Of a DNA stretch of 64,000 nucleotides, positions 1 to 64,000 are shown piece by piece. Position numbers and translations under genes: made by a program. The stretch's first letter is position 1, and each line of letters starts with the position of its first letter. The notes under the pieces were generated by a model. That model worked only from the letters and a program-made list of their open reading frames with translations. It made no database searches and was not told where the DNA came from. This DNA comes from Prosthecobacter sp. (GTDB lineage: Bacteria > Verrucomicrobiota > Verrucomicrobiia > Verrucomicrobiales > Verrucomicrobiaceae), in the NCBI GenBank assembly GCA_019186985.1, contig JABARQ010000047.1, positions 124,001 to 188,000 of the forward strand, read 5' to 3'.

Positions 1-2
1 TC

Positions 3-527
3 GAGGGCGCCGGCTGCCGCCACACCATCTTCATCCCGTCGGCAACCATGGACGCCAGGGAGCAGAACCGCAGCTCCAGGCCCCCGGCCGGCCTCACCGT
101 CCTCGTCGTCGACGATGAAAAGTCCGTTTGCGACATCCTTGGTTATGTCCTCTCCAGCCAGGGGCACCGCGTCCTCAAGGCGCATCATGCGATGGAGGCC
201 TGGACCCAGTGGCAGACCCACGACCAGAACATCGACCTTGTCATCGCCGACATCTATCTGCCCGATGGAGTGACCGGCTTTGAGCTGGTCCGCCACATGA
301 AGGCCCAGAGGCCATCGCTGCCCGTCATCTACATGAGCGGCTACCAGCCGGACACCTTCAGCGAAGGAGAAAATCTCACCATTGGAATAAATTACCTTTC
401 CAAACCTTTTGATGTCCTTGATCTTTTAAGCACCACCGCCAGGGCGCTGGAGTCATCCACGCCACCGACGGCCGACCAGGCGTTCAGACCCGTGACTTCC
501 GAACCGCATCCAGCCCAACAACCATGA
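3..527 (+). CDS. Hybrid sensor histidine kinase, 3' part with receiver domain (5' truncated by window)
   Basis: An ATG at 48 would give a stand-alone 159-residue receiver protein. The frame is open to the window edge, however, and the codons before the ATG read EGAGCRHTIFIPSAT. That resembles the last strand of a histidine-kinase ATPase domain (GxGTxFxIxLP). I therefore read this as the end of a hybrid kinase fused to a receiver. Counting from the ATG, the receiver has the acidic pair DDE at 22-24, the phospho-acceptor Asp68 in VIADIYLP and the conserved Lys-Pro in LSKPF. A Pro-rich tail follows. The stop overlaps the next start (ATGA), so the FadL-like gene is probably translationally coupled. 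The sensor part lies outside the window, so the stimulus is unknown. Confidence 0.75.
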   Translation, partial: EGAGCRHTIFIPSATMDAREQNRSSRPPAGLTVLVVDDEKSVCDILGYVLSSQGHRVLKAHHAMEAWTQWQTHDQNIDLVIADIYLPDGVTGFELVRHMKAQRPSLPVIYMSGYQPDTFSEGENLTIGINYLSKPFDVLDLLSTTARALESSTPPTADQAFRPVTSEPHPAQQP

Positions 528-1765
528 AGCTCAATCCCATCCCATGCTGCCTCGCAGCCTGCCTCGGCCTTCTGCTGATGACCACGCAGTCCATGAAGGG
601 CGCGGAGTCGCTGTCCCTGATCCCGGACTCCGCCGAGGCTCTAGGAACCGCCGGCGGACGTTATGCCAACCTCGGTGACGCCACCGTGGTCAGGGTCTCC
701 CCGGCCAGCATGGTGGACGCCGAACAACCTGTTCTTCAAGTCAACACCGGCATCTGGCATGGTGACGTCAAGTTTGGCTCGGTCACCGGAGTCCACCTTG
801 AGCACAACGACCCCTGGGTCTATCCGGGCAGCGTCTACGCCATCCTGCCCGTCATTCCCGGCAGGCTTGCCTTCGGCGTCGGCATCAGCACGCCTTACGG
901 CCTTGGCTCCAGCTATTCCAAGAGCAGCGCCCTGCGCTACCTCGTGCCCTATGAATCCAGCCTTCGCACGATGAGCATCACCCCGGCCGTGTCATGGCGT
1001 GTCAGCAAGAGCGTCACCGCAGGCCTTGGCCTGGACATCATGCAGGGCACCCTGGGCATCAACCAGGTCGTCCCCCTGGGCGGCTTCGACGGCGAGTTCC
1101 ACTTTGACGCCACCGGCTGGGGCGTCAGCGGTTATGGCAGCATCCGCTGGGACATCACCGAACACCAGCGCATCGCCCTCGTCGGCAGGCTGCCTCTGCG
1201 CGTGAAGATGGAGGGCACGTTCAGCGCCGACGGCGTCGCCCCGGGCCTGCCCGCCGGCTTTGACAACCACAGCAGCTTCGACACCGAGATGACCTTCCCC
1301 GGCTCCATCGCGCTGGGCTACGGCATCGACGTCACCGACCGGCTCACCCTCGGCCTGGATTTCAAATGGTCCGCCAACAGCTCCCACGACGACATCCCCC
1401 TCAACACGAGCAACAGCAACAGCCTGCTGCCCACAAACTCCATCCCCCTCAAATGGAGGAACTCCATCGACATCGGCACCGGGGCCAGCTACCGGATCAA
1501 CGACGCCTGGGTCGCCCGCGCCGGCTACCTGTTCTCGGAAAACTCCATGCCCGGCGGCACCTTCATGCCATCCATCCCGGCCTATGACCGCCACATCTTC
1601 AGCCTTGGCCTTGGCTGGAAGGGCAAGTCCAACAGCGTCGACCTGACCTACGGCTTCATCTACAATCCGGCCCGCACCGTCTCGGACGCGGACACGGCGG
1701 CCTTCAACGGCCGCTACAGGCACCAGTGGCACGTCGTGATGCTCAGCATCGGCCACAAGTTCTGA
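524..1765 (+). CDS. OmpP1/FadL-family outer-membrane transport protein
   Basis: This 413-residue protein has a signal peptide of about 26 residues (hydrophobic LAACLGLLLMTT). The mature N-terminus fits FadL/OmpP1: a Gly/Ala-rich stretch GTAGGRYANLGDATVVRVSPASM, equivalent to the family's AGRAxxADDASTxFxNPAxM. The rest is a run of alternating amphipathic beta strands, and the protein ends in Phe (SIGHKF), as outer-membrane barrels do. FadL proteins move hydrophobic molecules such as long-chain fatty acids across the outer membrane. The gene overlaps the preceding hybrid kinase by 4 bases and lies 123 bases before the PhcB-like methyltransferase, so its ligand may be the hydrophobic signal made by that cluster. 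That link is inference. Confidence 0.8.
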   Translation: MKLNPIPCCLAACLGLLLMTTQSMKGAESLSLIPDSAEALGTAGGRYANLGDATVVRVSPASMVDAEQPVLQVNTGIWHGDVKFGSVTGVHLEHNDPWVYPGSVYAILPVIPGRLAFGVGISTPYGLGSSYSKSSALRYLVPYESSLRTMSITPAVSWRVSKSVTAGLGLDIMQGTLGINQVVPLGGFDGEFHFDATGWGVSGYGSIRWDITEHQRIALVGRLPLRVKMEGTFSADGVAPGLPAGFDNHSSFDTEMTFPGSIALGYGIDVTDRLTLGLDFKWSANSSHDDIPLNTSNSNSLLPTNSIPLKWRNSIDIGTGASYRINDAWVARAGYLFSENSMPGGTFMPSIPAYDRHIFSLGLGWKGKSNSVDLTYGFIYNPARTVSDADTAAFNGRYRHQWHVVMLSIGHKF

Positions 1766-1888
1766 TTTTATTTTTGGTTGTGCCAGGGCCGGGAGAGTGC
1801 TTGCAGGGTTAGCCCGTTTCATGGCAGTTGTTGTCAGGCACGGGATCATCCAAGGCTCCCACACCCGAGCAGACGTTCCGAACACCTC

Positions 1889-3346
1889 ATGGCCAATGAA
1901 ATCATCCTTCCAAATGCCGCGGGCGGCCAGCTCGCCGGGGACAGGCTGAGCATCATCTACTGCCGCAACAGCCAGGGTGCCGAGGTGCGCGGCACCCTGC
2001 TGAGGATGACACGCCACAGCGCGGTCTTCGAGGTCTACAACCCCTACAGCATCCTTCAGCTCTCCGAGGTGCTGACGGAGTTTCAGATCAGCTCCAATGA
2101 ACGCCTCCTCTATTCGGGCAGGGCCGTCATCAGCAACCTGGTCAACGCCGGCATCATGCTCGTCCTGGAAGCCGCCCTGGAGGAGGACGGCTGGCGCGAC
2201 GTGGACGTCTTCAATCCGCTGCTGCACCGCCTCGGGCTCAGGACCGAGCTCGCCGAGTTCATGGAGGACAGCAAGCGCATCTTCCGCGTCCTCCCCGACT
2301 ACAAGGTCATCGTCTCCGACATCCAGACACTCCTCACCGACCTGCGCCGCTGGATGGAGCAGGTCGAGCTCTGCATCCGCTCCCTGCCCGCAGGCGACCA
2401 TGACGAGGCTGAATCCTACGCCATCGAGGAGATCGAGGCCCCCGTTCTGCCCGCCCTCTGGCCGCTCTTCCTCAGGTTTGAGCAGGTGGCCGGCAGCGTG
2501 CCCGAGGACCTGACCGGCGTGCATCGCAGCTACGTCAAGCGCCAGCTGCACCCCATCGTCCTCTGCTCACCCTTCACCTACCGCACCTTCCAGAAGCCGC
2601 TCGGCTATGCGGGCGACTATGAAATGGTCAGCATGATGCTGCGCAACCCCTATGAGGGCAGCACCGTCTTCGCCAAGGTGCTGAACCGCGTCTTCCTGGA
2701 GTCGCCCACGGTCGTCGCCCACCGCAACCGCATCACCTACCTCCACGGACGCATCCTCGAGGAGGTCCGGGCGGGCGTCGCCTCAGGCAGGCGGGTCAGC
2801 TTCATGAACCTGGGCTGCGGCCCGGCCCAGGAGGTCCAGCGCTTCATGGAGCAGGATGAAATCAGCGACGCCGCGGACTTCACCCTGTTCGACTTCAACG
2901 ACGAAACGCTCGACTACACCACGGCCACGCTCAACAGCCTCAAGGCCAGGCACGGCCGGAGCACCGGCCTGAACCTGCAGAAGAAGTCCGTCCAGCACAT
3001 CCTCAAGGAGGGTGCCAGGGGCGCCGGGGGCGGCTTCGACGTCGTCTACTGCGCCGGCTTGTTTGATTATTTGTCAGACCGCGTCTGCAGGCGGCTGCTG
3101 GAGATCTTTTACCAGATGCTGGCCCCCGGCGGGCTCCTGATCGCGACCAACGTGCATTCCGCCAACCCCTCCCGCCAGTGGATGGAGGGGGTCATGGACT
3201 GGCACCTGGTCTACCGCGACGAGGCGCAGTTCCTGGCCCTCGCGCCGGAACATGCGCCGGAAGGGGCCATCACGGTGCAGGCCGACCCGACGGGCGTGAA
3301 CATTTTCCTCGAAGTCAGGAAACCCGTCCATGACCCGACTTCTTGA
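1889..3346 (+). CDS. PhcB-like SAM-dependent methyltransferase with N-terminal PilZ-like region
   Basis: The ORF can be extended upstream to a TTG at 1778, but that extension is Cys/His/Arg-rich and looks like leader sequence. The ATG at 1889 (MANEIILPN) is preferred and gives 485 residues. Residues 15-95 resemble a PilZ-type beta barrel. The C-terminal half is a class I methyltransferase: glycine motif FMNLGCGPAQEV near 304, acidic strand LFDFND near 333, and YCAGLFDYLSDRVCRRLL near 387, followed by MLAPGGLLIATNV. This layout is the one annotated as PhcB, which methylates 3-hydroxy fatty acids to make the Ralstonia quorum signal. It overlaps the next kinase gene by 17 bases. The product chemistry is inferred from family and context. 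Confidence 0.7.
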   Translation: MANEIILPNAAGGQLAGDRLSIIYCRNSQGAEVRGTLLRMTRHSAVFEVYNPYSILQLSEVLTEFQISSNERLLYSGRAVISNLVNAGIMLVLEAALEEDGWRDVDVFNPLLHRLGLRTELAEFMEDSKRIFRVLPDYKVIVSDIQTLLTDLRRWMEQVELCIRSLPAGDHDEAESYAIEEIEAPVLPALWPLFLRFEQVAGSVPEDLTGVHRSYVKRQLHPIVLCSPFTYRTFQKPLGYAGDYEMVSMMLRNPYEGSTVFAKVLNRVFLESPTVVAHRNRITYLHGRILEEVRAGVASGRRVSFMNLGCGPAQEVQRFMEQDEISDAADFTLFDFNDETLDYTTATLNSLKARHGRSTGLNLQKKSVQHILKEGARGAGGGFDVVYCAGLFDYLSDRVCRRLLEIFYQMLAPGGLLIATNVHSANPSRQWMEGVMDWHLVYRDEAQFLALAPEHAPEGAITVQADPTGVNIFLEVRKPVHDPTS

Positions 3347-6062
3347 TCCAGAAGACCGCCACGGCTCATGGCTCGCCTTCCTGCGCCATGAAGTCCCCAT
3401 CCAGCGTGCGAACTACCGCATCTGCTGCGTGGTGGCCATGATTTTCATGCCGGCCGGATCCTTCCTGGAGCTCCTCCTGCCCGACCGCAGCCACCTCTGG
3501 AACTTCATGCCCGCACGCTGGCTGAACAGCCTGGCCCTCGCCATCATCTGGCTCCTGCTTGGCAGGGTGAAGTCCGCCAGGATGGTGCGACTCCTGGGCC
3601 TCTCCGTGGCGCTGCCCCCCATCACCGCCATCGCCTGGATGATCCACCAGCTCGGCGGCGCCGAATCCAGCTACTACGCCGGCCTGAACCTCGTCATGGT
3701 CGGCGCCGTCCTGCTCATGCGCTGGACCGTCTGGGACAGCACCCTCGTGGTCCTCGCCACCATGACCGCCTACCTGCTCGCCTGCATCGGAGGCGAGCAG
3801 TCGCTGCTCAGCGGCATCTTCCTCAGCAACCTCTACTTCATCTTCGTCACCGGCGTCATGGTGGTCGTCGGCACCTGGCTCTACAACAGCATCCGGTTCA
3901 ACGAGTTCCTGCTCCGCCGCACCCTCGACCAGAAGCACGAGGAGGTCGTGCAGGCCAACCTCAAGCTCGAGGAGAACAACCAGAAGCTTCGCGAGCTCGA
4001 CGAGGCCAAGAGCCGCTTCTTTGCCAACATCAGCCACGAGCTGCGCACGCCCCTCACCCTCCTCATCGCCCCGGTGGAAACACTGCTGCACAAGGGGGCC
4101 GACATCTCCCCGGAACAGCGGCAGGAGATGCTGGCCACCATGCAGGCCAACGCGATGCGCCTGCTCAAGCTCATCAACACCCTGCTCGAGCTCGTCCGCC
4201 TCGACACCCGCGCCGTCGAACTCCGGAAGGCCCCCATGCTGATGTCCGACTTCATCCAGGGGCTGGGCCGGGCCTGCAGCGCCCTGGCCCAGGACAAGCG
4301 CATCACCCTTCACGTCACCTGCGATCCGGAAATCCGCCCCATGCTGGCCGACGTCGAAAAGCTCGAGCGCATCTGCCTCAACCTCCTGTTCAACGCCCTC
4401 AAGTTCACGCCTGCCGGCGGCACCATCCGCTTCAGCGCCACGCTCAGCGGCGGCAGCGTGCTCATCCAGGTCAAGGACTCCGGCGTCGGCATCGCCAAGG
4501 AGCACCTGCCCCACCTCTTCAGCCGCTTCTGGCAGGCAGACGCCTCCTCCCAGCGCCGCTTCCAGGGCCTCGGCCTCGGCCTGGCCCTCGTCAAGGAACT
4601 CGCCGAAGTTCATGGAGGCTCCGTCTCCGTTGAAAGCGCCCTCGGCAAGGGTGCCGCCTTCACCGTTCAACTCCCCTATGAGGAGGCTGCCGCCGAAGCC
4701 CAGGCCGCCAGGCCCAGGCTGAACGCCGATGGCGAGCCCACCACCGGCGAATGGATCATGGATCTGTACCGGCGCGCCGAATTCTCAGGTTCCGTCTCCC
4801 ACATCCAGCGCCGCCGCGACCTGCCCGCCGCCGTCTCCCAGCCGCGACCTCCCAGCACTCCCGTCAGGCAGAACAAGCCCAGGCTGCTCATCGCCGAGGA
4901 TGAGCCGGACATGATGGCCTACCTCCGCGGCCAGCTGGCCGACTCCTTTGAAATCATCGAGGCCCTCGACGGCAACGAAGCCGTGACCAAGGCCGTCCAG
5001 TACCTGCCCGACGCCATCCTCTCCGACCTCATGATGCCCTACAAGGACGGCATGCAGGTCTGCCGTGAGCTTCGGGAACGCACCTCCACCCGGGCCATCC
5101 CGGTCGTGCTCCTCACCGCACGCCCGGACGAACGCACCAAGATCGAAGCACTCACCGCCGGCGCCACCGACTTTGTCGGCAAGCCCTTCTCCCTCACCGA
5201 GGTGAGGGTCCGCCTCAACAACCTGGTCGAATCCCACCGGCATGAAAAGAAGCTCGCCGAGCAGACCGCACGCCTCGAGTCCGCCCTGGAGCAGCTCAAG
5301 GAGTCCGAAGCCCTGCTCGTCCGGCAGGAAAAGCTGTCCTCCCTGGGCCGCATGAGCGCAGGCCTGATCCACGAAATCAACAACCCCCTCAACTTCGCCG
5401 TCCAGGGGCTGCATTTCCTCCGCCAGCAGATGCCCCAGGTCCCGGCGGAGTCGCGGGAGGTCTTCATCGAAACGCTCGGGGACATCGAGGCCGGGGTGAA
5501 CCGCGTCTCCACCATCATCGCCGACCTGCGCAGCTTCACCCGCACCGACAACACCAAGCTTGTCGAATTCGAAATCCGGCCGCTCATCGAAACCGTGCTG
5601 AGGTTCTTCTCCCACCAGATCAAGGGCTTCGTCGAAGTACACATCGACATCCCCGAAGGCATGGTCATGCTTGGCAACCACGGCCAGATCACCCAGGTGC
5701 TTGTCAACCTGGTCCAGAACTCGCTGGACGCCATGGATGAAAGGTCCTTCCAGAATGACGAAAAACCCGCCCTTCACATCTCCGCCCGCGAAGAGGGCGG
5801 CAGGATCGTGCTCAAGGTCAGGGACAACGGCGCGGGCATGACCACCGAAACCCAGGACCACGTCTTTGACCCCTTCTTCACCACCAAGGACGTCGGCAAG
5901 GGCATGGGTCTTGGACTGGCCATCTCCCACCGCATCATCATGGATCATCAGGGTTCGATCTCCCTCAGGTCAAAGCCCGGTGAAGGAACCGAATTTATTC
6001 TGGATTTACCCCAAGCCTGTTCGTATGTTCACCCACATCCGGAGGCGGCGGCTTCTACCTAA
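3330..6062 (+). CDS. PhcS-PhcR-like fused kinase: membrane histidine kinase + receiver + second histidine kinase
   Basis: The protein has 910 residues. About six membrane helices lie at 28-182, then a coiled coil at 190-228. The first kinase unit follows, with H-box FFANISHELRTP (His236), N-box LNLLFNALKF and G-boxes DSGVGI and GLGLGLAL. After a Pro-rich linker comes a receiver (IAEDEPD, phospho-acceptor Asp566 in LSDLMMP, GKPF). A second, differently typed kinase unit follows, with H-box GLIHEINNPL (His681), N-box NLVQNSLDAM and G-boxes DNGAGM and GMGLGLAI. In Ralstonia the first part would be PhcS, and the receiver-plus-kinase part PhcR, which is unusual in having a kinase output domain. 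Here both sit in one polypeptide. Both phosphorylatable histidines and the Asp are intact. Confidence 0.8.
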   Translation: MTRLLDPEDRHGSWLAFLRHEVPIQRANYRICCVVAMIFMPAGSFLELLLPDRSHLWNFMPARWLNSLALAIIWLLLGRVKSARMVRLLGLSVALPPITAIAWMIHQLGGAESSYYAGLNLVMVGAVLLMRWTVWDSTLVVLATMTAYLLACIGGEQSLLSGIFLSNLYFIFVTGVMVVVGTWLYNSIRFNEFLLRRTLDQKHEEVVQANLKLEENNQKLRELDEAKSRFFANISHELRTPLTLLIAPVETLLHKGADISPEQRQEMLATMQANAMRLLKLINTLLELVRLDTRAVELRKAPMLMSDFIQGLGRACSALAQDKRITLHVTCDPEIRPMLADVEKLERICLNLLFNALKFTPAGGTIRFSATLSGGSVLIQVKDSGVGIAKEHLPHLFSRFWQADASSQRRFQGLGLGLALVKELAEVHGGSVSVESALGKGAAFTVQLPYEEAAAEAQAARPRLNADGEPTTGEWIMDLYRRAEFSGSVSHIQRRRDLPAAVSQPRPPSTPVRQNKPRLLIAEDEPDMMAYLRGQLADSFEIIEALDGNEAVTKAVQYLPDAILSDLMMPYKDGMQVCRELRERTSTRAIPVVLLTARPDERTKIEALTAGATDFVGKPFSLTEVRVRLNNLVESHRHEKKLAEQTARLESALEQLKESEALLVRQEKLSSLGRMSAGLIHEINNPLNFAVQGLHFLRQQMPQVPAESREVFIETLGDIEAGVNRVSTIIADLRSFTRTDNTKLVEFEIRPLIETVLRFFSHQIKGFVEVHIDIPEGMVMLGNHGQITQVLVNLVQNSLDAMDERSFQNDEKPALHISAREEGGRIVLKVRDNGAGMTTETQDHVFDPFFTTKDVGKGMGLGLAISHRIIMDHQGSISLRSKPGEGTEFILDLPQACSYVHPHPEAAAST

Positions 6063-6073
6063 CCCCCAAGCTC

Positions 6074-7330
6074 ATGCACGATTATAAGCGCTATCACGTC
6101 CTGTACGTCGATGACGAGGAAATGTCCCTCAAATACTTCTCAAGGACGTTCGGAAACGAATTCCAGATCATCACGGCCTCAAGCGCCGCCGATGCACTCA
6201 AGCTCATCCAGGAACGGGGTGATGAAATCGGCGTGCTGCTCACCGACCAGCGAATGCCTGGCGAAAAGGGCCTCCAGCTCCTCGAACGCGCCCGCCAGCT
6301 CCGGCCGCGGATGGTGCGCATGATGGTCACCGCCTATGCCGACTTCGGCGTCACCGTCGATGCCGTCAACCATGGCAACATCTTCCGCTACATCTCCAAG
6401 CCCATCCAGGTGGAGGACATGCGCAACACCCTCAAGCGCGCCCTGGAGTACTACCTCCTCCAGCGTGAGCGCGACGAACTGCTCATGCAGAAGCTCTCGG
6501 TGATCCAGAACATGATCATCGCCGACCGAATCATCAGCCTCGGCGTCCTCGCCGCAGGACTCAGCCAGCAGCTCCGCAACCCGCTGGAGGCCGTGCGAAC
6601 CTTCCTGCACCAGACTCCCGCCAAGCTCCGCTATGAAGACCTCGACCTGAACCGTCTCCGCGACCCGGGCTTCTGGAAGGACTTTCACTCCCAGGTGCTC
6701 GAACACGCCCACCAGGTCAGCGAGCTTGTCCGCCATCTCGACAACATTGCCCTGCCGGAAAGCACCAGCAACGAGACCTACGTCCAGCCCTTCGCCGTCA
6801 TCAGCGACGTCGTTCAAAAGGCCCGGCCAAGGCTCGACAGCCTCGGCATCAAGGTCAGTCTCAACCTCCCCGAAAACCTGCCGCACCTCCACGTCAACGC
6901 CGGCAAGTTCGCCCGCATGTTTGAGCTGCTCATCGAGGATGAGATCGTCAACCTGCCCTCCGGCTCCACCATCCACCTCGGCGCCGAAGTCCTCTCGCTC
7001 TCCGGCAATCCCGTGCGCCTGCGCTTCACCCTCTCCGACGACGGCCCCGGCATCCCGCCGGAATCCATGCGCTCCGTCTTCGACCCCTTCAGCATGCACA
7101 AGCCGGACGAGCAGAAGTTCGGCCTCAACCTCCTCGGCGTCTTCTTCCTCGCCCATCATTATGGAGGCACCGTCCGCGCCGCCAACGCCAGCGGCAGGGG
7201 AGTCGTCTACTCGCTCGAAATCCCCGTGACCTCCGGCCCCCCGGTGAACCCCGAGGTCAGCAGCGAGGAGTTCGTCACCAAGGTCCTGGTCAACGACGCC
7301 CTCTGGGAAAAGCTGCTCTCCGGCATCTAG
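6074..7330 (+). CDS. PhcQ-like response regulator with degenerate histidine-kinase output domain
   Basis: This 418-residue protein starts 11 bases after the fused kinase. The receiver is canonical: YVDDEE at 11-16, Asp58 in LLTDQRMPG, Thr86 and Lys109 (YISKP). The rest is laid out like a histidine kinase but looks dead. The H-box position reads GLSQQLRNPL, where Gln replaces the phospho-accepting His, and the N-box reads LLIEDEIVNL without its Asn. A G1-like DDGPGI and a G2-like FGLNLLG remain. No DNA-binding domain is present. It most likely acts as a phosphorylation-dependent partner of the upstream kinase, in the place PhcQ holds in phcBSRQ. The assignment to PhcQ rests on gene order and domain layout. 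Confidence 0.72.
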   Translation: MHDYKRYHVLYVDDEEMSLKYFSRTFGNEFQIITASSAADALKLIQERGDEIGVLLTDQRMPGEKGLQLLERARQLRPRMVRMMVTAYADFGVTVDAVNHGNIFRYISKPIQVEDMRNTLKRALEYYLLQRERDELLMQKLSVIQNMIIADRIISLGVLAAGLSQQLRNPLEAVRTFLHQTPAKLRYEDLDLNRLRDPGFWKDFHSQVLEHAHQVSELVRHLDNIALPESTSNETYVQPFAVISDVVQKARPRLDSLGIKVSLNLPENLPHLHVNAGKFARMFELLIEDEIVNLPSGSTIHLGAEVLSLSGNPVRLRFTLSDDGPGIPPESMRSVFDPFSMHKPDEQKFGLNLLGVFFLAHHYGGTVRAANASGRGVVYSLEIPVTSGPPVNPEVSSEEFVTKVLVNDALWEKLLSGI

Positions 7331-7345
7331 ACCCGGCTTGCACCC

Positions 7346-7372
7346 CCGTCAGCCAGCATCAATAACTGACGG
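7346..7372 (+). repeat. 7-bp inverted repeat abutting the start codon of the RfaE2-PurN fusion
   Basis: CCGTCAG (7346-7352) and CTGACGG (7366-7372) are perfect inverted repeats with a 13-base loop. The second arm touches the ATG at 7373. No T-run follows, so it is not a typical terminator. In the mRNA it could mask the ribosome binding region. Confidence 0.35.
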
Positions 7373-8455
7373 ATGCCGCCAGACGCCCCCTACCGCCCCA
7401 TGACCCCGTCCGAAGCACGCCGACTGCGTGACGATCTGGACAGGCGGGGCGGCAGGCTTGTCTTCACCAACGGCTGCTTTGACCTCCTTCATGCCGGCCA
7501 CGTCCGCTACCTCCAGGAGGCCCGCCACCTCGGCGATGCCCTCATCATCGGCCTCAACTCCGACGAATCCGTCCGTGAACTGAAGGGGCCGACCCGCCCC
7601 CTCAACGGCGAATGTGACCGCGCCGAAGTCCTGTCCTCCCTGCGCGCCGTCGACGGCGTGGTCATCTTCAACGGCAAGCGCGCCACTCCTCTGATCGAAC
7701 AGATCCAGCCCCACGTCTACGCCAAGGGTGGAGACTACACGCCGGAAACCCTCGACCCCGGCGAAAAGGCCGCCCTTGACGCTGCAGGAACCGACATCCA
7801 GATCCTCTCCCTCGTCCCCAACCGCTCCACCACCGGCATCATCCAAAAAATGACCGCCTCGGAAAGCGCGCCCGCCCCCCTGCGGCTGGGCGTTCTCGGC
7901 TCCGGTGAAGGCTCCAATCTCCGCGCACTCCTTGACGCCATCGATTCAGGACGACTCAACGCCAGGATCGTCGCCGCCATTTCCGACCAGGAGGACTCCG
8001 GCTTCCTTAATATCGCGAAATCCGGGGGACTGCCCTCCCATGCCGTCGACGGCGGCCCCAACCCGCGCCGCTTTGACAACGCCGCCCAGCAACATGTCGC
8101 CGACATCCTCCAAAAGCAGCAGGTGGATGTCGTCGTGCTGACCGGCTTCATGAAGATCCTCAAGGAACCCGTGCTCGACGCCTTCGCAGGCCGGATCGTC
8201 AACGTCCACCCCTCCCTGCTGCCCGCCCACAAGGGGGCCACCGCCGTTCAGGACGCCATCGACGCCGGTGACAAGGTCACGGGTTGCACGGTCCATCTCG
8301 TCACCCGCGAGATCGATGCAGGCCGCATCCTGGCCCAGGCCGAGGTCCCCATCCTTGATGGCGACGATGCCGCCAGCCTCCACCGCCGGATCAAGGAACA
8401 GGAGCACCGCCTGCTCCCGGAGGTTCTCTCCCAGTGGAGAAAAATCCCAGGATGA
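7373..8455 (+). CDS. Fusion of RfaE2-type heptose-phosphate cytidylyl/adenylyltransferase and PurN formyltransferase
   Basis: This single open frame of 360 residues joins two enzymes. Residues 1-158 are an RfaE domain II nucleotidyltransferase: FTNGCFDLLHAGH with the HxGH motif at His40/His43, GLNSDESVRELKGPTRP, and the closing PNRSTTGIIQKM. Residues 172-358 are phosphoribosylglycinamide formyltransferase: GVLGSGEGSNLRALLDAI, NVHPSLLP (Asn277, His279) and EIDAGRILAQ (Asp315). The 38-residue spacing between Asn277 and Asp315 equals that of the catalytic Asn and Asp in E. coli PurN. There is no stop between the halves. An internal in-frame ATG at 7850 could start a separate PurN, but I see no clear Shine-Dalgarno before it. 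The enzymes belong to LPS core and purine synthesis, so the pairing is odd. Confidence 0.8.
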   Translation: MPPDAPYRPMTPSEARRLRDDLDRRGGRLVFTNGCFDLLHAGHVRYLQEARHLGDALIIGLNSDESVRELKGPTRPLNGECDRAEVLSSLRAVDGVVIFNGKRATPLIEQIQPHVYAKGGDYTPETLDPGEKAALDAAGTDIQILSLVPNRSTTGIIQKMTASESAPAPLRLGVLGSGEGSNLRALLDAIDSGRLNARIVAAISDQEDSGFLNIAKSGGLPSHAVDGGPNPRRFDNAAQQHVADILQKQQVDVVVLTGFMKILKEPVLDAFAGRIVNVHPSLLPAHKGATAVQDAIDAGDKVTGCTVHLVTREIDAGRILAQAEVPILDGDDAASLHRRIKEQEHRLLPEVLSQWRKIPG

Positions 8456-8515
8456 CCCGCGCCGGACGCCGCCCGTTGCAAAGCCCGCCATCCCGCTGCA
8501 AACAGTCACCGCCCA

Positions 8516-9646
8516 ATGACCCCCCGCATTTTTGACCGCTATCTCGGCAGGCAGGTCCTGTCCTCCACGCTGATGGGCATCCTGCTCCTCAGCGGCGTCA
8601 TGGTGCTGGGGAACGTCTACAAGAAGCTTGATGAACTGCTCGGCGACACCAAGCTGCCGCTGACCGTGATCGCCGAGTTCATCGGCCTCATCATCCCCTT
8701 CTCCCTGATCTTCACGATCCCCTGGGCCTTCCTCACCTCCATCCTCCTCGTCTTCGGACGCATCTCCGCCGACAACGAACTCGTCTCCCTCCGCATGACC
8801 GGCTGGTCCATGCCCAGGATCTGCGCCTCCGTCTTCGCCCTCGCCATCTCCTTCTCCGCCGTCTGCTACTGGGTCAACGTGGACCTGGCCCCCATGGCCA
8901 AGAACCGCATGAAGACCCTGTTCTACGAGGTCGCCCTCGAGAATCCCGAGGCCCTCTTCCAGGAGGGGCGCGTGCTGGAAAAAGTCCCGGGCTTCCGCAT
9001 TTACACCGGGAAAAGAAACGAACGCGAACTCAAGAACCTCGAGATCGTCGAACTCAACGGCGCCCTCGCCGGACGCGTTGTCCGCGCCCGCCGCGCCCTG
9101 CTGGAAACCGAAAAGGGCGTGCTCGACTTCACCCTGCACCTCTTCGACGCCGAGATCGAGACCTACACCTACAATCAGGACCGGCGCATCGACAAGGTCG
9201 ACTTCCTCAAGGCTGCGGAAACCGCCATCACCTTCCCCATGTCACGCCTGAAGGACAAGTCCGTCCGGGTCAATGCCAGCATGAAATCCACCGACCAGCT
9301 CTGGGGGGAGCTCAACACGCGCAAGGACGCGGTCTCGGGACGGGACATGGAGGACAGGCATCTCTCCCAGTCGCGCACGGAGCTGAACAAACGATACAGC
9401 TTCTCCCTCGCCTGCTTCACCTTCGCCCTCGTCGGCATCCCCCTCGGCGTCACCGCCCAGAGGCGCGAAACCTCCACCGGCTTCGCCCTCAGCCTCATCA
9501 CCGCCACCGTCTACATCGGCTTCATCATCTTTGGCGACACCATCAACGACAAGCCGGGCAGCCATCCCCACCTCGTCATGTGGCTGCCCAACCTTCTCTT
9601 CCTCGGCATCGGAGGCTGGCTGTTCTACAAGCTCAGCCGCAGGTGA
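8516..9646 (+). CDS. LptF/LptG-family LPS export permease
   Basis: This 376-residue YjgP/YjgQ-family protein begins MTPRIFDRYLGRQVL, the usual amphipathic entry into helix 1. It has three N-terminal membrane helices (roughly 15-35, 55-80 and 100-125), a periplasmic beta-jellyroll-like middle, and three C-terminal helices that include FTFALVGIPLGVTAQRRE, a conserved family segment. LptF and LptG form the inner-membrane channel of the Lpt transporter that extracts lipopolysaccharide towards the outer membrane. Only one copy is seen here, and the sequence alone does not settle F versus G. It follows the heptose-activating fusion by 60 bases, so both may serve LPS. Confidence 0.85.
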   Translation: MTPRIFDRYLGRQVLSSTLMGILLLSGVMVLGNVYKKLDELLGDTKLPLTVIAEFIGLIIPFSLIFTIPWAFLTSILLVFGRISADNELVSLRMTGWSMPRICASVFALAISFSAVCYWVNVDLAPMAKNRMKTLFYEVALENPEALFQEGRVLEKVPGFRIYTGKRNERELKNLEIVELNGALAGRVVRARRALLETEKGVLDFTLHLFDAEIETYTYNQDRRIDKVDFLKAAETAITFPMSRLKDKSVRVNASMKSTDQLWGELNTRKDAVSGRDMEDRHLSQSRTELNKRYSFSLACFTFALVGIPLGVTAQRRETSTGFALSLITATVYIGFIIFGDTINDKPGSHPHLVMWLPNLLFLGIGGWLFYKLSRR

Positions 9647-9655
9647 GCGCCCCGC

Positions 9656-10945
9656 TCACTGCATCCGGTAGAAACCATCCGGATTGTAAAGCCAGTAGGC
9701 GTCCAGCGGATTCAGCCTCGGCAGCAGCATCACCGGCCTGCCCCGGTCGTCCTGCCCCTCCTCCACCCCGGTCATCGGCGGCCCCGGCGTGGTTCGCGGC
9801 GTCCCAGGCTGCGCAGACTGCGCCGTCTGCGTTGCGTCAGGATGCCTGAGCAGGGCCGTCTCCTCGATCTCCTCCACGATCTCGTCCACCCACTTCAGCT
9901 TCTGCGCATCGTCGGCAAATTCACTCCAGTCACCCGTCGAGGACTCCTTGTACATCCGCTCGATGAAGTCCTCCCTCGACAGCCCCATCTTCTCCGCCAC
10001 CGGCCCCGCCAGGCGCTTCCACCACTCCTCCAGCTCCTTCACGTTCTCACGATGCTGCGTCAGGTTTCCCATGACGCCCACGCTCAGCTGATGATGCAGG
10101 ATGATCGCGTTGGGATAGGCGAACGACTTCTTTGAAAGCGTCGTGATGCAGGCCGCCATGCTCGCCGCAAACGACTTCACCACCGTGTAAACCGGCGCCT
10201 TCGAGCCGTGCATCGACTTCAAGATCTTGTAGCCCGCCATCACGCTGCCCCCAGGGCAGTCGTCGATCACGATGAAGATCGGCGCCTCGCTGTCACGGTT
10301 GTTGAAGTAGGCGATCCGGTCCGCCAGGCTGTCCGCCGTCTTCTGCGTGATGACGCCGTTCAGCTGGATCGTCCGGTCGGAAAGCACCAGCTTCCGCCCC
10401 ACCAGCGGCTCCTTCGAATACGCAGGCGCCTTGCCGACGGCGTAGGTGCGCGCCTCCGACTCCTTCTGCTGCAATTCCATCTGCAGCGAAAGCTCCGACG
10501 TCTTCCTGCGGATCGCATTCTCCTCCCGCCGCATCTGAAAGCCCTCGATGTCCGTCTGGTTCTTCTCGATCGCAGACTCCATCATCAGCCTTTCGTTCGC
10601 CCGCCTCAGCTCCACCAGGCCCGGATCATCCTTCACCCGGCGCTCCGATTCAGCCAGCTCCATCTTCAGCTTGATCTCCTCCATCTGGATCTGCAGCTCC
10701 GCGAGCGCCCGCCGCCTCGGCGCCAGCTTCTCGTCCAGCTGCGTCTGCTCCAGCGCGATCTGCGCGGCGATCCTTTCCTTCTGCGCCACCAGCTTCGCCG
10801 TCTCCGCCTTCACCGCCTCCAGGGGGTCAGGCTGCTGCACCTTCTCCACCGTTGATGCCTCCGCAGCCTTGTCCTTGGCAGGTGCGGTCTCGGCATGGGC
10901 CGAAGTGACAAAGACGAGGGCGAGTAAGGGCAGAAGTCGGCTCAT
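9656..10945 (-). CDS. Exported ClpP-like serine protease with N-terminal coiled coil
   Basis: The start at 10945 (MSRLLPLLALVFVTSAHA) gives a clear signal peptide; a longer frame to 10990 would bury it. The product has 429 residues. Residues 35-170 are a charged, Gln/Glu-rich coiled coil. Residues 200-365 are a ClpP/SppA-type crotonase-fold protease: FIVIDDCPGGSVMAGYKIL, then SFAASMAACI with the likely nucleophile Ser, and ILHHQLSVG with the likely catalytic His. A long tail of about 70 residues is Pro/Asp-rich. Ordinary ClpP is cytosolic, has about 200 residues and lacks a coiled coil. This one would act in the periplasm or at the envelope. It is convergent with the LptF/G gene and divergent from the ArsR-methyltransferase. 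The substrate is unknown. Confidence 0.75.
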   Translation of the reverse strand: MSRLLPLLALVFVTSAHAETAPAKDKAAEASTVEKVQQPDPLEAVKAETAKLVAQKERIAAQIALEQTQLDEKLAPRRRALAELQIQMEEIKLKMELAESERRVKDDPGLVELRRANERLMMESAIEKNQTDIEGFQMRREENAIRRKTSELSLQMELQQKESEARTYAVGKAPAYSKEPLVGRKLVLSDRTIQLNGVITQKTADSLADRIAYFNNRDSEAPIFIVIDDCPGGSVMAGYKILKSMHGSKAPVYTVVKSFAASMAACITTLSKKSFAYPNAIILHHQLSVGVMGNLTQHRENVKELEEWWKRLAGPVAEKMGLSREDFIERMYKESSTGDWSEFADDAQKLKWVDEIVEEIEETALLRHPDATQTAQSAQPGTPRTTPGPPMTGVEEGQDDRGRPVMLLPRLNPLDAYWLYNPDGFYRMQ

Positions 10946-11029
10946 GGCAGCTCCTACTACACCCTTTGCCGGACAATCCTTCAATTCCAAATCTCCCGCC
11001 CGGCGGACGCCTCCCGCCTTAATGTATTG

Positions 11030-12004
11030 ATGAAACCCAATGCGTTGATACGATTCAGCCCCTTGACCTCCCTCCTCAAATCGCTCAGCCTCATCGCCGA
11101 CCCCACGCGGCTGCGCCTGCTGCTGCTCCTGAAAAGCGAGGAGCTAAGTGTCGCCGAACTCCAGGAAATCCTCTCCCTCCCCCAGTCGAACATCTCCGCC
11201 CAGCTCGGCAAGCTCAAGTCGGCAGGCCTCGTGAGCGACCGCCGCTCCGGCAAAAACCGCCTTTACCGTCTGGAGGAACCCGACCGCAAGCAAACGGAGG
11301 CCTGGAACCACTTCCTCAGGCTCATCGACACGGCGGGTGAAGAAGTGCGGGAAACCAAAAAAGATGCGCACGCCCTCAAGGTCGTGCTTCAGAAGCGTGA
11401 GCGCACCGCCCAGGCCTACTTTGACGCCCTCGCCGGCAAGTTCGGCCGTCACTACATCCCCGGACGTTCCTGGAAGGCCCTGGGTGAAACCCTCCTGAAG
11501 CTGATGCCCCCCCTGGTCATCGCCGACCTGGGCGCAGGCGAAGGCACGCTTTCCCAGCTCCTGGCCCAGCGGGCGAAAAAGGTCATCGCCGTGGACAGCA
11601 GTGAAGCCATGGTGAGCTACGGCTCCGGCCTAGCGCGCCAGCACGGCTTCACCAACCTCGAATACCGCCTCGGCGACCTCGAAAACCCGCCCGTCGAGGC
11701 AGGCAGCATCGACCTCGTCCTTCTCAGCCAGGCTCTGCACCATGCCCAGCGCCCGGCCCAGGCCCTGCGCGCCGCCTTCTCCCTGCTCAAGCCCGGGGGC
11801 CGCATCGCCATCCTCGACCTGCTGCGCCATCAGTTTGAAAAAGCCCGCGAACTTTATGCCGATGTCTGGCTGGGCTTCACCGAGGCCGAGCTGCATGAGA
11901 TGCTCTCCGACGCCGGATTTCACGGCATCGAAACCAGCATCGTCCACCGCGAAACCCGCAGCCCGCACTTCCAGACCGTGCTCGCCCTCGCGGAACGGCC
12001 CTGA
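11030..12004 (+). CDS. ArsR-type regulator fused to SAM-dependent methyltransferase
   Basis: TTG at 11027 directly precedes ATG at 11030, and the ATG is taken as start (324 residues). Residues 10-85 form an ArsR winged helix: LIADPTRLRLLLLLKSEELSVAELQEIL, with recognition helix SQSNISAQLGKLKSAGLVSDRR-like sequence. A linker leads to a class I methyltransferase with IADLGAGEGTLSQLL near 163, an acidic VDSSEAM strand and LSQALHHAQRP. ArsR-methyltransferase fusions of this length occur in several phyla and are often associated with methionine/SAM metabolism. No metal-binding Cys cluster typical of metal sensors is evident. The target promoter could be its own, in the 84-base gap to the divergent protease. 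Confidence 0.82.
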   Translation: MKPNALIRFSPLTSLLKSLSLIADPTRLRLLLLLKSEELSVAELQEILSLPQSNISAQLGKLKSAGLVSDRRSGKNRLYRLEEPDRKQTEAWNHFLRLIDTAGEEVRETKKDAHALKVVLQKRERTAQAYFDALAGKFGRHYIPGRSWKALGETLLKLMPPLVIADLGAGEGTLSQLLAQRAKKVIAVDSSEAMVSYGSGLARQHGFTNLEYRLGDLENPPVEAGSIDLVLLSQALHHAQRPAQALRAAFSLLKPGGRIAILDLLRHQFEKARELYADVWLGFTEAELHEMLSDAGFHGIETSIVHRETRSPHFQTVLALAERP

Positions 12005-12010
12005 GCACGG

Positions 12011-13033
12011 TCAGGAATACTCGATCAACGCCTTGATCACCCCGCGCCGGGCCACCTCGTCAAAGGCCTCCCGGATGTCCGTGAGCGGGAGACGATGCGT
12101 GATGAACTCCGCCGATGTCAGCCTTCCCTCCCGGATCCACTGGCAGAGCTGAGCCTGGCTCTCCCTTTCATGCTTCCGGGTAGGCCACTGATGGACGAAC
12201 AGGTTGAAGTTGAAGTCCGCCTTCGTCTTGTCGATGTGCAGCACCGGCTGCGCCAGCACGCCGTAGATGCAATGGGATCCCCCACGCCTCAGCAGCGGCA
12301 GCCCCTGCTGCAGGATGTCCGGATGCCCGACCGCGTCGATCACCGCATCCAGCCGCCCCGGAGCCCGGATCGCACCCGGCTCAAAGGCCGCGTCCGCCCC
12401 GAAGGCCAGCGCCTTCGCCCGCTTGTCCGCATGACGGTCGACAATGCCGATCCAGCGCAGCCCGAACAAGCGCCCCAGCTTGACGAAGCTCAACCCCACC
12501 GGACCCGCCCCGAAGATCAGCACATCATCACCGGGCTGCAGATGAAAGTCTCGAAACGCCCCCAGCACCTCGCGCCAGGTGCAGAGCAGCACCGCCTCCT
12601 GCGGCGGAATGTCCGCGTCCACCTTCGTCTGGATTTCATACACCTCCACCCAGCCATGCGCCTCGTCCGCCACACCGTCCTCCACCATGGCCGCATGATC
12701 ATTCGCCAGCGTGTATTCGCCAAACCCGCCCCATCCGGAATCCACCCCCTCCATCTGCAGGTCAAAGCTCAGCCCGCCCACCGCACGGTCGCCCACGGCA
12801 AAATTCCTCACCTTCCCCCCGACCTCCACCACGGTGCCCACGCTCTCATGGCCCAGGGCGAACGGAAACTTGTCCTCCATGCCGGGAAAGGTGCCGTGCA
12901 GCAGCTCGCTGTCCGTCCGGTTGCACAGGCAGGCGCACTCCGTCCTCACCAGCGCCTGATACGGCCCCGGCCTGGGCGCGGGCGTGTCGAGAATTTCAAG
13001 ATGACCAGGGTGGACGGCGATGACGGATTTCAT
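12011..13033 (-). CDS. Zinc-type alcohol dehydrogenase (MDR family)
   Basis: This 340-residue medium-chain dehydrogenase has a GroES-like N-terminus with the catalytic-zinc region ECACLCNRTDSELLHG and FALGHESVGTVVEVG (GHE motif), then a Rossmann half with VLIFGAGPVGLSFVKL and an acidic residue (VDRHAD) after the next strand, suggesting NAD preference. The four-Cys structural zinc lobe is not evident. It is divergent from the IclR regulator with only 72 bases between the starts, and that gap carries a long palindrome. It is therefore the most likely IclR target. The substrate is unknown; an alcohol or polyol from carbohydrate catabolism is plausible. Confidence 0.8.
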   Translation of the reverse strand: MKSVIAVHPGHLEILDTPAPRPGPYQALVRTECACLCNRTDSELLHGTFPGMEDKFPFALGHESVGTVVEVGGKVRNFAVGDRAVGGLSFDLQMEGVDSGWGGFGEYTLANDHAAMVEDGVADEAHGWVEVYEIQTKVDADIPPQEAVLLCTWREVLGAFRDFHLQPGDDVLIFGAGPVGLSFVKLGRLFGLRWIGIVDRHADKRAKALAFGADAAFEPGAIRAPGRLDAVIDAVGHPDILQQGLPLLRRGGSHCIYGVLAQPVLHIDKTKADFNFNLFVHQWPTRKHERESQAQLCQWIREGRLTSAEFITHRLPLTDIREAFDEVARRGVIKALIEYS

Positions 13034-13077
13034 GAAGGCTTCCCGCTTTCCTAGATTCGATCACCTTCACAAGCAAG

Positions 13078-13113
13078 ATTTCCAAATCCAGAAACGTTTC
13101 TGAATATGGAAAT
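13078..13113. promoter_or_regulatory. Probable IclR operator: 36-bp palindrome
   Basis: The centre is a perfect 14-base palindrome, CAGAAACGTTTCTG (13089-13102). It is flanked by ATTTCCA (13078-13084) and TGGAAAT (13107-13113), which also pair. Over 18+18 positions only two do not match. It lies between the divergent dehydrogenase and IclR genes and overlaps the IclR start codons at 13106/13112. Binding would therefore block iclR expression directly and could also control the dehydrogenase. Confidence 0.7.
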
Positions 13114-13897
13114 GACCCAAGAAGCCGCCATCCCCCTCACCGAGGACACCCTTGCACCCGGCACGGAGCGCACGCTGGCCATCCTCGAACTCCTCGGCCG
13201 CCATCGCGCCGGCCTCAGCCTCACCGAGATCGCCCGCGAGCTCGACCTGCCGGTCAACTCCGTCTTCCGCATCACCGGCACCCTGCACAGCCGCGGCTAC
13301 CTCCAGCGCCGCGAGGACGACAAGCGCTTTGTCCTGACCAACAAGCTCTTCGACCTCTCCCGCCCCCAGGTGCGTGAGAAAAGCCTCGTCGTCTGCGCCT
13401 TGGAGTCGCTCAAATGGCTGCGCGACGAATCCGGCGAGACCACCCAGCTCCTCACCAGCGTGAACTACAAGATGACCGTGCTCGAGCAGTGCATCTCCTC
13501 CCAGCCGATCAAGGTCAGCAGCACCGTCGGCCTCCAGGTGCCCATGTATTCCTGCGCCCCCGGCAAGGCCGTCCTCGCCCACCTGCCTGACAGGGAGCTT
13601 GAGGCCTTCTTCGCAAACGTGAAGCTCAGGCAGTTCACCTCCACCACCCTCGCCACCCGAGGCTCGCTCGAGGCCGACCTCGCCAAAAACCGCAAACGTG
13701 GTTATGCCACCGACCTCGCCGAGGGCCTTGAAGGCATCCACTGCGCCGCCGCTGCGGTGCTCGACGAATACCGCTACCCCGTCGCCGCCGTCACCGTCAT
13801 GGCCCCCAGCTTCCGCGTGAAGCGCGACCAGTTCGAAAAGCTCGGCCGCCTCTGCATCCAGGCCGCTGAAACCATCACCCGGAGGCTCCTGGCATGA
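13106..13897 (+). CDS. IclR-family transcriptional regulator
   Basis: This 263-residue protein has a winged helix at residues 15-80 (GTERTLAILELLGRHRAGLSLTEIA, then LPVNSVFRITGTLHSRGYLQR) and an IclR effector-binding domain after it (STVGLQVPMYSCAPGKAVLAHL, RGYATDLAEGLEGIHCAAAAVLD). Start codons at 13106 and 13112 are both possible; neither has a strong Shine-Dalgarno, and both lie in the palindrome. Its stop overlaps the start of the cytochrome/DUF1549 gene (ATGA), so regulator, cytochrome protein and DUF1501 protein are probably one operon. IclR proteins usually control catabolic genes in response to a small aromatic or sugar-derived effector, here unknown. Confidence 0.88.
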   Translation: MEMTQEAAIPLTEDTLAPGTERTLAILELLGRHRAGLSLTEIARELDLPVNSVFRITGTLHSRGYLQRREDDKRFVLTNKLFDLSRPQVREKSLVVCALESLKWLRDESGETTQLLTSVNYKMTVLEQCISSQPIKVSSTVGLQVPMYSCAPGKAVLAHLPDRELEAFFANVKLRQFTSTTLATRGSLEADLAKNRKRGYATDLAEGLEGIHCAAAAVLDEYRYPVAAVTVMAPSFRVKRDQFEKLGRLCIQAAETITRRLLA

Positions 13898-16800
13898 AAA
13901 GACGCCTCCTTGCGGTCCCCGCCCTCCTTTGCAGCTCTGCCATGGCTGCACCAACTCCGCAACAGCTCGACTTCTTCGAGTCCCGCATCCGCCCCATCCT
14001 CGCCCAGGAATGCTACGAGTGCCACAGCACCGCCACCAAGCAAAAAGGCGGCCTTCTCCTCGACTCCCGCCCCGGCTGGCAGGCAGGCGGTGACTCCGGC
14101 GACGCCATCAAGCCCGGCGATCCAAAAAACTCGCTCCTCTTCCAAACCCTCCGCCACGAGCACGAAGACCTCAAAATGCCAAAAAACGGCGCCAGGCTCG
14201 ACGACAAGGCCCTCGCTGACTTCGAGCGGTGGATCCGCGACGGCGCCCCCGATCCACGCGATGCACCTCCGAGCAAGGAGCAGGTCGAAAAGGAAACGGC
14301 CTGGTCCGCCACGCTTCAACGCCGCAAGCAGGAGTGGTGGGCGTTTCAGCCGATCCGAGTTTCAAGTTCCAAGTCTCAAGTTTCAGGTTCCGCCCAACAT
14401 GAGCCGAGCGAAGCGAGACAGACGACCGCAGGGAGCCCGCAGGGGAGCGTAGCGAATCAAACTTTAAACCTGAAACCTGAAACTGCTTCCATCGACGACT
14501 TCATCGACGCCGAACTGAAAAAACAAAACATCCCCGCCGCACCATCTGCTGACCCCGCCGCCCTCCGCCGCCGCATCAGCTACATCCTCACCGGTCTCCC
14601 ACCATCGGACTCGTCCGACAAGTCCGACCCGTCAGACCAAATCAATACGCTTTTAAACTCCCCCGCCTATGGCGAAAAATGGGCCCGCCACTTCATGGAC
14701 TGGGTCCGCTATGCCGAGTCCTACGGCTCCGAAGGCGACCCCGCCATCCCCTACGCCTGGCGCTACCGCGACTACCTCATCCGCGCCTTCAACGACGACG
14801 TCCCCTGGCCCCAGCTCGTCAAAGAAGCCATCGCAGGCGACCTGCTGCCCAATCCACGCCTCAAAAACGACCTCAACGAAAGCGCCGTCGGCATCGCCCA
14901 GCTGCGCATGGTGCTGCACGGCTTCTCACCCGTCGACTCCCTCGATGAGATGGTCACCTTCACCGACAACCAGATCGACACGGTCACAAAGGCCTTCCAG
15001 GCCCTCACCGTCAGCTGCGCACGCTGCCATAACCACAAGTTCGACGCCATCAGCCAGACCGACTTCTACGCCCTCTACGGCATCTTCACCAGCACCCACC
15101 CCGCCGTCATCGACGCCAACGCCCCCGGCACCGGAGATGCCATCCGCGCCGAACTCCAAAAACTCAAAACCGAAATCAAGACCACCCTCATCACCGACTG
15201 GCTCTCCAAACTCCCGTCGGACAAGTCCGAAAAGTCCGTCCCGGCCGACAAAAAGCCCGCCTTCACCTTCCACGGCCTCCCCCGCTCCCAACCCGGCGAA
15301 TTCACGCTCCACGACAACACCCTCCACATCCACCCCGGCGGCTACATCTCGAACACCCTCACTCAAAAAGACCGCGCCGTCCTCTTCACCGACCGCTTCC
15401 TGTGCAAAGGCGGCACGCTCTGGTTCCGGGTCGCCGGAAACGGCGGCGTGAAGGCCAAGTATGTCGTGCAGAACTACCCTCGCACCGGCACCATCCACAA
15501 AGCCGTCGAACTCAAGGACGCCAAAGACGAAAAACTTGCCTGGCGCAGCCTCGACCTCGAATTCTGGAAAGGCGACGAAATCTTCCTCCAGCTCACCACC
15601 GCCGCCGACATGCCTGCGGAGCACAAGACGGACTCACCTTCCTGGTTCGCCCTCAACGACGCCGTCATCACCAAAGATGCCACCGCGCCACCCGCTCCCA
15701 ATGCTTCCAAGGCATCGCCTCGCCAACTCGTCACTGCGTGGCAAACCAACACCCTCACCGATGCAGAAGCCGAGGCCCTCGACGCCCTCATCCAATCCAA
15801 ACAACTCTCACTCGACTCCATCACGCCATTACTCCATCGCTACGCTGACCTCGAAGCCAGGCTCCCGCTTCCCACCCGCGTTCCCGGCGTGATCGAGGCC
15901 GATGCCAAGGACGCGCCGCTCTTCACCCGTGGCGATCACAAACAGCCCGCCGGGCTTGTTTCGCGTCGTTTCCTCGAAGCGCTCGATCCCAAACCCTTCG
16001 CCACGAAGCAAAGCGGCCGTCTTGAACTCGCCGAGCGCATGGCAGACATGAAAAACAATCCGCTTACCGCCCGCGTCATCGTGAACCGTCTCTGGCATCA
16101 CGTCTTCGGCCGCGGCATCGTCGCCAGCGTCGACAACTTCGGCAAGCTCGGCGACCTCCCGACCCATCCCGAGCTGCTCGACTTCCTCGCCCAGCGCTTC
16201 ATCGACTCCGGCGGCAGCATCAAAAGCCTCCTTCGCGACATGTTGATGTCGAAGACCTTCCAGCGCGCCTCCGGCAACAACGTGAGCGATCCCGAAAACA
16301 AGCTCCTCAGCCACTGGAGCACCCGCCGCTTCGAAGCCGAGGCCATCCGTGACTCCATCGTCACCCTCTCCGGCCGACTCGATCCCACCCTCTATGGCGA
16401 GTCCGTCGGCAGCGGCGATGAGCGACGCAGCATCTACGTCAAAGTCATCCGCAACTCGCTTCCGCCCTTCCTCACTACCTTCGATGCCCCCGTGCCCTTC
16501 GCCACCCGCGGCAAGCGCGACTCCACCAACGTCCCCGCGCAATCGCTGACCTTGCTCAATGATCCCAACGTCATCGACTGGGCACGCAGTTGGGCTCTAC
16601 GCACCCTCAACGATCTCAAAGACCGCCCCGACGACCTCCGCATCCGCCAGATGTTCCGCGAAGCTTTTTCCCGCGAAGCCACCGACGACGAGATCAAACA
16701 AAGCCAGGCCTACCTGACCTCCCTCCAAGCCGAAAGCGCCCAACAAGCCCAAAAGCTCTCCCAACAAGAAAACCAACTCGCCGCCCTCAATCGCCAAATC

Positions 16801-17691
16801 AGCGCCATCCTCGAGCCCGCCCGCCAAAAACTCCTCCAAGCTCGTCCTTCCGTCACTTCAGTCTCTTCCGTCCCTTCCCCACTTGCCGAATGGACCTTCG
16901 ATGACCTCAACGACACCCATGGTAAACTGCCGCTCAAGCTCACCGGCAATGCCCGCCTCGAAAACGGAGCCCTCGTCGTCGATGGCCAGTCCATGGCCGA
17001 AAGCGGTTCGCTGCCAAAAACACTCACCGCGAAGACCCTCGAAGCCTGGGTGCAGCTCGATGACCTCAAACAGCAAGGCGGCGGCGTCATCACCGTGCAG
17101 CACAAAGATGGTGGCTTGTTCGATTCACTCGTCTTCGCCGAAAAAACACCCGCGCACTGGGTTGCTGGAAGCAACTTCTTCGAACGCAGCGAACTCTTCG
17201 AAGGCACCGCCGAGACCGAAGCCGCCACACGTCCCGTGCACGTTGCTGTCGTCTATCAAGCCGATGGCACCATCCGCGGCTACCGCGATGGCCAACCCTA
17301 CGGCCGCACCTACCGCAAAGCCCCCGGTGCCACCTTCGAATCCAACGAGAGCCAGATCCTCCTCGGCTGCCGCCACGCCAAGCCCAGCGGCAACCACGGC
17401 CTCCGCGGTCGCATCTACCGCGCCCGCCTCTACGACCGCGCCCTCACGCCCGAGGAGATCGCCCAGACCGCCCACATCGAAGCCAACACCCTTCGCGAAT
17501 CCGACATCCTCGCCGCCCTCACCGAGACGCAGCGCCAGCAACTCAATGCTCTCCAATCCCAACGTGACACCATGAATCAAGCCCTCGAAGCCGCCCGCAC
17601 GGCGATGAGCAGCGATGATCCCAAAGTGCAAGCCTGGACGAGCCTCGCACAGAGCCTCATCAACTTGAAGGAATTCATTTATCTTCGATGA
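13894..17691 (+). CDS. Planctomycete-type cytochrome C / DUF1549 / DUF1553 protein with LamG insert
   Basis: This 1265-residue secreted protein has a signal peptide ([15 protein letters not shown]). The PSCyt1 haem site is CYECH (Cys40, Cys43, His44). DUF1549 spans about 199-410 and includes a second CARCH motif. DUF1553 spans about 688-935 ([29 protein letters not shown]-like segment). A LamG/concanavalin-like domain at about 998-1190 carries EAWVQL and [20 protein letters not shown]-terminal coiled coil follows. Such proteins pair with DUF1501 proteins in Verrucomicrobiota and Planctomycetota, and a role in polysaccharide degradation has been proposed. Several hydrophilic linkers are encoded by palindromic or simple repeats (see separate entries), which suggests in-frame repeat insertion. 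The reaction is not known. Confidence 0.88.
14357..14484 (+). repeat. Inverted-repeat element inserted in frame in the cytochrome/DUF1549 gene
   Basis: The left flank (14357-14391) has reiterated CAAGTTTCAGGTTCC-like units. The right flank (14458-14484) has the complementary AAACCTGAAACCTGAAACT. Between them lies a segment with GAGCGAAGCGAG and GGAGCGTAGCGAA motifs. Translation is a Ser/Gln/Thr-rich stretch with no family similarity, joining the cytochrome and DUF1549 domains. The length keeps the frame open. Confidence 0.6.
14605..14638 (+). repeat. TCCGACAAG-type simple repeat, copy 1
   Basis: The segment holds the units TCGGACTCG, TCCGACAAG and TCCGACCCG, encoding [11 protein letters not shown] inside the DUF1549 region. 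The same TCCGACAAGTCCGA-like unit recurs at 15216-15250. Confidence 0.5.
15216..15250 (+). repeat. TCCGACAAG-type simple repeat, copy 2
   Basis: GTCGGACAAGTCCGAAAAG and the following bases encode [13 protein letters not shown], a charged linker. It shares the TC(C/G)GACAAGTCCGA core with the copy at 14605-14638 of the same gene. Confidence 0.5.
16846..16879 (+). repeat. CTTCCGTC-type simple repeat
   Basis: Reiterated CTTCCGTC/CTTCAGTC units encode a Ser/Val linker ([10 protein letters not shown]) just before the LamG domain. This is a third, different simple repeat within one gene. Confidence 0.45.
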
Positions 17692-17721
17692 AAGCACTCT
17701 CAACCATCGCGCCAGCGACAT

Positions 17722-17842
17722 GGACTGCGGCAGCCTGCTGCCGCTTTCGGGTGTGGCAGCCCTGCTGCCGGGAGAACGCCTCCTTGCCACCAGCGCCAGC
17801 AGGGCTGGCTTGCGAAAAGCGGCAGCAGGGCTGCCGCAGTCC
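17722..17842. repeat. 121-bp palindromic (MITE/REP-like) element between the cytochrome and DUF1501 genes
   Basis: The ends are near-perfect inverted repeats of about 30 bases. The left arm begins GGACTGCGGCAGCCTGCTGC (17722) and the right arm ends GCAGCAGGGCTGCCGCAGTCC-like (to 17842). The inner part contains a second nested dyad around GGCAGCCCTGCTGCC and CCAGCAGGGCTGG. An open frame runs through it from an ATG at 17720, but the encoded Leu/Ala/Gly peptide looks like a by-product of the palindrome. Confidence 0.75.
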
Positions 17843-17863
17843 ACACCCTTCAACTGCCCTCTC

Positions 17864-19342
17864 ATGAACGCCTCGCCTTCCCGTAGATTCGACTGGCAGT
17901 CGAATCCCAATCACCCAGCGGCTTCGATTGCCAATCGAAGCTACAGCCGCCGCGCCCTCCTCTCCCGCGCCTCCACCGGCTTCGGCATGGCCGCGCTCGC
18001 TGGTCTCATGCAGGAAGAATCCCAAGCCGCACTCGTGAACCGAGCCAAGCGTTTCGCGCCCAAGGCACGCAGCGTGATCTTCCTCTACATGAGCGGCGGC
18101 GTGTCCCACGTCGATTCCTTCGACCACAAGCCGATGCTCAAGAAGTTCGAGGGCAAGCCGATGCCGGTGGCAGTCAAAAAGACGCAGTTCAACAACAACG
18201 GCACCGTTCAGCCCTCGCACTGGGACTTCAAACGCTACGGCCAGTCCGGCATCGAGGTGAGTGATCTCTTCCCGCAGATCGGCGGCGTGATCGATAACAT
18301 CTGCCAGCTCCGCAGCATGACGGCGAAGTTCAGCGAGCATGCGCAGGGGAACTTCTTCATGCACTCCGGCTTTCCCTTCCTCGGCTTCCCCAGCGCCGGA
18401 GCCTGGACGAGCTATGGCCTCGGCAGCGAATCACGCGACCTGCCCGGCTACGTCGTGCTGCAAAGCGGCGGCGCGACCACACCGCATGGCGGCGTGGGGC
18501 TTTTCAGCAATGGCTTCCTGCCCGCGCAGCACCAGGCCAGCATCGTGAAGGCCGATGAGGCCGAAGCCGTCGCCAACATCCGCCCGCGGCAGCCGCAGGA
18601 CCTTCAGCGCCGCCAGCTCGACTTCATCGGCGCGATGGACCAGCGCTTTGCCAGCGCCACGCAGCATGACACGCACATCGAAGCCGCCATTTCGAACTAC
18701 GAGATGGCCTGGCGCATGCAGGCCGCCGTGCCCGACCTCTGCGACATCTCCGGCGAGAGCGAGGCGACGAAAAAGCTCTACGGCCTCGACGATCCCGAGC
18801 CGAAAAAAGCCGCCTACGCCCGTCAGTGCCTGCTCGCCCGCCGACTCGTCGAACGTGGCGTGCGCTTCATCGAGCTCAGCACGCTGGCCTACAACCTCGG
18901 CGGCGGCAATGCGGCCAATCCTTGGGACCATCACGGCGCGATCAAGGAAGGCCACGGCAAGATGGCGAACCAGGTCGACCAGCCCATCGCCGCGCTCATC
19001 AAGGACCTCAAAGCCCGCGGCCTGCTCGACAGCACGCTCATCGTCTGGGCCGGCGAATTCGGTCGCACGCCCTTCGCCCAGGGGACCAACGGCCGCGACC
19101 ACAATCCCTACGGCTTCACCGTCTGGATGGCCGGCGGCGGCGTCAAAGGCGGCCACATCTACGGCGCGACGGATGAGTTCGGCTACAATGCCACCGAAAA
19201 CGTCTGCACCGTCTATGACATGTGGGCCACCGTGCTTCACCTCATGGGCCTCGACCACGAACAGCTCACCTACCGCTTCGGCGGCCGCGATCTCCGGCTC
19301 ACCGATGTGCACGGGAATGTGCTGCGAGAGATCATCTCCTGA
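17864..19342 (+). CDS. DUF1501 (sulfatase-like fold) secreted protein
   Basis: A longer frame from 17720 reads through a palindromic repeat, so I start at ATG 17864 (492 residues). The N-terminus carries [21 protein letters not shown], a Tat-type signal like those of other DUF1501 proteins. The body is typical: [77 protein letters not shown] and a closing NVLREII. These proteins belong to the alkaline-phosphatase/sulfatase superfamily and are encoded next to DUF1549/DUF1553 cytochrome proteins, as here. About 22 residues between the initiator Met and the Tat motif are encoded by a second palindromic element, so the export signal begins unusually late. Confidence 0.85.
17883..17944. repeat. 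62-bp inverted-repeat element within the N-terminal coding region of DUF1501
   Basis: GATTCGACTGGCAGTCGAATC and GCTTCGATTGCCAATCGAAGC-like hairpins lie head to head. The two ends, starting GTAGATTCGACTGG (17883) and ending CAATCGAAGCTAC (17944), are also inverted repeats of each other with a few mismatches. It translates to a Trp/Asn/Arg-rich segment just before the twin-arginine region. Confidence 0.65.
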
Positions 19343-19391
19343 CCGCGCTGAACCAAAAGTGCAACTTCAGGACCGGCGCCGGGAGATGCGC

Positions 19392-20264
19392 TCAGCGGAA
19401 ATAACCCGTCACCTTCAGCCTGCGGCCGAAGATCCTGTCACCTGCGGCCACATAAAGGATGTCGTGGTCCTTGCCGGCAAACTCGCAGCTGACCACCTTG
19501 CCGTCCGCCACCGGCTTCGCGATGATGCCGGCAAGACGGCCCGCAGGATCAAACACCTGCACACCGAGCTCGGTGGTGACGAAGATCCGCCCCTTGGACT
19601 CTGTGGTCGCTCCGTCGCCTGAAGCCGTTTCCTTGCCCACGGGAAGCCACATGGTCATGAAGGGCGCGCCGCCGGTCAGCGTGCCGTCATCCTCAATCCT
19701 CCAGGCCCAGACATGCCTGCCGCCATGCTCGGAGACAAACAGCGTGCGCTCATCCGGAGAGATCGTGATGCCGTTCGGCTTCGCCACCCTGCCCTGGTCT
19801 GCGATGATGTGCTTCCCGTCCTTGGTGACAAGGTGGATCATCTGCGTCGGAGTCTCCGTAAAATAGACATGCCCGGCCTTGCTGACGACGAGGTCGTTGC
19901 ATTTCACACCCGTGAGCAGCACCTGCACCTCGCCCTTCATGGTGATGGCGATGATGCGCTGCTCCTTGTTGTGGCAGGCGTAGAACCTTCCGTCCGGACC
20001 GATCTGAAGACCGCTGATTCCCGGCAGGCTGTCGAGAAACAGGTCCACCTTGCCGGTGCCGGCATCCAGCTTGTGGATGCCTTTCCCGGCCTTCACATCC
20101 GTGAAGAAGAGGTTGCCATCGGCATCCACGCAGAGGCCGTCGGTGAAGGCGTAACCCGAGGCCGCCTCCTTCCAGGGCTCGGCATCGGAAAGATATTCAT
20201 GCAGGGAGGTGTCCTGGGCGCAGACCGGGGCCAGGAGGGCGAGAAGAAGGAGCAGGGGCTTCAT
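19392..20264 (-). CDS. SMP-30/gluconolactonase-like secreted beta-propeller protein
   Basis: The start at 20264 gives MKPLLLLLALLAPVCAQ, a signal peptide with a possible lipobox-like end; product 290 residues. The body is a six-bladed propeller of the SMP-30/LRE type: FTDGLCVDADGNLFFTD, GISGLQIGPDGRFYACHNKEQRII, CNDLVVSKAGHVYFTET, KPNGITISPDERTLFVSEHGGRHVW. The conserved acidic and Asn residues that bind the divalent metal (NDLV, NGI) are present. Members hydrolyse sugar lactones. The upstream esterase gene ends 47 bases before, on the same strand, so the two are likely co-expressed for extracellular sugar-ester or lactone breakdown. Confidence 0.82.
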   Translation of the reverse strand: MKPLLLLLALLAPVCAQDTSLHEYLSDAEPWKEAASGYAFTDGLCVDADGNLFFTDVKAGKGIHKLDAGTGKVDLFLDSLPGISGLQIGPDGRFYACHNKEQRIIAITMKGEVQVLLTGVKCNDLVVSKAGHVYFTETPTQMIHLVTKDGKHIIADQGRVAKPNGITISPDERTLFVSEHGGRHVWAWRIEDDGTLTGGAPFMTMWLPVGKETASGDGATTESKGRIFVTTELGVQVFDPAGRLAGIIAKPVADGKVVSCEFAGKDHDILYVAAGDRIFGRRLKVTGYFR

Positions 20265-20311
20265 GGTGGATGCGGTGTGTCGGGCGAGGGTGGATGGATC
20301 GGCACCAGCAG

Positions 20312-21193
20312 TCACTTTCTCCACAGCCAGCGCAGAGTGTCGGGCAGCAGGGCCGCGCCATGCCTGCCGTTGTGCGTGCCTTCCCCGAGGACGAACTGGT
20401 AATCATAACCGGCAAACTTGAGCGCGGCGGCCATGTCCTCGTTGGCCAGCGGCCAGTTGCCGAACTGGTTGTCGAGGTCGTTCCTGCCGTCCTGGAGAAA
20501 CACCCGCAACGGCTTCCTGTCGGTCTTGCGGATCAGCGCGGGATAGACATGACCGCCCCGGATGTTGGTGAAGCTGCCGATGTGGCTGATCACCTTGCGG
20601 AAGGCGTCCGGCCGTTCCCAGGCCACGGTGAAGGCGCAGATGCCGCCGCTGCTGTTGCCGCAGATGGCACGCTGGCCGGGATCGCTGGTGAGGTTGTAGT
20701 CCTTGGCCACGGCGGGCAGAATCTCCTCCAGCAAAAACCGGGCATGCAGGTCACCCAGCGAATCATACTCAAAGCTGCGGTTGCTGCGCGGCTTGTCCTT
20801 CGGGTCTGCCGTCGGGAAGACACCAGGCTGGATGAAGATGCCGAGGGTCACGGGCATCTCACCGCGGGCGATCAGGTTGTCGAACACCACAGGCGCACGA
20901 AACTGCCCGTCACGCTTCACAAAGCCGCCGCCATCGCAGAACACCATCACCGCGGCCGGCTTGTCCTTGGTATATTGGGCGGGAACATAGATCCACCAGT
21001 CACGCGTGGTGCCGGGATAGATCTTGGAGTCCTTCCAGGGCGGCATCTGAATGACCCTGCCCTGCGGCACGCCGGGCTGCTCCTGGGAATCCTTGCCCAG
21101 CACATATTGATCATCCTGGGGCGCGGCGAGAAGCGGCATGCCGCAGGCAAGTGTGACAAGGAGGAGGAAGAATCGGCGAGGCATCGAAGTCAT
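20312..21193 (-). CDS. Secreted esterase, enterochelin-esterase (Fes/D) type alpha/beta hydrolase
   Basis: This 293-residue protein has a signal peptide ([17 protein letters not shown]). It could also start at 21184. It has [25 protein letters not shown] (oxyanion region), nucleophile elbow [22 protein letters not shown] with a likely acidic residue, and a C-terminal [22 protein letters not shown] holding the catalytic His. This layout matches esterase D / putative-esterase family proteins that act on carbohydrate esters (acetyl or feruloyl) or siderophore esters. No siderophore genes are nearby, and the gluconolactonase-like gene follows on the same strand, so a carbohydrate-ester substrate is more likely. 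Confidence 0.8.
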
Positions 21194-21252
21194 GGGAGCC
21201 TTTCAAAACGTGGCTCGGCCGGACATGTTGCATCCTCCGGGCCCGGCAGAAC

Positions 21253-22251
21253 TCACGGCACCGTCATCCTCGCCGCGAGCTTCACCGCCTCAACCAGGCT
21301 CCTGCCGCTGGCCCTGCCCTGCCAGGCAATGTCGCAGGCGGTGCCATGATCGACGCTGGTACGCGGCACGGGCAGCCCCAGCGTGGTGTTCACGGCCGTG
21401 TCAAAGGCCAGCGCCTTGAGCGGAATGAGCGCCTGATCATGATACATGCAGACGTAGGCGTCCACCGCACGCCTCTTCGCGGCGATGAAGGCGGTGTCCG
21501 GTGGCAGCGGTCCCTCCACCTGCATGCCGGCGGCCCTGGCGGCGGTGATCGCCGGGGCGATGACGGACTCCTCCTCGCCACGACCAAACAAACCATGCTC
21601 CCCTGCGTGCGGGTTGAGGCCGCAGACCGCGATCCTGGGAGCCCGGCCCTTCACCCGGCGCACCGCATCGTGGGTGAGCTCGATGACGTCCTGAATCCGG
21701 CGTGTGCTGAGAGCCGGAACCACGTCCTGGTAACCGATGTGGACGGTGACCAGGCTGCAGATCATCTCCTCCGAGAAGAAGGTCATGCAGGAGCGTTCAG
21801 CGGCCATCTTTTCGGCAAACATCTCCGTATGCCCCGGATAGGTGATCCCGGCGGCATGCAGCGCCTCCTTGTTCAGCGGCGCCGTCGCCACGGCGGCCAC
21901 CTGGCCGGCAAGCGCGGCCTCGATGGCCTTGTTGACATAGCGAAAGCCTGCGGCTCCGGTCCTCGCGCTGACCCTGCCGGGCTCGAAGCCGTCGGCGTCA
22001 AACCCGAACAGGTCCAGCACCGCAGGTTCGTCCAGCGAACCGAATTTTTCCGGCCACTCAATCTCGCTGAGGATGCGGCGGGGGGCCGGAAGTCCTGTCT
22101 GACGGGCGCACCTCGCCAGCAGCCGGGCGTCCCCGAAGACCACGGGCACGGCAAGCCCGCGCACTTCTTCGTTCGCGAGCAGCTGGAGGCAGATTTCAGG
22201 GCCGACCCCGGCAGGGTCTCCCATGGTGACGGCAAGGATCGGCCGGGACAT
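21253..22251 (-). CDS. pdxA: 4-hydroxythreonine-4-phosphate dehydrogenase
   Basis: The start at ATG 22251 (MSRPILAVTMGDPAGVGPE) is preferred over an upstream TTG; product 332 residues. It has the PdxA signature: the nucleotide-phosphate loop GDPAGVGPE, TAPLNKEALHAAG, the metal ligand His in GHTEMFAE, HIGYQDV, CGLNPHAGEHGLFG, the second metal His region MYHDQALIPLKAL, and RTSVDHGTACDIAWQG. The enzyme oxidises and decarboxylates 4-phosphohydroxy-L-threonine in the DXP-dependent pyridoxal phosphate pathway. All ligand residues I can identify are present. It is followed on the same strand by nothing obviously related. Confidence 0.93.
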   Translation of the reverse strand: MSRPILAVTMGDPAGVGPEICLQLLANEEVRGLAVPVVFGDARLLARCARQTGLPAPRRILSEIEWPEKFGSLDEPAVLDLFGFDADGFEPGRVSARTGAAGFRYVNKAIEAALAGQVAAVATAPLNKEALHAAGITYPGHTEMFAEKMAAERSCMTFFSEEMICSLVTVHIGYQDVVPALSTRRIQDVIELTHDAVRRVKGRAPRIAVCGLNPHAGEHGLFGRGEEESVIAPAITAARAAGMQVEGPLPPDTAFIAAKRRAVDAYVCMYHDQALIPLKALAFDTAVNTTLGLPVPRTSVDHGTACDIAWQGRASGRSLVEAVKLAARMTVP

Positions 22252-22281
22252 TCGATGCAAGGGATCAGGTGATTGACGGTC

Positions 22282-22677
22282 TCACTTCACCTTGAAGAGC
22301 TCGACGTCGAAGATCAGCGCCTCGTTCGGGCCGATGTCGCGTCCTGCGCCACGCGGGCCGTAGGCCAGGCGCGAGGGAATGAAGAAGCGGAACTTCGCGC
22401 CTTCCTTCATCAGCTGCACACCCTCGGTCCAGCCGGGGATGACGCGGTTCAGCGGGAACTCAATGGTCTGGCCGCGGCGGTAGCTGCTGTCGAACACACG
22501 CCCGTCGATCAGCGTGCCCTCGTAATGCACCTCCACGATGTCAGTGGCCTTGGGGCTGCGGCCGGCACCCTCGGTGATGACCTTGTATTGAAGGCCGCTG
22601 GCGGTGACGACAACACCCTCCTTTTTGGCGTTGTCTTCGAGGAATTTTTCACCTTTGGCGAGGGCGATGTCTGACAT
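22282..22677 (-). CDS. FKBP-type peptidyl-prolyl cis-trans isomerase
   Basis: This 131-residue protein has no signal peptide and is therefore cytoplasmic. It has a short FkpA/Mip-like N-terminal helix (ALAKGEKFLEDNAKKEGVVV) followed by a complete FKBP domain: GLQYKVITEGAG, VEVHYEGTLIDGRVFDSSY, FPLNRVIPGWTEGVQLM, FFIPSRLAYGPRG and LIFDVELFKV. The aromatic pocket residues (Tyr, Phe-Asp, Trp of the PGW motif, Tyr of AYG) are all kept. It speeds proline isomerisation during protein folding. It is 30 bases from pdxA on the same strand. Confidence 0.92.
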   Translation of the reverse strand: MSDIALAKGEKFLEDNAKKEGVVVTASGLQYKVITEGAGRSPKATDIVEVHYEGTLIDGRVFDSSYRRGQTIEFPLNRVIPGWTEGVQLMKEGAKFRFFIPSRLAYGPRGAGRDIGPNEALIFDVELFKVK

Positions 22678-22811
22678 GGAATGGGTTGGGCAAGGGGTTT
22701 CGGGGGGCGAAGGCTAGCAGCAGGACGGATGGAGGCAAGCACAAGACCGCCGACCCCTGCCATGTGAATTTTCCTGATTGCAAACCTTGTTCGTCTCCGC
22801 GACCCCAGGTC

Positions 22812-23312
22812 ATGTCCTTGCTGAAACGATTCGAAGTCTGGGTGCTCATCCTCCTCGCCGCAGGAGCGGGTCTGTGGGTGGCGCTGGACCAGCCCGCCGA
22901 GGAGGGCGACCCCCGTCCATTGGAGGAGGGGCAGGCCTCCGAGGAGCCTGCGCTGGTCATCCATCGCTGCACCCTGGAACGCGACTACGGCAACGCGCGG
23001 CTGGACATCGAGCTGCGCTACCGCAACAGCAGCCCCAGGCCCCTGGTTCTGCAGCCGCCGGACGTGAGGCTGCTCACCCGTGACGGGCGCGAGGTGCCGT
23101 CGTTCATCCTGCCTGTGGAAAAGCCGCCCCAGATCGCCCCCCGCACCGCCCAGAGCGTACGACTCCGCTACTGGCTGGAGGCCGCCCATCTGAAGGGCGG
23201 GCTGAGCCTCGACATCCGGGGCAGCAGGGCTGACGTGAAATCCGACGCCGCCCTCGACCTCGAAAAGCTGGAAAACCGCAAGCCCAGGACCTGGCAGGGC
23301 GTCATTCAGTGA
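22812..23312 (+). CDS. Membrane-anchored hypothetical protein
   Basis: The ATG at 22812 gives 166 residues; a longer frame to 22686 runs through leader-like sequence. Residues 8-26 are one membrane helix (VWVLILLAAGAGLWVAL), with the rest outside the cytoplasm. The soluble part is predicted beta-rich (LVIHRCTLERDYGNARLDIELRYRN, LVLQPPDVRLLTRDGREVPSFI), which resembles the all-beta domains of accessory lipoproteins, but I recognise no family. It is convergent with the TerB-like gene, only 9 bases apart, and divergent from the FKBP gene. Confidence 0.6.
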   Translation: MSLLKRFEVWVLILLAAGAGLWVALDQPAEEGDPRPLEEGQASEEPALVIHRCTLERDYGNARLDIELRYRNSSPRPLVLQPPDVRLLTRDGREVPSFILPVEKPPQIAPRTAQSVRLRYWLEAAHLKGGLSLDIRGSRADVKSDAALDLEKLENRKPRTWQGVIQ

Positions 23313-23321
23313 ACCACCCCC

Positions 23322-23681
23322 TCACTTCACCACCGGAAGCGACTGGATGAAGAGGGAGTAGAACTCGTTTTCCTCGGCGCTTTCACCGTCCGCCTCCAGG
23401 ATGGACTTGAGAATTTCGGCGGCCTCCTTCTGCACGCTGCGGCTGGAGAAAAGGGCTGCGCGTTCGTTCATGTAGTCGAACACGCTTTCATCATTCTCCG
23501 CCACCTCACGGGCCCGGGCGAAGGATTCCTCGATGAAGAGGTCCTTGGGATACTCGGACTTCCACCCTTTCTTCACAAACGCCTGCTTCAGGAGGTCCTC
23601 TTCGGCGAGTGAAACATGGGCGTCGGCATAGATGGAAAGGGCGAGTAGGTCGAAGAGCGCTTCGCGTTGCGGCTGGGTCAT
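23322..23681 (-). CDS. Small TerB-like all-helical protein
   Basis: This acidic protein of 119 residues has no signal peptide. The helical pattern (ALFDLLALSIYADAHVSLAEEDLLKQAF ... AAEILKSILEADGESAEENEFYSLFIQSL) and the paired acidic 'YADAHVSLAEED' and 'EADGESAEENE' turns resemble TerB/DjlA-N domains, in which such turns bind divalent metal. The function of TerB domains is not settled. Assignment is by pattern only. Confidence 0.55.
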   Translation of the reverse strand: MTQPQREALFDLLALSIYADAHVSLAEEDLLKQAFVKKGWKSEYPKDLFIEESFARAREVAENDESVFDYMNERAALFSSRSVQKEAAEILKSILEADGESAEENEFYSLFIQSLPVVK

Positions 23682-23766
23682 GGTGATTGCATCTTCATCC
23701 GACTAAAACCACGATGTCGATGCTGAAAAAACACTTATTTTTGCGCCCGCGCCCAAGGATGAGGCG

Positions 23767-25050
23767 CTAGTTTTCCCTGAGGCTTCGGCGGAAGTCCACG
23801 ATGCCCTCGCGCAGGCTGAACAAGCCACTCCTCCATGTGCCCAAAAGCTCCTCATGACGGGCGTGCGCAGGAAGCATTTCAAGCTGCTGAAGGGCTGCGA
23901 GGGCTTCGTTGATCCAGTTGAGGCAGCGCTTGCTCACCGCCAGCGCATAGCCGGTGTCGATGTCGATCTCCGCATCAGGCCTGCGCCCAAGCACGCCGAT
24001 GGCGGCCGCCAGCTTGCCCGAAACCTGCATGACGTTGCCGAGAAAACGGGTCAGCGGATCGTCCGGCGCAGCTTCGGATGAATTCCCCAGCCCCGCACGC
24101 CTGGCATCCTCGCAGATCCGGACGACCAGTTCACGTGCCTGACGACCGAGAGGATGTTCCTGAGCCTTGTGACGCACGGAGGCTGCTTCAGCCGCCTCAT
24201 CCAGCCTGCCCTCACCTCCGCTCTCCTCCTCCAGGTCTTCCGCAAAGCCATGGTTCAGCGTCTCCATCCACTCCCTGCGGCGCTGTTTTTCCGGCGAGTC
24301 CGCGCTGGAAGGCTCCACCCCTTCCTGGGCGTCGGCCAGGTCCTCGATGAGATGATCCCAGCCCATGACGAAGGCGATCTTCTGCTCCGACTCCTCGTCC
24401 TCCTCATATTTGTCATGAGCCTCGAGGCTGGCGTCGGTGAGCCGGTCGGATGCCTTGAGCTGCTCCTCCCACTTTTCCTCGGTGAAATCCTCCGGGCGCA
24501 GCTCGTCATCGCGCCCCGCAGCCTCGTCCCGGGACGGACGCTGGATCACGGCGGCAAGATGCTCCCTCATGGCATGCATGTTGGCCATCCTCTGCGCGGC
24601 CTCCTCATCCTCGTCCATCTGCCAGCGGTGCTCGACCACCTCGATCTGGAAGTCGGTGCTTTCCACCACGCAGCGGCCGAACCCTTCCATGAACCATTCG
24701 AGGTAGAAGCAGCTGCGCATCTCGGTGGGCATCTCATGGACGCGCCGCTCCCGGTAGGCCTGCTTCCACTCCTCCTCCGGCACGGCGAACACCTTGACCT
24801 TGCGTGAGGCGGTGATGTCACCCACCTGCCCCGTCTGGACGCCGGATCCTGGCGGAACCGCAGGCTGAGGCCGCGGGCTTGGATTCAAGAAACGCAGCCT
24901 GCTCCCCGCGATGTCCCGCCAGGCATCCCCCTGCAGGTCCAGAAGGATCGGCTCGTCACGGTCCATCACCTCCAGCCGGACCATCACACGGCCGCGCTCC
25001 GTGTTGTCCAGCTCGCCGCAGATCACGGCTTGATCAAATCTCCAGGCCAT
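23767..25050 (-). CDS. Conserved hypothetical, Glu/Asp-rich cytoplasmic protein
   Basis: This 427-residue protein has no signal peptide or membrane helix and I recognise no family. Residues 1-115 are beta-rich with many charged residues (FDQAVICGELDNTERGRVMVRLEVM). Residues 140-290 are very acidic and helical (DEDEEAAQRM, KYEEDEESEQK, EDLEEESGGEGRL), possibly disordered or coiled coil. Residues 310-420 form a neater helical domain (RELVVRICEDARRAG, RCLNWINEALAALQQLE). It is divergent from the acetyltransferase-like gene (59 bases). The acidic middle would suit a protein-binding scaffold, but this is a guess. Confidence 0.55.
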   Translation of the reverse strand: MAWRFDQAVICGELDNTERGRVMVRLEVMDRDEPILLDLQGDAWRDIAGSRLRFLNPSPRPQPAVPPGSGVQTGQVGDITASRKVKVFAVPEEEWKQAYRERRVHEMPTEMRSCFYLEWFMEGFGRCVVESTDFQIEVVEHRWQMDEDEEAAQRMANMHAMREHLAAVIQRPSRDEAAGRDDELRPEDFTEEKWEEQLKASDRLTDASLEAHDKYEEDEESEQKIAFVMGWDHLIEDLADAQEGVEPSSADSPEKQRRREWMETLNHGFAEDLEEESGGEGRLDEAAEAASVRHKAQEHPLGRQARELVVRICEDARRAGLGNSSEAAPDDPLTRFLGNVMQVSGKLAAAIGVLGRRPDAEIDIDTGYALAVSKRCLNWINEALAALQQLEMLPAHARHEELLGTWRSGLFSLREGIVDFRRSLREN

Positions 25051-25109
25051 GCGCGATGTATGATGGAGACGGTTTGGGAAGCAAGAACGAAGGCGGATGA
25101 ACTTTCAGG

Positions 25110-26135
25110 ATGCAGCCTTCGATCATGCGGCGAGATTTGCAGATGCCCGCCCAGATCAGCCCGTTCCAGGACAGCCCTTCCGCGCGTGCGGAACTGGTGC
25201 CTTTCCTGATGCGGCAGTTCCAGGGAGAAGGCGCCTGTGATGCGGACCAATGGCTGCGCCGGCTTGCCTACTGGTGGGACGAAAACCCTTTCGCAGACGC
25301 CCATCCATGCAGGGGCTGGCTGCTTCGGGACGCCGGTGTCGTCGTCGGTTTTCTCGGCGTCATCCCGACACTGTATGAAGACGCCTGCGGCACGCCGGTC
25401 CCGGGCCTGATCGCCACCTCCTGGGCCGTGGCCGAAGCTCATCGTCATGCCGCCCTGCCGATGGGCATGATGCTGCAGCGCGCCGGCCGCGACTGCGTGA
25501 TGGTGGATTCCACGCCAAGCCCTGAGGTGCGCAGGCTGCTGCAACACTGGGGCTGGACCGCGCAAACCCAGGTCAGGCACAGCCTCGTCTGGCGCGGCGC
25601 CCTGGGCGGCATCCTGGCCGGCATCGGCGGCCACGCGCCCTGGCCGCCGCGCGCAGACCGGAGGATCGTCTCGGACCCCCGCCTGGTGACCCGGATTGCT
25701 CCAGCGCCCACCCCCGGCCGGCTGCAGAAGCACGTCACCCCCGGATACCTGAGCTGGTATGTGAAGTCGCCGATGCGCGAGCATCATTTCCTCGCCGTCA
25801 TCGACACCGGCGGAGCCCTGTCATCCTACCTGGTCATGACACGCCGCAGCCTCCGGGGAATCCCTTCCTGGATGGTTGTCGACTGGTTCACCACGGAATC
25901 AACCCATGAGGAGCTTCATGCCCTGGTCTTCCATCTGATGGATCATTCACCCGGCGCTCAGCATGCCTGGAGGCCCTTCATCAGCCTCCCTTCCTTTCCG
26001 GACGATGATCCCTGGAAGGGCCTGCCGGTCTTCTTCAGCCGTGAGGAAGCCGTCTGCCACCATCACTGGATCCCCTCATGTCTGGCGGCCTCACCGGTCA
26101 GGCATGTGATCGGCGAAGGTGACTGGGGGCTATGA
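25110..26135 (+). CDS. GNAT-like acyltransferase-fold protein
   Basis: The frame gives 341 residues from ATG 25110; ATGs at 25124 and 25142 are possible starts. The beginning FMRQF and the WLRRLAYWWDENPFADAHPCRGWLL segment, then VVGFLGVIPTLYED and VAEAHRHAALPMGMMLQRAG, follow the GNAT-type N-acetyltransferase pattern seen in polysaccharide and exosortase-associated loci, with the second half being a repeat-like second lobe. The acetyl-CoA loop is weak. The gene converges on the acyl carrier protein gene, and the stop codons overlap by 6 bases. Its neighbourhood suggests aminoacyl or acyl transfer from that carrier, which is inference. Confidence 0.55.
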   Translation: MQPSIMRRDLQMPAQISPFQDSPSARAELVPFLMRQFQGEGACDADQWLRRLAYWWDENPFADAHPCRGWLLRDAGVVVGFLGVIPTLYEDACGTPVPGLIATSWAVAEAHRHAALPMGMMLQRAGRDCVMVDSTPSPEVRRLLQHWGWTAQTQVRHSLVWRGALGGILAGIGGHAPWPPRADRRIVSDPRLVTRIAPAPTPGRLQKHVTPGYLSWYVKSPMREHHFLAVIDTGGALSSYLVMTRRSLRGIPSWMVVDWFTTESTHEELHALVFHLMDHSPGAQHAWRPFISLPSFPDDDPWKGLPVFFSREEAVCHHHWIPSCLAASPVRHVIGEGDWGL

Positions 26136-26360
26136 AACCAGCGCCAGCACGTCGGCGGGCGTCGCAAACGAATCCGCCCTGATCCTGTCGTCGGGGATCG
26201 TCACGCCAAACTCCTGCTCCAGGGTCATCAGCAGGTCGATCGACTGGAGCGAATCCAGCCCCAGCCTGCCAAGCTCGGCGTCCATGGCAAGAGGCGCCCC
26301 CTCCGGCAGAAGCCGCAGGAAGGGACGAAGCAGGTTCAGAAGTTTTTGTTCGGCGGTCAT
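26130..26360 (-). CDS. Acyl carrier protein
   Basis: This 76-residue helical protein carries the phosphopantetheine motif GLDSLQSIDLL, with Ser37 as attachment site. Acidic residues after the motif (EQEFGVTIPDDRI) fit the ACP fold. It is not the fatty-acid synthesis acpP, which has a different sequence and normally sits in a fab cluster. It lies directly after the decarboxylase and AMP-ligase genes on the same strand, so it is probably loaded by that ligase. Confidence 0.85.
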   Translation of the reverse strand: MTAEQKLLNLLRPFLRLLPEGAPLAMDAELGRLGLDSLQSIDLLMTLEQEFGVTIPDDRIRADSFATPADVLALVS

Positions 26361-26375
26361 TCGGCAGCAGGGGGA

Positions 26376-27620
26376 TCAGGGGGATGACTTGGCGGCAAGC
26401 AGGGCATGGCCGTGATTCATACGCCAGGCCTCGGCCTCCCGGCCGCCTTCATGCGTCACCTCAACGGGCGGTGCATGGCTGAGAAAACCGAGAAGGCTGG
26501 CCGTCAGGCCGTAGGCGCCCACGTTGGGGATGCCCACCAGGTCGCCCGGCTGCACCTGGGGAATCCTGACGCCACGCCCCAGGGCGTCGAGCGGCGTGCA
26601 GAGAGGCCCGACCAGGTCCACCATCATCATCGGTTCGGCCGTGACATCGCGGCCCAGGTTCACCACGGTCAATGCGCCACGCGGCACACGCCCCAGCCCC
26701 GCCATGCCGCCGAGATGATGAATGCCGGTGTCGAGGATGACAAAGGTGCGGCCTGGAAAGGCCTTGATGTCCAGCACGCGTGCAATGAGCCAGCCGCTGC
26801 CCGCGCAGAGGCGGCGCCCGGATTCAAACCAGAGCTCCGCCCCCCGCCGGGCGAAGGCCGACGCCTGCCACACCTCGTCCAGCTTCTCCCTCAGTCCGTC
26901 CAACGGCGCAGGTGCCAGGTCGTTCGCATACGGCCAGGGAAAACCGCCGCCTGCATTGACGATGCGGGATTGAAAGCCCAGCGCCTCCTCGACCCTTTGC
27001 GCACATTCGAGGGCGCGCCGCGTGTTCGTCACCAGGGCCTCCACGCCGGCGACCTGCGTTCCAAAATAAACATGCACTCCGGCCAGCTGCAGCCCCGGCT
27101 GACGGACCAGGCCTCGCGCCTCCGGAGCCAGCAGCAGCGGTTCGGCAAAGCCAAACTGGCTCTCCACGCCGCTCATCGCCAGGCGTGCGTCGGGGGCGTC
27201 CTCCGGATTCACCCGCAGCAGCACCGCCGCCTCGCATGAATGCCGCAGGCAGGCGGCGGAAAGGCAGGCGAGGTCACGCAGGCTCTCAGAGGAGAAAAGC
27301 CGCACGCCGGCCGTCAGCGCCGCCTCCAGCTCCGCCTCCGTCTTGCCCGGCCCGCCGAACAAAATTTGCTCACCCGTGAACCCCGCCGAAAGCGCGGCGC
27401 CCAGCTCGCCCGCCGACGTCACCTCCGCCCTCGCCCCGCATTCGCGCAACCGCCGGGCGACGGCGGGCAGCGGGTTGGCCTTGAAGGAATAACAAACTGA
27501 CGATCCTTCCGGCAGGGCGGAGAAAAGCTCGGCGGCGCGATTTGTCACCTCCCCCAGGTCATAGGCGTAGAGGGGCGTGCCATGACGCAGGGCCAGGGTC
27601 CGGGCAAGGCCTGCATTCAT
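26376..27620 (-). CDS. PLP-dependent decarboxylase, exosortase-A-associated type
   Basis: This 414-residue fold-III (alanine racemase/ODC-like) decarboxylase resembles LysA and ornithine decarboxylases. Lys47 in CYSFKANPLP is the PLP lysine. Other motifs are VNAGGGFPWPYA (phosphate-binding glycine loop), ESGRRLCAGSGWLIA and LVGPLCTPLDALG with the active-site Cys. The pattern matches the family known from PEP-CTERM/exosortase loci. The gene overlaps the AMP-ligase gene by 4 bases and precedes the ACP gene by 15, which suggests that an amino acid is activated, loaded on the ACP and decarboxylated to an amine-type group. The amino acid is unknown. Confidence 0.82.
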   Translation of the reverse strand: MNAGLARTLALRHGTPLYAYDLGEVTNRAAELFSALPEGSSVCYSFKANPLPAVARRLRECGARAEVTSAGELGAALSAGFTGEQILFGGPGKTEAELEAALTAGVRLFSSESLRDLACLSAACLRHSCEAAVLLRVNPEDAPDARLAMSGVESQFGFAEPLLLAPEARGLVRQPGLQLAGVHVYFGTQVAGVEALVTNTRRALECAQRVEEALGFQSRIVNAGGGFPWPYANDLAPAPLDGLREKLDEVWQASAFARRGAELWFESGRRLCAGSGWLIARVLDIKAFPGRTFVILDTGIHHLGGMAGLGRVPRGALTVVNLGRDVTAEPMMMVDLVGPLCTPLDALGRGVRIPQVQPGDLVGIPNVGAYGLTASLLGFLSHAPPVEVTHEGGREAEAWRMNHGHALLAAKSSP

Positions 27621-29110
27621 GCGGTCCCGTCCTCCAGCAGGGCGCGCAGGGCCTTGCGGTCAACCTTTTGGTTGGCCGTGCGCGGCAGTTCGGGCAGGAC
27701 GACCAGCCGGTCGGGCACCTTGGCGGCCTCCAGAAGCCCGGCGAGCCCGGAAAGGATCACCGCATCATCAGGACGGCCGCCGGTCAGCGTGACGAAGAGG
27801 CAGAGCCTGTCCCGCGCCTCGTCCTTGATGCAGCCGGCGGCGGACACCTGGTCAAGGCGACACGCGGCCTCCTCAATCTCCACCGGGCTCATCCGATGCC
27901 CCTTGTGCTTGATCATGAAGTCACTGCGCGCATGAAAATGGATGAACCCTCCGGCGTCCACGGAGCCAAAGTCACCCGTGACCAGCACCCGCGTGCCGTC
28001 GGGCATGAAGCGGTAGCGCTTCGCCGTCTCGTCGGGCGCGCGCCAGTAGCCCAGGCCGACATGCGGCCCCTTCACCATCAGCTCACCCACCTCGCCGGCC
28101 GGCAGCCGGGCGCCCTCCGGGGACTCCGCCCACACCTCCGTTCCATCCAGCGCACGCCCGACGCTGCCCTCATGGGCGTCCAGCTCCTCGGGCAGCAGGA
28201 TGGAGACGCGCTTGCATTCCGTGAGGCCGTACATCGGAAAGACCTGCGCCCCGGGGAACAGCCTCTGAAGCTGGCGGACATGCGTGACGGGAAGGTGGTC
28301 GCCCGTGTTGCTCAGCAGGCGCAGCCTTGGAAGCTCCACCGGCCGCCACGACTGCATCTTGATCAGGCCTGCAAACAGGCTGGGCACGCCGGGCAGCACG
28401 GTGATTTCATGACGCGCAAGCAGGCGGGGCAGCTCAGGCCCGGCCATCTCGGGCCGCCCAACCAAAAGCGCCGCACCTGTCATCATCGCATAGAAGACCT
28501 GGTAGAGGCCGTAGTCGAAGGCCATGGGCAGGAAGACGCCGATGCGGTCGTCCTCACGGTAGCGGAGCCGCTCCATGATGGCCCGGGTGACAAACGCCAC
28601 GTTGGCATGGCTCAGCATCACGCCCCGGGGGGCTCCCGTGGAGCCGGAGGTGAAGACCAGGAACGCCAGCCCATCACCACCGGCCGGTTCAGGCAGGGCG
28701 GCGGGACTGGAGCGGCTGAGCGCCTCATAATCCTCCTCGATCACCAGTGTCCTGGCCGGTCCGCACCCGGGCCGGAGATCACGACGCGCCTCCGCAAGGA
28801 GGATGAGCGACGGCTCGCACTGCTTCACAATGCGCTCAAAGGCCAGAGGGGTGATCTGCGGGCTCAGCAGCGAAAAAACCGCGCCCGCCCGGCTGGCGGC
28901 CAGGCTCAGGAGCGGCAGCTCAATGCGATTTTCAGAGACGATCAGCACGCGGTCGCCCGGCTGCACGCCGAGCGAGATCATGCCGGAGGCGAGCTGGTCC
29001 ACCAGAAGCCCGGCCTCCCGATAGGAAAGTGCGCCCGTTTCCCCCAGCAGAAAAGGCCGCCCGGGATGACGGGATGCGGCCTGGATGAGGAGATCGGACA
29101 GATGAACCAT
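27617..29110 (-). CDS. AMP-forming acyl/aminoacyl-ACP ligase, exosortase-A-associated type
   Basis: ATG at 29110 (MVHLSDLLIQAASRHPGRPF) is preferred to a TTG at 29122; product 497 residues. It is an ANL-superfamily adenylation enzyme: P-loop LVFTSGSTGAPRGVMLSH, A5-like MYGLTECKRVSILLP, A7-like VLVTGDFGSVDAGGFIHF, A8-like DFMIKHKGHRMSPVEIEE, and the catalytic Lys in NQKVDRKALRALL. The layout is that of ligases in exosortase clusters that charge a carrier protein. It overlaps the decarboxylase by 4 bases and is followed by the ACP. It is thus the first gene of a three-gene operon. Confidence 0.85.
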   Translation of the reverse strand: MVHLSDLLIQAASRHPGRPFLLGETGALSYREAGLLVDQLASGMISLGVQPGDRVLIVSENRIELPLLSLAASRAGAVFSLLSPQITPLAFERIVKQCEPSLILLAEARRDLRPGCGPARTLVIEEDYEALSRSSPAALPEPAGGDGLAFLVFTSGSTGAPRGVMLSHANVAFVTRAIMERLRYREDDRIGVFLPMAFDYGLYQVFYAMMTGAALLVGRPEMAGPELPRLLARHEITVLPGVPSLFAGLIKMQSWRPVELPRLRLLSNTGDHLPVTHVRQLQRLFPGAQVFPMYGLTECKRVSILLPEELDAHEGSVGRALDGTEVWAESPEGARLPAGEVGELMVKGPHVGLGYWRAPDETAKRYRFMPDGTRVLVTGDFGSVDAGGFIHFHARSDFMIKHKGHRMSPVEIEEAACRLDQVSAAGCIKDEARDRLCLFVTLTGGRPDDAVILSGLAGLLEAAKVPDRLVVLPELPRTANQKVDRKALRALLEDGTA

Positions 29111-29180
29111 GCGAGGCGGCAAATGAACGCCCTAACCATTCTCGGATCAAGGGTCATCCCTGTGGCGGATGCCGCCACAT

Positions 29181-29483
29181 TCAATGCCGGCGCGGCCCCC
29201 GGCGTGTCTCCTGCCTGACAAACAGGGGCTCCAGGTTCTCACGGATCCATGCAAACGCCGCCTCCATGCCCTCACGCATGTAGATCACCCCGATGTCCGC
29301 CTCCACCCGCGTCGGATTGCCCACGCAGTTCAGGAACTGGTTGCAGGTGAAGCGCGTCTTCATCTCCGCATCCACCGCGCCCTGGCGCTCCAGAACCCAG
29401 GAACGGACGTAGAGTTCGAGCACGGCATCCCCGATCCAGGCATCCTGGCGAAGTTTTTCCAAAGCGTCCCGTGCATCGGCCAT
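29181..29483 (-). CDS. Small RNase III-like (Mini-III-like) protein
   Basis: ATG at 29483 gives 100 residues; a longer frame to 29597 is Arg/Gly-rich and overlaps the start of panB's leader. The sequence AWIGDAVLELYVRSWVL matches the RNase III signature (ExLGDAxLEL, Asp19/Glu23), and NPTRVEADIGVIYMREGMEAAFAWI matches the second motif (ADxxEAxxGAxY, Glu61). The first conserved Glu is absent and Thr58 replaces the Asp of the second motif. There is no double-stranded RNA-binding domain. Mini-III enzymes trim 23S rRNA ends but are about 130-150 residues and typical of Firmicutes. It may be a shortened, still active relative or a non-catalytic one. Confidence 0.6.
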   Translation of the reverse strand: MADARDALEKLRQDAWIGDAVLELYVRSWVLERQGAVDAEMKTRFTCNQFLNCVGNPTRVEADIGVIYMREGMEAAFAWIRENLEPLFVRQETRRGPRRH

Positions 29484-29599
29484 GATCGCTCCTTGCAGCA
29501 GGATGCGACGTTCCGCCAGCGGTTCGATGCAGCCGCCGAACTTGCCCGTCGCACCTGCTTGACCCCGCCGCCCTCCGCGTCTCACCTCCGGCGACAACC

Positions 29600-30370
29600 G
29601 TGCATCCGCCCCTCGCCAACCTCTCCCAGCTTTCCGACCGCAAAAGAAACGGCCCTCCCCTCTCGGTGCTGACCGCCTACGACTACCCGGCCGCCCGCCT
29701 GCTGGATGAAGCCGGGGTCGACCTGCTCCTCGTCGGCGACTCCCTCGGCATGATGGTCCTGGGCCTGCCGGACACGACCGGCGTGACCATGGAGATGATG
29801 ATTCATCACACCGCCGCCGTACGCCGTGCCGTGAAGCGCGCCCCGGTCATCAGCGACCTGCCCTATCATGCCTATGAAACTCCCGAACAAGCCCTGGCCA
29901 ACGCCCGCCGGCTGGTCGAGGCGGGGGCCGACGCCGTGAAGCTGGAAGGCGGCGTGGACTTCGTGCCGCAGGTGCGGGCCATCGTCGGGGCAGGCATCCC
30001 GTTTGTCGGCCACATCGGCATGCTGCCGCAAAGCGTGAAGGAGGAGGGCGGCTACAAAAAGAAGGGCCGCACCCCGGAGCAGGCGGAAAAGCTTCTGCAA
30101 GACGCCCTCGCGCTGGATGAAGCAGGAGCCGCCGCCATCGTGCTGGAAAGCATGGTGCCTGACGTGGCCTCGGACATCACCCGGCGCATCAGGGCCACCA
30201 CCATCGGCATCGGCGCAGGCTCCGGCACCGACGCCCAGGTGCTCGTGCTTCACGACCTCATCGGCGCCTTTCCCTGGTTCCGCCCGCCCTTCGCCACGGC
30301 ACGAGCGGACGTGGCCGCTGAAATCTCCCGGGCCGCCCGTGAGTACATCACGGCCTGCCAGGCGCGCTGA
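29600..30370 (+). CDS. panB: 3-methyl-2-oxobutanoate hydroxymethyltransferase (ketopantoate)
   Basis: GTG start at 29600, 256 residues, no signal peptide. The body is PanB throughout: LTAYDYPAARLLDEAGVDLLLVGDSLGMMVLG, the Mg-binding Asp region, HTAAVRRAVKRAPVISDLPY, VKLEGG, VGHIGMLPQS, GRTPEQAEKLLQDAL, IVLESMVPDVASDITRRI and GIGAGSGTDAQVLVLHDLIG. It makes ketopantoate from 2-oxoisovalerate and methylene-THF in pantothenate synthesis. It is divergent from the RNase III-like gene and convergent with the amidase gene. Confidence 0.95.
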   Translation: MHPPLANLSQLSDRKRNGPPLSVLTAYDYPAARLLDEAGVDLLLVGDSLGMMVLGLPDTTGVTMEMMIHHTAAVRRAVKRAPVISDLPYHAYETPEQALANARRLVEAGADAVKLEGGVDFVPQVRAIVGAGIPFVGHIGMLPQSVKEEGGYKKKGRTPEQAEKLLQDALALDEAGAAAIVLESMVPDVASDITRRIRATTIGIGAGSGTDAQVLVLHDLIGAFPWFRPPFATARADVAAEISRAAREYITACQAR

Positions 30371-30381
30371 GCGCAGTCACC

Positions 30382-31890
30382 TCATGCCGCCAGCCTTGCC
30401 TCCAGCGCATCACCCAGCGCCAGCAGCAGCGGATCACTCCACGCCGTGCCAAGGAAGGAAAAGCCCGCAGGCAGGCCCTCGACGTCACCCATCGGCAGCG
30501 TCAGGTGCGGATAGCCCGCCACGGCGGCGGGAGTGCAGGCCACCCGCACGTCGGCATCGCCCTTCTCCAGGTCAATCTTTCCTGCCGGATCATTGGTTGG
30601 GCAGATCAAGGCATCCAGCCGATGGCCTTTCAAGGCGGCGTCGATGCCTTCCGGACCGGCCAGACGGCGGGCAAGCCCCCTCGATTCCGCCGCCTCGGCA
30701 AGGGCCTCCGGCGTGCCGCGTTTCTCCGCCTCCTCAAACAGGTCCTGGCCGAACCAGGGCATCTCCTCGGCGGCATGCTCCCTGTTGAAGGCGATCAGTG
30801 CCGCCAGCGAATCAACCCTGCCTCCACGCTTCCTGAGATAGTCGTTGAGGTCGGCCCGGAACTCCGTGAGCAGCGCCCGCCAGGCAAGCCCTCCCGCCGC
30901 GCGCTGGTTCGGCAGCTCCACGTTTTCAACCACCTCGGCCCCGGCTTCGCGCAGCAGCCTCAGGACATGATCAAACCGCGACAGCACGCCGGGATGGCTT
31001 CCGCAAAGCCCGCGCACCACGCCCAGCCTCCTCCCCCGCAGGACATCGGCATGAAACAATGACAAATGCCCGCTGACCGCGCCCGGAGGCGGCGGACTTG
31101 AAAGCGGATCTTCCGGATCATGCGCGGTCATCGCGTCCATCATCAGGGCGGCGTCACGCACGGTCCTTGTCATCGGCCCGGGGGTGTCCTGCCAGTGTGA
31201 GATCGGAATGATGCCGCTGCGGCTCAGGCTTCCCAGGGTCGGCTTCAATCCGACGATGCCGCAGGCGCTGGCGGGGCTGACGATGCTGCCGTTGGTCTCC
31301 GTGCCGACGGCTGCCGCACAAAGGCCTGCCGCCACCGCCACGGCGGAACCGCTGCTGGACCCGCTGGCGCTGTGCCCCTCCCGCCTGGGATTTCGCGTCA
31401 GGCCTCCACGCGCGCTCCAGCCGCTGGTGGAGTCACGGCTGCGGATGTTCGCCCATTCGCTCAGGTTGGTCTTGCCAAAGACCAGCGCCCCGGCCTCGCG
31501 CAGCCGCCGGACGATGAAGGCGTCACGCCTCGGAGGCGGTGCATCCACCAGCGCCAGTGATCCGGCGGTCGTCAGCATGCCGTCCGCCGTCTCGATGTTG
31601 TCCTTGATCAGAACCGGTGCGCCATGCAGCAGCCCGGAGGGCCGCGCATCGGCAGGCAGCTCCCGCTTTGAATGCAGCTCGATGACCGCACGCAGCTCCG
31701 GGCCTGCGCGGTCCAGGGTGGCGATGCGTGACAAATAATGCTTCAAATAATCCGCCGCCGAAACATCGCCGGACGCAATCCGCCTCACCACCTCCGCCAG
31801 TGGGTCCGCTTCGAAAACGGCACGGCTTCTGGAGCAGGATGCAACGACGGCCAGCATTGCCCCCCCATGAAGAAAATCGCGACGTTGCAT
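30382..31890 (-). CDS. Amidase-signature enzyme, probable Tat-exported lipoprotein
   Basis: This 502-residue protein opens with MQRRDFLHGGAMLAVVASCSRS: a twin-arginine RRDFL motif followed by a lipobox (VVASC). The core is an amidase-signature domain: PVLIKDNIETADGMLTTAG with the catalytic Lys, GHSASGSSSGSAVAVAAGLC with the cis-Ser, and ETNGSIVSPASACGIVGLKPT with the nucleophile Ser. The family hydrolyses amides (GatA-like, peptide amidases). The lipoprotein export is unusual for GatA, so a role in extracytoplasmic peptide or amide breakdown is likely. It is followed closely by the thioredoxin-like protein, with both starts on the same strand. Confidence 0.85.
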   Translation of the reverse strand: MQRRDFLHGGAMLAVVASCSRSRAVFEADPLAEVVRRIASGDVSAADYLKHYLSRIATLDRAGPELRAVIELHSKRELPADARPSGLLHGAPVLIKDNIETADGMLTTAGSLALVDAPPPRRDAFIVRRLREAGALVFGKTNLSEWANIRSRDSTSGWSARGGLTRNPRREGHSASGSSSGSAVAVAAGLCAAAVGTETNGSIVSPASACGIVGLKPTLGSLSRSGIIPISHWQDTPGPMTRTVRDAALMMDAMTAHDPEDPLSSPPPPGAVSGHLSLFHADVLRGRRLGVVRGLCGSHPGVLSRFDHVLRLLREAGAEVVENVELPNQRAAGGLAWRALLTEFRADLNDYLRKRGGRVDSLAALIAFNREHAAEEMPWFGQDLFEEAEKRGTPEALAEAAESRGLARRLAGPEGIDAALKGHRLDALICPTNDPAGKIDLEKGDADVRVACTPAAVAGYPHLTLPMGDVEGLPAGFSFLGTAWSDPLLLALGDALEARLAA

Positions 31891-31913
31891 GGCGGGTGCC
31901 GCAGGTGTTCAGC

Positions 31914-32471
31914 TCACTTCAGCCCGCCGATCCTGCAGCCCTGCGCCGGATGCTGGGGTGTGGCGGCCGACCTGCCTGCCAGGATGGCGTCCAGGGCGTC
32001 GCGCAGGTCGCGCGTGGTGGCCGCGCGCTGGCGTTTTGTCGGCCCGAGGTAGAGGTCGTTGATCCTGCCCTTGTAGAGCACTTCGCCGCCGGGCGAGACC
32101 ACGAAGGCCTCGGGCGTCGTCGTGGCGCCCAGGTGCCTGGCCAGCAGCTGCCGCCTGTCCACCAGCACCCGCGCCTTCACCTGCTCGAGGTCCGCGTGCT
32201 GAAAGGCGGTCTCGACCGTGATCTCCGAGTCCGAATGCACCAGCGCCACGGCCACCCTGCCGGAATACTCGGAGGCGACCGCGTTGATCTCCTTCATGAA
32301 CGGCCGGGTGGTCGAACAAAAAGGAGAGACAAAGATAAGCAGCACGGCCCTGCATCCCCCGGCGTCAAGCGGCGCATACGACCTGCCGTCCGTCGCAGGC
32401 AGCTCGGCGGGCGGCGCGGACGAAGCCTGGACGGCCAGGCAGAGGCAAAGCAGGAGGGCTCTCAGGTGCAT
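31914..32471 (-). CDS. Exported thioredoxin/AhpC-fold protein with one redox Cys
   Basis: ATG at 32471 (MHLRALLLCLCLAVQASSA) supplies a signal peptide; product 185 residues. The fold is AhpC/TlpA-like: VLLIFVSPFCSTTRPFMKEINAV, then VALVHSDSEITVE, and the cis-Pro region TTTPEAFVVSPGGEVLYKGRINDLYLG. The usual CxxC is CSTT, so only one cysteine is left, as in some peroxiredoxins and in SCO-like or monothiol relatives. It begins 44 bases after the M48-like gene ends on the same strand and precedes the amidase gene. Its electron partner is unknown. Confidence 0.7.
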   Translation of the reverse strand: MHLRALLLCLCLAVQASSAPPAELPATDGRSYAPLDAGGCRAVLLIFVSPFCSTTRPFMKEINAVASEYSGRVAVALVHSDSEITVETAFQHADLEQVKARVLVDRRQLLARHLGATTTPEAFVVSPGGEVLYKGRINDLYLGPTKRQRAATTRDLRDALDAILAGRSAATPQHPAQGCRIGGLK

Positions 32472-32514
32472 GGGCGGATACAAGCCCGGAAAGCGGGCTG
32501 TGAGAACCAAAAAG

Positions 32515-34761
32515 TCATCCCGCCGCCTGAGACGCCTGCCGGAGCGGGCCGGTTTCCTCCCGCCTGGCAAACTCCTCAGGCATCAGCAGCTCGATGTCCG
32601 CCCCCAGGTTCGCCGGGCTCAGGAAATGGTTCTCCGTCCGCTCCGCAGACTCGGCCAGCCAGGCGAAGGCCTGGTGGTAAAGACGCAGGAACCTTTCCAC
32701 AAAGGGTGCGATCACCTCAGCTGAGGCTGCGGTCATCTGCGCCGAAAGCGCGCGCATGTCCACGGCGGCGCCTGGGTTCATCGAGATGTTGACCGGCTCG
32801 GGCAGCCTGCCCTGGAGCAGGTGCTCGCCAAGAGGGACAAACCTTCGGTCAGGCGTGAAGGGAAGGACCGCGCCGTCGAGCATGCCCAGGATCTGCCGGA
32901 CCAGGCTGGTCATCCTGGGGACGATCGACTGCAGGGCGGTGAACACCTGGCTGTTGTCGCCCATGCCGGCGAGCCTGCCTTCCAGGGTTTGAAAGGCGAA
33001 GAACGTGGTCAGCAGCTCCCGGAAGCCGGGCAGGGCCGCAGCCATGCTTTCGTAGAGCGCGCACCAGTGCGGCAGGTCCTGACGGCGTGCACGGAGGACT
33101 TCGTCCAGCTCCTCGGGCTCGCTCCACCAGAGCAGGCCCAGCGCCGCGGCAAACCGGCTCTCCAGCCGCACTTCGTGGGCCAGCAGCGCGGACTCCATCT
33201 GCTCCATCGCCAGCTTCTGGCGCGCCGCCTCGGCCCGGAGCGACTGCGGACTGCTTTCTGCATCGCCAAACTGAACCCGTGACACCGAGTAGCCGGCGAG
33301 GCTGAGCGTGGCTGCGGCCTCCAGATCACGGCGGCGCTGCCAGGCCATGTTCCACTCGCGCAGGGCTGACTTCAGGCGGCCGCCCCATTCCTTGACCTCC
33401 TCCCGCACCTTCAGGATCTCCTCCTGAAGCTGCTGCCTGCCCGGCGACACCGCATGGGTGGCCCCCAGGCCGCACATGGCGCGCTCAGGATGGGCCAGGC
33501 CGCCGAAATAGCGGCGGATGACGAGCAGCGATTCATCCTCCCGGCGGTTCTGCTGAAACACCTCCTCCTCAGCCACCAGACGGTGCTCATGCAGCCTGAC
33601 GCCGAGTTCATGCTGATAATGAACAAAGGTGACCTGCCTGGAAAGGTCGACAAAGGAGGCCAGCAGCGAAGCCGCAGGCGCCTCCCTGGGCAGATGCCCG
33701 ACAACTCCCTCTCCAGAAGGCGCCTTCTCCTGGGTTGTGGCGGCGGCAGGCACTGCGTCCACGTCTCGTGCCGCCCGGGCCACATGACGCGCCATCAGCA
33801 GCGAAAGATTGTCCGGCAGCCGCTGCTGCGCGACATTGCGGCGCAGTTCCATGCAGCACACATCCCAGGCCTGATCCAGAAGACGCATCTTCGACTCCAG
33901 GGCGGACAGGGCATTCCTGCCGACCAGGTTGCGGGCGGCCGCAGCCGCACCTGAGCGCAGCCTCAGAAGCGCCAGGGCTGACACCAGTCTTGCCGCCAGG
34001 AAAAAGCAGGCAAAGGGCAGCTTTGCCAGCAGGCTCCAGCCCCTGGCCGCCGCTCGCAGCCCTTTCTTCAGGGACGCTTCCCTGCCACGCACCCGCCGCA
34101 GGTTCATCTCCCACGGTTCGTGGTCATGAAGGGCCCGGTAAAACCATGCATTCAATTCGCGCAGCAGGTGGCAGAAGGTCGTGTTCATCCCACCCGAGTT
34201 CATGGCCAGCTCCTGAACCATCAGGGCTGCCAGCTCACGCGAACTGGTCACCGAAACCACCGGCAGGCCTAGATGCATGACCACCCGGCCGGTGCTGATG
34301 CCGCCAAGCCCGCCCTTCACCGAAGTGCGGACGCCCGCCGTCGTGTCCAGCCAGATCTCCTCGACCGGCTCCAGCCCAAGATGCCAGCAAAGCTCATCCA
34401 CCAGTTCAAAAACCGCCGGCTGGCTTGCTGGCGTGATCTGCAAGGCACTGCGGGAGGAACATGGACGGCTCAGCAGCGGGCGAACCATCAAAAACCAGGT
34501 CACCAGCCCTGCGGCGAGACCCGCCGCAGGCAGAAAATCCTGCCAGCACCAGGCCATGGACATGGCCATTTTACACGTCCAGAAGTGAGCCGACCATGCC
34601 CAGAACAGGGCCAGGCCCAGCAAAAGCGCACCGTAAAGAAAGGGCAGGAACAGGGTGATTCCACTGGATGCCAGCAGCAGGCCGAAATGCAGCGGCCCAC
34701 GCCTGGGGGTCAGGCGCACACGCGGCTTGGCCGTTGAGGATGGAGAATCTCCAGGGGGCAT
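32515..34761 (-). CDS. Large membrane protein, probable inactive M48-peptidase relative
   Basis: This 748-residue protein has two or three N-terminal hydrophobic segments (residues 25-100) and another near 255-275. Residues 108-210 follow the M48 pattern: PAVFELVDELCWHLGLEPVEEIWL, VVMHLGLPVVSVTSSRELAALMVQELAMNSGG. In M48 the last part would be the zinc motif HELGH. Here it is QELAM, with neither histidine, so catalysis is unlikely. The remaining 500 residues are mostly helical, including two coiled coils (REEVKEWGGRLKSALREW, LEAAATL) and a C-terminal tail with PEEFARR. No second zinc ligand is evident. Related 'pseudo-peptidases' exist, but I do not recognise this one. Upstream DNA is AT-rich, as expected of its promoter. 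Confidence 0.55.
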   Translation of the reverse strand: MPPGDSPSSTAKPRVRLTPRRGPLHFGLLLASSGITLFLPFLYGALLLGLALFWAWSAHFWTCKMAMSMAWCWQDFLPAAGLAAGLVTWFLMVRPLLSRPCSSRSALQITPASQPAVFELVDELCWHLGLEPVEEIWLDTTAGVRTSVKGGLGGISTGRVVMHLGLPVVSVTSSRELAALMVQELAMNSGGMNTTFCHLLRELNAWFYRALHDHEPWEMNLRRVRGREASLKKGLRAAARGWSLLAKLPFACFFLAARLVSALALLRLRSGAAAAARNLVGRNALSALESKMRLLDQAWDVCCMELRRNVAQQRLPDNLSLLMARHVARAARDVDAVPAAATTQEKAPSGEGVVGHLPREAPAASLLASFVDLSRQVTFVHYQHELGVRLHEHRLVAEEEVFQQNRREDESLLVIRRYFGGLAHPERAMCGLGATHAVSPGRQQLQEEILKVREEVKEWGGRLKSALREWNMAWQRRRDLEAAATLSLAGYSVSRVQFGDAESSPQSLRAEAARQKLAMEQMESALLAHEVRLESRFAAALGLLWWSEPEELDEVLRARRQDLPHWCALYESMAAALPGFRELLTTFFAFQTLEGRLAGMGDNSQVFTALQSIVPRMTSLVRQILGMLDGAVLPFTPDRRFVPLGEHLLQGRLPEPVNISMNPGAAVDMRALSAQMTAASAEVIAPFVERFLRLYHQAFAWLAESAERTENHFLSPANLGADIELLMPEEFARREETGPLRQASQAAG

Positions 34762-34783
34762 TCGAAGGGCAGCAGAAAGAGGT

Positions 34784-34822
34784 TTAAATTATCGTATATT
34801 AATATAATTACAATAAATTAAC
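34784..34822 (-). promoter_or_regulatory. AT-rich promoter candidate upstream of the M48-like gene
   Basis: About 40 bases of nearly pure A/T stand out in this GC-rich sequence. They include the 12-base palindrome TATATTAATATA (34795-34806). They lie 25-60 bases upstream of the start at 34761. No clear -35/-10 pair can be assigned. The rest of the gap to 34966 shows two weak dyads, CCAGGG/CCCTGG and GGAAG/CTTCC. Confidence 0.35.
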
Positions 34823-34965
34823 CCAGGAATTACTGAGTCCATTTCCTGTTCCTCCAAAGGCGCATTGTCTGCTGCTCCCCAGTCCGTTAATGTGGCAAGG
34901 AAGTTGCTTGGCTTCCCCTGATCCAGGGTTAGTTCCCTGGTCGTTCACCCTAACCCAATCCTCCC

Positions 34966-35223
34966 ATGATGCTCTACCTCAGCCGCGCCTTCGTCGAATT
35001 CGGGCCCTTCCCGGTTTCAGAACTGCTCAGCTTCCACCAGCGAGGCATCCTCAAGGAAACCGACTATGTCAGGGTCGAGGGCTCCGACGAGTGGCTGCAT
35101 GTGGACGACTGGGCCGCCGAAGCGAAACCGGCACCCGAAAAGAAGCCTGCCACCAAAAAGGCCAAGCCCCAGCCCGCAGCTGCCAAAAAGCCCGCCGCTA
35201 AAAAGGCGAAGAAGACGGCCTGA
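34966..35223 (+). CDS. GYF_2 (DUF4339) domain protein with Lys/Ala-Pro-rich tail
   Basis: This 85-residue protein, starting at ATG 34966 or 34969, consists of a GYF_2-type domain at residues 3-47: YLSRAFVEFGPFPVSELLSF with the family's G-P-F turn, then a WLHV closing Trp motif. Residues 55-85 are AKPAPEKKPATKKAKPQPAA-like repeats ending KKAKKTA, as in the tails of histone H1 and bacterial HU/Hc1-type proteins. GYF_2 domains bind Pro-rich peptides or other proteins. The tail would give DNA- or RNA-binding ability. That combination is uncommon. Confidence 0.7.
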   Translation: MMLYLSRAFVEFGPFPVSELLSFHQRGILKETDYVRVEGSDEWLHVDDWAAEAKPAPEKKPATKKAKPQPAAAKKPAAKKAKKTA

Positions 35224-35273
35224 GCCTTCTTCCGGGGCGTCTGAAATGAAGTCTGGCAGGGCTTAGCGCCGCC

Positions 35274-36863
35274 TCAGACCGCCTCACGGGTCAGCTTGCC
35301 GTCCACGAGGCGCATCGCACCGGAAGGGTTGGCGTTTTGCAACGGCCCGGGCAGGCAGTCATCCGGGAAGCCCTGATAGCAGACAGGGCGGACGAAGCGC
35401 AGGATGCTGTCCGTGCCGATGCTGGTGAAGAAGCTGTGGCTGGCAGACGGGTAAGGTCCGCCGTGATGCATGGACGGACAAGGCTCAATGCCGGTGCCGA
35501 AGCCGTTGAAGATGATGCGGCCCGCCTTGCGCTCCAGCAGCCGGATCAGCGGCGCGTATTCACGAAGATCTTCCGGCGTGCCATGAACGGCCGCCGTCAG
35601 CTGCCCCTCCAGGCTGCGGGCAAAGCGCAGCATGTCCTCCAGCGAGGCACACTCGGCCACCACGGAGCAGGGGCCAAAAACCTCGCGCTGAAGCTCCTCG
35701 GTGGACTCCAGGACATCGATCGTGGTGCTGAAAATCCGGCAGGCGGCCTGGGTGGCCTCGCTGCTGGGCTCAGCCTCGGACTGTCCCGCCAGCCTGACAC
35801 CGCCCAGGGTGCTCCACACGGCCGTCCCGGCCTCATAGGTTTCACAGATGCCCCGGTGCAGCATGGTCTGAGGGGCAAACTTGGAGGCATGCTCGGACGC
35901 GCTCTGCACAAAGACGCCCAGGTCAGCCCCCTTGAGGCCAAGCACCACGGCAGGGTTGGTGCAGAACTGGCCGACGCCCATGGTGACGGAACCCACATAG
36001 GCTTCGCCGATCTTGGCGGCGCGTTCCTTCAAGGCCCTCGGCAGCAGGAACACCGGATTGATGGAACCCATCTCGGCATAAACAGGAATCGGATGCGGGC
36101 GCGCGGCGGCGATGTCCATCAAGGCACGACCGCCGCGTGTGGAGCCGGTGAAGGCCACGGCCTGCGTGATGGGATGCTGCACCAGGGCACGCCCCAGTTC
36201 ATGCCCACAGCCCTGGAGCAGCGAGAAGGCGGCTTCGGGAAGGCCCGATTTTTGCAGGGCTTTCATCACGGCCCGGCCCAGCATTTCACAGGTGCCCGGG
36301 TGCGCCGGATGACCTTTCACCACCACGGGGCAGCCGGCAGCAAGGGCGCAGACGGTGTCCGTTCCCACGACACCAATGGCAAAGGGAAAGTTGCTGGCGC
36401 CAAAGACCACCACGGGGCCGATGGGCAGCATCATTTTGCGTACATCAGGCTTCGGCGCCGGGACACGGTCCGGCTGGGCGAGGTCAATGCTCAGGCCCGC
36501 CCAGGATCCTTCACGGATGAGGGCCGCGAACATCTTGCACTGGTTCACGGCACGCCCCCGCTCACCCGTCAGACGGGCCATGGGAAGCGCCGTCTCGGCA
36601 TGGGCACGCTCCAGCAGCGCATCTCCCAGCGCGAGGATTTCATCCGCAATCGTCTCCAGGAGACGCGCCCGAATCTCAACCGGCGCCTGGCGCAGGGAGT
36701 CAAAGGCCCCTTCAGCGGCCTGCAACGCCTCCTCCACCTCGGCGAGGGTCGCCTCGCCAAAGCTGGGCTCCATCTTCTGGCTCGTGGCGGGATTCTCAGC
36801 CTGAAAGGGGGAGTTGTCAGCAGCGGCTTCGCGGCCGGCAATGAGGTGATGTCCGGTGATCAT
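35274..36863 (-). CDS. Aldehyde dehydrogenase, 2-oxoglutarate semialdehyde (KGSADH) type
   Basis: This 529-residue protein has the ALDH fold: FGASNFPFAIGVVGTDTVCALAAGCPVVVKGHPAHPGT (NADP-site region), FTGSTRGGRALMD, EMGSINPVFLLP with the general-base Glu, and GQFCTNPAVV with the nucleophile Cys. It has the length and the 'GHPAHPGT' feature of the NADP-dependent 2-oxoglutarate semialdehyde dehydrogenase family, which ends pentose, glucarate or hydroxyproline breakdown by making 2-oxoglutarate. No related catabolic genes are close by. It is followed downstream by nothing on the same strand. Confidence 0.82.
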   Translation of the reverse strand: MITGHHLIAGREAAADNSPFQAENPATSQKMEPSFGEATLAEVEEALQAAEGAFDSLRQAPVEIRARLLETIADEILALGDALLERAHAETALPMARLTGERGRAVNQCKMFAALIREGSWAGLSIDLAQPDRVPAPKPDVRKMMLPIGPVVVFGASNFPFAIGVVGTDTVCALAAGCPVVVKGHPAHPGTCEMLGRAVMKALQKSGLPEAAFSLLQGCGHELGRALVQHPITQAVAFTGSTRGGRALMDIAAARPHPIPVYAEMGSINPVFLLPRALKERAAKIGEAYVGSVTMGVGQFCTNPAVVLGLKGADLGVFVQSASEHASKFAPQTMLHRGICETYEAGTAVWSTLGGVRLAGQSEAEPSSEATQAACRIFSTTIDVLESTEELQREVFGPCSVVAECASLEDMLRFARSLEGQLTAAVHGTPEDLREYAPLIRLLERKAGRIIFNGFGTGIEPCPSMHHGGPYPSASHSFFTSIGTDSILRFVRPVCYQGFPDDCLPGPLQNANPSGAMRLVDGKLTREAV

Positions 36864-36965
36864 GGTGTGCGGAGAAAGGGTGGCGAGTCCTAGCGCGGTT
36901 GAATGCCGAGTCCAGCAAAGAACCGCTTCGACGTTGGTCCGATGCTGTAAAAAACAGGCAGCCCT

Positions 36966-37613
36966 TCACCCTCCACGATAGGCGCTGACCCAGTCCTTGA
37001 AGAAGATCATCTGGCTCTTCAGACGACGCTTCCGATAGATGCCCTGCCCCTCACGATCAGCGGCGGTCCCCTGCTGCGAGCTGGGCCCCGTGTTGCCTTC
37101 AATGGTCAGGATCGCGTTGCCGAGATCACGCTCAACGATGCCCGTGTGCCCGATCCGCCAGCGCCTTTCCTTGGCGATGTAGCTCATCACGCCAAAGGTG
37201 TCGGCAGGGCGGGCCAGGTATCCCGTCGCCGCACTCCAGTAGTTGCCATACACCATGTCCGAAGCCCGGGCCGAACGCGGATACAACCCGGGAAACCCTG
37301 ACTGAAGGCCCACAAAATGCACAAACGCCGCACAGTAGGGCACCTGCCTGCCCTGCAGGCCGACCGCCGAAAGGATGTAGTCGATGTTCTGTCCGTCATT
37401 TTTTCCAGTCGCCTCCTTCCAACCGATGTAACGGCTGGCCGTCCACACGACGCGTCCACGCACAAAATCCATCGTCGCCACCGGATTCTGCACCGTGGCG
37501 TAGGCGGGCACCTGGTGATCATAGGCTGCGGGCAGAGGCATGCCTGGAGGAGGTGGTGTCATTGCCAACACACCAATCGCCAGCAGGCCGAGGATGCCAT
37601 AATAGAAGTTCAT
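36966..37613 (-). CDS. CHAP/NlpC-like cysteine hydrolase, probable endolysin-type
   Basis: This 215-residue protein has an N-terminal hydrophobic helix (YYGILGLLAIGVLAM), so it is exported or membrane-anchored. The catalytic part is like CHAP-family or TIGR02594-like proteins: ASRYIGWKEATGKNDGQ, then VPYCAAFVHFVG with the nucleophile Cys, and GHTGIVERDLG with the catalytic His, plus a following acidic EGNTGP. These enzymes cut peptidoglycan peptide or amide bonds. Its start overlaps the stop of the holin-like gene (ATGA at 37610-37613). A lysis cassette or domesticated version of one is the natural reading. Confidence 0.65.
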   Translation of the reverse strand: MNFYYGILGLLAIGVLAMTPPPPGMPLPAAYDHQVPAYATVQNPVATMDFVRGRVVWTASRYIGWKEATGKNDGQNIDYILSAVGLQGRQVPYCAAFVHFVGLQSGFPGLYPRSARASDMVYGNYWSAATGYLARPADTFGVMSYIAKERRWRIGHTGIVERDLGNAILTIEGNTGPSSQQGTAADREGQGIYRKRRLKSQMIFFKDWVSAYRGG

Positions 37614-38038
37614 GCATCAGCTCCCGCTCCAAGGGCCGTGATCTTGACAAAACACCAGACGAGCACGGACATGACGACAATGACAACCCAGATGCGATGA
37701 GGCGCGGGAATGTTTTTAAAGTCATTCTTGAAGCTGTCGCCGTCGATATACTCCGCCAGCGTGGGGAAGCTAAAATGGAAAATCAGCCACACTGTCAGCA
37801 CGGCAAAAGAAGTTCCCAGCGCTCCGTAGATCAAAACATGCACCATGCCGAAGTCACTCACCGCAGAAGTGGGGTCCACTTTCTGGATCAAGTAAGGCAC
37901 CACGCGAAAAGCAGCAAGCAGCAGCAGCCAGATCAGAACGTCATGAATGTTCTTTGTCAGAAAGCTGAGTGAAAACGGAGGCTTCTTCGGCCCAGGCCTG
38001 GGCTCAGGGGGAGAATCAGAAGCCGGAGTCATGCTCAT
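37610..38038 (-). CDS. Holin-like small membrane protein
   Basis: This 142-residue protein has three predicted membrane helices (about 33-52, 66-88 and 116-136) with a Pro-rich charged N-terminal stretch (PPEPRPGPKKPP). It has no recognisable family motif. Its size, helices and 4-base overlap with a peptidoglycan hydrolase gene are what phage holins show. It could equally be an unrelated membrane partner of that hydrolase. The gene follows nuoG on the same strand, 62 bases away, but the AT-rich gap suggests a separate promoter. Confidence 0.5.
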   Translation of the reverse strand: MSMTPASDSPPEPRPGPKKPPFSLSFLTKNIHDVLIWLLLLAAFRVVPYLIQKVDPTSAVSDFGMVHVLIYGALGTSFAVLTVWLIFHFSFPTLAEYIDGDSFKNDFKNIPAPHRIWVVIVVMSVLVWCFVKITALGAGADA

Positions 38039-38100
38039 GACTGAGCATGCTTACAAACCTGGATTATTTATTCAACCGAAAAATTAAGCAATCCTTCAGA

Positions 38101-39837
38101 TTAACCAACAATGACGCCCTTGGCCCGGCGCTCATTTTCACGCTCAAGCAGTGGGATTTTCTCGGAAGTTTTCAACACCTGCACTCCCAGGTCGCCAATC
38201 TTGGCGAAGCTAAGGCCGTTGAAGCAGGCGATTTCGGCGGCAAGGCGGCTGAAGACATCCTCAATGCTGTGCAGGCCGTTGGAGCCTCCGAAGGCCACAA
38301 CCAGGTCACGCAGGATTTCCCAGGTGTCACGGGCGTTGCCAGGGGCGTTCACAGCCTTGTTCAAGCGCTGAAGACGTCCGGTGACATTGATCATGCTGCC
38401 GCGTTTCTCGGCGTAGGCATTGCCAGGAAGCACCACATGGCTCAGTTCGGCACAGGCGTTGGCCAGGATGTGCAGGGACACCAGGCAGCCCACCTTTTCC
38501 AGATCGCGCTGCTCAAAGCCGGCCTTCAGAAGATTCTCACCCAGGGCCAGCACGACCCGCAGACGACCGCGGCTCATGAGTTCGGTGATGCCTGCCAGCT
38601 TGGAGCCGGGCTCAACGCCAAGGATCTGCTTCACACCTGTCGAATTTGGATTCAGGTCGTCGGCACGCAGGTAGTTGTCCGCACCGCCGGTCCGGGGGAT
38701 GACGTCCACATTCTCCGTGCCCAGGGTCCGGGCAAGCTGCCTGACAAAAAACAGCTCCTCGTTGGTCATGCGCGCGCTGGCGATGATGGCGACTTCCTCG
38801 CCCTTCACGCCCGCTGCGGCGGAGGCCACAGCCTGAATGGCTTTTTTCCAGGTGCTGACCTCATGCCTTCCGCCCGTCTTCACCATCGGATCCGTCAGAC
38901 GGAACTCGCTGTTGACGAAGTGGAAGTCCAGACGGCCCTGGTCGCACATCCAGCTTGAGTTGACGTCGTTGTTGTCGCGCGGAGTCTGGCGGTAGATGGT
39001 GTCACCACGCGCACCAATCTCCATGTTGCAGCCACGGCCGCATTTGGTGCAGATGCTGTTCGTCTCAGTCAGGAACCAGACGCGCTGCTGGAAACGGAAG
39101 TCGTTCGAAGTGAGCGCACCGACCGGGCAGATGTCCACGGTGTTGAGCGAGTAATTGTGCTCCAGGCGCTTGCCAGGATGCACCGCCAGCGTGGTGTAGC
39201 TGCCGCGCTCCGTGAAGCCAAGCACGGGTTCGTCGGCGATTTCTGCCGTGAAGCGGATGCAGCGGCTGCACATGATGCAGCGTTCGTCGTCCAGACGCAC
39301 ACGCGGGCCGATGTCGACATTCTTCGGCTTCTTCACCTTCTCCTCACGGAACCGGCTTTCGCCGCGGCCGTGCTCGACGCTGAACTCCTGGAGACGGCAC
39401 TCGCCGGCCTGGTCGCAGATCGGGCAGTCGAGCGGGTGGTTGATCAGCAGGAACTCCATCACGCCCTTGCGGACCTCCTGGGTCAGCACGCTGTCCGTGC
39501 GAATGCCCATGCCTTCGGCCACGGTGTTGGCGCAGGCGATGACCGGACGTGGCATCCAGCCGATCTTCGGCATGCCGTGCTCGTCTTTTTCAGGCTCCTG
39601 GCCGGGGGCGGGACGCGGTGGCATGCCCATCTCCACGAGGCACATGCGGCAGTTGCCTGGAGAAGAAAGCTTCGGGTGGTAGCAGTAGTGCGGCACCTCC
39701 CTTTGCACCTGCCGGCAGGCCTCGATCATGCGGGTGCCCTTCGGGAACTTGTGCCACACGCCGTCAATCTGAACATTCACCAAGTCCACGGGAGGAGGAG
39801 GCGCGGCAGGAGCAGGAGCGGCTTCAGGAGCAGGCAT
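38101..39837 (-). CDS. nuoG: NADH-quinone oxidoreductase subunit G
   Basis: This 578-residue NuoG has an Ala/Pro-rich N-terminal extension of about 17 residues before the ferredoxin-like domain. Fe-S ligands include the 2Fe-2S set (PHYCYH, GNCRMCLVEM, CANTV), the His-Cys set NHPLDCPICDQAGEC, and 4Fe-4S CIMCSRCIRF with DICPVGAL. The molybdopterin-type domain begins with NSICTKCGRGCNME, and Cys in that motif may hold an N7-like cluster. It is short compared with E. coli NuoG (about 900). It is alone here: no other complex I genes lie within the window. NuoG collects electrons in complex I of the respiratory chain. Confidence 0.9.
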   Translation of the reverse strand: MPAPEAAPAPAAPPPPVDLVNVQIDGVWHKFPKGTRMIEACRQVQREVPHYCYHPKLSSPGNCRMCLVEMGMPPRPAPGQEPEKDEHGMPKIGWMPRPVIACANTVAEGMGIRTDSVLTQEVRKGVMEFLLINHPLDCPICDQAGECRLQEFSVEHGRGESRFREEKVKKPKNVDIGPRVRLDDERCIMCSRCIRFTAEIADEPVLGFTERGSYTTLAVHPGKRLEHNYSLNTVDICPVGALTSNDFRFQQRVWFLTETNSICTKCGRGCNMEIGARGDTIYRQTPRDNNDVNSSWMCDQGRLDFHFVNSEFRLTDPMVKTGGRHEVSTWKKAIQAVASAAAGVKGEEVAIIASARMTNEELFFVRQLARTLGTENVDVIPRTGGADNYLRADDLNPNSTGVKQILGVEPGSKLAGITELMSRGRLRVVLALGENLLKAGFEQRDLEKVGCLVSLHILANACAELSHVVLPGNAYAEKRGSMINVTGRLQRLNKAVNAPGNARDTWEILRDLVVAFGGSNGLHSIEDVFSRLAAEIACFNGLSFAKIGDLGVQVLKTSEKIPLLERENERRAKGVIVG

Positions 39838-39897
39838 GGGGGGAAAGGCAGGAGTCCTGCCGAGTATCGGAGTCGGAAAGAGGGCGGCAACCCGAAT

Positions 39898-39915
39898 TTG
39901 TGAAAAATTTCACAA
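39898..39915. promoter_or_regulatory. Perfect CRP/FNR-family dyad upstream of nuoG
   Basis: TTGTGAAAAATTTCACAA is a perfect inverted repeat. It contains TGTGA-N6-TCACA, the consensus half-sites of CRP. It lies 61 bases upstream of the nuoG start (39837), reading to the left, and 180 bases from the ATG of the SHD1 gene to the right. The rest of the 258-base gap has no other clear signal. Confidence 0.6.
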
Positions 39916-40095
39916 GCTCACCAGAAACAGGCCTGTCCGGCCTCCTGACCCATCACGATTTGCTCCGCCTCACTGCCCGGCCAAAGTGGTCAGGGCCCTG
40001 CATCAGCCAGTTCCAGCGGTTCTTTTTACACGCAAAAAAGCCTGTCATATCTCCGGCATTTTCACTAATATCACCAAGATTAATCAAAATTTCCT

Positions 40096-40821
40096 ATGAT
40101 CTTAAAAAATCAAAAGGCCAGGATTCTTTGCCTCTCACTTAGTCTTCTGGCCAAGGAGGCTCTTCAGGCGGAACCCAAAACCTTCACCAGCCCGGACGGA
40201 CGAACATTGCAGGCGGAAATCATCTCCGCGACGCCTGACCGGGTGACCCTGAAGACAACTGCAGGCCAGACCCTGGTGGCCCCGATCGACAAGTTCATCC
40301 CGGCGGATCAGGAAGACATCGCCGCCTGGAGAAAAGCCAACCCTGCGAAAATCAACTATCGCTTCGTCGCCGACTTTACCAAATCCAAGGAAGGCTCCAG
40401 CAAGATCAAACAGGGCAACATTTTCGTCACCACGGAACGCTGGGTTTGCAATTTGAAGCTGATCAACCAGTCCGGGCAGACCCTGGAGGATGTCAGCGCC
40501 GGCTACCGGATTTTCTTCGACCAGCTGGAAAGGGGTGAAAAAATCACCCGCAGCAAGGCAGGCAGGCTGGACTTCGGCACCCTGAAGGCGCTGCAGCAGG
40601 TCGTCGTCAAAACGGACGCCGTCGAGCTTCAGGCGATCGAACTCGAGGGAGGCTACTATTTCACGGACGGGTCGCGGGCACGCCAGAAGGAAGGCATCAG
40701 GGGCATCCTGATCGACATCATGCACGAGGGGAAAAAGGTCTTCACCTGGATCTCCCCCGGGGTTCCCAAGGGTGCGGAACGAGTTGCAGAAGGCACCGGG
40801 GGCTCGCTTTCGAACCCCTGA
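40096..40821 (+). CDS. Secreted protein with SLA1-homology (SHD1) domain
   Basis: This 241-residue protein has an N-terminal signal (ILCLSLSLLAKEALQAE). Residues 27-78 match SHD1/SH3-like modules common in Planctomycetota and Verrucomicrobiota: TFTSPDGRTLQAEIISATPD, VTLKTTAGQTLVAPIDKFIPADQEDIAAWRK. Residues 80-225 are a second beta-rich domain (WVCNLKLINQSGQTLEDVSAGYRIFFD) of unknown role. SHD1 modules bind peptides or sugars in the cases studied. The gene's leader contains a poly-A-rich stretch with a weak Shine-Dalgarno. It converges on phoU. Confidence 0.65.
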   Translation: MILKNQKARILCLSLSLLAKEALQAEPKTFTSPDGRTLQAEIISATPDRVTLKTTAGQTLVAPIDKFIPADQEDIAAWRKANPAKINYRFVADFTKSKEGSSKIKQGNIFVTTERWVCNLKLINQSGQTLEDVSAGYRIFFDQLERGEKITRSKAGRLDFGTLKALQQVVVKTDAVELQAIELEGGYYFTDGSRARQKEGIRGILIDIMHEGKKVFTWISPGVPKGAERVAEGTGGSLSNP

Positions 40822-40837
40822 CCCGGCACCCTTCGGA

Positions 40838-41539
40838 TCAGACGGCGTCAGGCGCCGCCTCGTCCGCCTTCTTGTGCTTGGTGAAGCGGATGTCCTCCGC
40901 CTTCTCGATGAAGATGGTGTCTTCGCAGATGTTTTTGGCGTGGTCGCCGACCCGCTCCAGGAAACGGGCCACGAAGATCAGGTGCAGATAGGCCTCCAGG
41001 GGGGAGTTCCGGCTTTCCATGATCTGAAGCAGCGAGGCGTCGAGGGCCTTTTCGGCGGCATCCAGCTCCTTGTCGAGCTTGCGTGCGGCGGCGGCGGCTT
41101 CGGGATCAGCGTCGGCAAAGGCTTGAAAACTGGCGGCCAGGTTGCGGACGCAGAGCTCATAGACGGGCTCGATGAGCTTCACCTCGGAGATTTCCGGCAG
41201 GTGGTTGATGTGGCGGGCGCGCTTGGCGATGCTGCTGGCCTGGTCGGCGATGCGCTCCAGGTTGTTCGCCACGCGGATGGTGCCCATGACCTGGCGGAGG
41301 TCGTGCGCCGTCGGCTGAAACTTGAGCAGGATCTGCATGCCGAGCTGGTCGATGCTCTTTTCCAGCTCGTTCACGTCCTGGTCGGCGGCGATGGCGGCGT
41401 TGCACAGGTCGGTGTCACGCTCCAGCAGGCCGCGCATGGCGTCCGCCAGGTTCTTTTTCGCCATGCTGGACATGGTGAGCACCTGCTCGCGAAGGCGGGT
41501 GAGGGACTGGTTGAAGGAGCTGAGGATGTGTTCGTGCAT
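40838..41539 (-). CDS. phoU: Phosphate transport system regulatory protein
   Basis: This 233-residue protein has two tandem PhoU repeats of three helices (FNQSLTRLREQVLTMSSMAKKNLADAM ... LERIADQASSIAKRARHI; then AFADADPEAAAAARKL ... RFLERVGDHAKNICED). The E(R)xxDxxxxIAxx metal motifs ERIADQASSIA and ERVGDHAKNI are present. PhoU keeps the PhoR kinase quiet when phosphate is sufficient. It is the last gene of the minus-strand operon that also holds the PlcP-type phosphoesterase and the glycosyltransferase, opposite to phoB-phoR. Confidence 0.92.
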   Translation of the reverse strand: MHEHILSSFNQSLTRLREQVLTMSSMAKKNLADAMRGLLERDTDLCNAAIAADQDVNELEKSIDQLGMQILLKFQPTAHDLRQVMGTIRVANNLERIADQASSIAKRARHINHLPEISEVKLIEPVYELCVRNLAASFQAFADADPEAAAAARKLDKELDAAEKALDASLLQIMESRNSPLEAYLHLIFVARFLERVGDHAKNICEDTIFIEKAEDIRFTKHKKADEAAPDAV

Positions 41540-41568
41540 GAGCGGCGAAGTGACGGCTGCCGTCAGCC

Positions 41569-42459
41569 TTACATGGGCATCGTGACATTATCGACACCAA
41601 AATCCGTCTCATTCTTCACTTCGGTGCTCCTGGCCGGCCCCTTGGGCTGCCGGTTCGTGCGCTCGCAGAAATCATGATAGTTGATGACTTCAAACCGGCC
41701 GTCGTCATGCTCCAGGATCGCGGTCATGGATTCGACCCAGTCGCCCGAGTTCAGATAGTGCGTCTCACCGATGATCTTGTTGGCCGGGCTGTGGATGTGC
41801 CCGCAGATGATGCCCACGCAGCCCTTGGACTTCGCCAGCTCCTGAAGCTGCTCCTCATATCTCCCGACGAAGTTGACGGCGGACTTGACCTTCAGCTTCA
41901 CCCACCGGCTCAGGGAGAAGCTCTCCTTGCCGCAGGCATGACGCCACCAGTTGTAGAGGCGGTTGACACGCAGCAGGATGTTGTAGCCGATGCCGCCCAG
42001 CCTGGCGATCCACGGATGGTTGGTGGTGACATGGTCGAAGCCGTCGCCATGGACGACCAGGTAGTTCCCGCGCTTCGTCGGATGAATGTGCTCGCCGGCG
42101 ATGCGGAAGTTGTCGAGCTGGATGGGGATGAAGCGGTCGAGGATGTCGTCGTGGTTCCCCCGCAGGTAGATGATCTCGGTGGCCTCCTTCTCCATCTTCT
42201 TCAGCACCGTGCGCAGGAAGCCGGTGTGCCCCTTGTTCCAGCCCCCCATGCTGCGCAGGTGCCAGGCATCGATGATGTCGCCGTTCATGATCAGCTGGTC
42301 GCAGAAGATGTGGCGGATGAAATGGGAGGCCTGCGCCGCCTTGCAGTCGGGCATGCCCAGGTGGACATCAGAGATGATCAGGGTGCGGACACGCAGCTTC
42401 GTCTTCTGCCGTGCGGGGTCCGCGGGCAGGTCGAGGGAGTCTTCAGCAGGGTCGCTCAT
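41569..42459 (-). CDS. PlcP-type metallophosphoesterase (LpxH-like annotated)
   Basis: This 296-residue protein has metal ligands SDVHLG, NGDIIDAW, RGNHDD, VVHGDGFDH and GHIHSPAN. This is the metallophosphoesterase family often annotated as UDP-2,3-diacylglucosamine diphosphatase. The longer form here, with SLSRWVKLKVKSAVNFVGRYEE, the GHIH loop and LNSGDWVESMTAILEH, is the subgroup that includes PlcP, a phospholipase C which removes phospholipid head groups during phosphate limitation. Next upstream on the same strand is a GT4 glycosyltransferase and downstream is phoU. The position argues for PlcP over LpxH. Confidence 0.7.
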   Translation of the reverse strand: MSDPAEDSLDLPADPARQKTKLRVRTLIISDVHLGMPDCKAAQASHFIRHIFCDQLIMNGDIIDAWHLRSMGGWNKGHTGFLRTVLKKMEKEATEIIYLRGNHDDILDRFIPIQLDNFRIAGEHIHPTKRGNYLVVHGDGFDHVTTNHPWIARLGGIGYNILLRVNRLYNWWRHACGKESFSLSRWVKLKVKSAVNFVGRYEEQLQELAKSKGCVGIICGHIHSPANKIIGETHYLNSGDWVESMTAILEHDDGRFEVINYHDFCERTNRQPKGPARSTEVKNETDFGVDNVTMPM

Positions 42460-42477
42460 GATCGGTTCGGGTTCATT

Positions 42478-43620
42478 CTAGCCGCAGGTTTTCCTGGCGT
42501 CGATGGCGGCCTGAAGCTCGGCTTCAAACTGCTCCACAACCCGCTTCCAGCCATAGTCCCCGGCGGCCTGGCGGGCGGCCTCACGAATCGCGGGCAGCCT
42601 GGAGCCCCCCCAGAGACCGGCGGCTTCCCGGACTTTGTCGAGATAGGCCGCCTCATCCTCGAAGGATGCCAGGAACCCGTTTTCACCCGGACGCATGACC
42701 AGCCGGGGCGCGGCGTAGTCATAGGCCACGGTGACAAGCCCGCTGGACATGGCCTCCAGGACAACATTGCCAAAGGTCTCGCTCGAGCTTGGGAAGAGGA
42801 AATAGTCGGCGCTGGCGTAACATTCCGCCAGTTCGACGCCACGCCGGGCTCCCAGATAGAGGCATTCCGGATGCTCCGCCTGCAGCGCCTTGAGACGGGG
42901 GCCGTCACCAACGACGACGCAGGCCGCGTTCGGATGCACCTCCCTGAAAATGGCAAAGGCGCGCATGAGCAGGGGCAGGTTCTTTTCCGCCGCCACGCGC
43001 CCGACATAGACGGCCACCGGGGCTGAATCATCCACGCCCCATTCCTTGCGCAGGGCGGCGCGGCGCTGGATGGGGGAAAAAAGCTCCGTGTCCACCCCGC
43101 GGCCCAGCACCCCCACGTTCACAATGCCCCAGCGCTGGAGCATGGCGGCCGTGTCGGCGCTGGGGGTCAGGGTGCGGAAGGTCTGGTTGTGAATGCCGCG
43201 CAGCAGGCCTGTGGCGACCGCCTCCAGCCCCGGCAGATGGTATTCCTCAAGGTAGGTTTGAAAATTCGTGTGAAAGCCGGACACGACCGGGATGCCCAGC
43301 CTGGAGGCCGCCCGGATGCTGGCGATGCCCAGCGGCGTCTCCGTGGCCACATAGAGGACATCGGGGCGGAACTTTTCAAACCGCGACTGCATCTGCCCGG
43401 TGGTGCTGAAGCCGATCCTCAGCCCCGGATAACCCGGCAGAGGCATGGAGGTGACGACGTGCCGGGGCAGCAGGTCCGGCTCATCCTCCGGTGCGGCCAG
43501 CGTGGTCACGACCTCAAGCTCATGCCCCCTGGCGGCCAGGCCGGCGGCGAAGGTGGACAGGGACCTGGCCACGCCGTTGATGTCGGGTGGATAGGTGTCC
43601 GTGATGAGCATCAGCTTCAT
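42478..43620 (-). CDS. GT4 glycosyltransferase, probable glycolipid synthase (Agt-like)
   Basis: ATG at 43620 (MKLMLITDTYPPDINGVARSL) is preferred to GTG 43638; product 380 residues. It is a GT-B fold, family 4: N-terminal TDTYPPDINGVARS loop, GFHTNFQTYLEEY, TPSADTAAMLQRWG, GRGVDTELFSP, and the nucleotide-sugar part VAVYVGRVAAEKNLPLL with FPSSSETFGNVVLEAMSSGL (E-x7-E motif). Such enzymes transfer glucose, glucuronate or mannose to diacylglycerol or phosphatidylinositol. It lies 18 bases before the PlcP-type gene, so the pair would release diacylglycerol and glycosylate it, replacing phospholipid by glycolipid. Confidence 0.8.
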   Translation of the reverse strand: MKLMLITDTYPPDINGVARSLSTFAAGLAARGHELEVVTTLAAPEDEPDLLPRHVVTSMPLPGYPGLRIGFSTTGQMQSRFEKFRPDVLYVATETPLGIASIRAASRLGIPVVSGFHTNFQTYLEEYHLPGLEAVATGLLRGIHNQTFRTLTPSADTAAMLQRWGIVNVGVLGRGVDTELFSPIQRRAALRKEWGVDDSAPVAVYVGRVAAEKNLPLLMRAFAIFREVHPNAACVVVGDGPRLKALQAEHPECLYLGARRGVELAECYASADYFLFPSSSETFGNVVLEAMSSGLVTVAYDYAAPRLVMRPGENGFLASFEDEAAYLDKVREAAGLWGGSRLPAIREAARQAAGDYGWKRVVEQFEAELQAAIDARKTCG

Positions 43621-43722
43621 TCCGCCTGCGGGTGCCACGAAATGACGGCGGAATCAACCCCCGGCAGGCCGGCGCAGGGTGACGAAAACGACACCTGAGG
43701 CCGCCCTTGGATTCCGACGCTT

Positions 43723-43744
43723 CTGTGACACAGTCGTCACCAAG
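43723..43744. promoter_or_regulatory. Pho-box-like sequence between the glycosyltransferase and phoB
   Basis: CTGTGAC-ACAG-TCGTCAC-CAAG (43723-43744) has two 7-base half-sites spaced 4 apart, as in the CTGTCAT-N4-CTGTCAT Pho box. A third TTGTGAC lies at 43750-43756 or close by. It is 54 bases before phoB and 103 before the glycosyltransferase. The half-sites also form the inverted pair GTGAC/GTCAC, so a dyad-binding regulator is an alternative. Confidence 0.5.
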
Positions 43745-43797
43745 AAAACATTGTGACGCAGCCGCCCTTCCGCGTACTCCGGTATGACGAACAAATT

Positions 43798-44496
43798 ATG
43801 AGCAAAATCCTGGTGGTCGATGATGAGCCGGACATTTCCGAACTGATCTCCCTGCACCTGATGCGGGAGGGGCACGAGTGCATCTGCATCACCAACGGCC
43901 TCGAGGTCATGCCCACGGCCCTGGCCCAGGAGCCCGACCTCATCGTGCTCGACCTCATGCTGCCCGGCCAGGACGGCATGTCCGCCTTCAAGCGCCTGCG
44001 GGCCGACACCCGCACCCGCAGCATCCCCGTCATCATGCTGACCGCCAAGACCCAGACCACCGACCGCATCAACGGCCTGGAGCTCGGCGCCGACGACTAC
44101 CTGACCAAGCCCTTCTCACCACGCGAGCTGGCCCTGCGCATCACCGCCATCCTGCGCCGCACCAAGAAGATCACCCACGTCTCCGAAATGAAGACCGGGG
44201 ACTTCCACCTTGACCGGAAGAACATGAAGTTCTACCACAAGGGGCAGCCCATCGACCTCACGACCACGGAGTTCAAGCTCCTGGCCGTGCTCCTGGAGAA
44301 CACCAGCGCCGTCCACACCCGCGCCGAGCTCCTCCGCGAGGTCTGGGGCTACTCCGACGACGTGGCCACACGCACCCTCGACACCCACATCAAGCGCCTC
44401 CGGGAAAAGCTCGGCGAGGCCGGCAGGCATGTGGTGACCGTGCGCGGCACCGGCTACCAGTTTGTCATGGAGGCCCCCGCCACCCTCGCTGCATGA
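43798..44496 (+). CDS. phoB: PhoB-type phosphate response regulator
   Basis: ATG at 43798 (MSKILVVDDEPD) gives 232 residues; the longer frame is leader. The receiver has DDE at 8-10, Asp52 (LIVLDLMLPG), the Thr/Lys pair (MLTAKTQ, TKPF). The OmpR-type winged helix has TTTEFKLLAVLLENTSAVHTRAELLREVWG and the recognition part RTLDTHIKRLREKLGE, ending VRGTGYQF. It activates phosphate-starvation genes once phosphorylated by PhoR. phoR follows 111 bases later. A Pho-box-like sequence upstream predicts autoregulation. Confidence 0.88.
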   Translation: MSKILVVDDEPDISELISLHLMREGHECICITNGLEVMPTALAQEPDLIVLDLMLPGQDGMSAFKRLRADTRTRSIPVIMLTAKTQTTDRINGLELGADDYLTKPFSPRELALRITAILRRTKKITHVSEMKTGDFHLDRKNMKFYHKGQPIDLTTTEFKLLAVLLENTSAVHTRAELLREVWGYSDDVATRTLDTHIKRLREKLGEAGRHVVTVRGTGYQFVMEAPATLAA

Positions 44497-44607
44497 AGGG
44501 GTGAAAAATGGAAGATGGCAGGTGCCGGAGGACGAATAGGATTCAGCCGTGTATGACTTGCTCCTGATCCCTCCTGTCGTACAACCGCCCTGTCCCGCCC
44601 TTCCCCG

Positions 44608-45879
44608 ATGACCCTGCTTCTCTCCGCCGCCCTTCTCGCGCTCGCCGCATGGATGTGGCAGCGCGAAAAGAAATGGCGCCGCCGCATGGAGCGCGTCACC
44701 CAGGCCGCCGGCCTCCGGGCCTTTGAGGCGGACAGGCTCGCCGCCAGGTTCATCGGCCTCAAGGAGGGCAACGCCGCCCTGATCAAGGAGGAATACCTGC
44801 GCCGCCTGTTCGAGTCCCTGCTTCATGAAATCCGCCAGGGCGTCGCCATCGTCGACGAGCAGATGCGCATCAAGTTCGTCAACCGCACCCTCGCCCATCT
44901 CTTCCACAAGACCGCCATCCAGCGCGGCCGCACCCTCATCGAGGAGCTTCACGACCACCAGGTCACCAGCATCGTCCAGTCCGCCCTCGCCGACCAGCGC
45001 CGCACCGTCCGCGAGGTGGAGATCACCAGCGCCTCCGGCCTCAACGGCCGCGGCAGCCGCCATTTCCTCATCGAGGCCGCCCCCCTGCCCGCCAAGGCCG
45101 AACGCGGCGCCTGGCTCATGATCCACGACATCACCGAGCAGGTCATGGCCGACCAGGTGCGCAAGGACTTCGTCGCCAACGCCTCCCACGAGCTCCGCAC
45201 GCCCCTCACCCTCATCAACGGCTACATCGAGACCCTGCAGAGCGGCGTCCTCAAGGATGAAGCCGCCCTCCAGCGCTGCTACGACATCATGGAGAAGCAT
45301 GGCAAGCGCATCATCCGCATCATCGAGGACATGCTCGCCATCTCCAAGCTGGAAAACGGCAGTTCCGCCCTCAACCTCGAGCCCTTCACCGTCCGCGGCT
45401 GCGTCCAGGACGCCCTCGACCACCTCGCGCCCATGCTCGAAGGCCGCGACACCCGCATCGAGCTCGACTTCCCCGCCGACGGCGGCCACATGCACGGCGA
45501 CCGTTTCTACTGGGACCAGGTCTTCACCAACCTCATCGAAAACGCCCTCAAGGAAAACCCGAACCCCGGCCTCGTGATCAAGGTCGGAGGCCGCTGGTAC
45601 GCCGACCACTGCGTCATCAGCGTCAGCGACAACGGCATCGGCATCGCCGCCCACGACCTGCCCTTCGTCTTCAAGCGCTTCTACCGCGGCCACAAGCATC
45701 ACAGCCCCGAGATCAAGGGCACCGGCCTCGGCCTCAGCATCGTCCGCCGCACCATCGAGGCCCATGGAGGCACCATCGACCTCGCCAGCACCCCGGGCGT
45801 CGAAACCACCTTCACCATGCGCCTGCCCCTGCACCTCCAGCCCGCCTCGGAGGCTGCGGAAAAGTCGGCCTGCTGCTGA
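44608..45879 (+). CDS. phoR: PhoR-type phosphate sensor histidine kinase
   Basis: This 423-residue protein has one N-terminal hydrophobic helix (LLLSAALLALAAWMW), so it is membrane-anchored with almost no periplasmic part, as in PhoR. A PAS-like domain is at about 80-175 (RIKFVNRTLAHLFHKT), then the HisKA H-box DFVANASHELRTPLTL, N-box TNLIENALKENP, and G-boxes DNGIGIAAHDL and GTGLGLSIVRRTIE. PAS-bearing PhoR senses phosphate through PhoU and the Pst transporter. It ends with a Cys pair (ACC), which is unusual. No pst genes are in the window. Confidence 0.87.
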   Translation: MTLLLSAALLALAAWMWQREKKWRRRMERVTQAAGLRAFEADRLAARFIGLKEGNAALIKEEYLRRLFESLLHEIRQGVAIVDEQMRIKFVNRTLAHLFHKTAIQRGRTLIEELHDHQVTSIVQSALADQRRTVREVEITSASGLNGRGSRHFLIEAAPLPAKAERGAWLMIHDITEQVMADQVRKDFVANASHELRTPLTLINGYIETLQSGVLKDEAALQRCYDIMEKHGKRIIRIIEDMLAISKLENGSSALNLEPFTVRGCVQDALDHLAPMLEGRDTRIELDFPADGGHMHGDRFYWDQVFTNLIENALKENPNPGLVIKVGGRWYADHCVISVSDNGIGIAAHDLPFVFKRFYRGHKHHSPEIKGTGLGLSIVRRTIEAHGGTIDLASTPGVETTFTMRLPLHLQPASEAAEKSACC

Positions 45880-45984
45880 AGCTGCGGATTTCAGCCGGTT
45901 TTCAGCCGGAGGCGGAAAGCGCTGGACGCATCACCCCGTCTTACGTCAGCATCCGTTTCTCAACCTGCCCATAACCACCCCACC

Positions 45985-46995
45985 ATGCTCCGCCGCACCC
46001 TGATTGCCTCCCTGGCCGCCCTGTCCTACACCACCTGCCCCGCCGCCGACCTTTCCGTCACCTACGAACCCGCCGGCCAGGCCCGCGGCAGGCATGTCGT
46101 CCTCATCGCCGGCGATGAGGAATACCGCAGCGAGGAAGCCCTGCCCCAGCTCGGCAAGATTCTCAGCCAGCGCCACGGCTTCAAATGCACCGTCCTCTTC
46201 TCCGCCGAGGACGACGGCACCATCAGCCCGGACAAGGGGGAGAGCCTGACCAACCCGGCCGCCCTCGACAGCGCCGACGCCATCATCATGCTCATCCGCT
46301 TCCGTCACTGGAATGAAGAGGCCCTCGCCAAATTTGAAGCCGCCATCAACCGCGGCGTGCCCGTCATCGGCCTGCGCACCAGCACCCACGCCTTCTCCGG
46401 CATCCCCAAGGACAGCAGATACGCCGCCTGGAACTGGAACAACGCCGGCGGCTGGGGACGCAGGGTCCTCGGCGAAACCTGGGTCAGCCACTGGGGCAGG
46501 CATAAGTTCGAGGCCACCCAGGGCGTGATCGAACAGGCAAACGCAGGCGACTCCCTGCTGCGTGGGGTGACCGATGTCTTCGGCACCACCGACGTCTATG
46601 AAGCCGCCCCGCCCGCCGATGCGAAAATCCTCCTCCGCGGCAGGGTGCTCTCCGGCATGACCCCGGACTCCGCCCCAGCCGAAGGCCGCAAGGCCAACGC
46701 CGCCAAGGTCGAACAGGGCCTCAACGACCCTATGATGCCCATCGCCTGGACCCGCCTCGTCAAAAACGACGCCGGAACCGAGAACAAGGTGCTCTGCACC
46801 ACCATGGGCGCCGCCACCGACCTCACCAACGAAAGCCTTCGCCGCCTCATCGTGAACGGCGTCTTCTGGGGCCTCGGCCTCGAGGTGCCCGAAAAGGCCG
46901 ACGTGGCCCTCGTCGGTGACTACAACCCGACCCCCTACGGCTTCAAGGGCTACCAGAAAGGCGTGCAGGTCGGCACGCATGTCCTGCGTCAATAA
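45985..46995 (+). CDS. ThuA-like secreted protein
   Basis: This 336-residue protein has a signal peptide (IASLAALSYTTCPAA). The body is the ThuA-like glutamine-amidotransferase-fold domain (trehalose-utilisation ThuA): HVVLIAGDEEYRSEEALPQL, LDSADAIIMLIRFRHWNEEAL, GVPVIGLRTSTHAF, EATQGVIEQANAGDSLLRGV, MPIAWTRLVKND. ThuA proteins act in disaccharide metabolism, possibly on 3-keto sugars, and in Verrucomicrobiota many are secreted. The gene stands alone, with a strong terminator 35 bases after the stop. Confidence 0.78.
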   Translation: MLRRTLIASLAALSYTTCPAADLSVTYEPAGQARGRHVVLIAGDEEYRSEEALPQLGKILSQRHGFKCTVLFSAEDDGTISPDKGESLTNPAALDSADAIIMLIRFRHWNEEALAKFEAAINRGVPVIGLRTSTHAFSGIPKDSRYAAWNWNNAGGWGRRVLGETWVSHWGRHKFEATQGVIEQANAGDSLLRGVTDVFGTTDVYEAAPPADAKILLRGRVLSGMTPDSAPAEGRKANAAKVEQGLNDPMMPIAWTRLVKNDAGTENKVLCTTMGAATDLTNESLRRLIVNGVFWGLGLEVPEKADVALVGDYNPTPYGFKGYQKGVQVGTHVLRQ

Positions 46996-47029
46996 GGTCT
47001 TCTCGTTTCTGACGAATCGAATTCATCAA

Positions 47030-47072
47030 ACGGCCAGCTCCCGCAGAAGCGGAGGCTGGCCGTCTTTTTCTT
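47030..47072 (+). terminator. Rho-independent terminator of the ThuA-like gene
   Basis: ACGGCCAGC (47030-47038) pairs with GCTGGCCGT (47055-47063), a perfect 9-base stem with a 16-base loop, followed by CTTTTTCTTC. It ends plus-strand transcription 35 bases past the stop. The stem also lies just past the stop of the HAF-type gene read on the other strand, where the run of As would not favour release. Confidence 0.8.
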
Positions 47073-47083
47073 CACCGTTTTAA

Positions 47084-48205
47084 TCAGGGGTTCCGCACCC
47101 AGAGCACGGCATGACGGCTGCCGTCCGCACGGGTCATGACTCCGGCCACGTTGCCGTTTTCATCCACCGCGTAGGCGACAGAGCTGACAAAGCCCGCCGG
47201 CACAAAGGCCTGAAGGTCCGTGGCCTGGTAGGCGGCGTCCCAGACAATGGCGCGGGCCGGGCCGATGGCGGTGGTCCCCGTCGAAACCGTGGCATAACCA
47301 ACCACATAGGAACCCTTCACCTTCATGGCGTAGCTGCTCTCCAGAAGCGCCCCGTCCGCCGATGACATGTAGGGATGGATGTTCAGCGCGCTCGCCGCCG
47401 TCCCCGTCCACACATGGGCGTAGTTGAAGCGCCTGTTCTTGTTGCCCTTCGCGGCCTCCACACGCACCCGGATGTCGAAGCCCGCATAACCGGCCTGGCG
47501 CACGCCGTCCGTGCCGTTGGCAACCGACAGCACGGCGGTCTTCGGATGCAGCAGCGTCGCCTTGCTGGAACCGCGCCAGAAGGCGGCGTTGGCGCCGCCC
47601 TTGTTCACAAACCCCACCTGCATCCCAAGGGCGACATCGAACACATTCGCATCCGCCCCGACGTCCACCACGGTGCCGGAGGCGATGTTCCAGACGAGCC
47701 CGTGGGCGCTGCCTGCCGCCGTTCCATCCCTGTTCATGCCGATGGCCGAGCCCACGATCTGCACTCCGTCAGTCGCATTGGCCTGGCCGCCCAGATGACT
47801 GAAGGGAATCGTCAGCTGGGTCACCGCCCCCGTGTCCACGCTCCAGGCCAGGGGCACGTTGCGGTTTCCGGTCAAGGTGCCTGCACCCGACCCGACAAGC
47901 AGGTCCGCCGACATGCCGTTGACCTGGGAGCGAGCCCCGGCATCCGCGAGGAAGCCCGGGTGCAGGTCCACCGGACCATCCCCCGTCCAAAGCACCGCCC
48001 TGCCGCTGAAGGCGTTGGGAACGGAGCCTGCGTAACCCGCCGCAAGTCCTCCGGCGGCGGCCTGCGCCGAGCCGGAGCCGGCAGGCGTGAGGTCAATCGC
48101 TGTGTAGCCTGTCTGGGCGGATGCCGGACAGGCCAGCAGGGCGGCGGCGACAAGAGCCAGTGCGCTGGCGTCCAGCGCATGAACGAGGGGATGTTGGATC
48201 TTCAT
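47084..48205 (-). CDS. Secreted protein with HAF-like extracellular repeats
   Basis: This 373-residue protein has a signal peptide (LALVAAALLACPASAQ). Blocks such as YTAIDLTPAGSGSAQAAAGGLAAGYAG, WTGDGPVDLHPG, AHGLVWNIASGTVVDVG, ARAIVWDAAYQATDLQAFV and GNVAGVMTRADGSRHAVLW repeat with the AxxW/G-x-x-A pattern of 'HAF' extracellular repeats, which form a beta propeller. The role is likely extracellular and structural or adhesive. It is preceded by a 12-base perfect hairpin and, at 80 bases, by the shared GTAAC-N5-GGT element. Confidence 0.7.
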   Translation of the reverse strand: MKIQHPLVHALDASALALVAAALLACPASAQTGYTAIDLTPAGSGSAQAAAGGLAAGYAGSVPNAFSGRAVLWTGDGPVDLHPGFLADAGARSQVNGMSADLLVGSGAGTLTGNRNVPLAWSVDTGAVTQLTIPFSHLGGQANATDGVQIVGSAIGMNRDGTAAGSAHGLVWNIASGTVVDVGADANVFDVALGMQVGFVNKGGANAAFWRGSSKATLLHPKTAVLSVANGTDGVRQAGYAGFDIRVRVEAAKGNKNRRFNYAHVWTGTAASALNIHPYMSSADGALLESSYAMKVKGSYVVGYATVSTGTTAIGPARAIVWDAAYQATDLQAFVPAGFVSSVAYAVDENGNVAGVMTRADGSRHAVLWVRNP

Positions 48206-48219
48206 GATGTTTCGGTTTG

Positions 48220-48248
48220 TTGACTGCGTCCGTCATGGACGCAGTCAA
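48220..48248 (-). repeat. Perfect 12-bp hairpin in the 5' leader of the HAF-like gene
   Basis: TTGACTGCGTCC (48220-48231) and GGACGCAGTCAA (48237-48248) pair over all 12 bases with a 5-base loop. It lies 15 bases upstream of the start codon and downstream of the shared element, so it would be in the mRNA leader. No T-run follows on either strand. Confidence 0.6.
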
Positions 48249-48284
48249 GCATCCCTGTCCCGCACTGAAGACTCAAAACCTGTG

Positions 48285-48305
48285 CCGTAACCAATTGGTC
48301 GGAAT
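48285..48305 (-). promoter_or_regulatory. Shared GTAAC-N5-GGT element, copy 1 (HAF-like gene)
   Basis: On the plus strand: CCGTAACCAATTGG followed by TCGGAAT. The core GTAAC-CAATT-GGT is intact. The gene-proximal edge is 80 bases from the start at 48205, and the orientation relative to the gene is as in the other copies. Confidence 0.65.
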
Positions 48306-48333
48306 AAGACGCCGCCGGCGCCACGCCCCTCCT

Positions 48334-49575
48334 TCAGGAATCACGTCCGCTGCGCAGCAGCAGCCAGAGCAAGGCCGCCACGACGTAGAGCGCACCAAAG
48401 GCCCCCAGCACCGCATCCCATCCTCCCCCGTGCGCGATGAGCCAGGGCACGATGACCGGAAAGCTGGCCGCCCCGAGGTTTCCGCACATGTTCGTGATCG
48501 CGCTCCAGGTCGCCGGGTGAGCCCCGCCGAAGGTCATCAAGGTCGCGGAATAACAAGGATTGACCACACCGGCGCAGTACATGCCGGCGCTGATCACCAG
48601 CACCGCCAGCACCGGGTCGGAAACCTTCCAGGCGGCGAAGATCAGCACCGCGCAGAGCAGCAGGGCCGTCATCGCCATGCCCTGGCGCGCGGCCCTCCGG
48701 CTCTGCGTCCGCCGCAGCAGCGCGTCAGAGACCACGCCTCCTGAAAATCCGCCCGCGACATCGGCCAGCAGCGGCAGCGTGGTCAGCCAGGCCGACTTCA
48801 CCAGCGCCATGCCGCGCGCCTCCTGAAGGTAGGTCGCAAACCAGCTCGCAAAAAAGATGTAGCCCGCCGCGCGGCAGAACTGCTGCAGGCAGAGCAGCCA
48901 CAGCGCCGGATCGGCCGCAAGCCCCCGCCAGGAAAGCACCCCGGCCTCCTTCGCATCCGCCGCATGCGCACCAATCAGCTCCCGCTCCGCCGTATTCACC
49001 GCAGGATGCAGGGCCGGCTCGTCACGGTGCCACCACGCAAAGCCAAGCGCCCACAGCAGGCCAGGCAGCGCATAAATCACAAACATCCAGCGCCAGCCGC
49101 AGCTCAGGATCAGCGCCGCCGTCAGGGGCGCGGCCACAATGCTGCCCACCGACATGGAGCCGCTGAACAGGCCCGCCGCAGTGGCCTGCGCCGTCCTCGG
49201 AAACCAGCACGCCATCACGCTCACGCCCACCGGCACCAGCCCCGCCTGCGCCACTCCCATCAAGGCCCGTGAGGCCGTCATCCAGCCAAGCTCGCCCAGT
49301 GCTAGGCCCGCTGTCGCCAGCGACCACAGCACGGCATAAAGCGGCAGCGCCCACCGCGCCCCCAGCCGCCTCGCCAGCACCGCCGCTGGAACCTGGCACA
49401 GCGCGTACGGCCAGAAGAAGGCGCTCATCATCATCCCCGACTGCTCCTTGCTCAGCCCCAGCTCCGCCCGGATCGTGCTCTCCGCAGGCGCCACGCCGTT
49501 CCTCACAAAATAGGCCAGGGCCGCCGCCGTGCAGAGGCCGGTCAGAACCAGAAAGCGTGCTCGGCTGGGTTTCAT
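48334..49575 (-). CDS. MFS transporter, anion:cation symporter type
   Basis: ATG at 49575 (MKPSRARFLVLTGLC) gives 413 residues. It has 12 predicted membrane helices. MFS features include the first-loop segment LGLSKEQSGMMMSAFFWPYALCQVPAAVLARRLGARW (helix 2 with the charged end), and DALLRRTQSRRAARQG in the loop before helix 8. Within the family it resembles the ACS group (hexuronate, phthalate, galactarate or glucarate transporters). The substrate is probably a sugar acid or aromatic acid. Two stretches (ALYVVAALLWLLL and others) complete the pattern. It converges with no gene and precedes the TSP3-type gene. Confidence 0.8.
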   Translation of the reverse strand: MKPSRARFLVLTGLCTAAALAYFVRNGVAPAESTIRAELGLSKEQSGMMMSAFFWPYALCQVPAAVLARRLGARWALPLYAVLWSLATAGLALGELGWMTASRALMGVAQAGLVPVGVSVMACWFPRTAQATAAGLFSGSMSVGSIVAAPLTAALILSCGWRWMFVIYALPGLLWALGFAWWHRDEPALHPAVNTAERELIGAHAADAKEAGVLSWRGLAADPALWLLCLQQFCRAAGYIFFASWFATYLQEARGMALVKSAWLTTLPLLADVAGGFSGGVVSDALLRRTQSRRAARQGMAMTALLLCAVLIFAAWKVSDPVLAVLVISAGMYCAGVVNPCYSATLMTFGGAHPATWSAITNMCGNLGAASFPVIVPWLIAHGGGWDAVLGAFGALYVVAALLWLLLRSGRDS

Positions 49576-49650
49576 CCAAGGAAAGACGTCGCCAACCCGG
49601 CGTCTCAAGCAGGGAAACCCAGGCTTTCACGCCTTCGCCCCGGCTCTTGC

Positions 49651-51048
49651 TCAAGGTGCGGGCGGCGTGGGCAGCACTCCGGAAAACAGCACCGTGGAGC
49701 CTTCGCTGATGATGATGCTCTGGCCTACCGTGGAAAAATCCAGCGGCAGATCGGATCCGCCGGGGTTGATCTTGAAGGTCAGCACCCCTGAATCACCGCC
49801 GATGGTGATCGTGCCTCGCAGCACGTCGGTGACGAGCAGCTTGTAGTCGCCTGCTGGAAAATCCTCCAGCTCAACCTGGAGCTTGACCGGGCCGTTGCCG
49901 CCGAACTCCAGCTCTGCCTTGGCCTCAGCGCCGGCAGGCGCCGCTCCCGCAGCTGCAAGCTCCACCGCACGGGAGCCGCTTCCGCCGATCTTCGTGCTGT
50001 CGGGCACCGTGGGCATGATGCCGCTGAAATAATCCTGCCCGTCCCGCCGGATCACGACGGGCTGGCCGGCAACTTCAAAATCAAGCAGGACGGCGTCTCC
50101 CGAAGGCGTCGTCTTGAAGACCCTGTCCCCGCCGCCGTCTTCGGAAAGCACGATCTGGCCCCTGGGCATGCCGCCAACAAAAAGTTCATAATTTCCTGCC
50201 GGCAGGTCGTCCACCTCGACCTTGAACCTGGCCGTGCCGGTGGCAAGCCGGCGGAACTTGGCCTTGGCCTCGCTTCCACCCGGGGCGGCCGCAAGGCGCG
50301 TGAGCTTCAGCTCAACCTCGGCCTCATCTTCATCCCCGGCATGCCCGGGCTCCTCGATGTCATCAACCCCGTCGTTGTCATCATCGTCATCGTACCGGTC
50401 CTCCGTGCCGTCACCGTCATCATCATGCTCCTCGGCGTCGTCATTGCGCCTGCCGTCGCCGTCTGTGTCGTCCTCGTCGGCATCCGCGTTTTTCCTGCCG
50501 TCGCCGTCGGTGTCATCGTCGCTGCCGTCCAGGCGTCCGTCACCGTCAATGTCCTGCTCCTCGGGATCGTCATCATCCCGGCCGTCGCCGTCGATGTCAT
50601 CCTCGTCATCGGAATCATCGTCCTTCCCGTCACCGTCAATGTCGCGCTCGGCGCCGCTGTCATCCTTCCGGTTGTCGCCGTCGATGTCGTCCTCCAGGTC
50701 GGAGTCATCCAGCCTGCCGTCACCATCGATGTCAGACTCCGCCAGGGAGTCGTCCGCAAGGCCGTCGTCATCAATGTCATCCTCGGCCGGGTTCTCGTTT
50801 TCAACGTGGTCGCCGATGTACTGCCCGGCATAAGGGCCCGTCTTGGCGATGCCTCCGTCGATGTTGCGGTCGAGCGCGTTCGGGATGCCGTCGTTGTCCA
50901 CGTCCGGGTCGACGATGTTGGGGATGCCGTCGCCGTCCAGGTCGGGAGCTGAACCGGCGGCGGGAAGATGGAGGCTCCAGCCGAGCATCGCCAGCGCAAC
51001 CAGGGCGTGCACCCACCGGCTGTTGAGGGTTGAAGGAATGAGTTTCAT
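49651..51048 (-). CDS. Secreted Asp-rich calcium-binding-type protein (thrombospondin type 3-like repeats)
   Basis: The start at ATG 51048 gives MKLIPSTLNSRWVHALVAL; a longer frame to 51441 runs antisense to the neighbouring gene and is rejected. Product 465 residues with a signal peptide (HALVALAMLGWSLHLPAAG). Residues 34-245 have about a dozen DxDxDGxxD repeats (DIDGDGRLDDSD, DTDGDGRRNDD), like EF-hand-like or thrombospondin type 3 calcium repeats. Residues 250-350 and 355-460 are two related beta domains sharing FKVEVDDLPAGNYELFVG / LQVELEDFPAGDYKLLVT and an FSG(I/V)(M/L)P ending, a tandem duplication. Weak shared element upstream. Confidence 0.75.
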   Translation of the reverse strand: MKLIPSTLNSRWVHALVALAMLGWSLHLPAAGSAPDLDGDGIPNIVDPDVDNDGIPNALDRNIDGGIAKTGPYAGQYIGDHVENENPAEDDIDDDGLADDSLAESDIDGDGRLDDSDLEDDIDGDNRKDDSGAERDIDGDGKDDDSDDEDDIDGDGRDDDDPEEQDIDGDGRLDGSDDDTDGDGRKNADADEDDTDGDGRRNDDAEEHDDDGDGTEDRYDDDDDNDGVDDIEEPGHAGDEDEAEVELKLTRLAAAPGGSEAKAKFRRLATGTARFKVEVDDLPAGNYELFVGGMPRGQIVLSEDGGGDRVFKTTPSGDAVLLDFEVAGQPVVIRRDGQDYFSGIMPTVPDSTKIGGSGSRAVELAAAGAAPAGAEAKAELEFGGNGPVKLQVELEDFPAGDYKLLVTDVLRGTITIGGDSGVLTFKINPGGSDLPLDFSTVGQSIIISEGSTVLFSGVLPTPPAP

Positions 51049-51114
51049 GGGAGCATTGTTGGTTGCGCTCGGCGCAGGACTAAGGTTCCGGCGGCCGTGC
51101 AGGCAAAGGGAATC

Positions 51115-51135
51115 AGGTAACGGAGTGGTCAGGAA
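51115..51135 (-). promoter_or_regulatory. Shared element, weak copy (TSP3-type gene)
   Basis: GTAACGGAGTGGTC on the plus strand (within 51117-51130) keeps the core GTAAC-N5-GGT but not the outer bases. The gene-proximal edge is 67 bases from the start at 51048, and the orientation matches the other copies. Confidence 0.4.
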
Positions 51136-51142
51136 GGGGATG

Positions 51143-53848
51143 TCAGTGAAGGATGCGAAGCCGGAGGAACCGCCGCCCCTCCAGGGAGCTCGGCGTGGTG
51201 TCACGAACCAGGACCTGCCGGACGCCGGGCGTGGCGGGGTCGGCTTCCGGCAGGCCGGGCCCGGTGAAGGGGCCGCCGCGCAGGCTGGTGGCCAGCGCCG
51301 CCCAGCTGCCAGGCGCCAGGCTGGAGGAGGCCTCGACCACCAGGGTGATGTCATCGTGCGCAGGATCACGCAGCACCTCCATGGCCATGAAATCACCTTC
51401 GGCGTAGCTGCGCAGGCCGGCCGGCGGCCCGGCTGAAACATCAGGGCTCAGGGGCGACGTCCCCAGGGCGTATTCATAGAGGTTGGGCAGACCGTCGGCA
51501 TCAGGATCCGCCGCGTCAGACACGCCCCGGCTGCCAAAATGCATCTGCTTCCACAACGAGATGGCCGTGGTGATCGTGACACGGAACATCACTCCCCCTC
51601 CGCCATCTCCACCACCGGGAAGCACTCCATAAAGATCCCCCTCCGCCGATGTGGCGACCCCGCCCGTCAGAAGCAGTCCCGCGCCGTCTCCGGCCGAGCC
51701 CGCCCCCGGCGCCGCCCCCGAAGGACCGGTGAACGAAACCAGGTTCTCCAGCCCTCCGGACGCAGAATGACGAAACAAAGTTCCTGCCTCCGCCTCCCCG
51801 CCTGACTGCGTGATGCCATGGATGGAACCCTCGGCTGACACATGCAGCTCCCCGCCCGGCTGCCGCCCGGGCACGGCCCCGGACCCGCCTGTAAATTCAC
51901 CCGCAACACTCCAGGCGGCTGTCACCGGATCGAACGTAAAAAGCGTCCCTGCATCCGCAGATCCCCCAAGGCTGGTGGTGCCGTAAATCAGGCCATCAAT
52001 CCCCAAAACCAGACCACCCTGGGGCGACCTCGGCCCGGCTGCTCCAAACGACTGGATCACGGAATAGCCGCCTGCGGCCGTCAGCCTGAAAAGCACGCCC
52101 GTGTTGGAGGCACCGCCTTCCTCGGTCACTCCGTAAAGGCTGCCATCAGCCGCCAGCACCAGCGGCCCCCTTGGCTTGCCGCCAGGAACCGTCCCAGCCA
52201 TGCCGGTGAAGGACAGCACCCTCGTCCTGACACCCGACGCTGAAACCTTGAAGATCGTGCCCCGGTTTGACACCCCGCCTTCACGGGCCACCCCATAGAG
52301 GAATCCATCCGACCCTTCGACCAGAGGCCCCTCCGCAAGCCCGCCCGCCGAAGCCGTGTGGGAAGCAAGCAGCTCAACGGAGGAGCTTGCCTCGATGAAT
52401 CGAAAGGTCACTCCCCGGGATGAGGATCCTCCCTTGGCGGCAAGCGCGTGAAAAACACCACCGCCCGCAGCCCGCAGCCCGCCGTCAGGCCATGTCCCAA
52501 GCGCACCCCCAAGCGCTGCGGCCGCAGACACATTCCCCGCCGTGTCGAACTTCATCACATTGCCTCCGCCGCCGGTGCCACCGGCAGCCATGGGAAAATA
52601 TCCGACGTTCCCGTTCATCACCGGAGCCCCGGAGGGCATCCATCCCATCGGCAGCGACAAGGCCGCCACCACCGTGAAGGAACCGGCCGGGTCCACCTTG
52701 CAGACAAGGCCGTAGTTGCCCGCCCCACCGGCGCTGGTCACGGCATGAAACAAACCGTCCGCACCCAGCACCATCCCTCCGCGTGGCGAGGCCCCAGGAA
52801 CAGCACCGGCAGCACCGGTAAAGTTCGCCAGCACTGCATGCACCCCCAGGGTGCTGATCTGATAGGCTGTGCCCCAGCCTGCCGAGCCACCACCCGACGT
52901 GGTGCCGCGGAGAAGCCCGTCAGCCCCGGCCACCAGCTGGCCCGAAGGCTGGGATCCCGTGGGATCCTCAAAGTGCCACAGCACCGTGTGGACCGGCGCC
53001 GACGTGATCCTGAAGAACGTGCCGAAGTCATTCACACCTCCAAATTCAGTCGTGCCATACAGCGAACCATCACCATGCAACACCAGGGGCCCTGCCGGAT
53101 TGGCCCCGGGCCTCAGGCCGGAGATGCCGGTGAACTCGGCGAGGGTGCGCCAGGTGCCTGACGTGCCGATCTCATACACCACGCCCAGTCCTGCCGCACC
53201 ACCGCCACGGGTCACCCCATAAAGCTGGCCATTCGACGCCACCAGCGGCCCGAGAGGCTCGCTTCCGGGCCTGGCCCCCGTCGTGCCGGTCAGTTCGGCC
53301 AGCATCGTCAGCTCACCCGCCGCAGTCATCCGAAAAACCGTTCCCGCAGCCGCAGCACCGCCCGCCTGGGTGACTCCGTAAAAATAGCCATCCGCATGAA
53401 ACATCAGCCCATGCGGCACCGAGCCCGGTGCAAGGCCTGAAGGCCCGGTGAAATCCACCAGCTTGGTGAACACCCCCTCCGTCGTGATCTTGAAGACGAC
53501 CCCGAAACCGCCGCTGCCCCCGCTTGCAGTCGTGCCATACAGCGCCCCCTCAGGCCCTTCCACCAGACCTGCGGCAGGCCCCTGCCCGTCCAGTCCGGAA
53601 AACGAATGAACCGTGTCCAGCCCGCCCGTACCAGTCACCTTGAAGACAGATCCCCTGCCATAACCACCACCTGCTGTAGCCACCCCGTAGAAGTCACCGC
53701 CGGAGTGCCTCACCAAGGGCGCCACAACCTGGACCCCAGGCCGCTCAAAGCTCGCCAGAACCTCATAGCTCACCGATGCCGGCAGCGGCGTCAGGCCGCA
53801 GGCAGCCACAAACGCCACGAAAAACACGAGGCAGGCCGGTGCATTCAT
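51143..53848 (-). CDS. Secreted GloVer-repeat (TIGR03803-type) protein
   Basis: ATG at 53848 (MNAPACLVFFVAFVAACGL) provides a signal peptide; product 901 residues. From about residue 45 to 790 there are about a dozen or more repeats of the 'GloVer' motif LYGTTxxGGxxGxGTVFKxT, e.g. LYGTTASGGSGGFGVVFKIT, YFYGVTQAGG, LYGVTRGGGAAG. They probably form beta propellers. The C-terminus holds FGSRGVSDAADPDADGLPNL, a Verrucomicrobiota-type 'DPDGDGLPNLLEYALG' segment, and a beta domain ending RRFLRLRI. The GloVer family is known from Gloeobacter and Verrucomicrobia. Function is not known, probably surface adhesion. A near-palindromic copy of the shared element lies 86 bases upstream. Confidence 0.82.
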   Translation of the reverse strand: MNAPACLVFFVAFVAACGLTPLPASVSYEVLASFERPGVQVVAPLVRHSGGDFYGVATAGGGYGRGSVFKVTGTGGLDTVHSFSGLDGQGPAAGLVEGPEGALYGTTASGGSGGFGVVFKITTEGVFTKLVDFTGPSGLAPGSVPHGLMFHADGYFYGVTQAGGAAAAGTVFRMTAAGELTMLAELTGTTGARPGSEPLGPLVASNGQLYGVTRGGGAAGLGVVYEIGTSGTWRTLAEFTGISGLRPGANPAGPLVLHGDGSLYGTTEFGGVNDFGTFFRITSAPVHTVLWHFEDPTGSQPSGQLVAGADGLLRGTTSGGGSAGWGTAYQISTLGVHAVLANFTGAAGAVPGASPRGGMVLGADGLFHAVTSAGGAGNYGLVCKVDPAGSFTVVAALSLPMGWMPSGAPVMNGNVGYFPMAAGGTGGGGNVMKFDTAGNVSAAAALGGALGTWPDGGLRAAGGGVFHALAAKGGSSSRGVTFRFIEASSSVELLASHTASAGGLAEGPLVEGSDGFLYGVAREGGVSNRGTIFKVSASGVRTRVLSFTGMAGTVPGGKPRGPLVLAADGSLYGVTEEGGASNTGVLFRLTAAGGYSVIQSFGAAGPRSPQGGLVLGIDGLIYGTTSLGGSADAGTLFTFDPVTAAWSVAGEFTGGSGAVPGRQPGGELHVSAEGSIHGITQSGGEAEAGTLFRHSASGGLENLVSFTGPSGAAPGAGSAGDGAGLLLTGGVATSAEGDLYGVLPGGGDGGGGVMFRVTITTAISLWKQMHFGSRGVSDAADPDADGLPNLYEYALGTSPLSPDVSAGPPAGLRSYAEGDFMAMEVLRDPAHDDITLVVEASSSLAPGSWAALATSLRGGPFTGPGLPEADPATPGVRQVLVRDTTPSSLEGRRFLRLRILH

Positions 53849-53933
53849 GGAACGACTCTTCCTGCAATCCTGGGAAGACCGTGACAACACGTCTCCAGTG
53901 TTACCCATGCCCGCTCCCCCTGCCAACCACGAT

Positions 53934-53954
53934 CCGTAACCGTTCGGTTACCAA
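53934..53954. promoter_or_regulatory. Shared element, near-palindromic copy (GloVer gene / divergent repeat gene)
   Basis: CCGTAACCGTTCGGTTACC, with core GTAAC-CGTTC-GGT. GTAACCG and CGGTTAC are a perfect 7-base inverted pair around TT. It lies 86 bases from the GloVer gene start (53848, left) and 51 from the ATG of the divergent gene (54005, right), so it may serve both. Confidence 0.6.
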
Positions 53955-54004
53955 ACGGTCATTGTTCAAGCCCACGACCCATGGTTTGTTGGACTCTGCA
54001 AATC

Positions 54005-55450
54005 ATGTCTCAATTCCGCAACGGCTCGCTTCTGGCGAACGCCCTGCTGGTGGCCGTTGGTGCCATCGCAGGGGCGGGCATGATGTATTTGCTGATGCCT
54101 CATGAAGGGCGCGAGCGCCTTGCCTCCAGCACCTCGCTGCTGGATAAGCCCGCCTCACCCCGCCAAGCCCCTCTGCTGGAAAAGCCCGGCCCGGCCCCCA
54201 CCCTCCAGGCGCTCACGGAGTTCCTGCGCGCCAAGGATCCTGAAGAACGCTCCGTGGCCCTGCGCGAAGCCGGCGCCGAGATGGCTCGCCGCGACCATGC
54301 CGCCGCCCTCCTGTTTGCCGAACAGTTCCGCTCCGACCAGGACAAGCTCGACTTCATGCGCGGCATCTTCGGCGTCTGGGGTGGCACGGATCCCCGGGGT
54401 GCGCTCGACCACGCCAACACCAACTTCACCGCCGGCCTGCTCCGCTCAGAAACGATCGGCATTGCCGTCAACAAATGGGGGGCGCGCGACCCCCGCGGCG
54501 CCTGGCTCTGGGTGGAACAGCATCTGACCGGCCCGCTCAAGGACCAGGCCCTCACCGACCTCGTCATCGGCTGGACCCGCCAGTCCCCCTCCGTGGCCGC
54601 CAAGTGGCTGGAAGGCACCCGCTACTATTCCCAGCCCCTCTTCGCCGCCGTCGGCAGCACCTGGGCGGAGCAGGACCCTCTCGCCGCCGCACGCTGGGCC
54701 TCAGGCCTGAACCACCCCGACGCACGCCGCACCGCCCAGACCGTCGTTGCCCAGACCTGGGCGGAAAACAGCCCCAGACAGGCTGCGGAACATTTCACCC
54801 CACAGCTTGCCGGCGACAATGGCGTCAACATCGCCACGGTGATTGCCGACATCTGGGGCACCACGGACCCGGCCGCCGCCGCCGCCTGGCTCCAGCAGCT
54901 CCCGGATTCCGCCGCCCGCCTCGAGGCCGCCGCCACGCTTGCCACCGTCTGGGCCGCCAGTGACATCCAGGCGGCCGTCGCCTGGAGCCGCTCTCTCTCC
55001 AACCCCCAGGTCCGTCGTCAGGTCATCACCCAGATCGGCACCACCTGGGGTGCCATCGAGCCGGACAGCGCCCTGAACTGGCTGAACTCACTGCCCACAG
55101 CTGACGCCTCCGCAGGCATCGTCGGCGCCTACAATTCCTGGGCCGCCACAGACGCTGTCGGCCTTGGCGAGTGGATCGCCGCCAATCCTCCCTCACCCGC
55201 CATGGACGCCGCCCGCCTCAGCCTCGCGGACGTGCTTTCCGACCAGGACATCGGCTCCGCCATGCAGCTCGCCTTCGGCCTCTCCTCCTCCGCCATGCGC
55301 GATGACGCCGTCTCCCGCTACTTCCATCACTGGCGGAAGATCGACGAAGACAGCGCCCAGGAATGGCTGGCCAAGGCGCTCCCGGGCCTGCCCGGCTCCA
55401 CCCAGCAGAGGCTGAAGCGCGAACAAAACCGCCCCATCGTCGCACGCTGA
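54005..55450 (+). CDS. Membrane-anchored protein with W-x-x-x-DP-x-x-A helical repeats
   Basis: ATG at 54005 (MSQFRNGSLLANALLVAVGAI) gives 481 residues. One N-terminal membrane helix (LLVAVGAIAGAGMMYLL) anchors a soluble helical domain. From about residue 110 to 440 a motif recurs every 30-40 residues: WGGTDPRGALDHA, WGARDPRGAWLWV, WAEQDPLAAARWA, WAENSPRQAAEHF, WGTTDPAAAAAWL, WAASDIQAAVAW, WGAIEPDSALNWL, WAATDAVGLGEW. This resembles TPR/HEAT-like solenoid repeats in which Trp and the DP turn pack between helices. I recognise no named family. Similar repeats appear in other Verrucomicrobia proteins. It converges on the kinase gene. Confidence 0.65.
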   Translation: MSQFRNGSLLANALLVAVGAIAGAGMMYLLMPHEGRERLASSTSLLDKPASPRQAPLLEKPGPAPTLQALTEFLRAKDPEERSVALREAGAEMARRDHAAALLFAEQFRSDQDKLDFMRGIFGVWGGTDPRGALDHANTNFTAGLLRSETIGIAVNKWGARDPRGAWLWVEQHLTGPLKDQALTDLVIGWTRQSPSVAAKWLEGTRYYSQPLFAAVGSTWAEQDPLAAARWASGLNHPDARRTAQTVVAQTWAENSPRQAAEHFTPQLAGDNGVNIATVIADIWGTTDPAAAAAWLQQLPDSAARLEAAATLATVWAASDIQAAVAWSRSLSNPQVRRQVITQIGTTWGAIEPDSALNWLNSLPTADASAGIVGAYNSWAATDAVGLGEWIAANPPSPAMDAARLSLADVLSDQDIGSAMQLAFGLSSSAMRDDAVSRYFHHWRKIDEDSAQEWLAKALPGLPGSTQQRLKREQNRPIVAR

Positions 55451-55464
55451 CTCCGCGCTGCAGC

Positions 55465-56811
55465 TCACGCCACCAGCGGCAGCGTCAGCGCAAACTCATT
55501 CCATTCACCGTCCGACCTCACCAGCGCCAGGTCGCCGCCATGAGCCATCGCCAGCGCCAGGGCAATGTTCAGTCCCAGTCCATGACCGCTCTGGTTTTCC
55601 CCCACCTTCGAGCCGCGCCGGAAACGCTCGAAAATCCCCACCCGGTCCTCCTCGGGAAGCGCCGGCCCCGTGTTGGCGACAGAAAAACGCGCCTGATTCC
55701 CCTCACGCTTCACCGTCAGCCGGACCTGCCCGCCCTCCGGCGTGTACTTCGCCGCATTCTCGACCAGGTTTTGCACGATGATCGCCAGATGCCTGCGGTC
55801 GGCGCACACGGTCAGGCCCGTCTCAATCTCATGCTCCACATGCAGTCGGCCATAGGCCAGCGTCTCCAGGTCGTCCAGGGCTGACACCGCCAGCTCCGAA
55901 AGGTCAAATGGCTGGCTTTCCAGACGCAGGCGGCGGGCGTCCGTGCGCGCCAGCAGCAGCAGGTCCTGGATCAGGCCGGTGAGCCTCCGCACCTGCTTCA
56001 GCAGCGTCTCGACCTCCAGCCTGCCGGCCCCGTCCAGATGCCCTCCGTCTCGCAGCGACTCAAGCCCGGCGCGCAGCACCGCCACAGGCGTCTTCAACTG
56101 ATGGGATGCATCCGCCGAAAAGCGCGTCGCCGCCTCATACGAGGCGCTGAGGCGTGCGAAGGCATCATTTAAAACCACCGTCAGCCTGGCGATCTCATCC
56201 TCGGCCTCCGGCATCGGCAGGCGCTCGGTGAGGTTTTCCACCGAAATGCTCTCCGCTGCGGCAGTCAGCGCGGAAACCGGGGACACGGCCTTCTTCCCCA
56301 TCCACAGGCCTCCGGCAAAAACCATCAGGCCAACCAGCGGCAGCGTGGTCAGCAGGCCGACCATGACATCACGCATGAAGAACTCCATCTCCGCCAGGCT
56401 GACGGCGACATGGATGGAGTAGCTCGGCTCACGGAAGCTTCCGGCACGGCAGGCCTGCCCGCGGACATCAATGGTCCTGAACCCGGGGCTGCCGCTGATG
56501 TCCTGGCCCTTGAGGTTCGGTGAATGGAACAGCACCTGCTCCTCGGGCCCCAGGATCATCAGGTAATGGTCACGAAGGTCCACGGGAACAAACTTTTCGC
56601 TCAGGGCATGGCGCGGGTTCACTGGAGCGCCGCGGAAGTTCACCAGGTCACGCACCAGTTCCGCGGCGTTTTCCCGCAGTTCCGAATCCACCTCGTTCAG
56701 CAGGCGCAGGCGGATGAAGCCCATCAGGGCGGACGAGCCGACAAGCAGTGTCAGCAGCGTCAGCGCGGCCGAATAGACACCCACCTTGATCTTGAGCGGC
56801 CAACGTTTCAT
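55465..56811 (-). CDS. Sensor histidine kinase (QseC/TctE type)
   Basis: This 448-residue kinase has two membrane helices (about 12-34 and 152-178) enclosing a periplasmic sensor of about 115 residues (EVDSELRENAAELV, VDLRDHYLMILGPEEQVLFHSP). A HAMP linker (KAVSPVSALTAAAESIS) follows, then the H-box SADASHQLKTPVAVLRAG, N-box IVQNLVENAAKYT and G-boxes with ANTGPALPEEDR and GLGLNIALALA. G1 has Asn where Asp is usual (DxGxG reads NTGPA), a possible weak spot in ATP binding, though the rest is intact. It overlaps the response regulator gene by 4 bases. Confidence 0.83.
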   Translation of the reverse strand: MKRWPLKIKVGVYSAALTLLTLLVGSSALMGFIRLRLLNEVDSELRENAAELVRDLVNFRGAPVNPRHALSEKFVPVDLRDHYLMILGPEEQVLFHSPNLKGQDISGSPGFRTIDVRGQACRAGSFREPSYSIHVAVSLAEMEFFMRDVMVGLLTTLPLVGLMVFAGGLWMGKKAVSPVSALTAAAESISVENLTERLPMPEAEDEIARLTVVLNDAFARLSASYEAATRFSADASHQLKTPVAVLRAGLESLRDGGHLDGAGRLEVETLLKQVRRLTGLIQDLLLLARTDARRLRLESQPFDLSELAVSALDDLETLAYGRLHVEHEIETGLTVCADRRHLAIIVQNLVENAAKYTPEGGQVRLTVKREGNQARFSVANTGPALPEEDRVGIFERFRRGSKVGENQSGHGLGLNIALALAMAHGGDLALVRSDGEWNEFALTLPLVA

Positions 56812-57485
56812 TCAGGCTTGATCAGCTGATAACCCACGCCGCGCACCGTCTGGATCAGCGCAGGCCTGCCATCAACCTCCAGCTTCTTACGCAGCCTCAT
56901 GATGAAGATTTCAACCGTCCTCGTGTCATACTGGTGCTCCCTCTGCCAGATCCTCTCGCAGATCTCGTCACGGGTGAAGGTCCTGCCGGGCTCACGCATG
57001 AAGATCTGCAGCACCTCAAACTCACGCGGTGAAAGCTCGATCTTTTCGCCATGACGCGTCAGCTTCCGGTGCGGCACATCCATCACCAGGTCCCCCGCCT
57101 CCAGGATGTCCGTCTCATTGAGCGTGCCTCCACGCCTTCCCAGCACCTGCACCCGGGCGACCAGCTCGTCCATGGAGAACGGCTTCGCCAGATAGTCGTC
57201 CGCCCCGGAGGTCAGCCCCTTCACCCGGCTCTCCACGTCACCGCGCGCCGTCAGGATGATCACCCGCGAATCCACATGCTGCCGGCGCAGGCGTGACAAC
57301 ACGGAAAAGCCGTCCAGCGAAGGCAGGTTCACGTCCAGCACGATGAGGTCCGGACGTGTGTCGAGCGCGGCGTTCAGCCCTTCCAGACCGTCCTTCCGGA
57401 CGGCGGTAGTGTGTCCCTGCCGGGTCAGCGCCGCAGCGATGTGCCGGGCCAGGTCGGGTTCATCTTCTATGACCAGGATGCGCAT
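56808..57485 (-). CDS. OmpR/QseB-type response regulator
   Basis: This 225-residue protein has a receiver domain with Glu7/Asp8 (VIEDEPD), phospho-acceptor Asp51 (LIVLDVNLPS), Thr in ILTARGD and Lys in YLAKPF. The DNA-binding winged helix has LSPREFEVLQIFMREPGRTFTRDEICERIWQ and TVEIFIMRLRKKLEVDGRP, ending VRGVGYQL. It is first gene of the pair and carries the shared GTAAC-N5-GGT element 77 bases upstream of its start, which fits autoregulation. It is therefore the leading candidate to bind that element. Confidence 0.88.
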   Translation of the reverse strand: MRILVIEDEPDLARHIAAALTRQGHTTAVRKDGLEGLNAALDTRPDLIVLDVNLPSLDGFSVLSRLRRQHVDSRVIILTARGDVESRVKGLTSGADDYLAKPFSMDELVARVQVLGRRGGTLNETDILEAGDLVMDVPHRKLTRHGEKIELSPREFEVLQIFMREPGRTFTRDEICERIWQREHQYDTRTVEIFIMRLRKKLEVDGRPALIQTVRGVGYQLIKPE

Positions 57486-57561
57486 GGTGGAATGTGGAGT
57501 GGATCAGGATCGCTGCAAACCGTCAGCTTATTCAGCCTCTTCACGACCGGGAAATGCTGGA

Positions 57562-57582
57562 CCGTAACAGTTCGGTTGGAAT
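57562..57582 (-). promoter_or_regulatory. Shared element, copy at the response-regulator gene
   Basis: CCGTAACAGTTCGGTTGG followed by AAT (plus strand), core GTAAC-AGTTC-GGT. The gene-proximal edge is 77 bases from the start at 57485. A looser similar sequence, CTGTAACATGATCATTTGG (57618-57636), lies further right but keeps only the GTAAC part. Confidence 0.65.
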
Positions 57583-57695
57583 TCATCCTCACCATGAAGG
57601 ACAACGCCGAAGCACCTCTGTAACATGATCATTTGGCAATGTTCGCACGATTGAACTGCCCGAGGCGTCTTACACCGCGGCCTTCAAGCCGTCCC

Positions 57696-58175
57696 ATGTC
57701 CCTCCACCGCATCATCGCCGCCCTGCTTCTGATGGCCCATGCCGTCACGGGCACGTCGTTGATTCCGGGCACCATGGCCGCGCTGGCCGACCTGGAAGGC
57801 AGCCATCAGGGCCTGATCAGCTTCGGGCGCGGTGAAACCCGGGTGATTCTCCATCATCGCACGGACGACTACACGCCCGCCGTCGGCGACCACCAGCGCT
57901 GCCTCGCCCGCTTGATCGTTCGATTCTGCCGGGCCGGCCAGGAAGGCGACCATCAGATGTCAACCGCCGGCGTCGTCGGAAGCCTGGACGAGAAACGCCC
58001 CGAGGCAGGAAGGATCAGGTCCGTTCATGAACTGACGAACCTTCCGGCCACCAACGCCTGGCTCAGCACGCAGCCAGCTTCACAAACGGCCTTCCTTCAG
58101 GGAAGGACCTTCGTGCGGCAGACACGCCCGTCACAAATGCTGCCGTCAATTCTGACGGTGCGCATCCTGGTTTGA
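57696..58175 (+). CDS. Small secreted hypothetical protein
   Basis: ATG at 57696 (MSLHRIIAALLLMAHAVTG) gives 159 residues with a signal peptide. The mature part has an unusual HLHHRxD-type sequence (VILHHRTDDYTPAVGDHQRCLARLIVRFC). His and Cys residues could bind metal, but this is not proven. I recognise no family. It lies between the response-regulator pair and the large InlB-repeat gene and has no clear copy of the shared element in the same orientation. Confidence 0.55.
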   Translation: MSLHRIIAALLLMAHAVTGTSLIPGTMAALADLEGSHQGLISFGRGETRVILHHRTDDYTPAVGDHQRCLARLIVRFCRAGQEGDHQMSTAGVVGSLDEKRPEAGRIRSVHELTNLPATNAWLSTQPASQTAFLQGRTFVRQTRPSQMLPSILTVRILV

Positions 58176-58291
58176 ACACCGGAGATCCGGGCTGATTTCA
58201 CGGCATGGCATGATCCTGCCGCAGGCCCGTTGACTCCAGGGGCTCCCCCAGGACGCCCGTTCATTCCGCCACCCATCCAAGGCGGATCCTG

Positions 58292-58312
58292 ATTCCAACC
58301 AATTCGTTACGG
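58292..58312 (+). promoter_or_regulatory. Shared element, copy at the InlB-repeat gene
   Basis: ATTCCAACCAATTCGTTACG followed by G (plus strand). On the minus strand the core reads GTAAC-GAATT-GGT. The gene-proximal edge is 83 bases from the ATG at 58395. Orientation to the gene is the same as in the other copies. Confidence 0.65.
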
Positions 58313-58394
58313 TCCCCCCATTTCATCCATGGCTCCTGCGGCGGAAGATGATCACGAAATTCAATCCAGCCGCAGATCCAACCCGCCCACGTTC

Positions 58395-61300
58395 ATGAAA
58401 GCATCCTTCAGCCGCCTCCGCCTCAGCCTGCTCGGCAGGCTTCAACAAGCACCGGCCCTCCTCGCCGCGCTGGCCCTCGCCGCATCCCCGGCCTCCACCC
58501 AGGCCAGCATCGCCTACGGCAGCATCAACAACTTCGACACCGTCAACGACACCGGCCGCGTCTGCCATGGCTTCGAGATTGAACTCGAGGACTGTCAGAG
58601 CACCGACATCACCTACACCTACAACTACAACCACTACGGCGTGCCGAAGATCACCCAGGACGACAGCATCGCCGGCCATCCGAAGACCCGCATCCGCTGG
58701 GAGAGCAAAAAAAACGCCGATGGCTCCTGGGCCGCCCACACCGCCGTTCCCACGACGACCATCGCCCCCACCGACGGCCATCAGTTCACCAACCCGTCGG
58801 TCAACTTCGGCGGCGAACACTTCGGTGTCGGCTACAGCAGCCCGGTCGGTGCCATCCACTACAACTGGCTGGTCGACGACGGCAGCAGCAGCCTGGTTCA
58901 TGGCGGCGTTGTCCAGGTCTCCACCCCCGTCTTCACCTACTACCCTCCCGTCGCCGCAGCCCCGGCCCAGGTCCAGGCCGTCATCGTGCCCCCGCCGCCG
59001 CCGGCTCCCGAACCCAAGGAGTTCGGCAAGGCCGTCTGGATGAAGGAGATCAAGACAACCACGCACAACAGCAATGAAATCAAGCTCCGTGAACTGGTCA
59101 GTGACGATCCTGACGACGCCAATGACAAGAACTGGGCGAACGGTGAGCCCGACGAGGTCGAGGTGGAATGGCGCCTTCTGCAGAAACGCAACAGCCTGCC
59201 CGACGGCGGCCCCAACAATGAAGTCGCCGCAGCCCCCGAGGACCTTCCCAACGGCGACGAAGTGGTGACCCGCCGCTACGAGTTCTTCAAATACACCGGC
59301 CCCGTCGATGCCGAATCGGGAGAAGCCATGGCTGACCTGGTGGACGCTGACGGCGTCCATGGCAGCGGCACCGTGACCTATGCCGACCACTTCAACCCTG
59401 CCACGGGTGAATGGCAGACCATCACCACCGACCTCTCCACCCTGGAGGTTGTGGGCGACTACACCGGCGCCCAGATGGCGGCCGTGGACGTGGACGCCCC
59501 CGTCGGCCTCATCGACCATGTCGGCGAAGCCGAAGTCGGCACGGCCTACGCACCGCGCACCGTGGTCATCGAAGGCGCCCTTCCCTTCATGGCGACCCAG
59601 ACCGGCTCGCTGCCTCCCGGCATGAGCTTTGATGAAACCACCGGCGTCCTCTCCGGAACACCCACCGCCACCGGCGTCTATGCCTTCCAGGTCACCGCCA
59701 GCGATGGCTACAACGTGGACGTCGAGAAGAACTACACCATGACCGTCACTGCGGCAGGCGCGGAACCCGCGCCCGCCAGCCTTCTCGACACTTCTTGTTC
59801 GCCGGCTGGCTCCGGGACCACCACGGGCGACGGCTCCTATGCGATCGGCGCCAACGCCACCGTCACCGCCGCGGCACAGCCGGGTTATCATTTCCTCAAC
59901 TGGACCGACAACGGCCAGATCGTCGGCACGAACACCTCCTACACCCTGGCGATGGACGTCAATCATTCGCTCGTCGCCAACTTCGCGCCTGATGTCGTCC
60001 AGTGGAGCATCGCCACCAGCGCCTCCCCGGTCGAAGGCGGCACCACGACCGGCGACGGCCTGGTCAATGACGGCCTGGGCACCACGGTCACCGCGACGGC
60101 AAACGCCGGTTATGTCTTCAGCAACTGGACCGAGGACGCCAACATCGTCAGCACCAGCGCCAGCTACACCTTCACCGCCACGGCCAACCGCAGCCTCGTG
60201 GCGAACTTCACCCAGGCCCCGTCGTTCACCGTGACCACCTCCGCCTCACCTTCAGCCGGTGGCGGCACTTCGGGCGGCGGCAGTTACGCCGCCGGAACCA
60301 GCGTGACGGTCTCGGCCACACCGAACGCCGGCTATGCCTTTATCAACTGGACCGAGGCAGGAGCCCAGGTCAGCGCCAGCGCCAGCTACACCTTCACCGC
60401 ATCCGCCAACCGCAGCCTCGTCGCCAACTTCACCCTCATCGGCGGCACACAATACGTCATCACCACCGCCTCCTCCCCCGGCATTGGAGGCACCACCACC
60501 GGTGACGGCACCTACGCAAGCGGATCCAGCGTGACCGTCACGGCCACGGCCGCGCCCGGCTTCATGTTCTCCAAATGGAAGGAAAACGGCATCAGCGTCA
60601 GCAGCACTGCCAGCTACACCTTCACCGCCACCGCAGGCCGCAGCCTCACCGCCACCTTCATCGAGTCCTACACGGTCACCCTGCTCTCCTCACCGCCCAG
60701 CGGCGGCACGACCGAGGCGGACAGCACCTCCTACAAGCTGGATGAAAACGCCCGTGTCGACGCCTTCCCGAACTCTGGATACGAGTTCGTCAACTGGACG
60801 GAAAACGGCACGGTGATCAGCAACGCAAACCCTTACAACTTCAATGTCACGGGCAGTCGCACCCTGGTCGCCAACTTTGCGGTCATCGGCGGTGTCAGCA
60901 TCTCCGCCAGCGCAGCACCGCTCGCAGGCGGCACCGTCACTGGCGGAGGCAGCGTCGTCAGCGGCACGCCGGTGACTCTCACCGCCACGCCCAACGCGGG
61001 TTATGGCTTCATCCACTGGACTGAGAACGGCACCGAGGTCAGCACCAGCCCGGCCTATGGCTTCACCGCGAACGCCAGCCGCACCCTGGTCGCCAACTTT
61101 GCCGCTGGCAGCACCATCAACACCTCCTCCAACCCGGCCATCGGCGGCAGCACCAGCGGCGGCGGCTTTGTCACCACCGGCGGCAGCGTCACCCTCGTCG
61201 CCACGGCCAGCCCGGGCTACACCTTCCTGCACTGGACGGACGCCACCGGCACGGAAGTCAGCACCAGCGCCAGCCACACGTTCACACCCGCAGGTGATGG

Positions 61301-63437
61301 CGGGTACGTCGCCCACTTCCTTGCGCCTGCCATCGGCGTCCATTTTGACTTCGACACCTCCACGCCGGTGCCTGCGCCCGAAGATGTCGATCCGCTTGAT
61401 CAAACCGCCGCCGGCATCACCGCCACCTTCTCAGGTTCAGCCCCGGGTGATTTCAAGGTGACCACGGAGGCCCTGGGCGCACGCACCCTCTCCCAGTTCA
61501 ACGGCAACCACCTCGAATCCACGGTCGATGGCTCCACGCTCACGATCCAGCTCAGCACTCCCGCCACCGGTGTGAGCATCGACTTTGCCACCGTCGAAGC
61601 CGTCAACGCCGAGGTTCCCTCCACGCTTCAGCTCACCGCCTTCGACACCTCCTCCGGCCTGCCTGTCGTGGTTGGCAATGCCATCGCCCACGGCACCGTC
61701 ACCGCCGGTGACAGCCTGCCTGTCGGCACCCTCACCTTCAACAGCGGCGCAGGCAGCTTTGACCAGATCACGCTGCAGCTTCCCGACGCCCCGGTCGGCG
61801 CCCTCCGCTTCCTGGTGGACAACCTCCTTGTCAGCCCGGGCTCCAGCACGGGAGGCTCCCTCTCCCTGGCCAATCCCAACTGGAACATCACCCTCACCGA
61901 CTTCGGCTACTCCGACTTCCTGCTCGACAACACGCCCGGTTTCGAGGGCCGCGAGTACCTCAGCGGCGAATGGGGCAGCGCCGTTGCCTACAGCCGCAAC
62001 GGCCAGGAAAACAGCCCCAAATGGCTGGAGCCGAACTTCCTCTATCCCGACTGGCAGACCAATTCCGACTTCCACGTCGTCGAGGGCATCCACGTCATCG
62101 GCACCAACCTGGACGGCCTGCCCATCGCCCAGTCGGTCATCGCCAACAACGACCTTGAGGTCACCCTGCGCTTTGAAATGGTGGACACCGTCACCGGAAC
62201 CCCCATGGGCGTGAAGCCCGCCGGCGCGGCGGGCGAGCCGCTCTCCGTCAAAAGCAACCGCTATGTGATGAACCAAACCTTCACGGTGAAAAACATCAGC
62301 GGCGCCGCCATCACCAACCTCCAGCTCTTCCACCTGCTGCACGGCTTCATCTCCCAGCGCGGCCAGTTCGACAACCGCAGCTATGTCGGCAACCTCGCCG
62401 AATATCAGCACGACATCACCATGTCAGGAGTGGATGCCGGGGCCGCCGGTGCGCAAAGCTCCTCCATCGGCCTTGAGGACCTCATCGGCTTCCACTCCAA
62501 GGTCGCCCCCTCCGCCTTCGAAATCGGTCACTACGGCATCGAGGGCAACGGCATCGACGACCACTCCCTCGGCAAGCCGAGTGACGGCGTCCATCTGTCC
62601 ATCGAGGACAACTGGACAAACGCGCCTTATCTCGCCCGCAAGAACCGCGACAGCTTCGAACCCGCCAGCCGCTGGATCTCCGGCGCCCAGCGCTGGGAGC
62701 TCGGCGGCCTGACTCCAGGCCAGAGCGTCAGCTTCGACATCATGCTGAGCCTGCTTACCGGCACCAAGGTCGTCGTGGACGGCGGCGGCTCCAGCGGCAC
62801 CGGCGGCCACGGAAGCTGCAACGGCGGCTCCAGCCATGCCGGCGGCGTCGACTTCGAGTTCGAGGACATCAATCAGGAGGGAACCTTCTTCGGCGAATAT
62901 TCCGAGGCCGATGATGACGAGATGCTCGAGCGCGAGAATGAAGGAGAATTCGCCCTGCCTTCCTTTGAAACCCCCAACGGCACGCGCAGGCAGCGCTGGA
63001 ATCTGAAGTACAACGGCAGCCACACCGGCGGCATCAAGCTGAAGTTTGCCTACAACCCCGCCCTCCTGCCCGCCGGTTATGATGAAAACCAGCTCTGCAT
63101 CTATCACTTCAACAACGGCGTCTGGGAAAAACTGGTCGGCAAGGTCAACCCGGCCACCAACACCATCGAGGCCGTCACCCCAAGCCTCTCCCCCTTCATG
63201 CTCGGTGTGAACGACGTGATCGTGAAGCCCGACGTCACCCTTTCCGCCGACACCCCGGGGGCGCTCAGCGTTTCCTGGCCGGACTCCTTCACCGGCTGGA
63301 CGCTTCAGGAAAACACCGACCTCAGCCCCGCAGGCTGGTTCAACTCCACCCGTCCTCTCAGCACCGCGAACGGCACCACCTCGGTCTCCGTGCCGCTCAG
63401 TTCCGGCAGCCGCTTCTTCCGCCTCGTCAGGCCATGA
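58395..63437 (+). CDS. Giant secreted surface protein with Ig-like and InlB B-type repeats
   Basis: ATG at 58395 (MKASFSRLRLSLLGRLQQ) provides a long signal peptide (LLAALALAASPASTQAS); an ATG at 58329 is less likely. Product 1680 residues. Order: a beta-rich N-terminal domain (to about 430), a putative-Ig segment (SLPPGMSFDETTGVLSGTPTATG), then seven divergent InlB B-repeats of 65-75 residues (about 460-975), each with GGTTTGDG, AGYxFxNWTE and RSLVANF. After them come a jelly-roll-type region and a Gly/Ser/His-rich patch (GGHGSCNGGSSHAGG) followed by an acidic stretch (EADDDEMLERENEGE). The protein ends with a Verrucomicrobiota-type module (GWTLQENTDLSPAGW, FFRLVRP). Likely a surface adhesin. 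It is preceded by the shared element. Confidence 0.82.
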   Translation: MKASFSRLRLSLLGRLQQAPALLAALALAASPASTQASIAYGSINNFDTVNDTGRVCHGFEIELEDCQSTDITYTYNYNHYGVPKITQDDSIAGHPKTRIRWESKKNADGSWAAHTAVPTTTIAPTDGHQFTNPSVNFGGEHFGVGYSSPVGAIHYNWLVDDGSSSLVHGGVVQVSTPVFTYYPPVAAAPAQVQAVIVPPPPPAPEPKEFGKAVWMKEIKTTTHNSNEIKLRELVSDDPDDANDKNWANGEPDEVEVEWRLLQKRNSLPDGGPNNEVAAAPEDLPNGDEVVTRRYEFFKYTGPVDAESGEAMADLVDADGVHGSGTVTYADHFNPATGEWQTITTDLSTLEVVGDYTGAQMAAVDVDAPVGLIDHVGEAEVGTAYAPRTVVIEGALPFMATQTGSLPPGMSFDETTGVLSGTPTATGVYAFQVTASDGYNVDVEKNYTMTVTAAGAEPAPASLLDTSCSPAGSGTTTGDGSYAIGANATVTAAAQPGYHFLNWTDNGQIVGTNTSYTLAMDVNHSLVANFAPDVVQWSIATSASPVEGGTTTGDGLVNDGLGTTVTATANAGYVFSNWTEDANIVSTSASYTFTATANRSLVANFTQAPSFTVTTSASPSAGGGTSGGGSYAAGTSVTVSATPNAGYAFINWTEAGAQVSASASYTFTASANRSLVANFTLIGGTQYVITTASSPGIGGTTTGDGTYASGSSVTVTATAAPGFMFSKWKENGISVSSTASYTFTATAGRSLTATFIESYTVTLLSSPPSGGTTEADSTSYKLDENARVDAFPNSGYEFVNWTENGTVISNANPYNFNVTGSRTLVANFAVIGGVSISASAAPLAGGTVTGGGSVVSGTPVTLTATPNAGYGFIHWTENGTEVSTSPAYGFTANASRTLVANFAAGSTINTSSNPAIGGSTSGGGFVTTGGSVTLVATASPGYTFLHWTDATGTEVSTSASHTFTPAGDGGYVAHFLAPAIGVHFDFDTSTPVPAPEDVDPLDQTAAGITATFSGSAPGDFKVTTEALGARTLSQFNGNHLESTVDGSTLTIQLSTPATGVSIDFATVEAVNAEVPSTLQLTAFDTSSGLPVVVGNAIAHGTVTAGDSLPVGTLTFNSGAGSFDQITLQLPDAPVGALRFLVDNLLVSPGSSTGGSLSLANPNWNITLTDFGYSDFLLDNTPGFEGREYLSGEWGSAVAYSRNGQENSPKWLEPNFLYPDWQTNSDFHVVEGIHVIGTNLDGLPIAQSVIANNDLEVTLRFEMVDTVTGTPMGVKPAGAAGEPLSVKSNRYVMNQTFTVKNISGAAITNLQLFHLLHGFISQRGQFDNRSYVGNLAEYQHDITMSGVDAGAAGAQSSSIGLEDLIGFHSKVAPSAFEIGHYGIEGNGIDDHSLGKPSDGVHLSIEDNWTNAPYLARKNRDSFEPASRWISGAQRWELGGLTPGQSVSFDIMLSLLTGTKVVVDGGGSSGTGGHGSCNGGSSHAGGVDFEFEDINQEGTFFGEYSEADDDEMLERENEGEFALPSFETPNGTRRQRWNLKYNGSHTGGIKLKFAYNPALLPAGYDENQLCIYHFNNGVWEKLVGKVNPATNTIEAVTPSLSPFMLGVNDVIVKPDVTLSADTPGALSVSWPDSFTGWTLQENTDLSPAGWFNSTRPLSTANGTTSVSVPLSSGSRFFRLVRP

Positions 63438-63475
63438 CCCCCGAGACAAACACGAGTTCAACCTTCGCAGTCATC

Positions 63476-63877
63476 ATGAAAACTCATTCCGTCCTCCGCC
63501 TCATCACCCTCGCCGCAGCCTTCCTCGTCTCCGGCCTCGGCGGCCTCCAGGCCGCCCCGTCCGCGACCGGCACCTTTGCCACACCCAAAAGCAGCGGAAC
63601 TTTCAAGTTCAGCGCCGTCAAGGCCGTGCGCGTGGTCAGCACCTACGCCTACCAGGGCTATTTCCGCGTCGGGACAAAGACGCAGCCGGGAGTCATCTAC
63701 GGCGTCAGACCCTCCGGCCTCGGTGTCGCCTGGTACTATGGAGTGAGCGGCAACATGGCCGCCAACGCTGTCCTGCAGCCGCAGGCCGACGGCGGCTACT
63801 CCGGCCCGATCACGTTCTTCAACATCAAGGGGCTCCAGACTGACACCGGCACGGCGCGCATGGTGTTCAAGCCATGA
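63476..63877 (+). CDS. Small secreted beta-rich hypothetical protein
   Basis: ATG at 63476 (MKTHSVLRLITLAAAFLVSG) gives 133 residues; another ATG at 63434 overlaps the stop of the giant gene (ATGA) and would prolong the N-terminus. It has a signal peptide (LITLAAAFLVSGLGGLQAA). The mature part, about 108 residues, is Gly-rich and beta-like (FKFSAVKAVRVVSTYAYQGYFRVG, SGPITFFNIKG). I recognise no family. It is probably co-transcribed with the InlB-repeat gene, hence a small partner or subunit. Confidence 0.6.
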   Translation: MKTHSVLRLITLAAAFLVSGLGGLQAAPSATGTFATPKSSGTFKFSAVKAVRVVSTYAYQGYFRVGTKTQPGVIYGVRPSGLGVAWYYGVSGNMAANAVLQPQADGGYSGPITFFNIKGLQTDTGTARMVFKP

Positions 63878-63911
63878 CGCCACGTGCTTCCACACCTCAC
63901 CCGCCTTTCTC

Positions 63912-64000
63912 ATGAAAGCCAACATCGACGACTCCGCCTTCGGACAGCAGGCCGATCCCTGCGGCGAATGGTTCGAACGTGCGGTTCACGGCGACGAAGC
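63912..64000 (+). CDS. Start of a protein truncated by the window
   Basis: An ATG at 63912 opens a frame to the window edge (MKANIDDSAFGQQADPCGEW, then FERAVHGDEA). The last part slightly resembles the start of ECF sigma factors (a short 'xGDExAF' segment), but the piece is too short for a family call. Confidence 0.4.
   Translation, partial: MKANIDDSAFGQQADPCGEWFERAVHGDE

Follow-up and report, generated by a model that had tools for sequence, protein, structure and literature searches.

A Phc-type operon with a rebuilt sensor kinase in Prosthecobacter, probably a lipid methyl-ester quorum system

Three consecutive plus-strand genes of a Prosthecobacter sp. contig resemble the phcBSRQ operon, and this raises the question whether the bacterium carries a quorum system of the Phc type and, if so, in which form. 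The window, by which we mean the whole 64,000-nucleotide stretch of DNA that was analysed, was described beforehand as holding a PhcBSRQ-like cluster with PhcS and PhcR fused. We find that the operon is probably, with a probability of roughly two in three, a lipid methyl-ester quorum system of the Phc type whose sensor has been rebuilt with a built-in relay. The features are as follows, with the evidence for each in brackets.

1-527, plus strand: C-terminal part of a 602-aa receiver-kinase-receiver protein starting at about window position -1281 (Response_reg in two stretches; HisKA just below cut-off)
524-1765, plus strand: FadL/Toluene_X-type outer-membrane lipid channel (PF03349, 128 bits, cut-off 29.7)
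1889-3346, plus strand: gene 1, PhcB-like SAM methyltransferase, 485 aa (full-length alignment with Burkholderiales PhcB)
1949-2179, plus strand: six-stranded N-terminal domain of the methyltransferase, including Arg R34 (structure model and alignment)
2216-2560, plus strand: helical region from the N-terminal domain to the methyltransferase fold (structure model)
2786-3319, plus strand: class I methyltransferase fold with the motifs GCGPA and YCAGLFDYLSD (Pfam, alignment, structure model, fold search)
3330-6062, plus strand: gene 2, PhcS-like sensor kinase with inserted kinase-receiver unit, 910 aa (Pfam and profiles)
3330-3944, plus strand: membrane sensor domain homologous to PhcS (PhcS profile 71.7 bits, E 1e-22)
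3945-4694, plus strand: inserted kinase HK1, phospho-acceptor His236 (trees, residue checks)
4872-5234, plus strand: inserted receiver, Asp566 (receiver tree, outside the PhcR/PhcQ receiver clade)
5262-6023, plus strand: PhcS-type kinase HK2, phospho-acceptor His681 (profile comparison, kinase tree)
6074-7330, plus strand: gene 3, PhcQ-like protein, 418 aa (PhcQ profile 167 bits, PhcR profile 142)
6086-6448, plus strand: receiver of the PhcQ-like protein, Asp58 (receiver tree, residue check)
6449-7249, plus strand: linker and kinase-like domain, phospho-acceptor His (Gln165) and N-box Asn lost (profiles, residues)

The ORF coordinates confirmed the three consecutive genes, and Pfam returned these domains gene by gene: a methyltransferase; HisKA/HATPase, a receiver and a second HATPase; a receiver and HATPase. 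Genes 1 and 2 share 17 bases, and genes 2 and 3 are separated by an 11-base gap. The methyltransferase, for which a best match to an unrelated family had been set as the refuting outcome, is a PhcB homologue over its whole length including the N-terminal domain. It aligned end to end at 37-42% identity with 33 of the 80 fetched Burkholderiales PhcB sequences, references which come from Cupriavidus, Paraburkholderia, Janthinobacterium and their kin and do not include R. solanacearum, and R34 aligns with residue 22 in the C. necator protein. A sequence search against solved structures gave nothing at E < 0.2, and the fold search with the structure model had methyltransferases among the matches listed. 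The N-terminal barrel of PhcB resembles PilZ by eye; we make no PilZ claim, because the Pfam families that 19 PhcB-family members match at E values up to 1, 22 in all, include no PilZ profile.

Gene 2 does contain two separate kinase units and a PhcS-type sensor, that is, a membrane domain and a kinase with its phospho-acceptor His, as the preliminary description had it. The PhcBSRQ-like core also withstands the second refuting outcome set beforehand, namely kinase units that group with unrelated kinases and lack PhcR-type similarity. A MASE8 membrane match was below the Pfam cut-off; the membrane domains of the group matched those of PhcS at E 3e-46 over 193 columns in profile-profile comparison, and the PhcS membrane profile matched all 45 of the 45 inserted-type sensors. 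HK2 alone scored 182 bits with the PhcS profile, and in the profile comparison it matched the PhcS kinase at E 4e-68 against 4e-27 for PhcR. In the kinase tree PhcS groups with HK2 of two polyketide-linked loci (support 100/99) and, more widely, with HK2 and a set of short sensors (88/95); the sole kinase of these short sensors, eight in the tree, is of the HK2 type. An inserted unit of about 430-440 residues thus parts a PhcS-type membrane sensor from a PhcS-type kinase, and the first kinase of the protein, HK1, which belongs to this unit, is an extra one that the Phc operon lacks.

The third gene was correctly described as PhcQ-like, with a receiver and the PhcQ linker. The receivers of PhcR, PhcQ and gene 3 form one 66-row clade (SH-aLRT 99), and the gene after the sensor scored higher for PhcQ than for PhcR in every such row among the matches listed. 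Gene 3 was also considered as a PhcR and rejected on the higher score of the PhcQ profile. With the PhcR profile no separate PhcR was found among the window's frames of at least 150 aa and the two genes upstream of the window; gene 3 had the top score (142 bits), followed by gene 2 with 62 bits, and all others had at most 37 bits. Hence, of the PhcBSRQ-like cluster, the homologues of PhcB, PhcS and PhcQ stand, while a separate PhcR was not found in the frames searched and a fused one is not supported. Judged by its residues, the kinase domain of gene 3 in the window is predicted to be dead. The acceptor His is retained in 25 of 37 gene-3 kinase domains, and these 25 are likewise taken as dead because of other lost residues.

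The layout is not peculiar to this genome. Of 57 related loci, from 20 families of the host's class, 53 keep the B-S-Q order, and since gene 1 is followed in these loci by a sensor kinase and, after it, by a receiver protein, the gene layout is beyond chance, which we had considered as an explanation. To call the sensor an unusual form in a single genome is likewise too narrow, with the inserted unit present in 44 of the 57 fetched loci. A polyketide synthase adjoins phcB in 8/57 loci, with the domains KS-AT-DH-ER-KR-ACP in both of the two loci scanned.

A FadL-type gene (524-1765), absent from the preliminary description, ends 123 bases upstream of the phcB-like gene and gives the only PF03349 match in the 5.88 Mb genome. 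Of 59 genomes, 29 carry FadL no more than 10 kb from phcB, where 0.25 would be expected; there was none above the cut-off in 15/59 and it lay on another contig in 15/59. Among five genomes of the host genus, only that of the window has FadL beside phcB, two have it elsewhere and two have none. In the fetched stretches of Burkholderiales phc loci, tblastn with two queries found FadL in 0 of 80. As it is missing or on another contig in many genomes, and missing from all 80 of these stretches, FadL is not a required part of the system.

A fusion of PhcS and PhcR, with the membrane domain and HK1 as PhcS and the receiver and HK2 as PhcR, is compatible with the bare domain order; the first part matches the PhcS profile over nearly its full length (130 bits), and the second gives the 62 bits with PhcR mentioned above. 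In the tree test the grouping of PhcS with HK1 is disfavoured at p-AU 0.057, just short of formal rejection. HK2 alone, however, is the better PhcS by profile and tree, the inserted receiver falls outside the clade of PhcR, PhcQ and gene-3 receivers, and the short sensors have just the HK2-type kinase, so the fusion first proposed is a highly improbable account.

Two other explanations concern the function of the enzyme. It might be an adaptation methyltransferase like CheR, with the partner sensor protein as its target, which would give a sensory system of one cell without a diffusible signal. Of 19 family members, 13 gave weak CheR matches, the best at E 0.0008, and in one locus, L089, a receiver is fused to the methyltransferase, a hint that the enzyme responds to a phospho-signal. 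Yet the match shown for one member covers 42 residues with 18.8 bits against a cut-off of 27, the NCBIfam CheR match of the window enzyme is 15 bits against 435, the full-length homology is to PhcB, whose reported product is a lipid ester, and FadL and polyketide synthase neighbours indicate a lipid; we regard this explanation as very unlikely. Alternatively, the enzyme could synthesise or alter a lipid for the membrane or for storage, while the kinases monitor the state of the envelope or its lipids and not cell density. FadL, the LptF/LptG-type permease downstream and the polyketide synthases of some loci are indeed envelope or lipid genes, but order and homology match an operon whose studied members produce a diffusible signal, and LptG is not among the neighbour clusters common to at least six loci. 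This too seems unlikely, and we prefer the quorum system.

The quorum reading draws on the computed homology to PhcB, PhcS and PhcQ, the insert, the catalytic losses of gene 3, the gene order and the linkage to FadL and polyketide synthases. The PhcB-like enzyme would methylate a fatty-acid-like acyl chain to a diffusible ester, which FadL, where present, may help across the outer membrane. The PhcS-type membrane domain would sense the ester and control HK1, and HK1 would pass phosphate to the receiver within the same chain. LvrB is switched by receiver phosphorylation, and by analogy the phosphorylated inserted receiver might switch HK2, which would then phosphorylate the receiver of the PhcQ-like protein. 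In Ralstonia PhcQ binds PhcA, the LysR-type output regulator of the Phc system, and the dead kinase domain of the PhcQ-like protein may similarly be a platform that binds an output regulator. We infer the signal chemistry, the secretion and the output regulator. The host genome gave 10 LysR-type matches, none of them identified as a PhcA orthologue; of two Cupriavidus genome stretches examined as a source of PhcA, with genes named by eye, one gave an OxyR-like gene and the other no convincing LysR gene.

Two papers place operons of the phcBSRQ type in Cupriavidus, and the Phc products of one strain share 56-75% identity with those of Ralstonia (PMC2842291, PMC2864759). The window shares with the Phc systems of Ralstonia and Cupriavidus the full length of PhcB, the membrane domain and kinase of PhcS, the receiver and linker of PhcQ, and the gene order of phcBSRQ minus R. 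It differs in the kinase-receiver insert of PhcS, in that the window yielded no separate PhcR, in a gene 3 that retains a recognisable, catalytically broken kinase domain, and in a strand run that also includes FadL and additional kinases; some relatives add a polyketide synthase. In the LvrA-LvrB pair of pathogenic Leptospira, too, a receiver-kinase protein comes after one with the layout kinase-receiver-kinase. LvrA is the best NCBIfam match of gene 2 with 308 bits, yet far under the cut-off of 1200, and the LvrB match has 36.7 bits against 500, so that membership was rejected on the curated cut-offs. LvrB is moreover an active kinase, whereas gene 3 has lost catalytic residues, and a methyltransferase is unmentioned in the Lvr literature searched; LvrA and LvrB are also without transmembrane regions (PMC5863495). 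Sinorhizobium takes up long-chain acyl-homoserine lactones by FadL (PMC9938287), a likeness in outer-membrane FadL and lipid quorum signal, but with another signal class and another sensor.

A 2020 paper terms the C-terminal part of PhcQ uncharacterised (PMC6989110). Our profile comparisons suggest, because of a chain through a shorter gene-3 form, that it may be a decayed kinase. The shorter form matches both PhcQ (E 3e-8 over 171 columns) and, at E 1e-17, the kinase-bearing gene-3 form, and methyltransferase controls gave no match. Directly, the PhcQ C-terminus aligned with the kinase-bearing form over just the first 48 columns and did not match PhcS, PhcR, HK1 or HK2, nor did the shorter form match active kinases. 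A fold search with a model of C. necator PhcQ returned mostly receivers, with LvrB chains at rank 15 and below; their alignments span 390-400 columns with an rmsd of about 22 A, and a further comparison covered mainly residues 10-145.

In two gene trees, those of phcB and phcS, no other sampled relatives lie as close to the Burkholderiales phc genes as the eight polyketide-linked loci, and for this reason a transfer of phc between phyla is suggested; in the tree test on its direction a single clade of all members of the class and phylum was not rejected (p-AU 0.055). We speculate that Ralstonia received Phc from this class by transfer, that in the linked loci a dedicated, fatty-acid-like polyketide synthase feeds PhcB, that the relay was lost in Burkholderiales and that the PhcQ C-terminus is the remains of a kinase kept as a binding platform, a combination that we hold tentatively and at somewhat less than even odds.

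No earlier report of a Phc system in Verrucomicrobia, or of an association of PhcB with FadL, was found among the matches listed in the open-access literature searched. If our reading is true, lipid quorum sensing extends to a class without a described Phc system in that literature. The Phc field would gain a distant comparison, with a relay-bearing sensor and a PhcQ that can still be recognised as derived from a kinase, and the decayed kinase is a testable idea for the C-terminal part of PhcQ. The FadL and polyketide synthase partners hint at the production and transport of the signal, and thereby at a concrete chemistry to seek.

The preliminary description also missed that the receiver at 48-527 is just the tail of the 602-aa protein that begins upstream of the window. 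This protein is preceded, outside the window, by a 597-aa PAS histidine kinase (PAS_3 and HATPase_c). Both genes are on the plus strand, with overlaps of a few bases between them and between the stop of the 602-aa protein and the start of FadL. As these two proteins lie just upstream, the sensory input to the operon may not come from the PhcS domain alone. Promoter-like sites numbered 3 against 1.0 expected and terminator-like sites 5 against 4.9. An LptF/LptG-type permease lies downstream in the window.

The three genes are contiguous on the plus strand of the window (C4 124001-188000, genome of 5.88 Mb), in the following layout.

Ahead of the window, plus strand: PAS kinase, before the receiver-kinase-receiver gene
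Start outside the window, plus strand: receiver-kinase-receiver protein upstream of the FadL gene, only its C-terminal tail in the window
524-1765, plus strand: FadL-type channel, upstream of gene 1
1889-3346, plus strand: gene 1, PhcB-like methyltransferase (Pfam: class I methyltransferase, two profiles slightly below cut-offs)
3330-6062, plus strand: gene 2, sensor kinase (Pfam: kinase, receiver, second kinase ATPase domain; membrane-domain match sub-threshold)
6074-7330, plus strand: gene 3, PhcQ-like receiver protein (Pfam: receiver and kinase-type ATPase domain)

Three junctions overlap (both upstream ones and gene 1/gene 2), while 11 bases precede gene 3 and 123 separate FadL from gene 1. 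Elsewhere in the window, Pfam places cytidylyltransferase-like and formyltransferase domains in a single reading frame at 7373-8455, and a methyltransferase is fused to an ArsR-type helix-turn-helix at 11027-12004.

We regard the locus as a Phc-like operon with a rebuilt sensor and no separate PhcR. Of the PhcBSRQ-like cluster proposed in the preliminary description, homology to the Phc operon stands for three of the four genes (B, S and Q), whereas a separate PhcR does not: no match above 37 bits to the PhcR profile was found among the other window reading frames of at least 150 aa and the two genes before the window. We keep it apart from phcBSRQ in the strict sense, since this search for PhcR found none and both a PhcA and the ester signal are conjectural here.

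Profiles of PhcS, PhcR and PhcQ draw on those Burkholderiales loci (52 of 80) that have a clean S, R and Q set. The membrane domain of the sensor alone scored 71.7 bits against PhcS and its C-terminal kinase (HK2) 182 bits, and the inserted receiver together with HK2 scored 62 bits against PhcR. Profile-profile comparison gave E 4e-68 for HK2 with the PhcS kinase, 3e-33 for the inserted first kinase (HK1) with PhcS and 4e-27 for HK2 with PhcR. The trees cover 31 of the 57 class loci, 15 of the 80 Burkholderiales loci and the window. Among 128 kinase domains HK2, PhcS and the short sensors, which have no inserted unit, fell together (SH-aLRT 84), as they did in a careful tree of 36 of these rows (88/95), where PhcS joined HK2 of two polyketide-linked loci (100/99). 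Forcing PhcS to group with HK1 in the 36-row tree was 7.6 log units worse (p-AU 0.057), hence this grouping is disfavoured and not formally rejected. The inserted receiver does not fall in the clade that unites the receivers of PhcR, PhcQ and gene 3 (support 99; 129 columns, with 40 of 100 inner branches open). From the HK2-PhcS scores, the kinase tree and this receiver position, the sensor therefore reads as a PhcS carrying a kinase-receiver insert, and the PhcS-PhcR fusion suggested earlier is not upheld. The phospho-site residues are present: His236 (HK1), Asp566 (inserted receiver) and His681 (HK2) in the sensor, and Asp58 in the gene-3 receiver. After the sensor, loci L078 and L080 encode both a protein that matches PhcQ strongly (200-208 bits) and, as a gene of its own, a full-length PhcR-like protein (155-158 bits); nothing else seen outside Burkholderiales comes as close to a complete B-S-Q-R set.

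Scanning named genomes with the alignment of gene 1 yielded 80 loci from Burkholderiales genera or families, one named only Proteobacteria. They are the best 80 out of 538 relatives when these are ranked by a Paraburkholderia sequence, and are uninformative on other groups. Among them is Cupriavidus, for which passages of PMC2842291 and PMC2864759 describe phcBSRQ. With plasmid locus L032 added to these best 80, 66 of 81 loci show exactly B, S, R-type receiver and Q in succession, and in the other 15 pieces are extra, split or missing. The PhcR slot holds a lone receiver, with no kinase detected, in L032 (11727-12131) and also in L095 and L106 (Paraburkholderia). Gene 1 aligned end to end with 33 Burkholderiales PhcB from the best 80 of 538, at 37-42% identity. 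By our arithmetic, the phcB-phcS distance from Ralstonia mutation positions in a portion of PMC6989110 fits a protein of ~470 residues. At PhcB R22, C. necator carries Arg. The window shares this residue at the aligned position, together with 34/34 rows of alignment A2 and 11/19 rows of A1 (mostly class members).

Gene 3 scored 167 bits against PhcQ versus 142 against PhcR, and PhcQ likewise outscored PhcR for the gene behind the sensor in each such row listed (up to L086). Its kinase domain has Gln in the phospho-acceptor position; the acceptor His occurs in 25 of the 37 kinase-bearing gene-3 proteins, window included. As the N-box Asn is kept in 0/37 of these domains (Asp in 31/37) and the second G2 glycine in 1/37, we take the family to be dead kinases. 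A shorter form with no recognised kinase, found in 17 relatives, links gene 3 and the PhcQ C-terminus by profile; direct profile comparison of the PhcQ C-terminus with active kinases gave no match. That part is termed uncharacterised in a section of PMC6989110, and an excerpt of PMC13320629 reports that PhcQ binds and stabilises PhcA.

The Phc-like operon is widespread in the class. Gene 1 had matches at E <=0.001 in 67 of 286 class genomes. Eight were dropped (G096 split; G071 and G244 with the C-terminal part only; G015, G029, G155, G164 and G188 short and weak), leaving 59 carriers, with partial matches in G083, G186, G216 and G171. Loci were fetched for every carrier apart from the window's own genome and G186, where the match sits at a contig end (n=57). 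The sensor kinase and then the receiver protein directly follow gene 1 in 53 of these, spanning 20 of 23 family codes. The insert is present in 44 of the sensors and absent from nine, one of which (L057) is a fragment. The remaining four loci either stop at a contig edge (L045, L081) or are without the arrangement (L071, L091). In a draw across the phylum 26 of 288 genomes matched gene 1, 21 of them inside the class. In G366, the one long-form member outside it, a single in-frame stop interrupts the sensor and the fetched stretch showed no PhcQ-like gene.

In the 82-row methyltransferase tree Burkholderiales PhcB join eight polyketide-linked loci (support 99), a grouping also given by a careful tree of 43 of these rows (100/98) and in agreement with the kinase tree. 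One of the five outgroup rows of the larger tree fell inside the family, so two were used in the smaller, where the Burkholderiales and polyketide-linked pair sits inside the class. The alternative, with class and phylum members all on one side, scores lower by 6.2 log units (p-AU 0.055). Transfer between Burkholderiales and the class, in either direction, seems likely from this sampling of class, phylum and Burkholderiales.

The window's genome contains a single PF03349 (FadL) match, directly upstream of gene 1; across the class the family exceeds its cut-off in 88 of 286 genomes. In 29 of 59 carriers, belonging to 12 families, FadL and gene 1 are no more than 10 kb apart, against an expectation of 0.25 based on copy number and genome size; in 21 of the 29 it is the sole copy. 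In the other carriers it is on another contig (15/59) or missing (15/59). In the window's genus the link is seen in 1/5 genomes. FadL is present in 44/59 carriers versus 44/227 other genomes (the eight dropped ones among the latter), counts uncorrected for relatedness.

Homology, gene order, the insertion, the phospho-site residues and the gene-3 catalytic losses are established by computation. In the mechanism we propose, gene 1 would form an ester that passes via FadL; passages of PMC9938287 report FadL uptake of long-chain acyl signals in Sinorhizobium. The phospho-signal would flow from HK1 to the receiver, HK2 and gene 3, the receiver-HK2 step being modelled on Leptospira LvrB, whose kinase domain is freed by receiver phosphorylation according to part of PMC13269768; transfer from its partner kinase LvrA to LvrB was demonstrated in vitro (extract of PMC5863495).

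In L089 (G152, 2089-4146) a PhcB-like methyltransferase has a receiver domain fused N-terminally, which suggests that a phospho-signal may act on the signal synthase itself. The window's genome encodes a second, shorter methyltransferase of 311 aa (L092, G000:C14:3612-4307) that is related to gene 1's C-terminal portion. On a Pseudanabaena plasmid (L033, 6971-9590) a methyltransferase akin to the PhcB C-terminal part adjoins a sensor kinase and receiver gene on the opposite strand.

A single-module polyketide synthase lies directly ahead of gene 1 on the same strand, abutting phcB, in 8 of 57 loci (L075, L077-L083). The four whole synthases have 2092-2117 residues, and the two scanned hold KS-AT-DH-ER-KR-ACP, a fully reducing set. 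In several of these loci further receiver-kinase genes follow the PhcQ-like gene.
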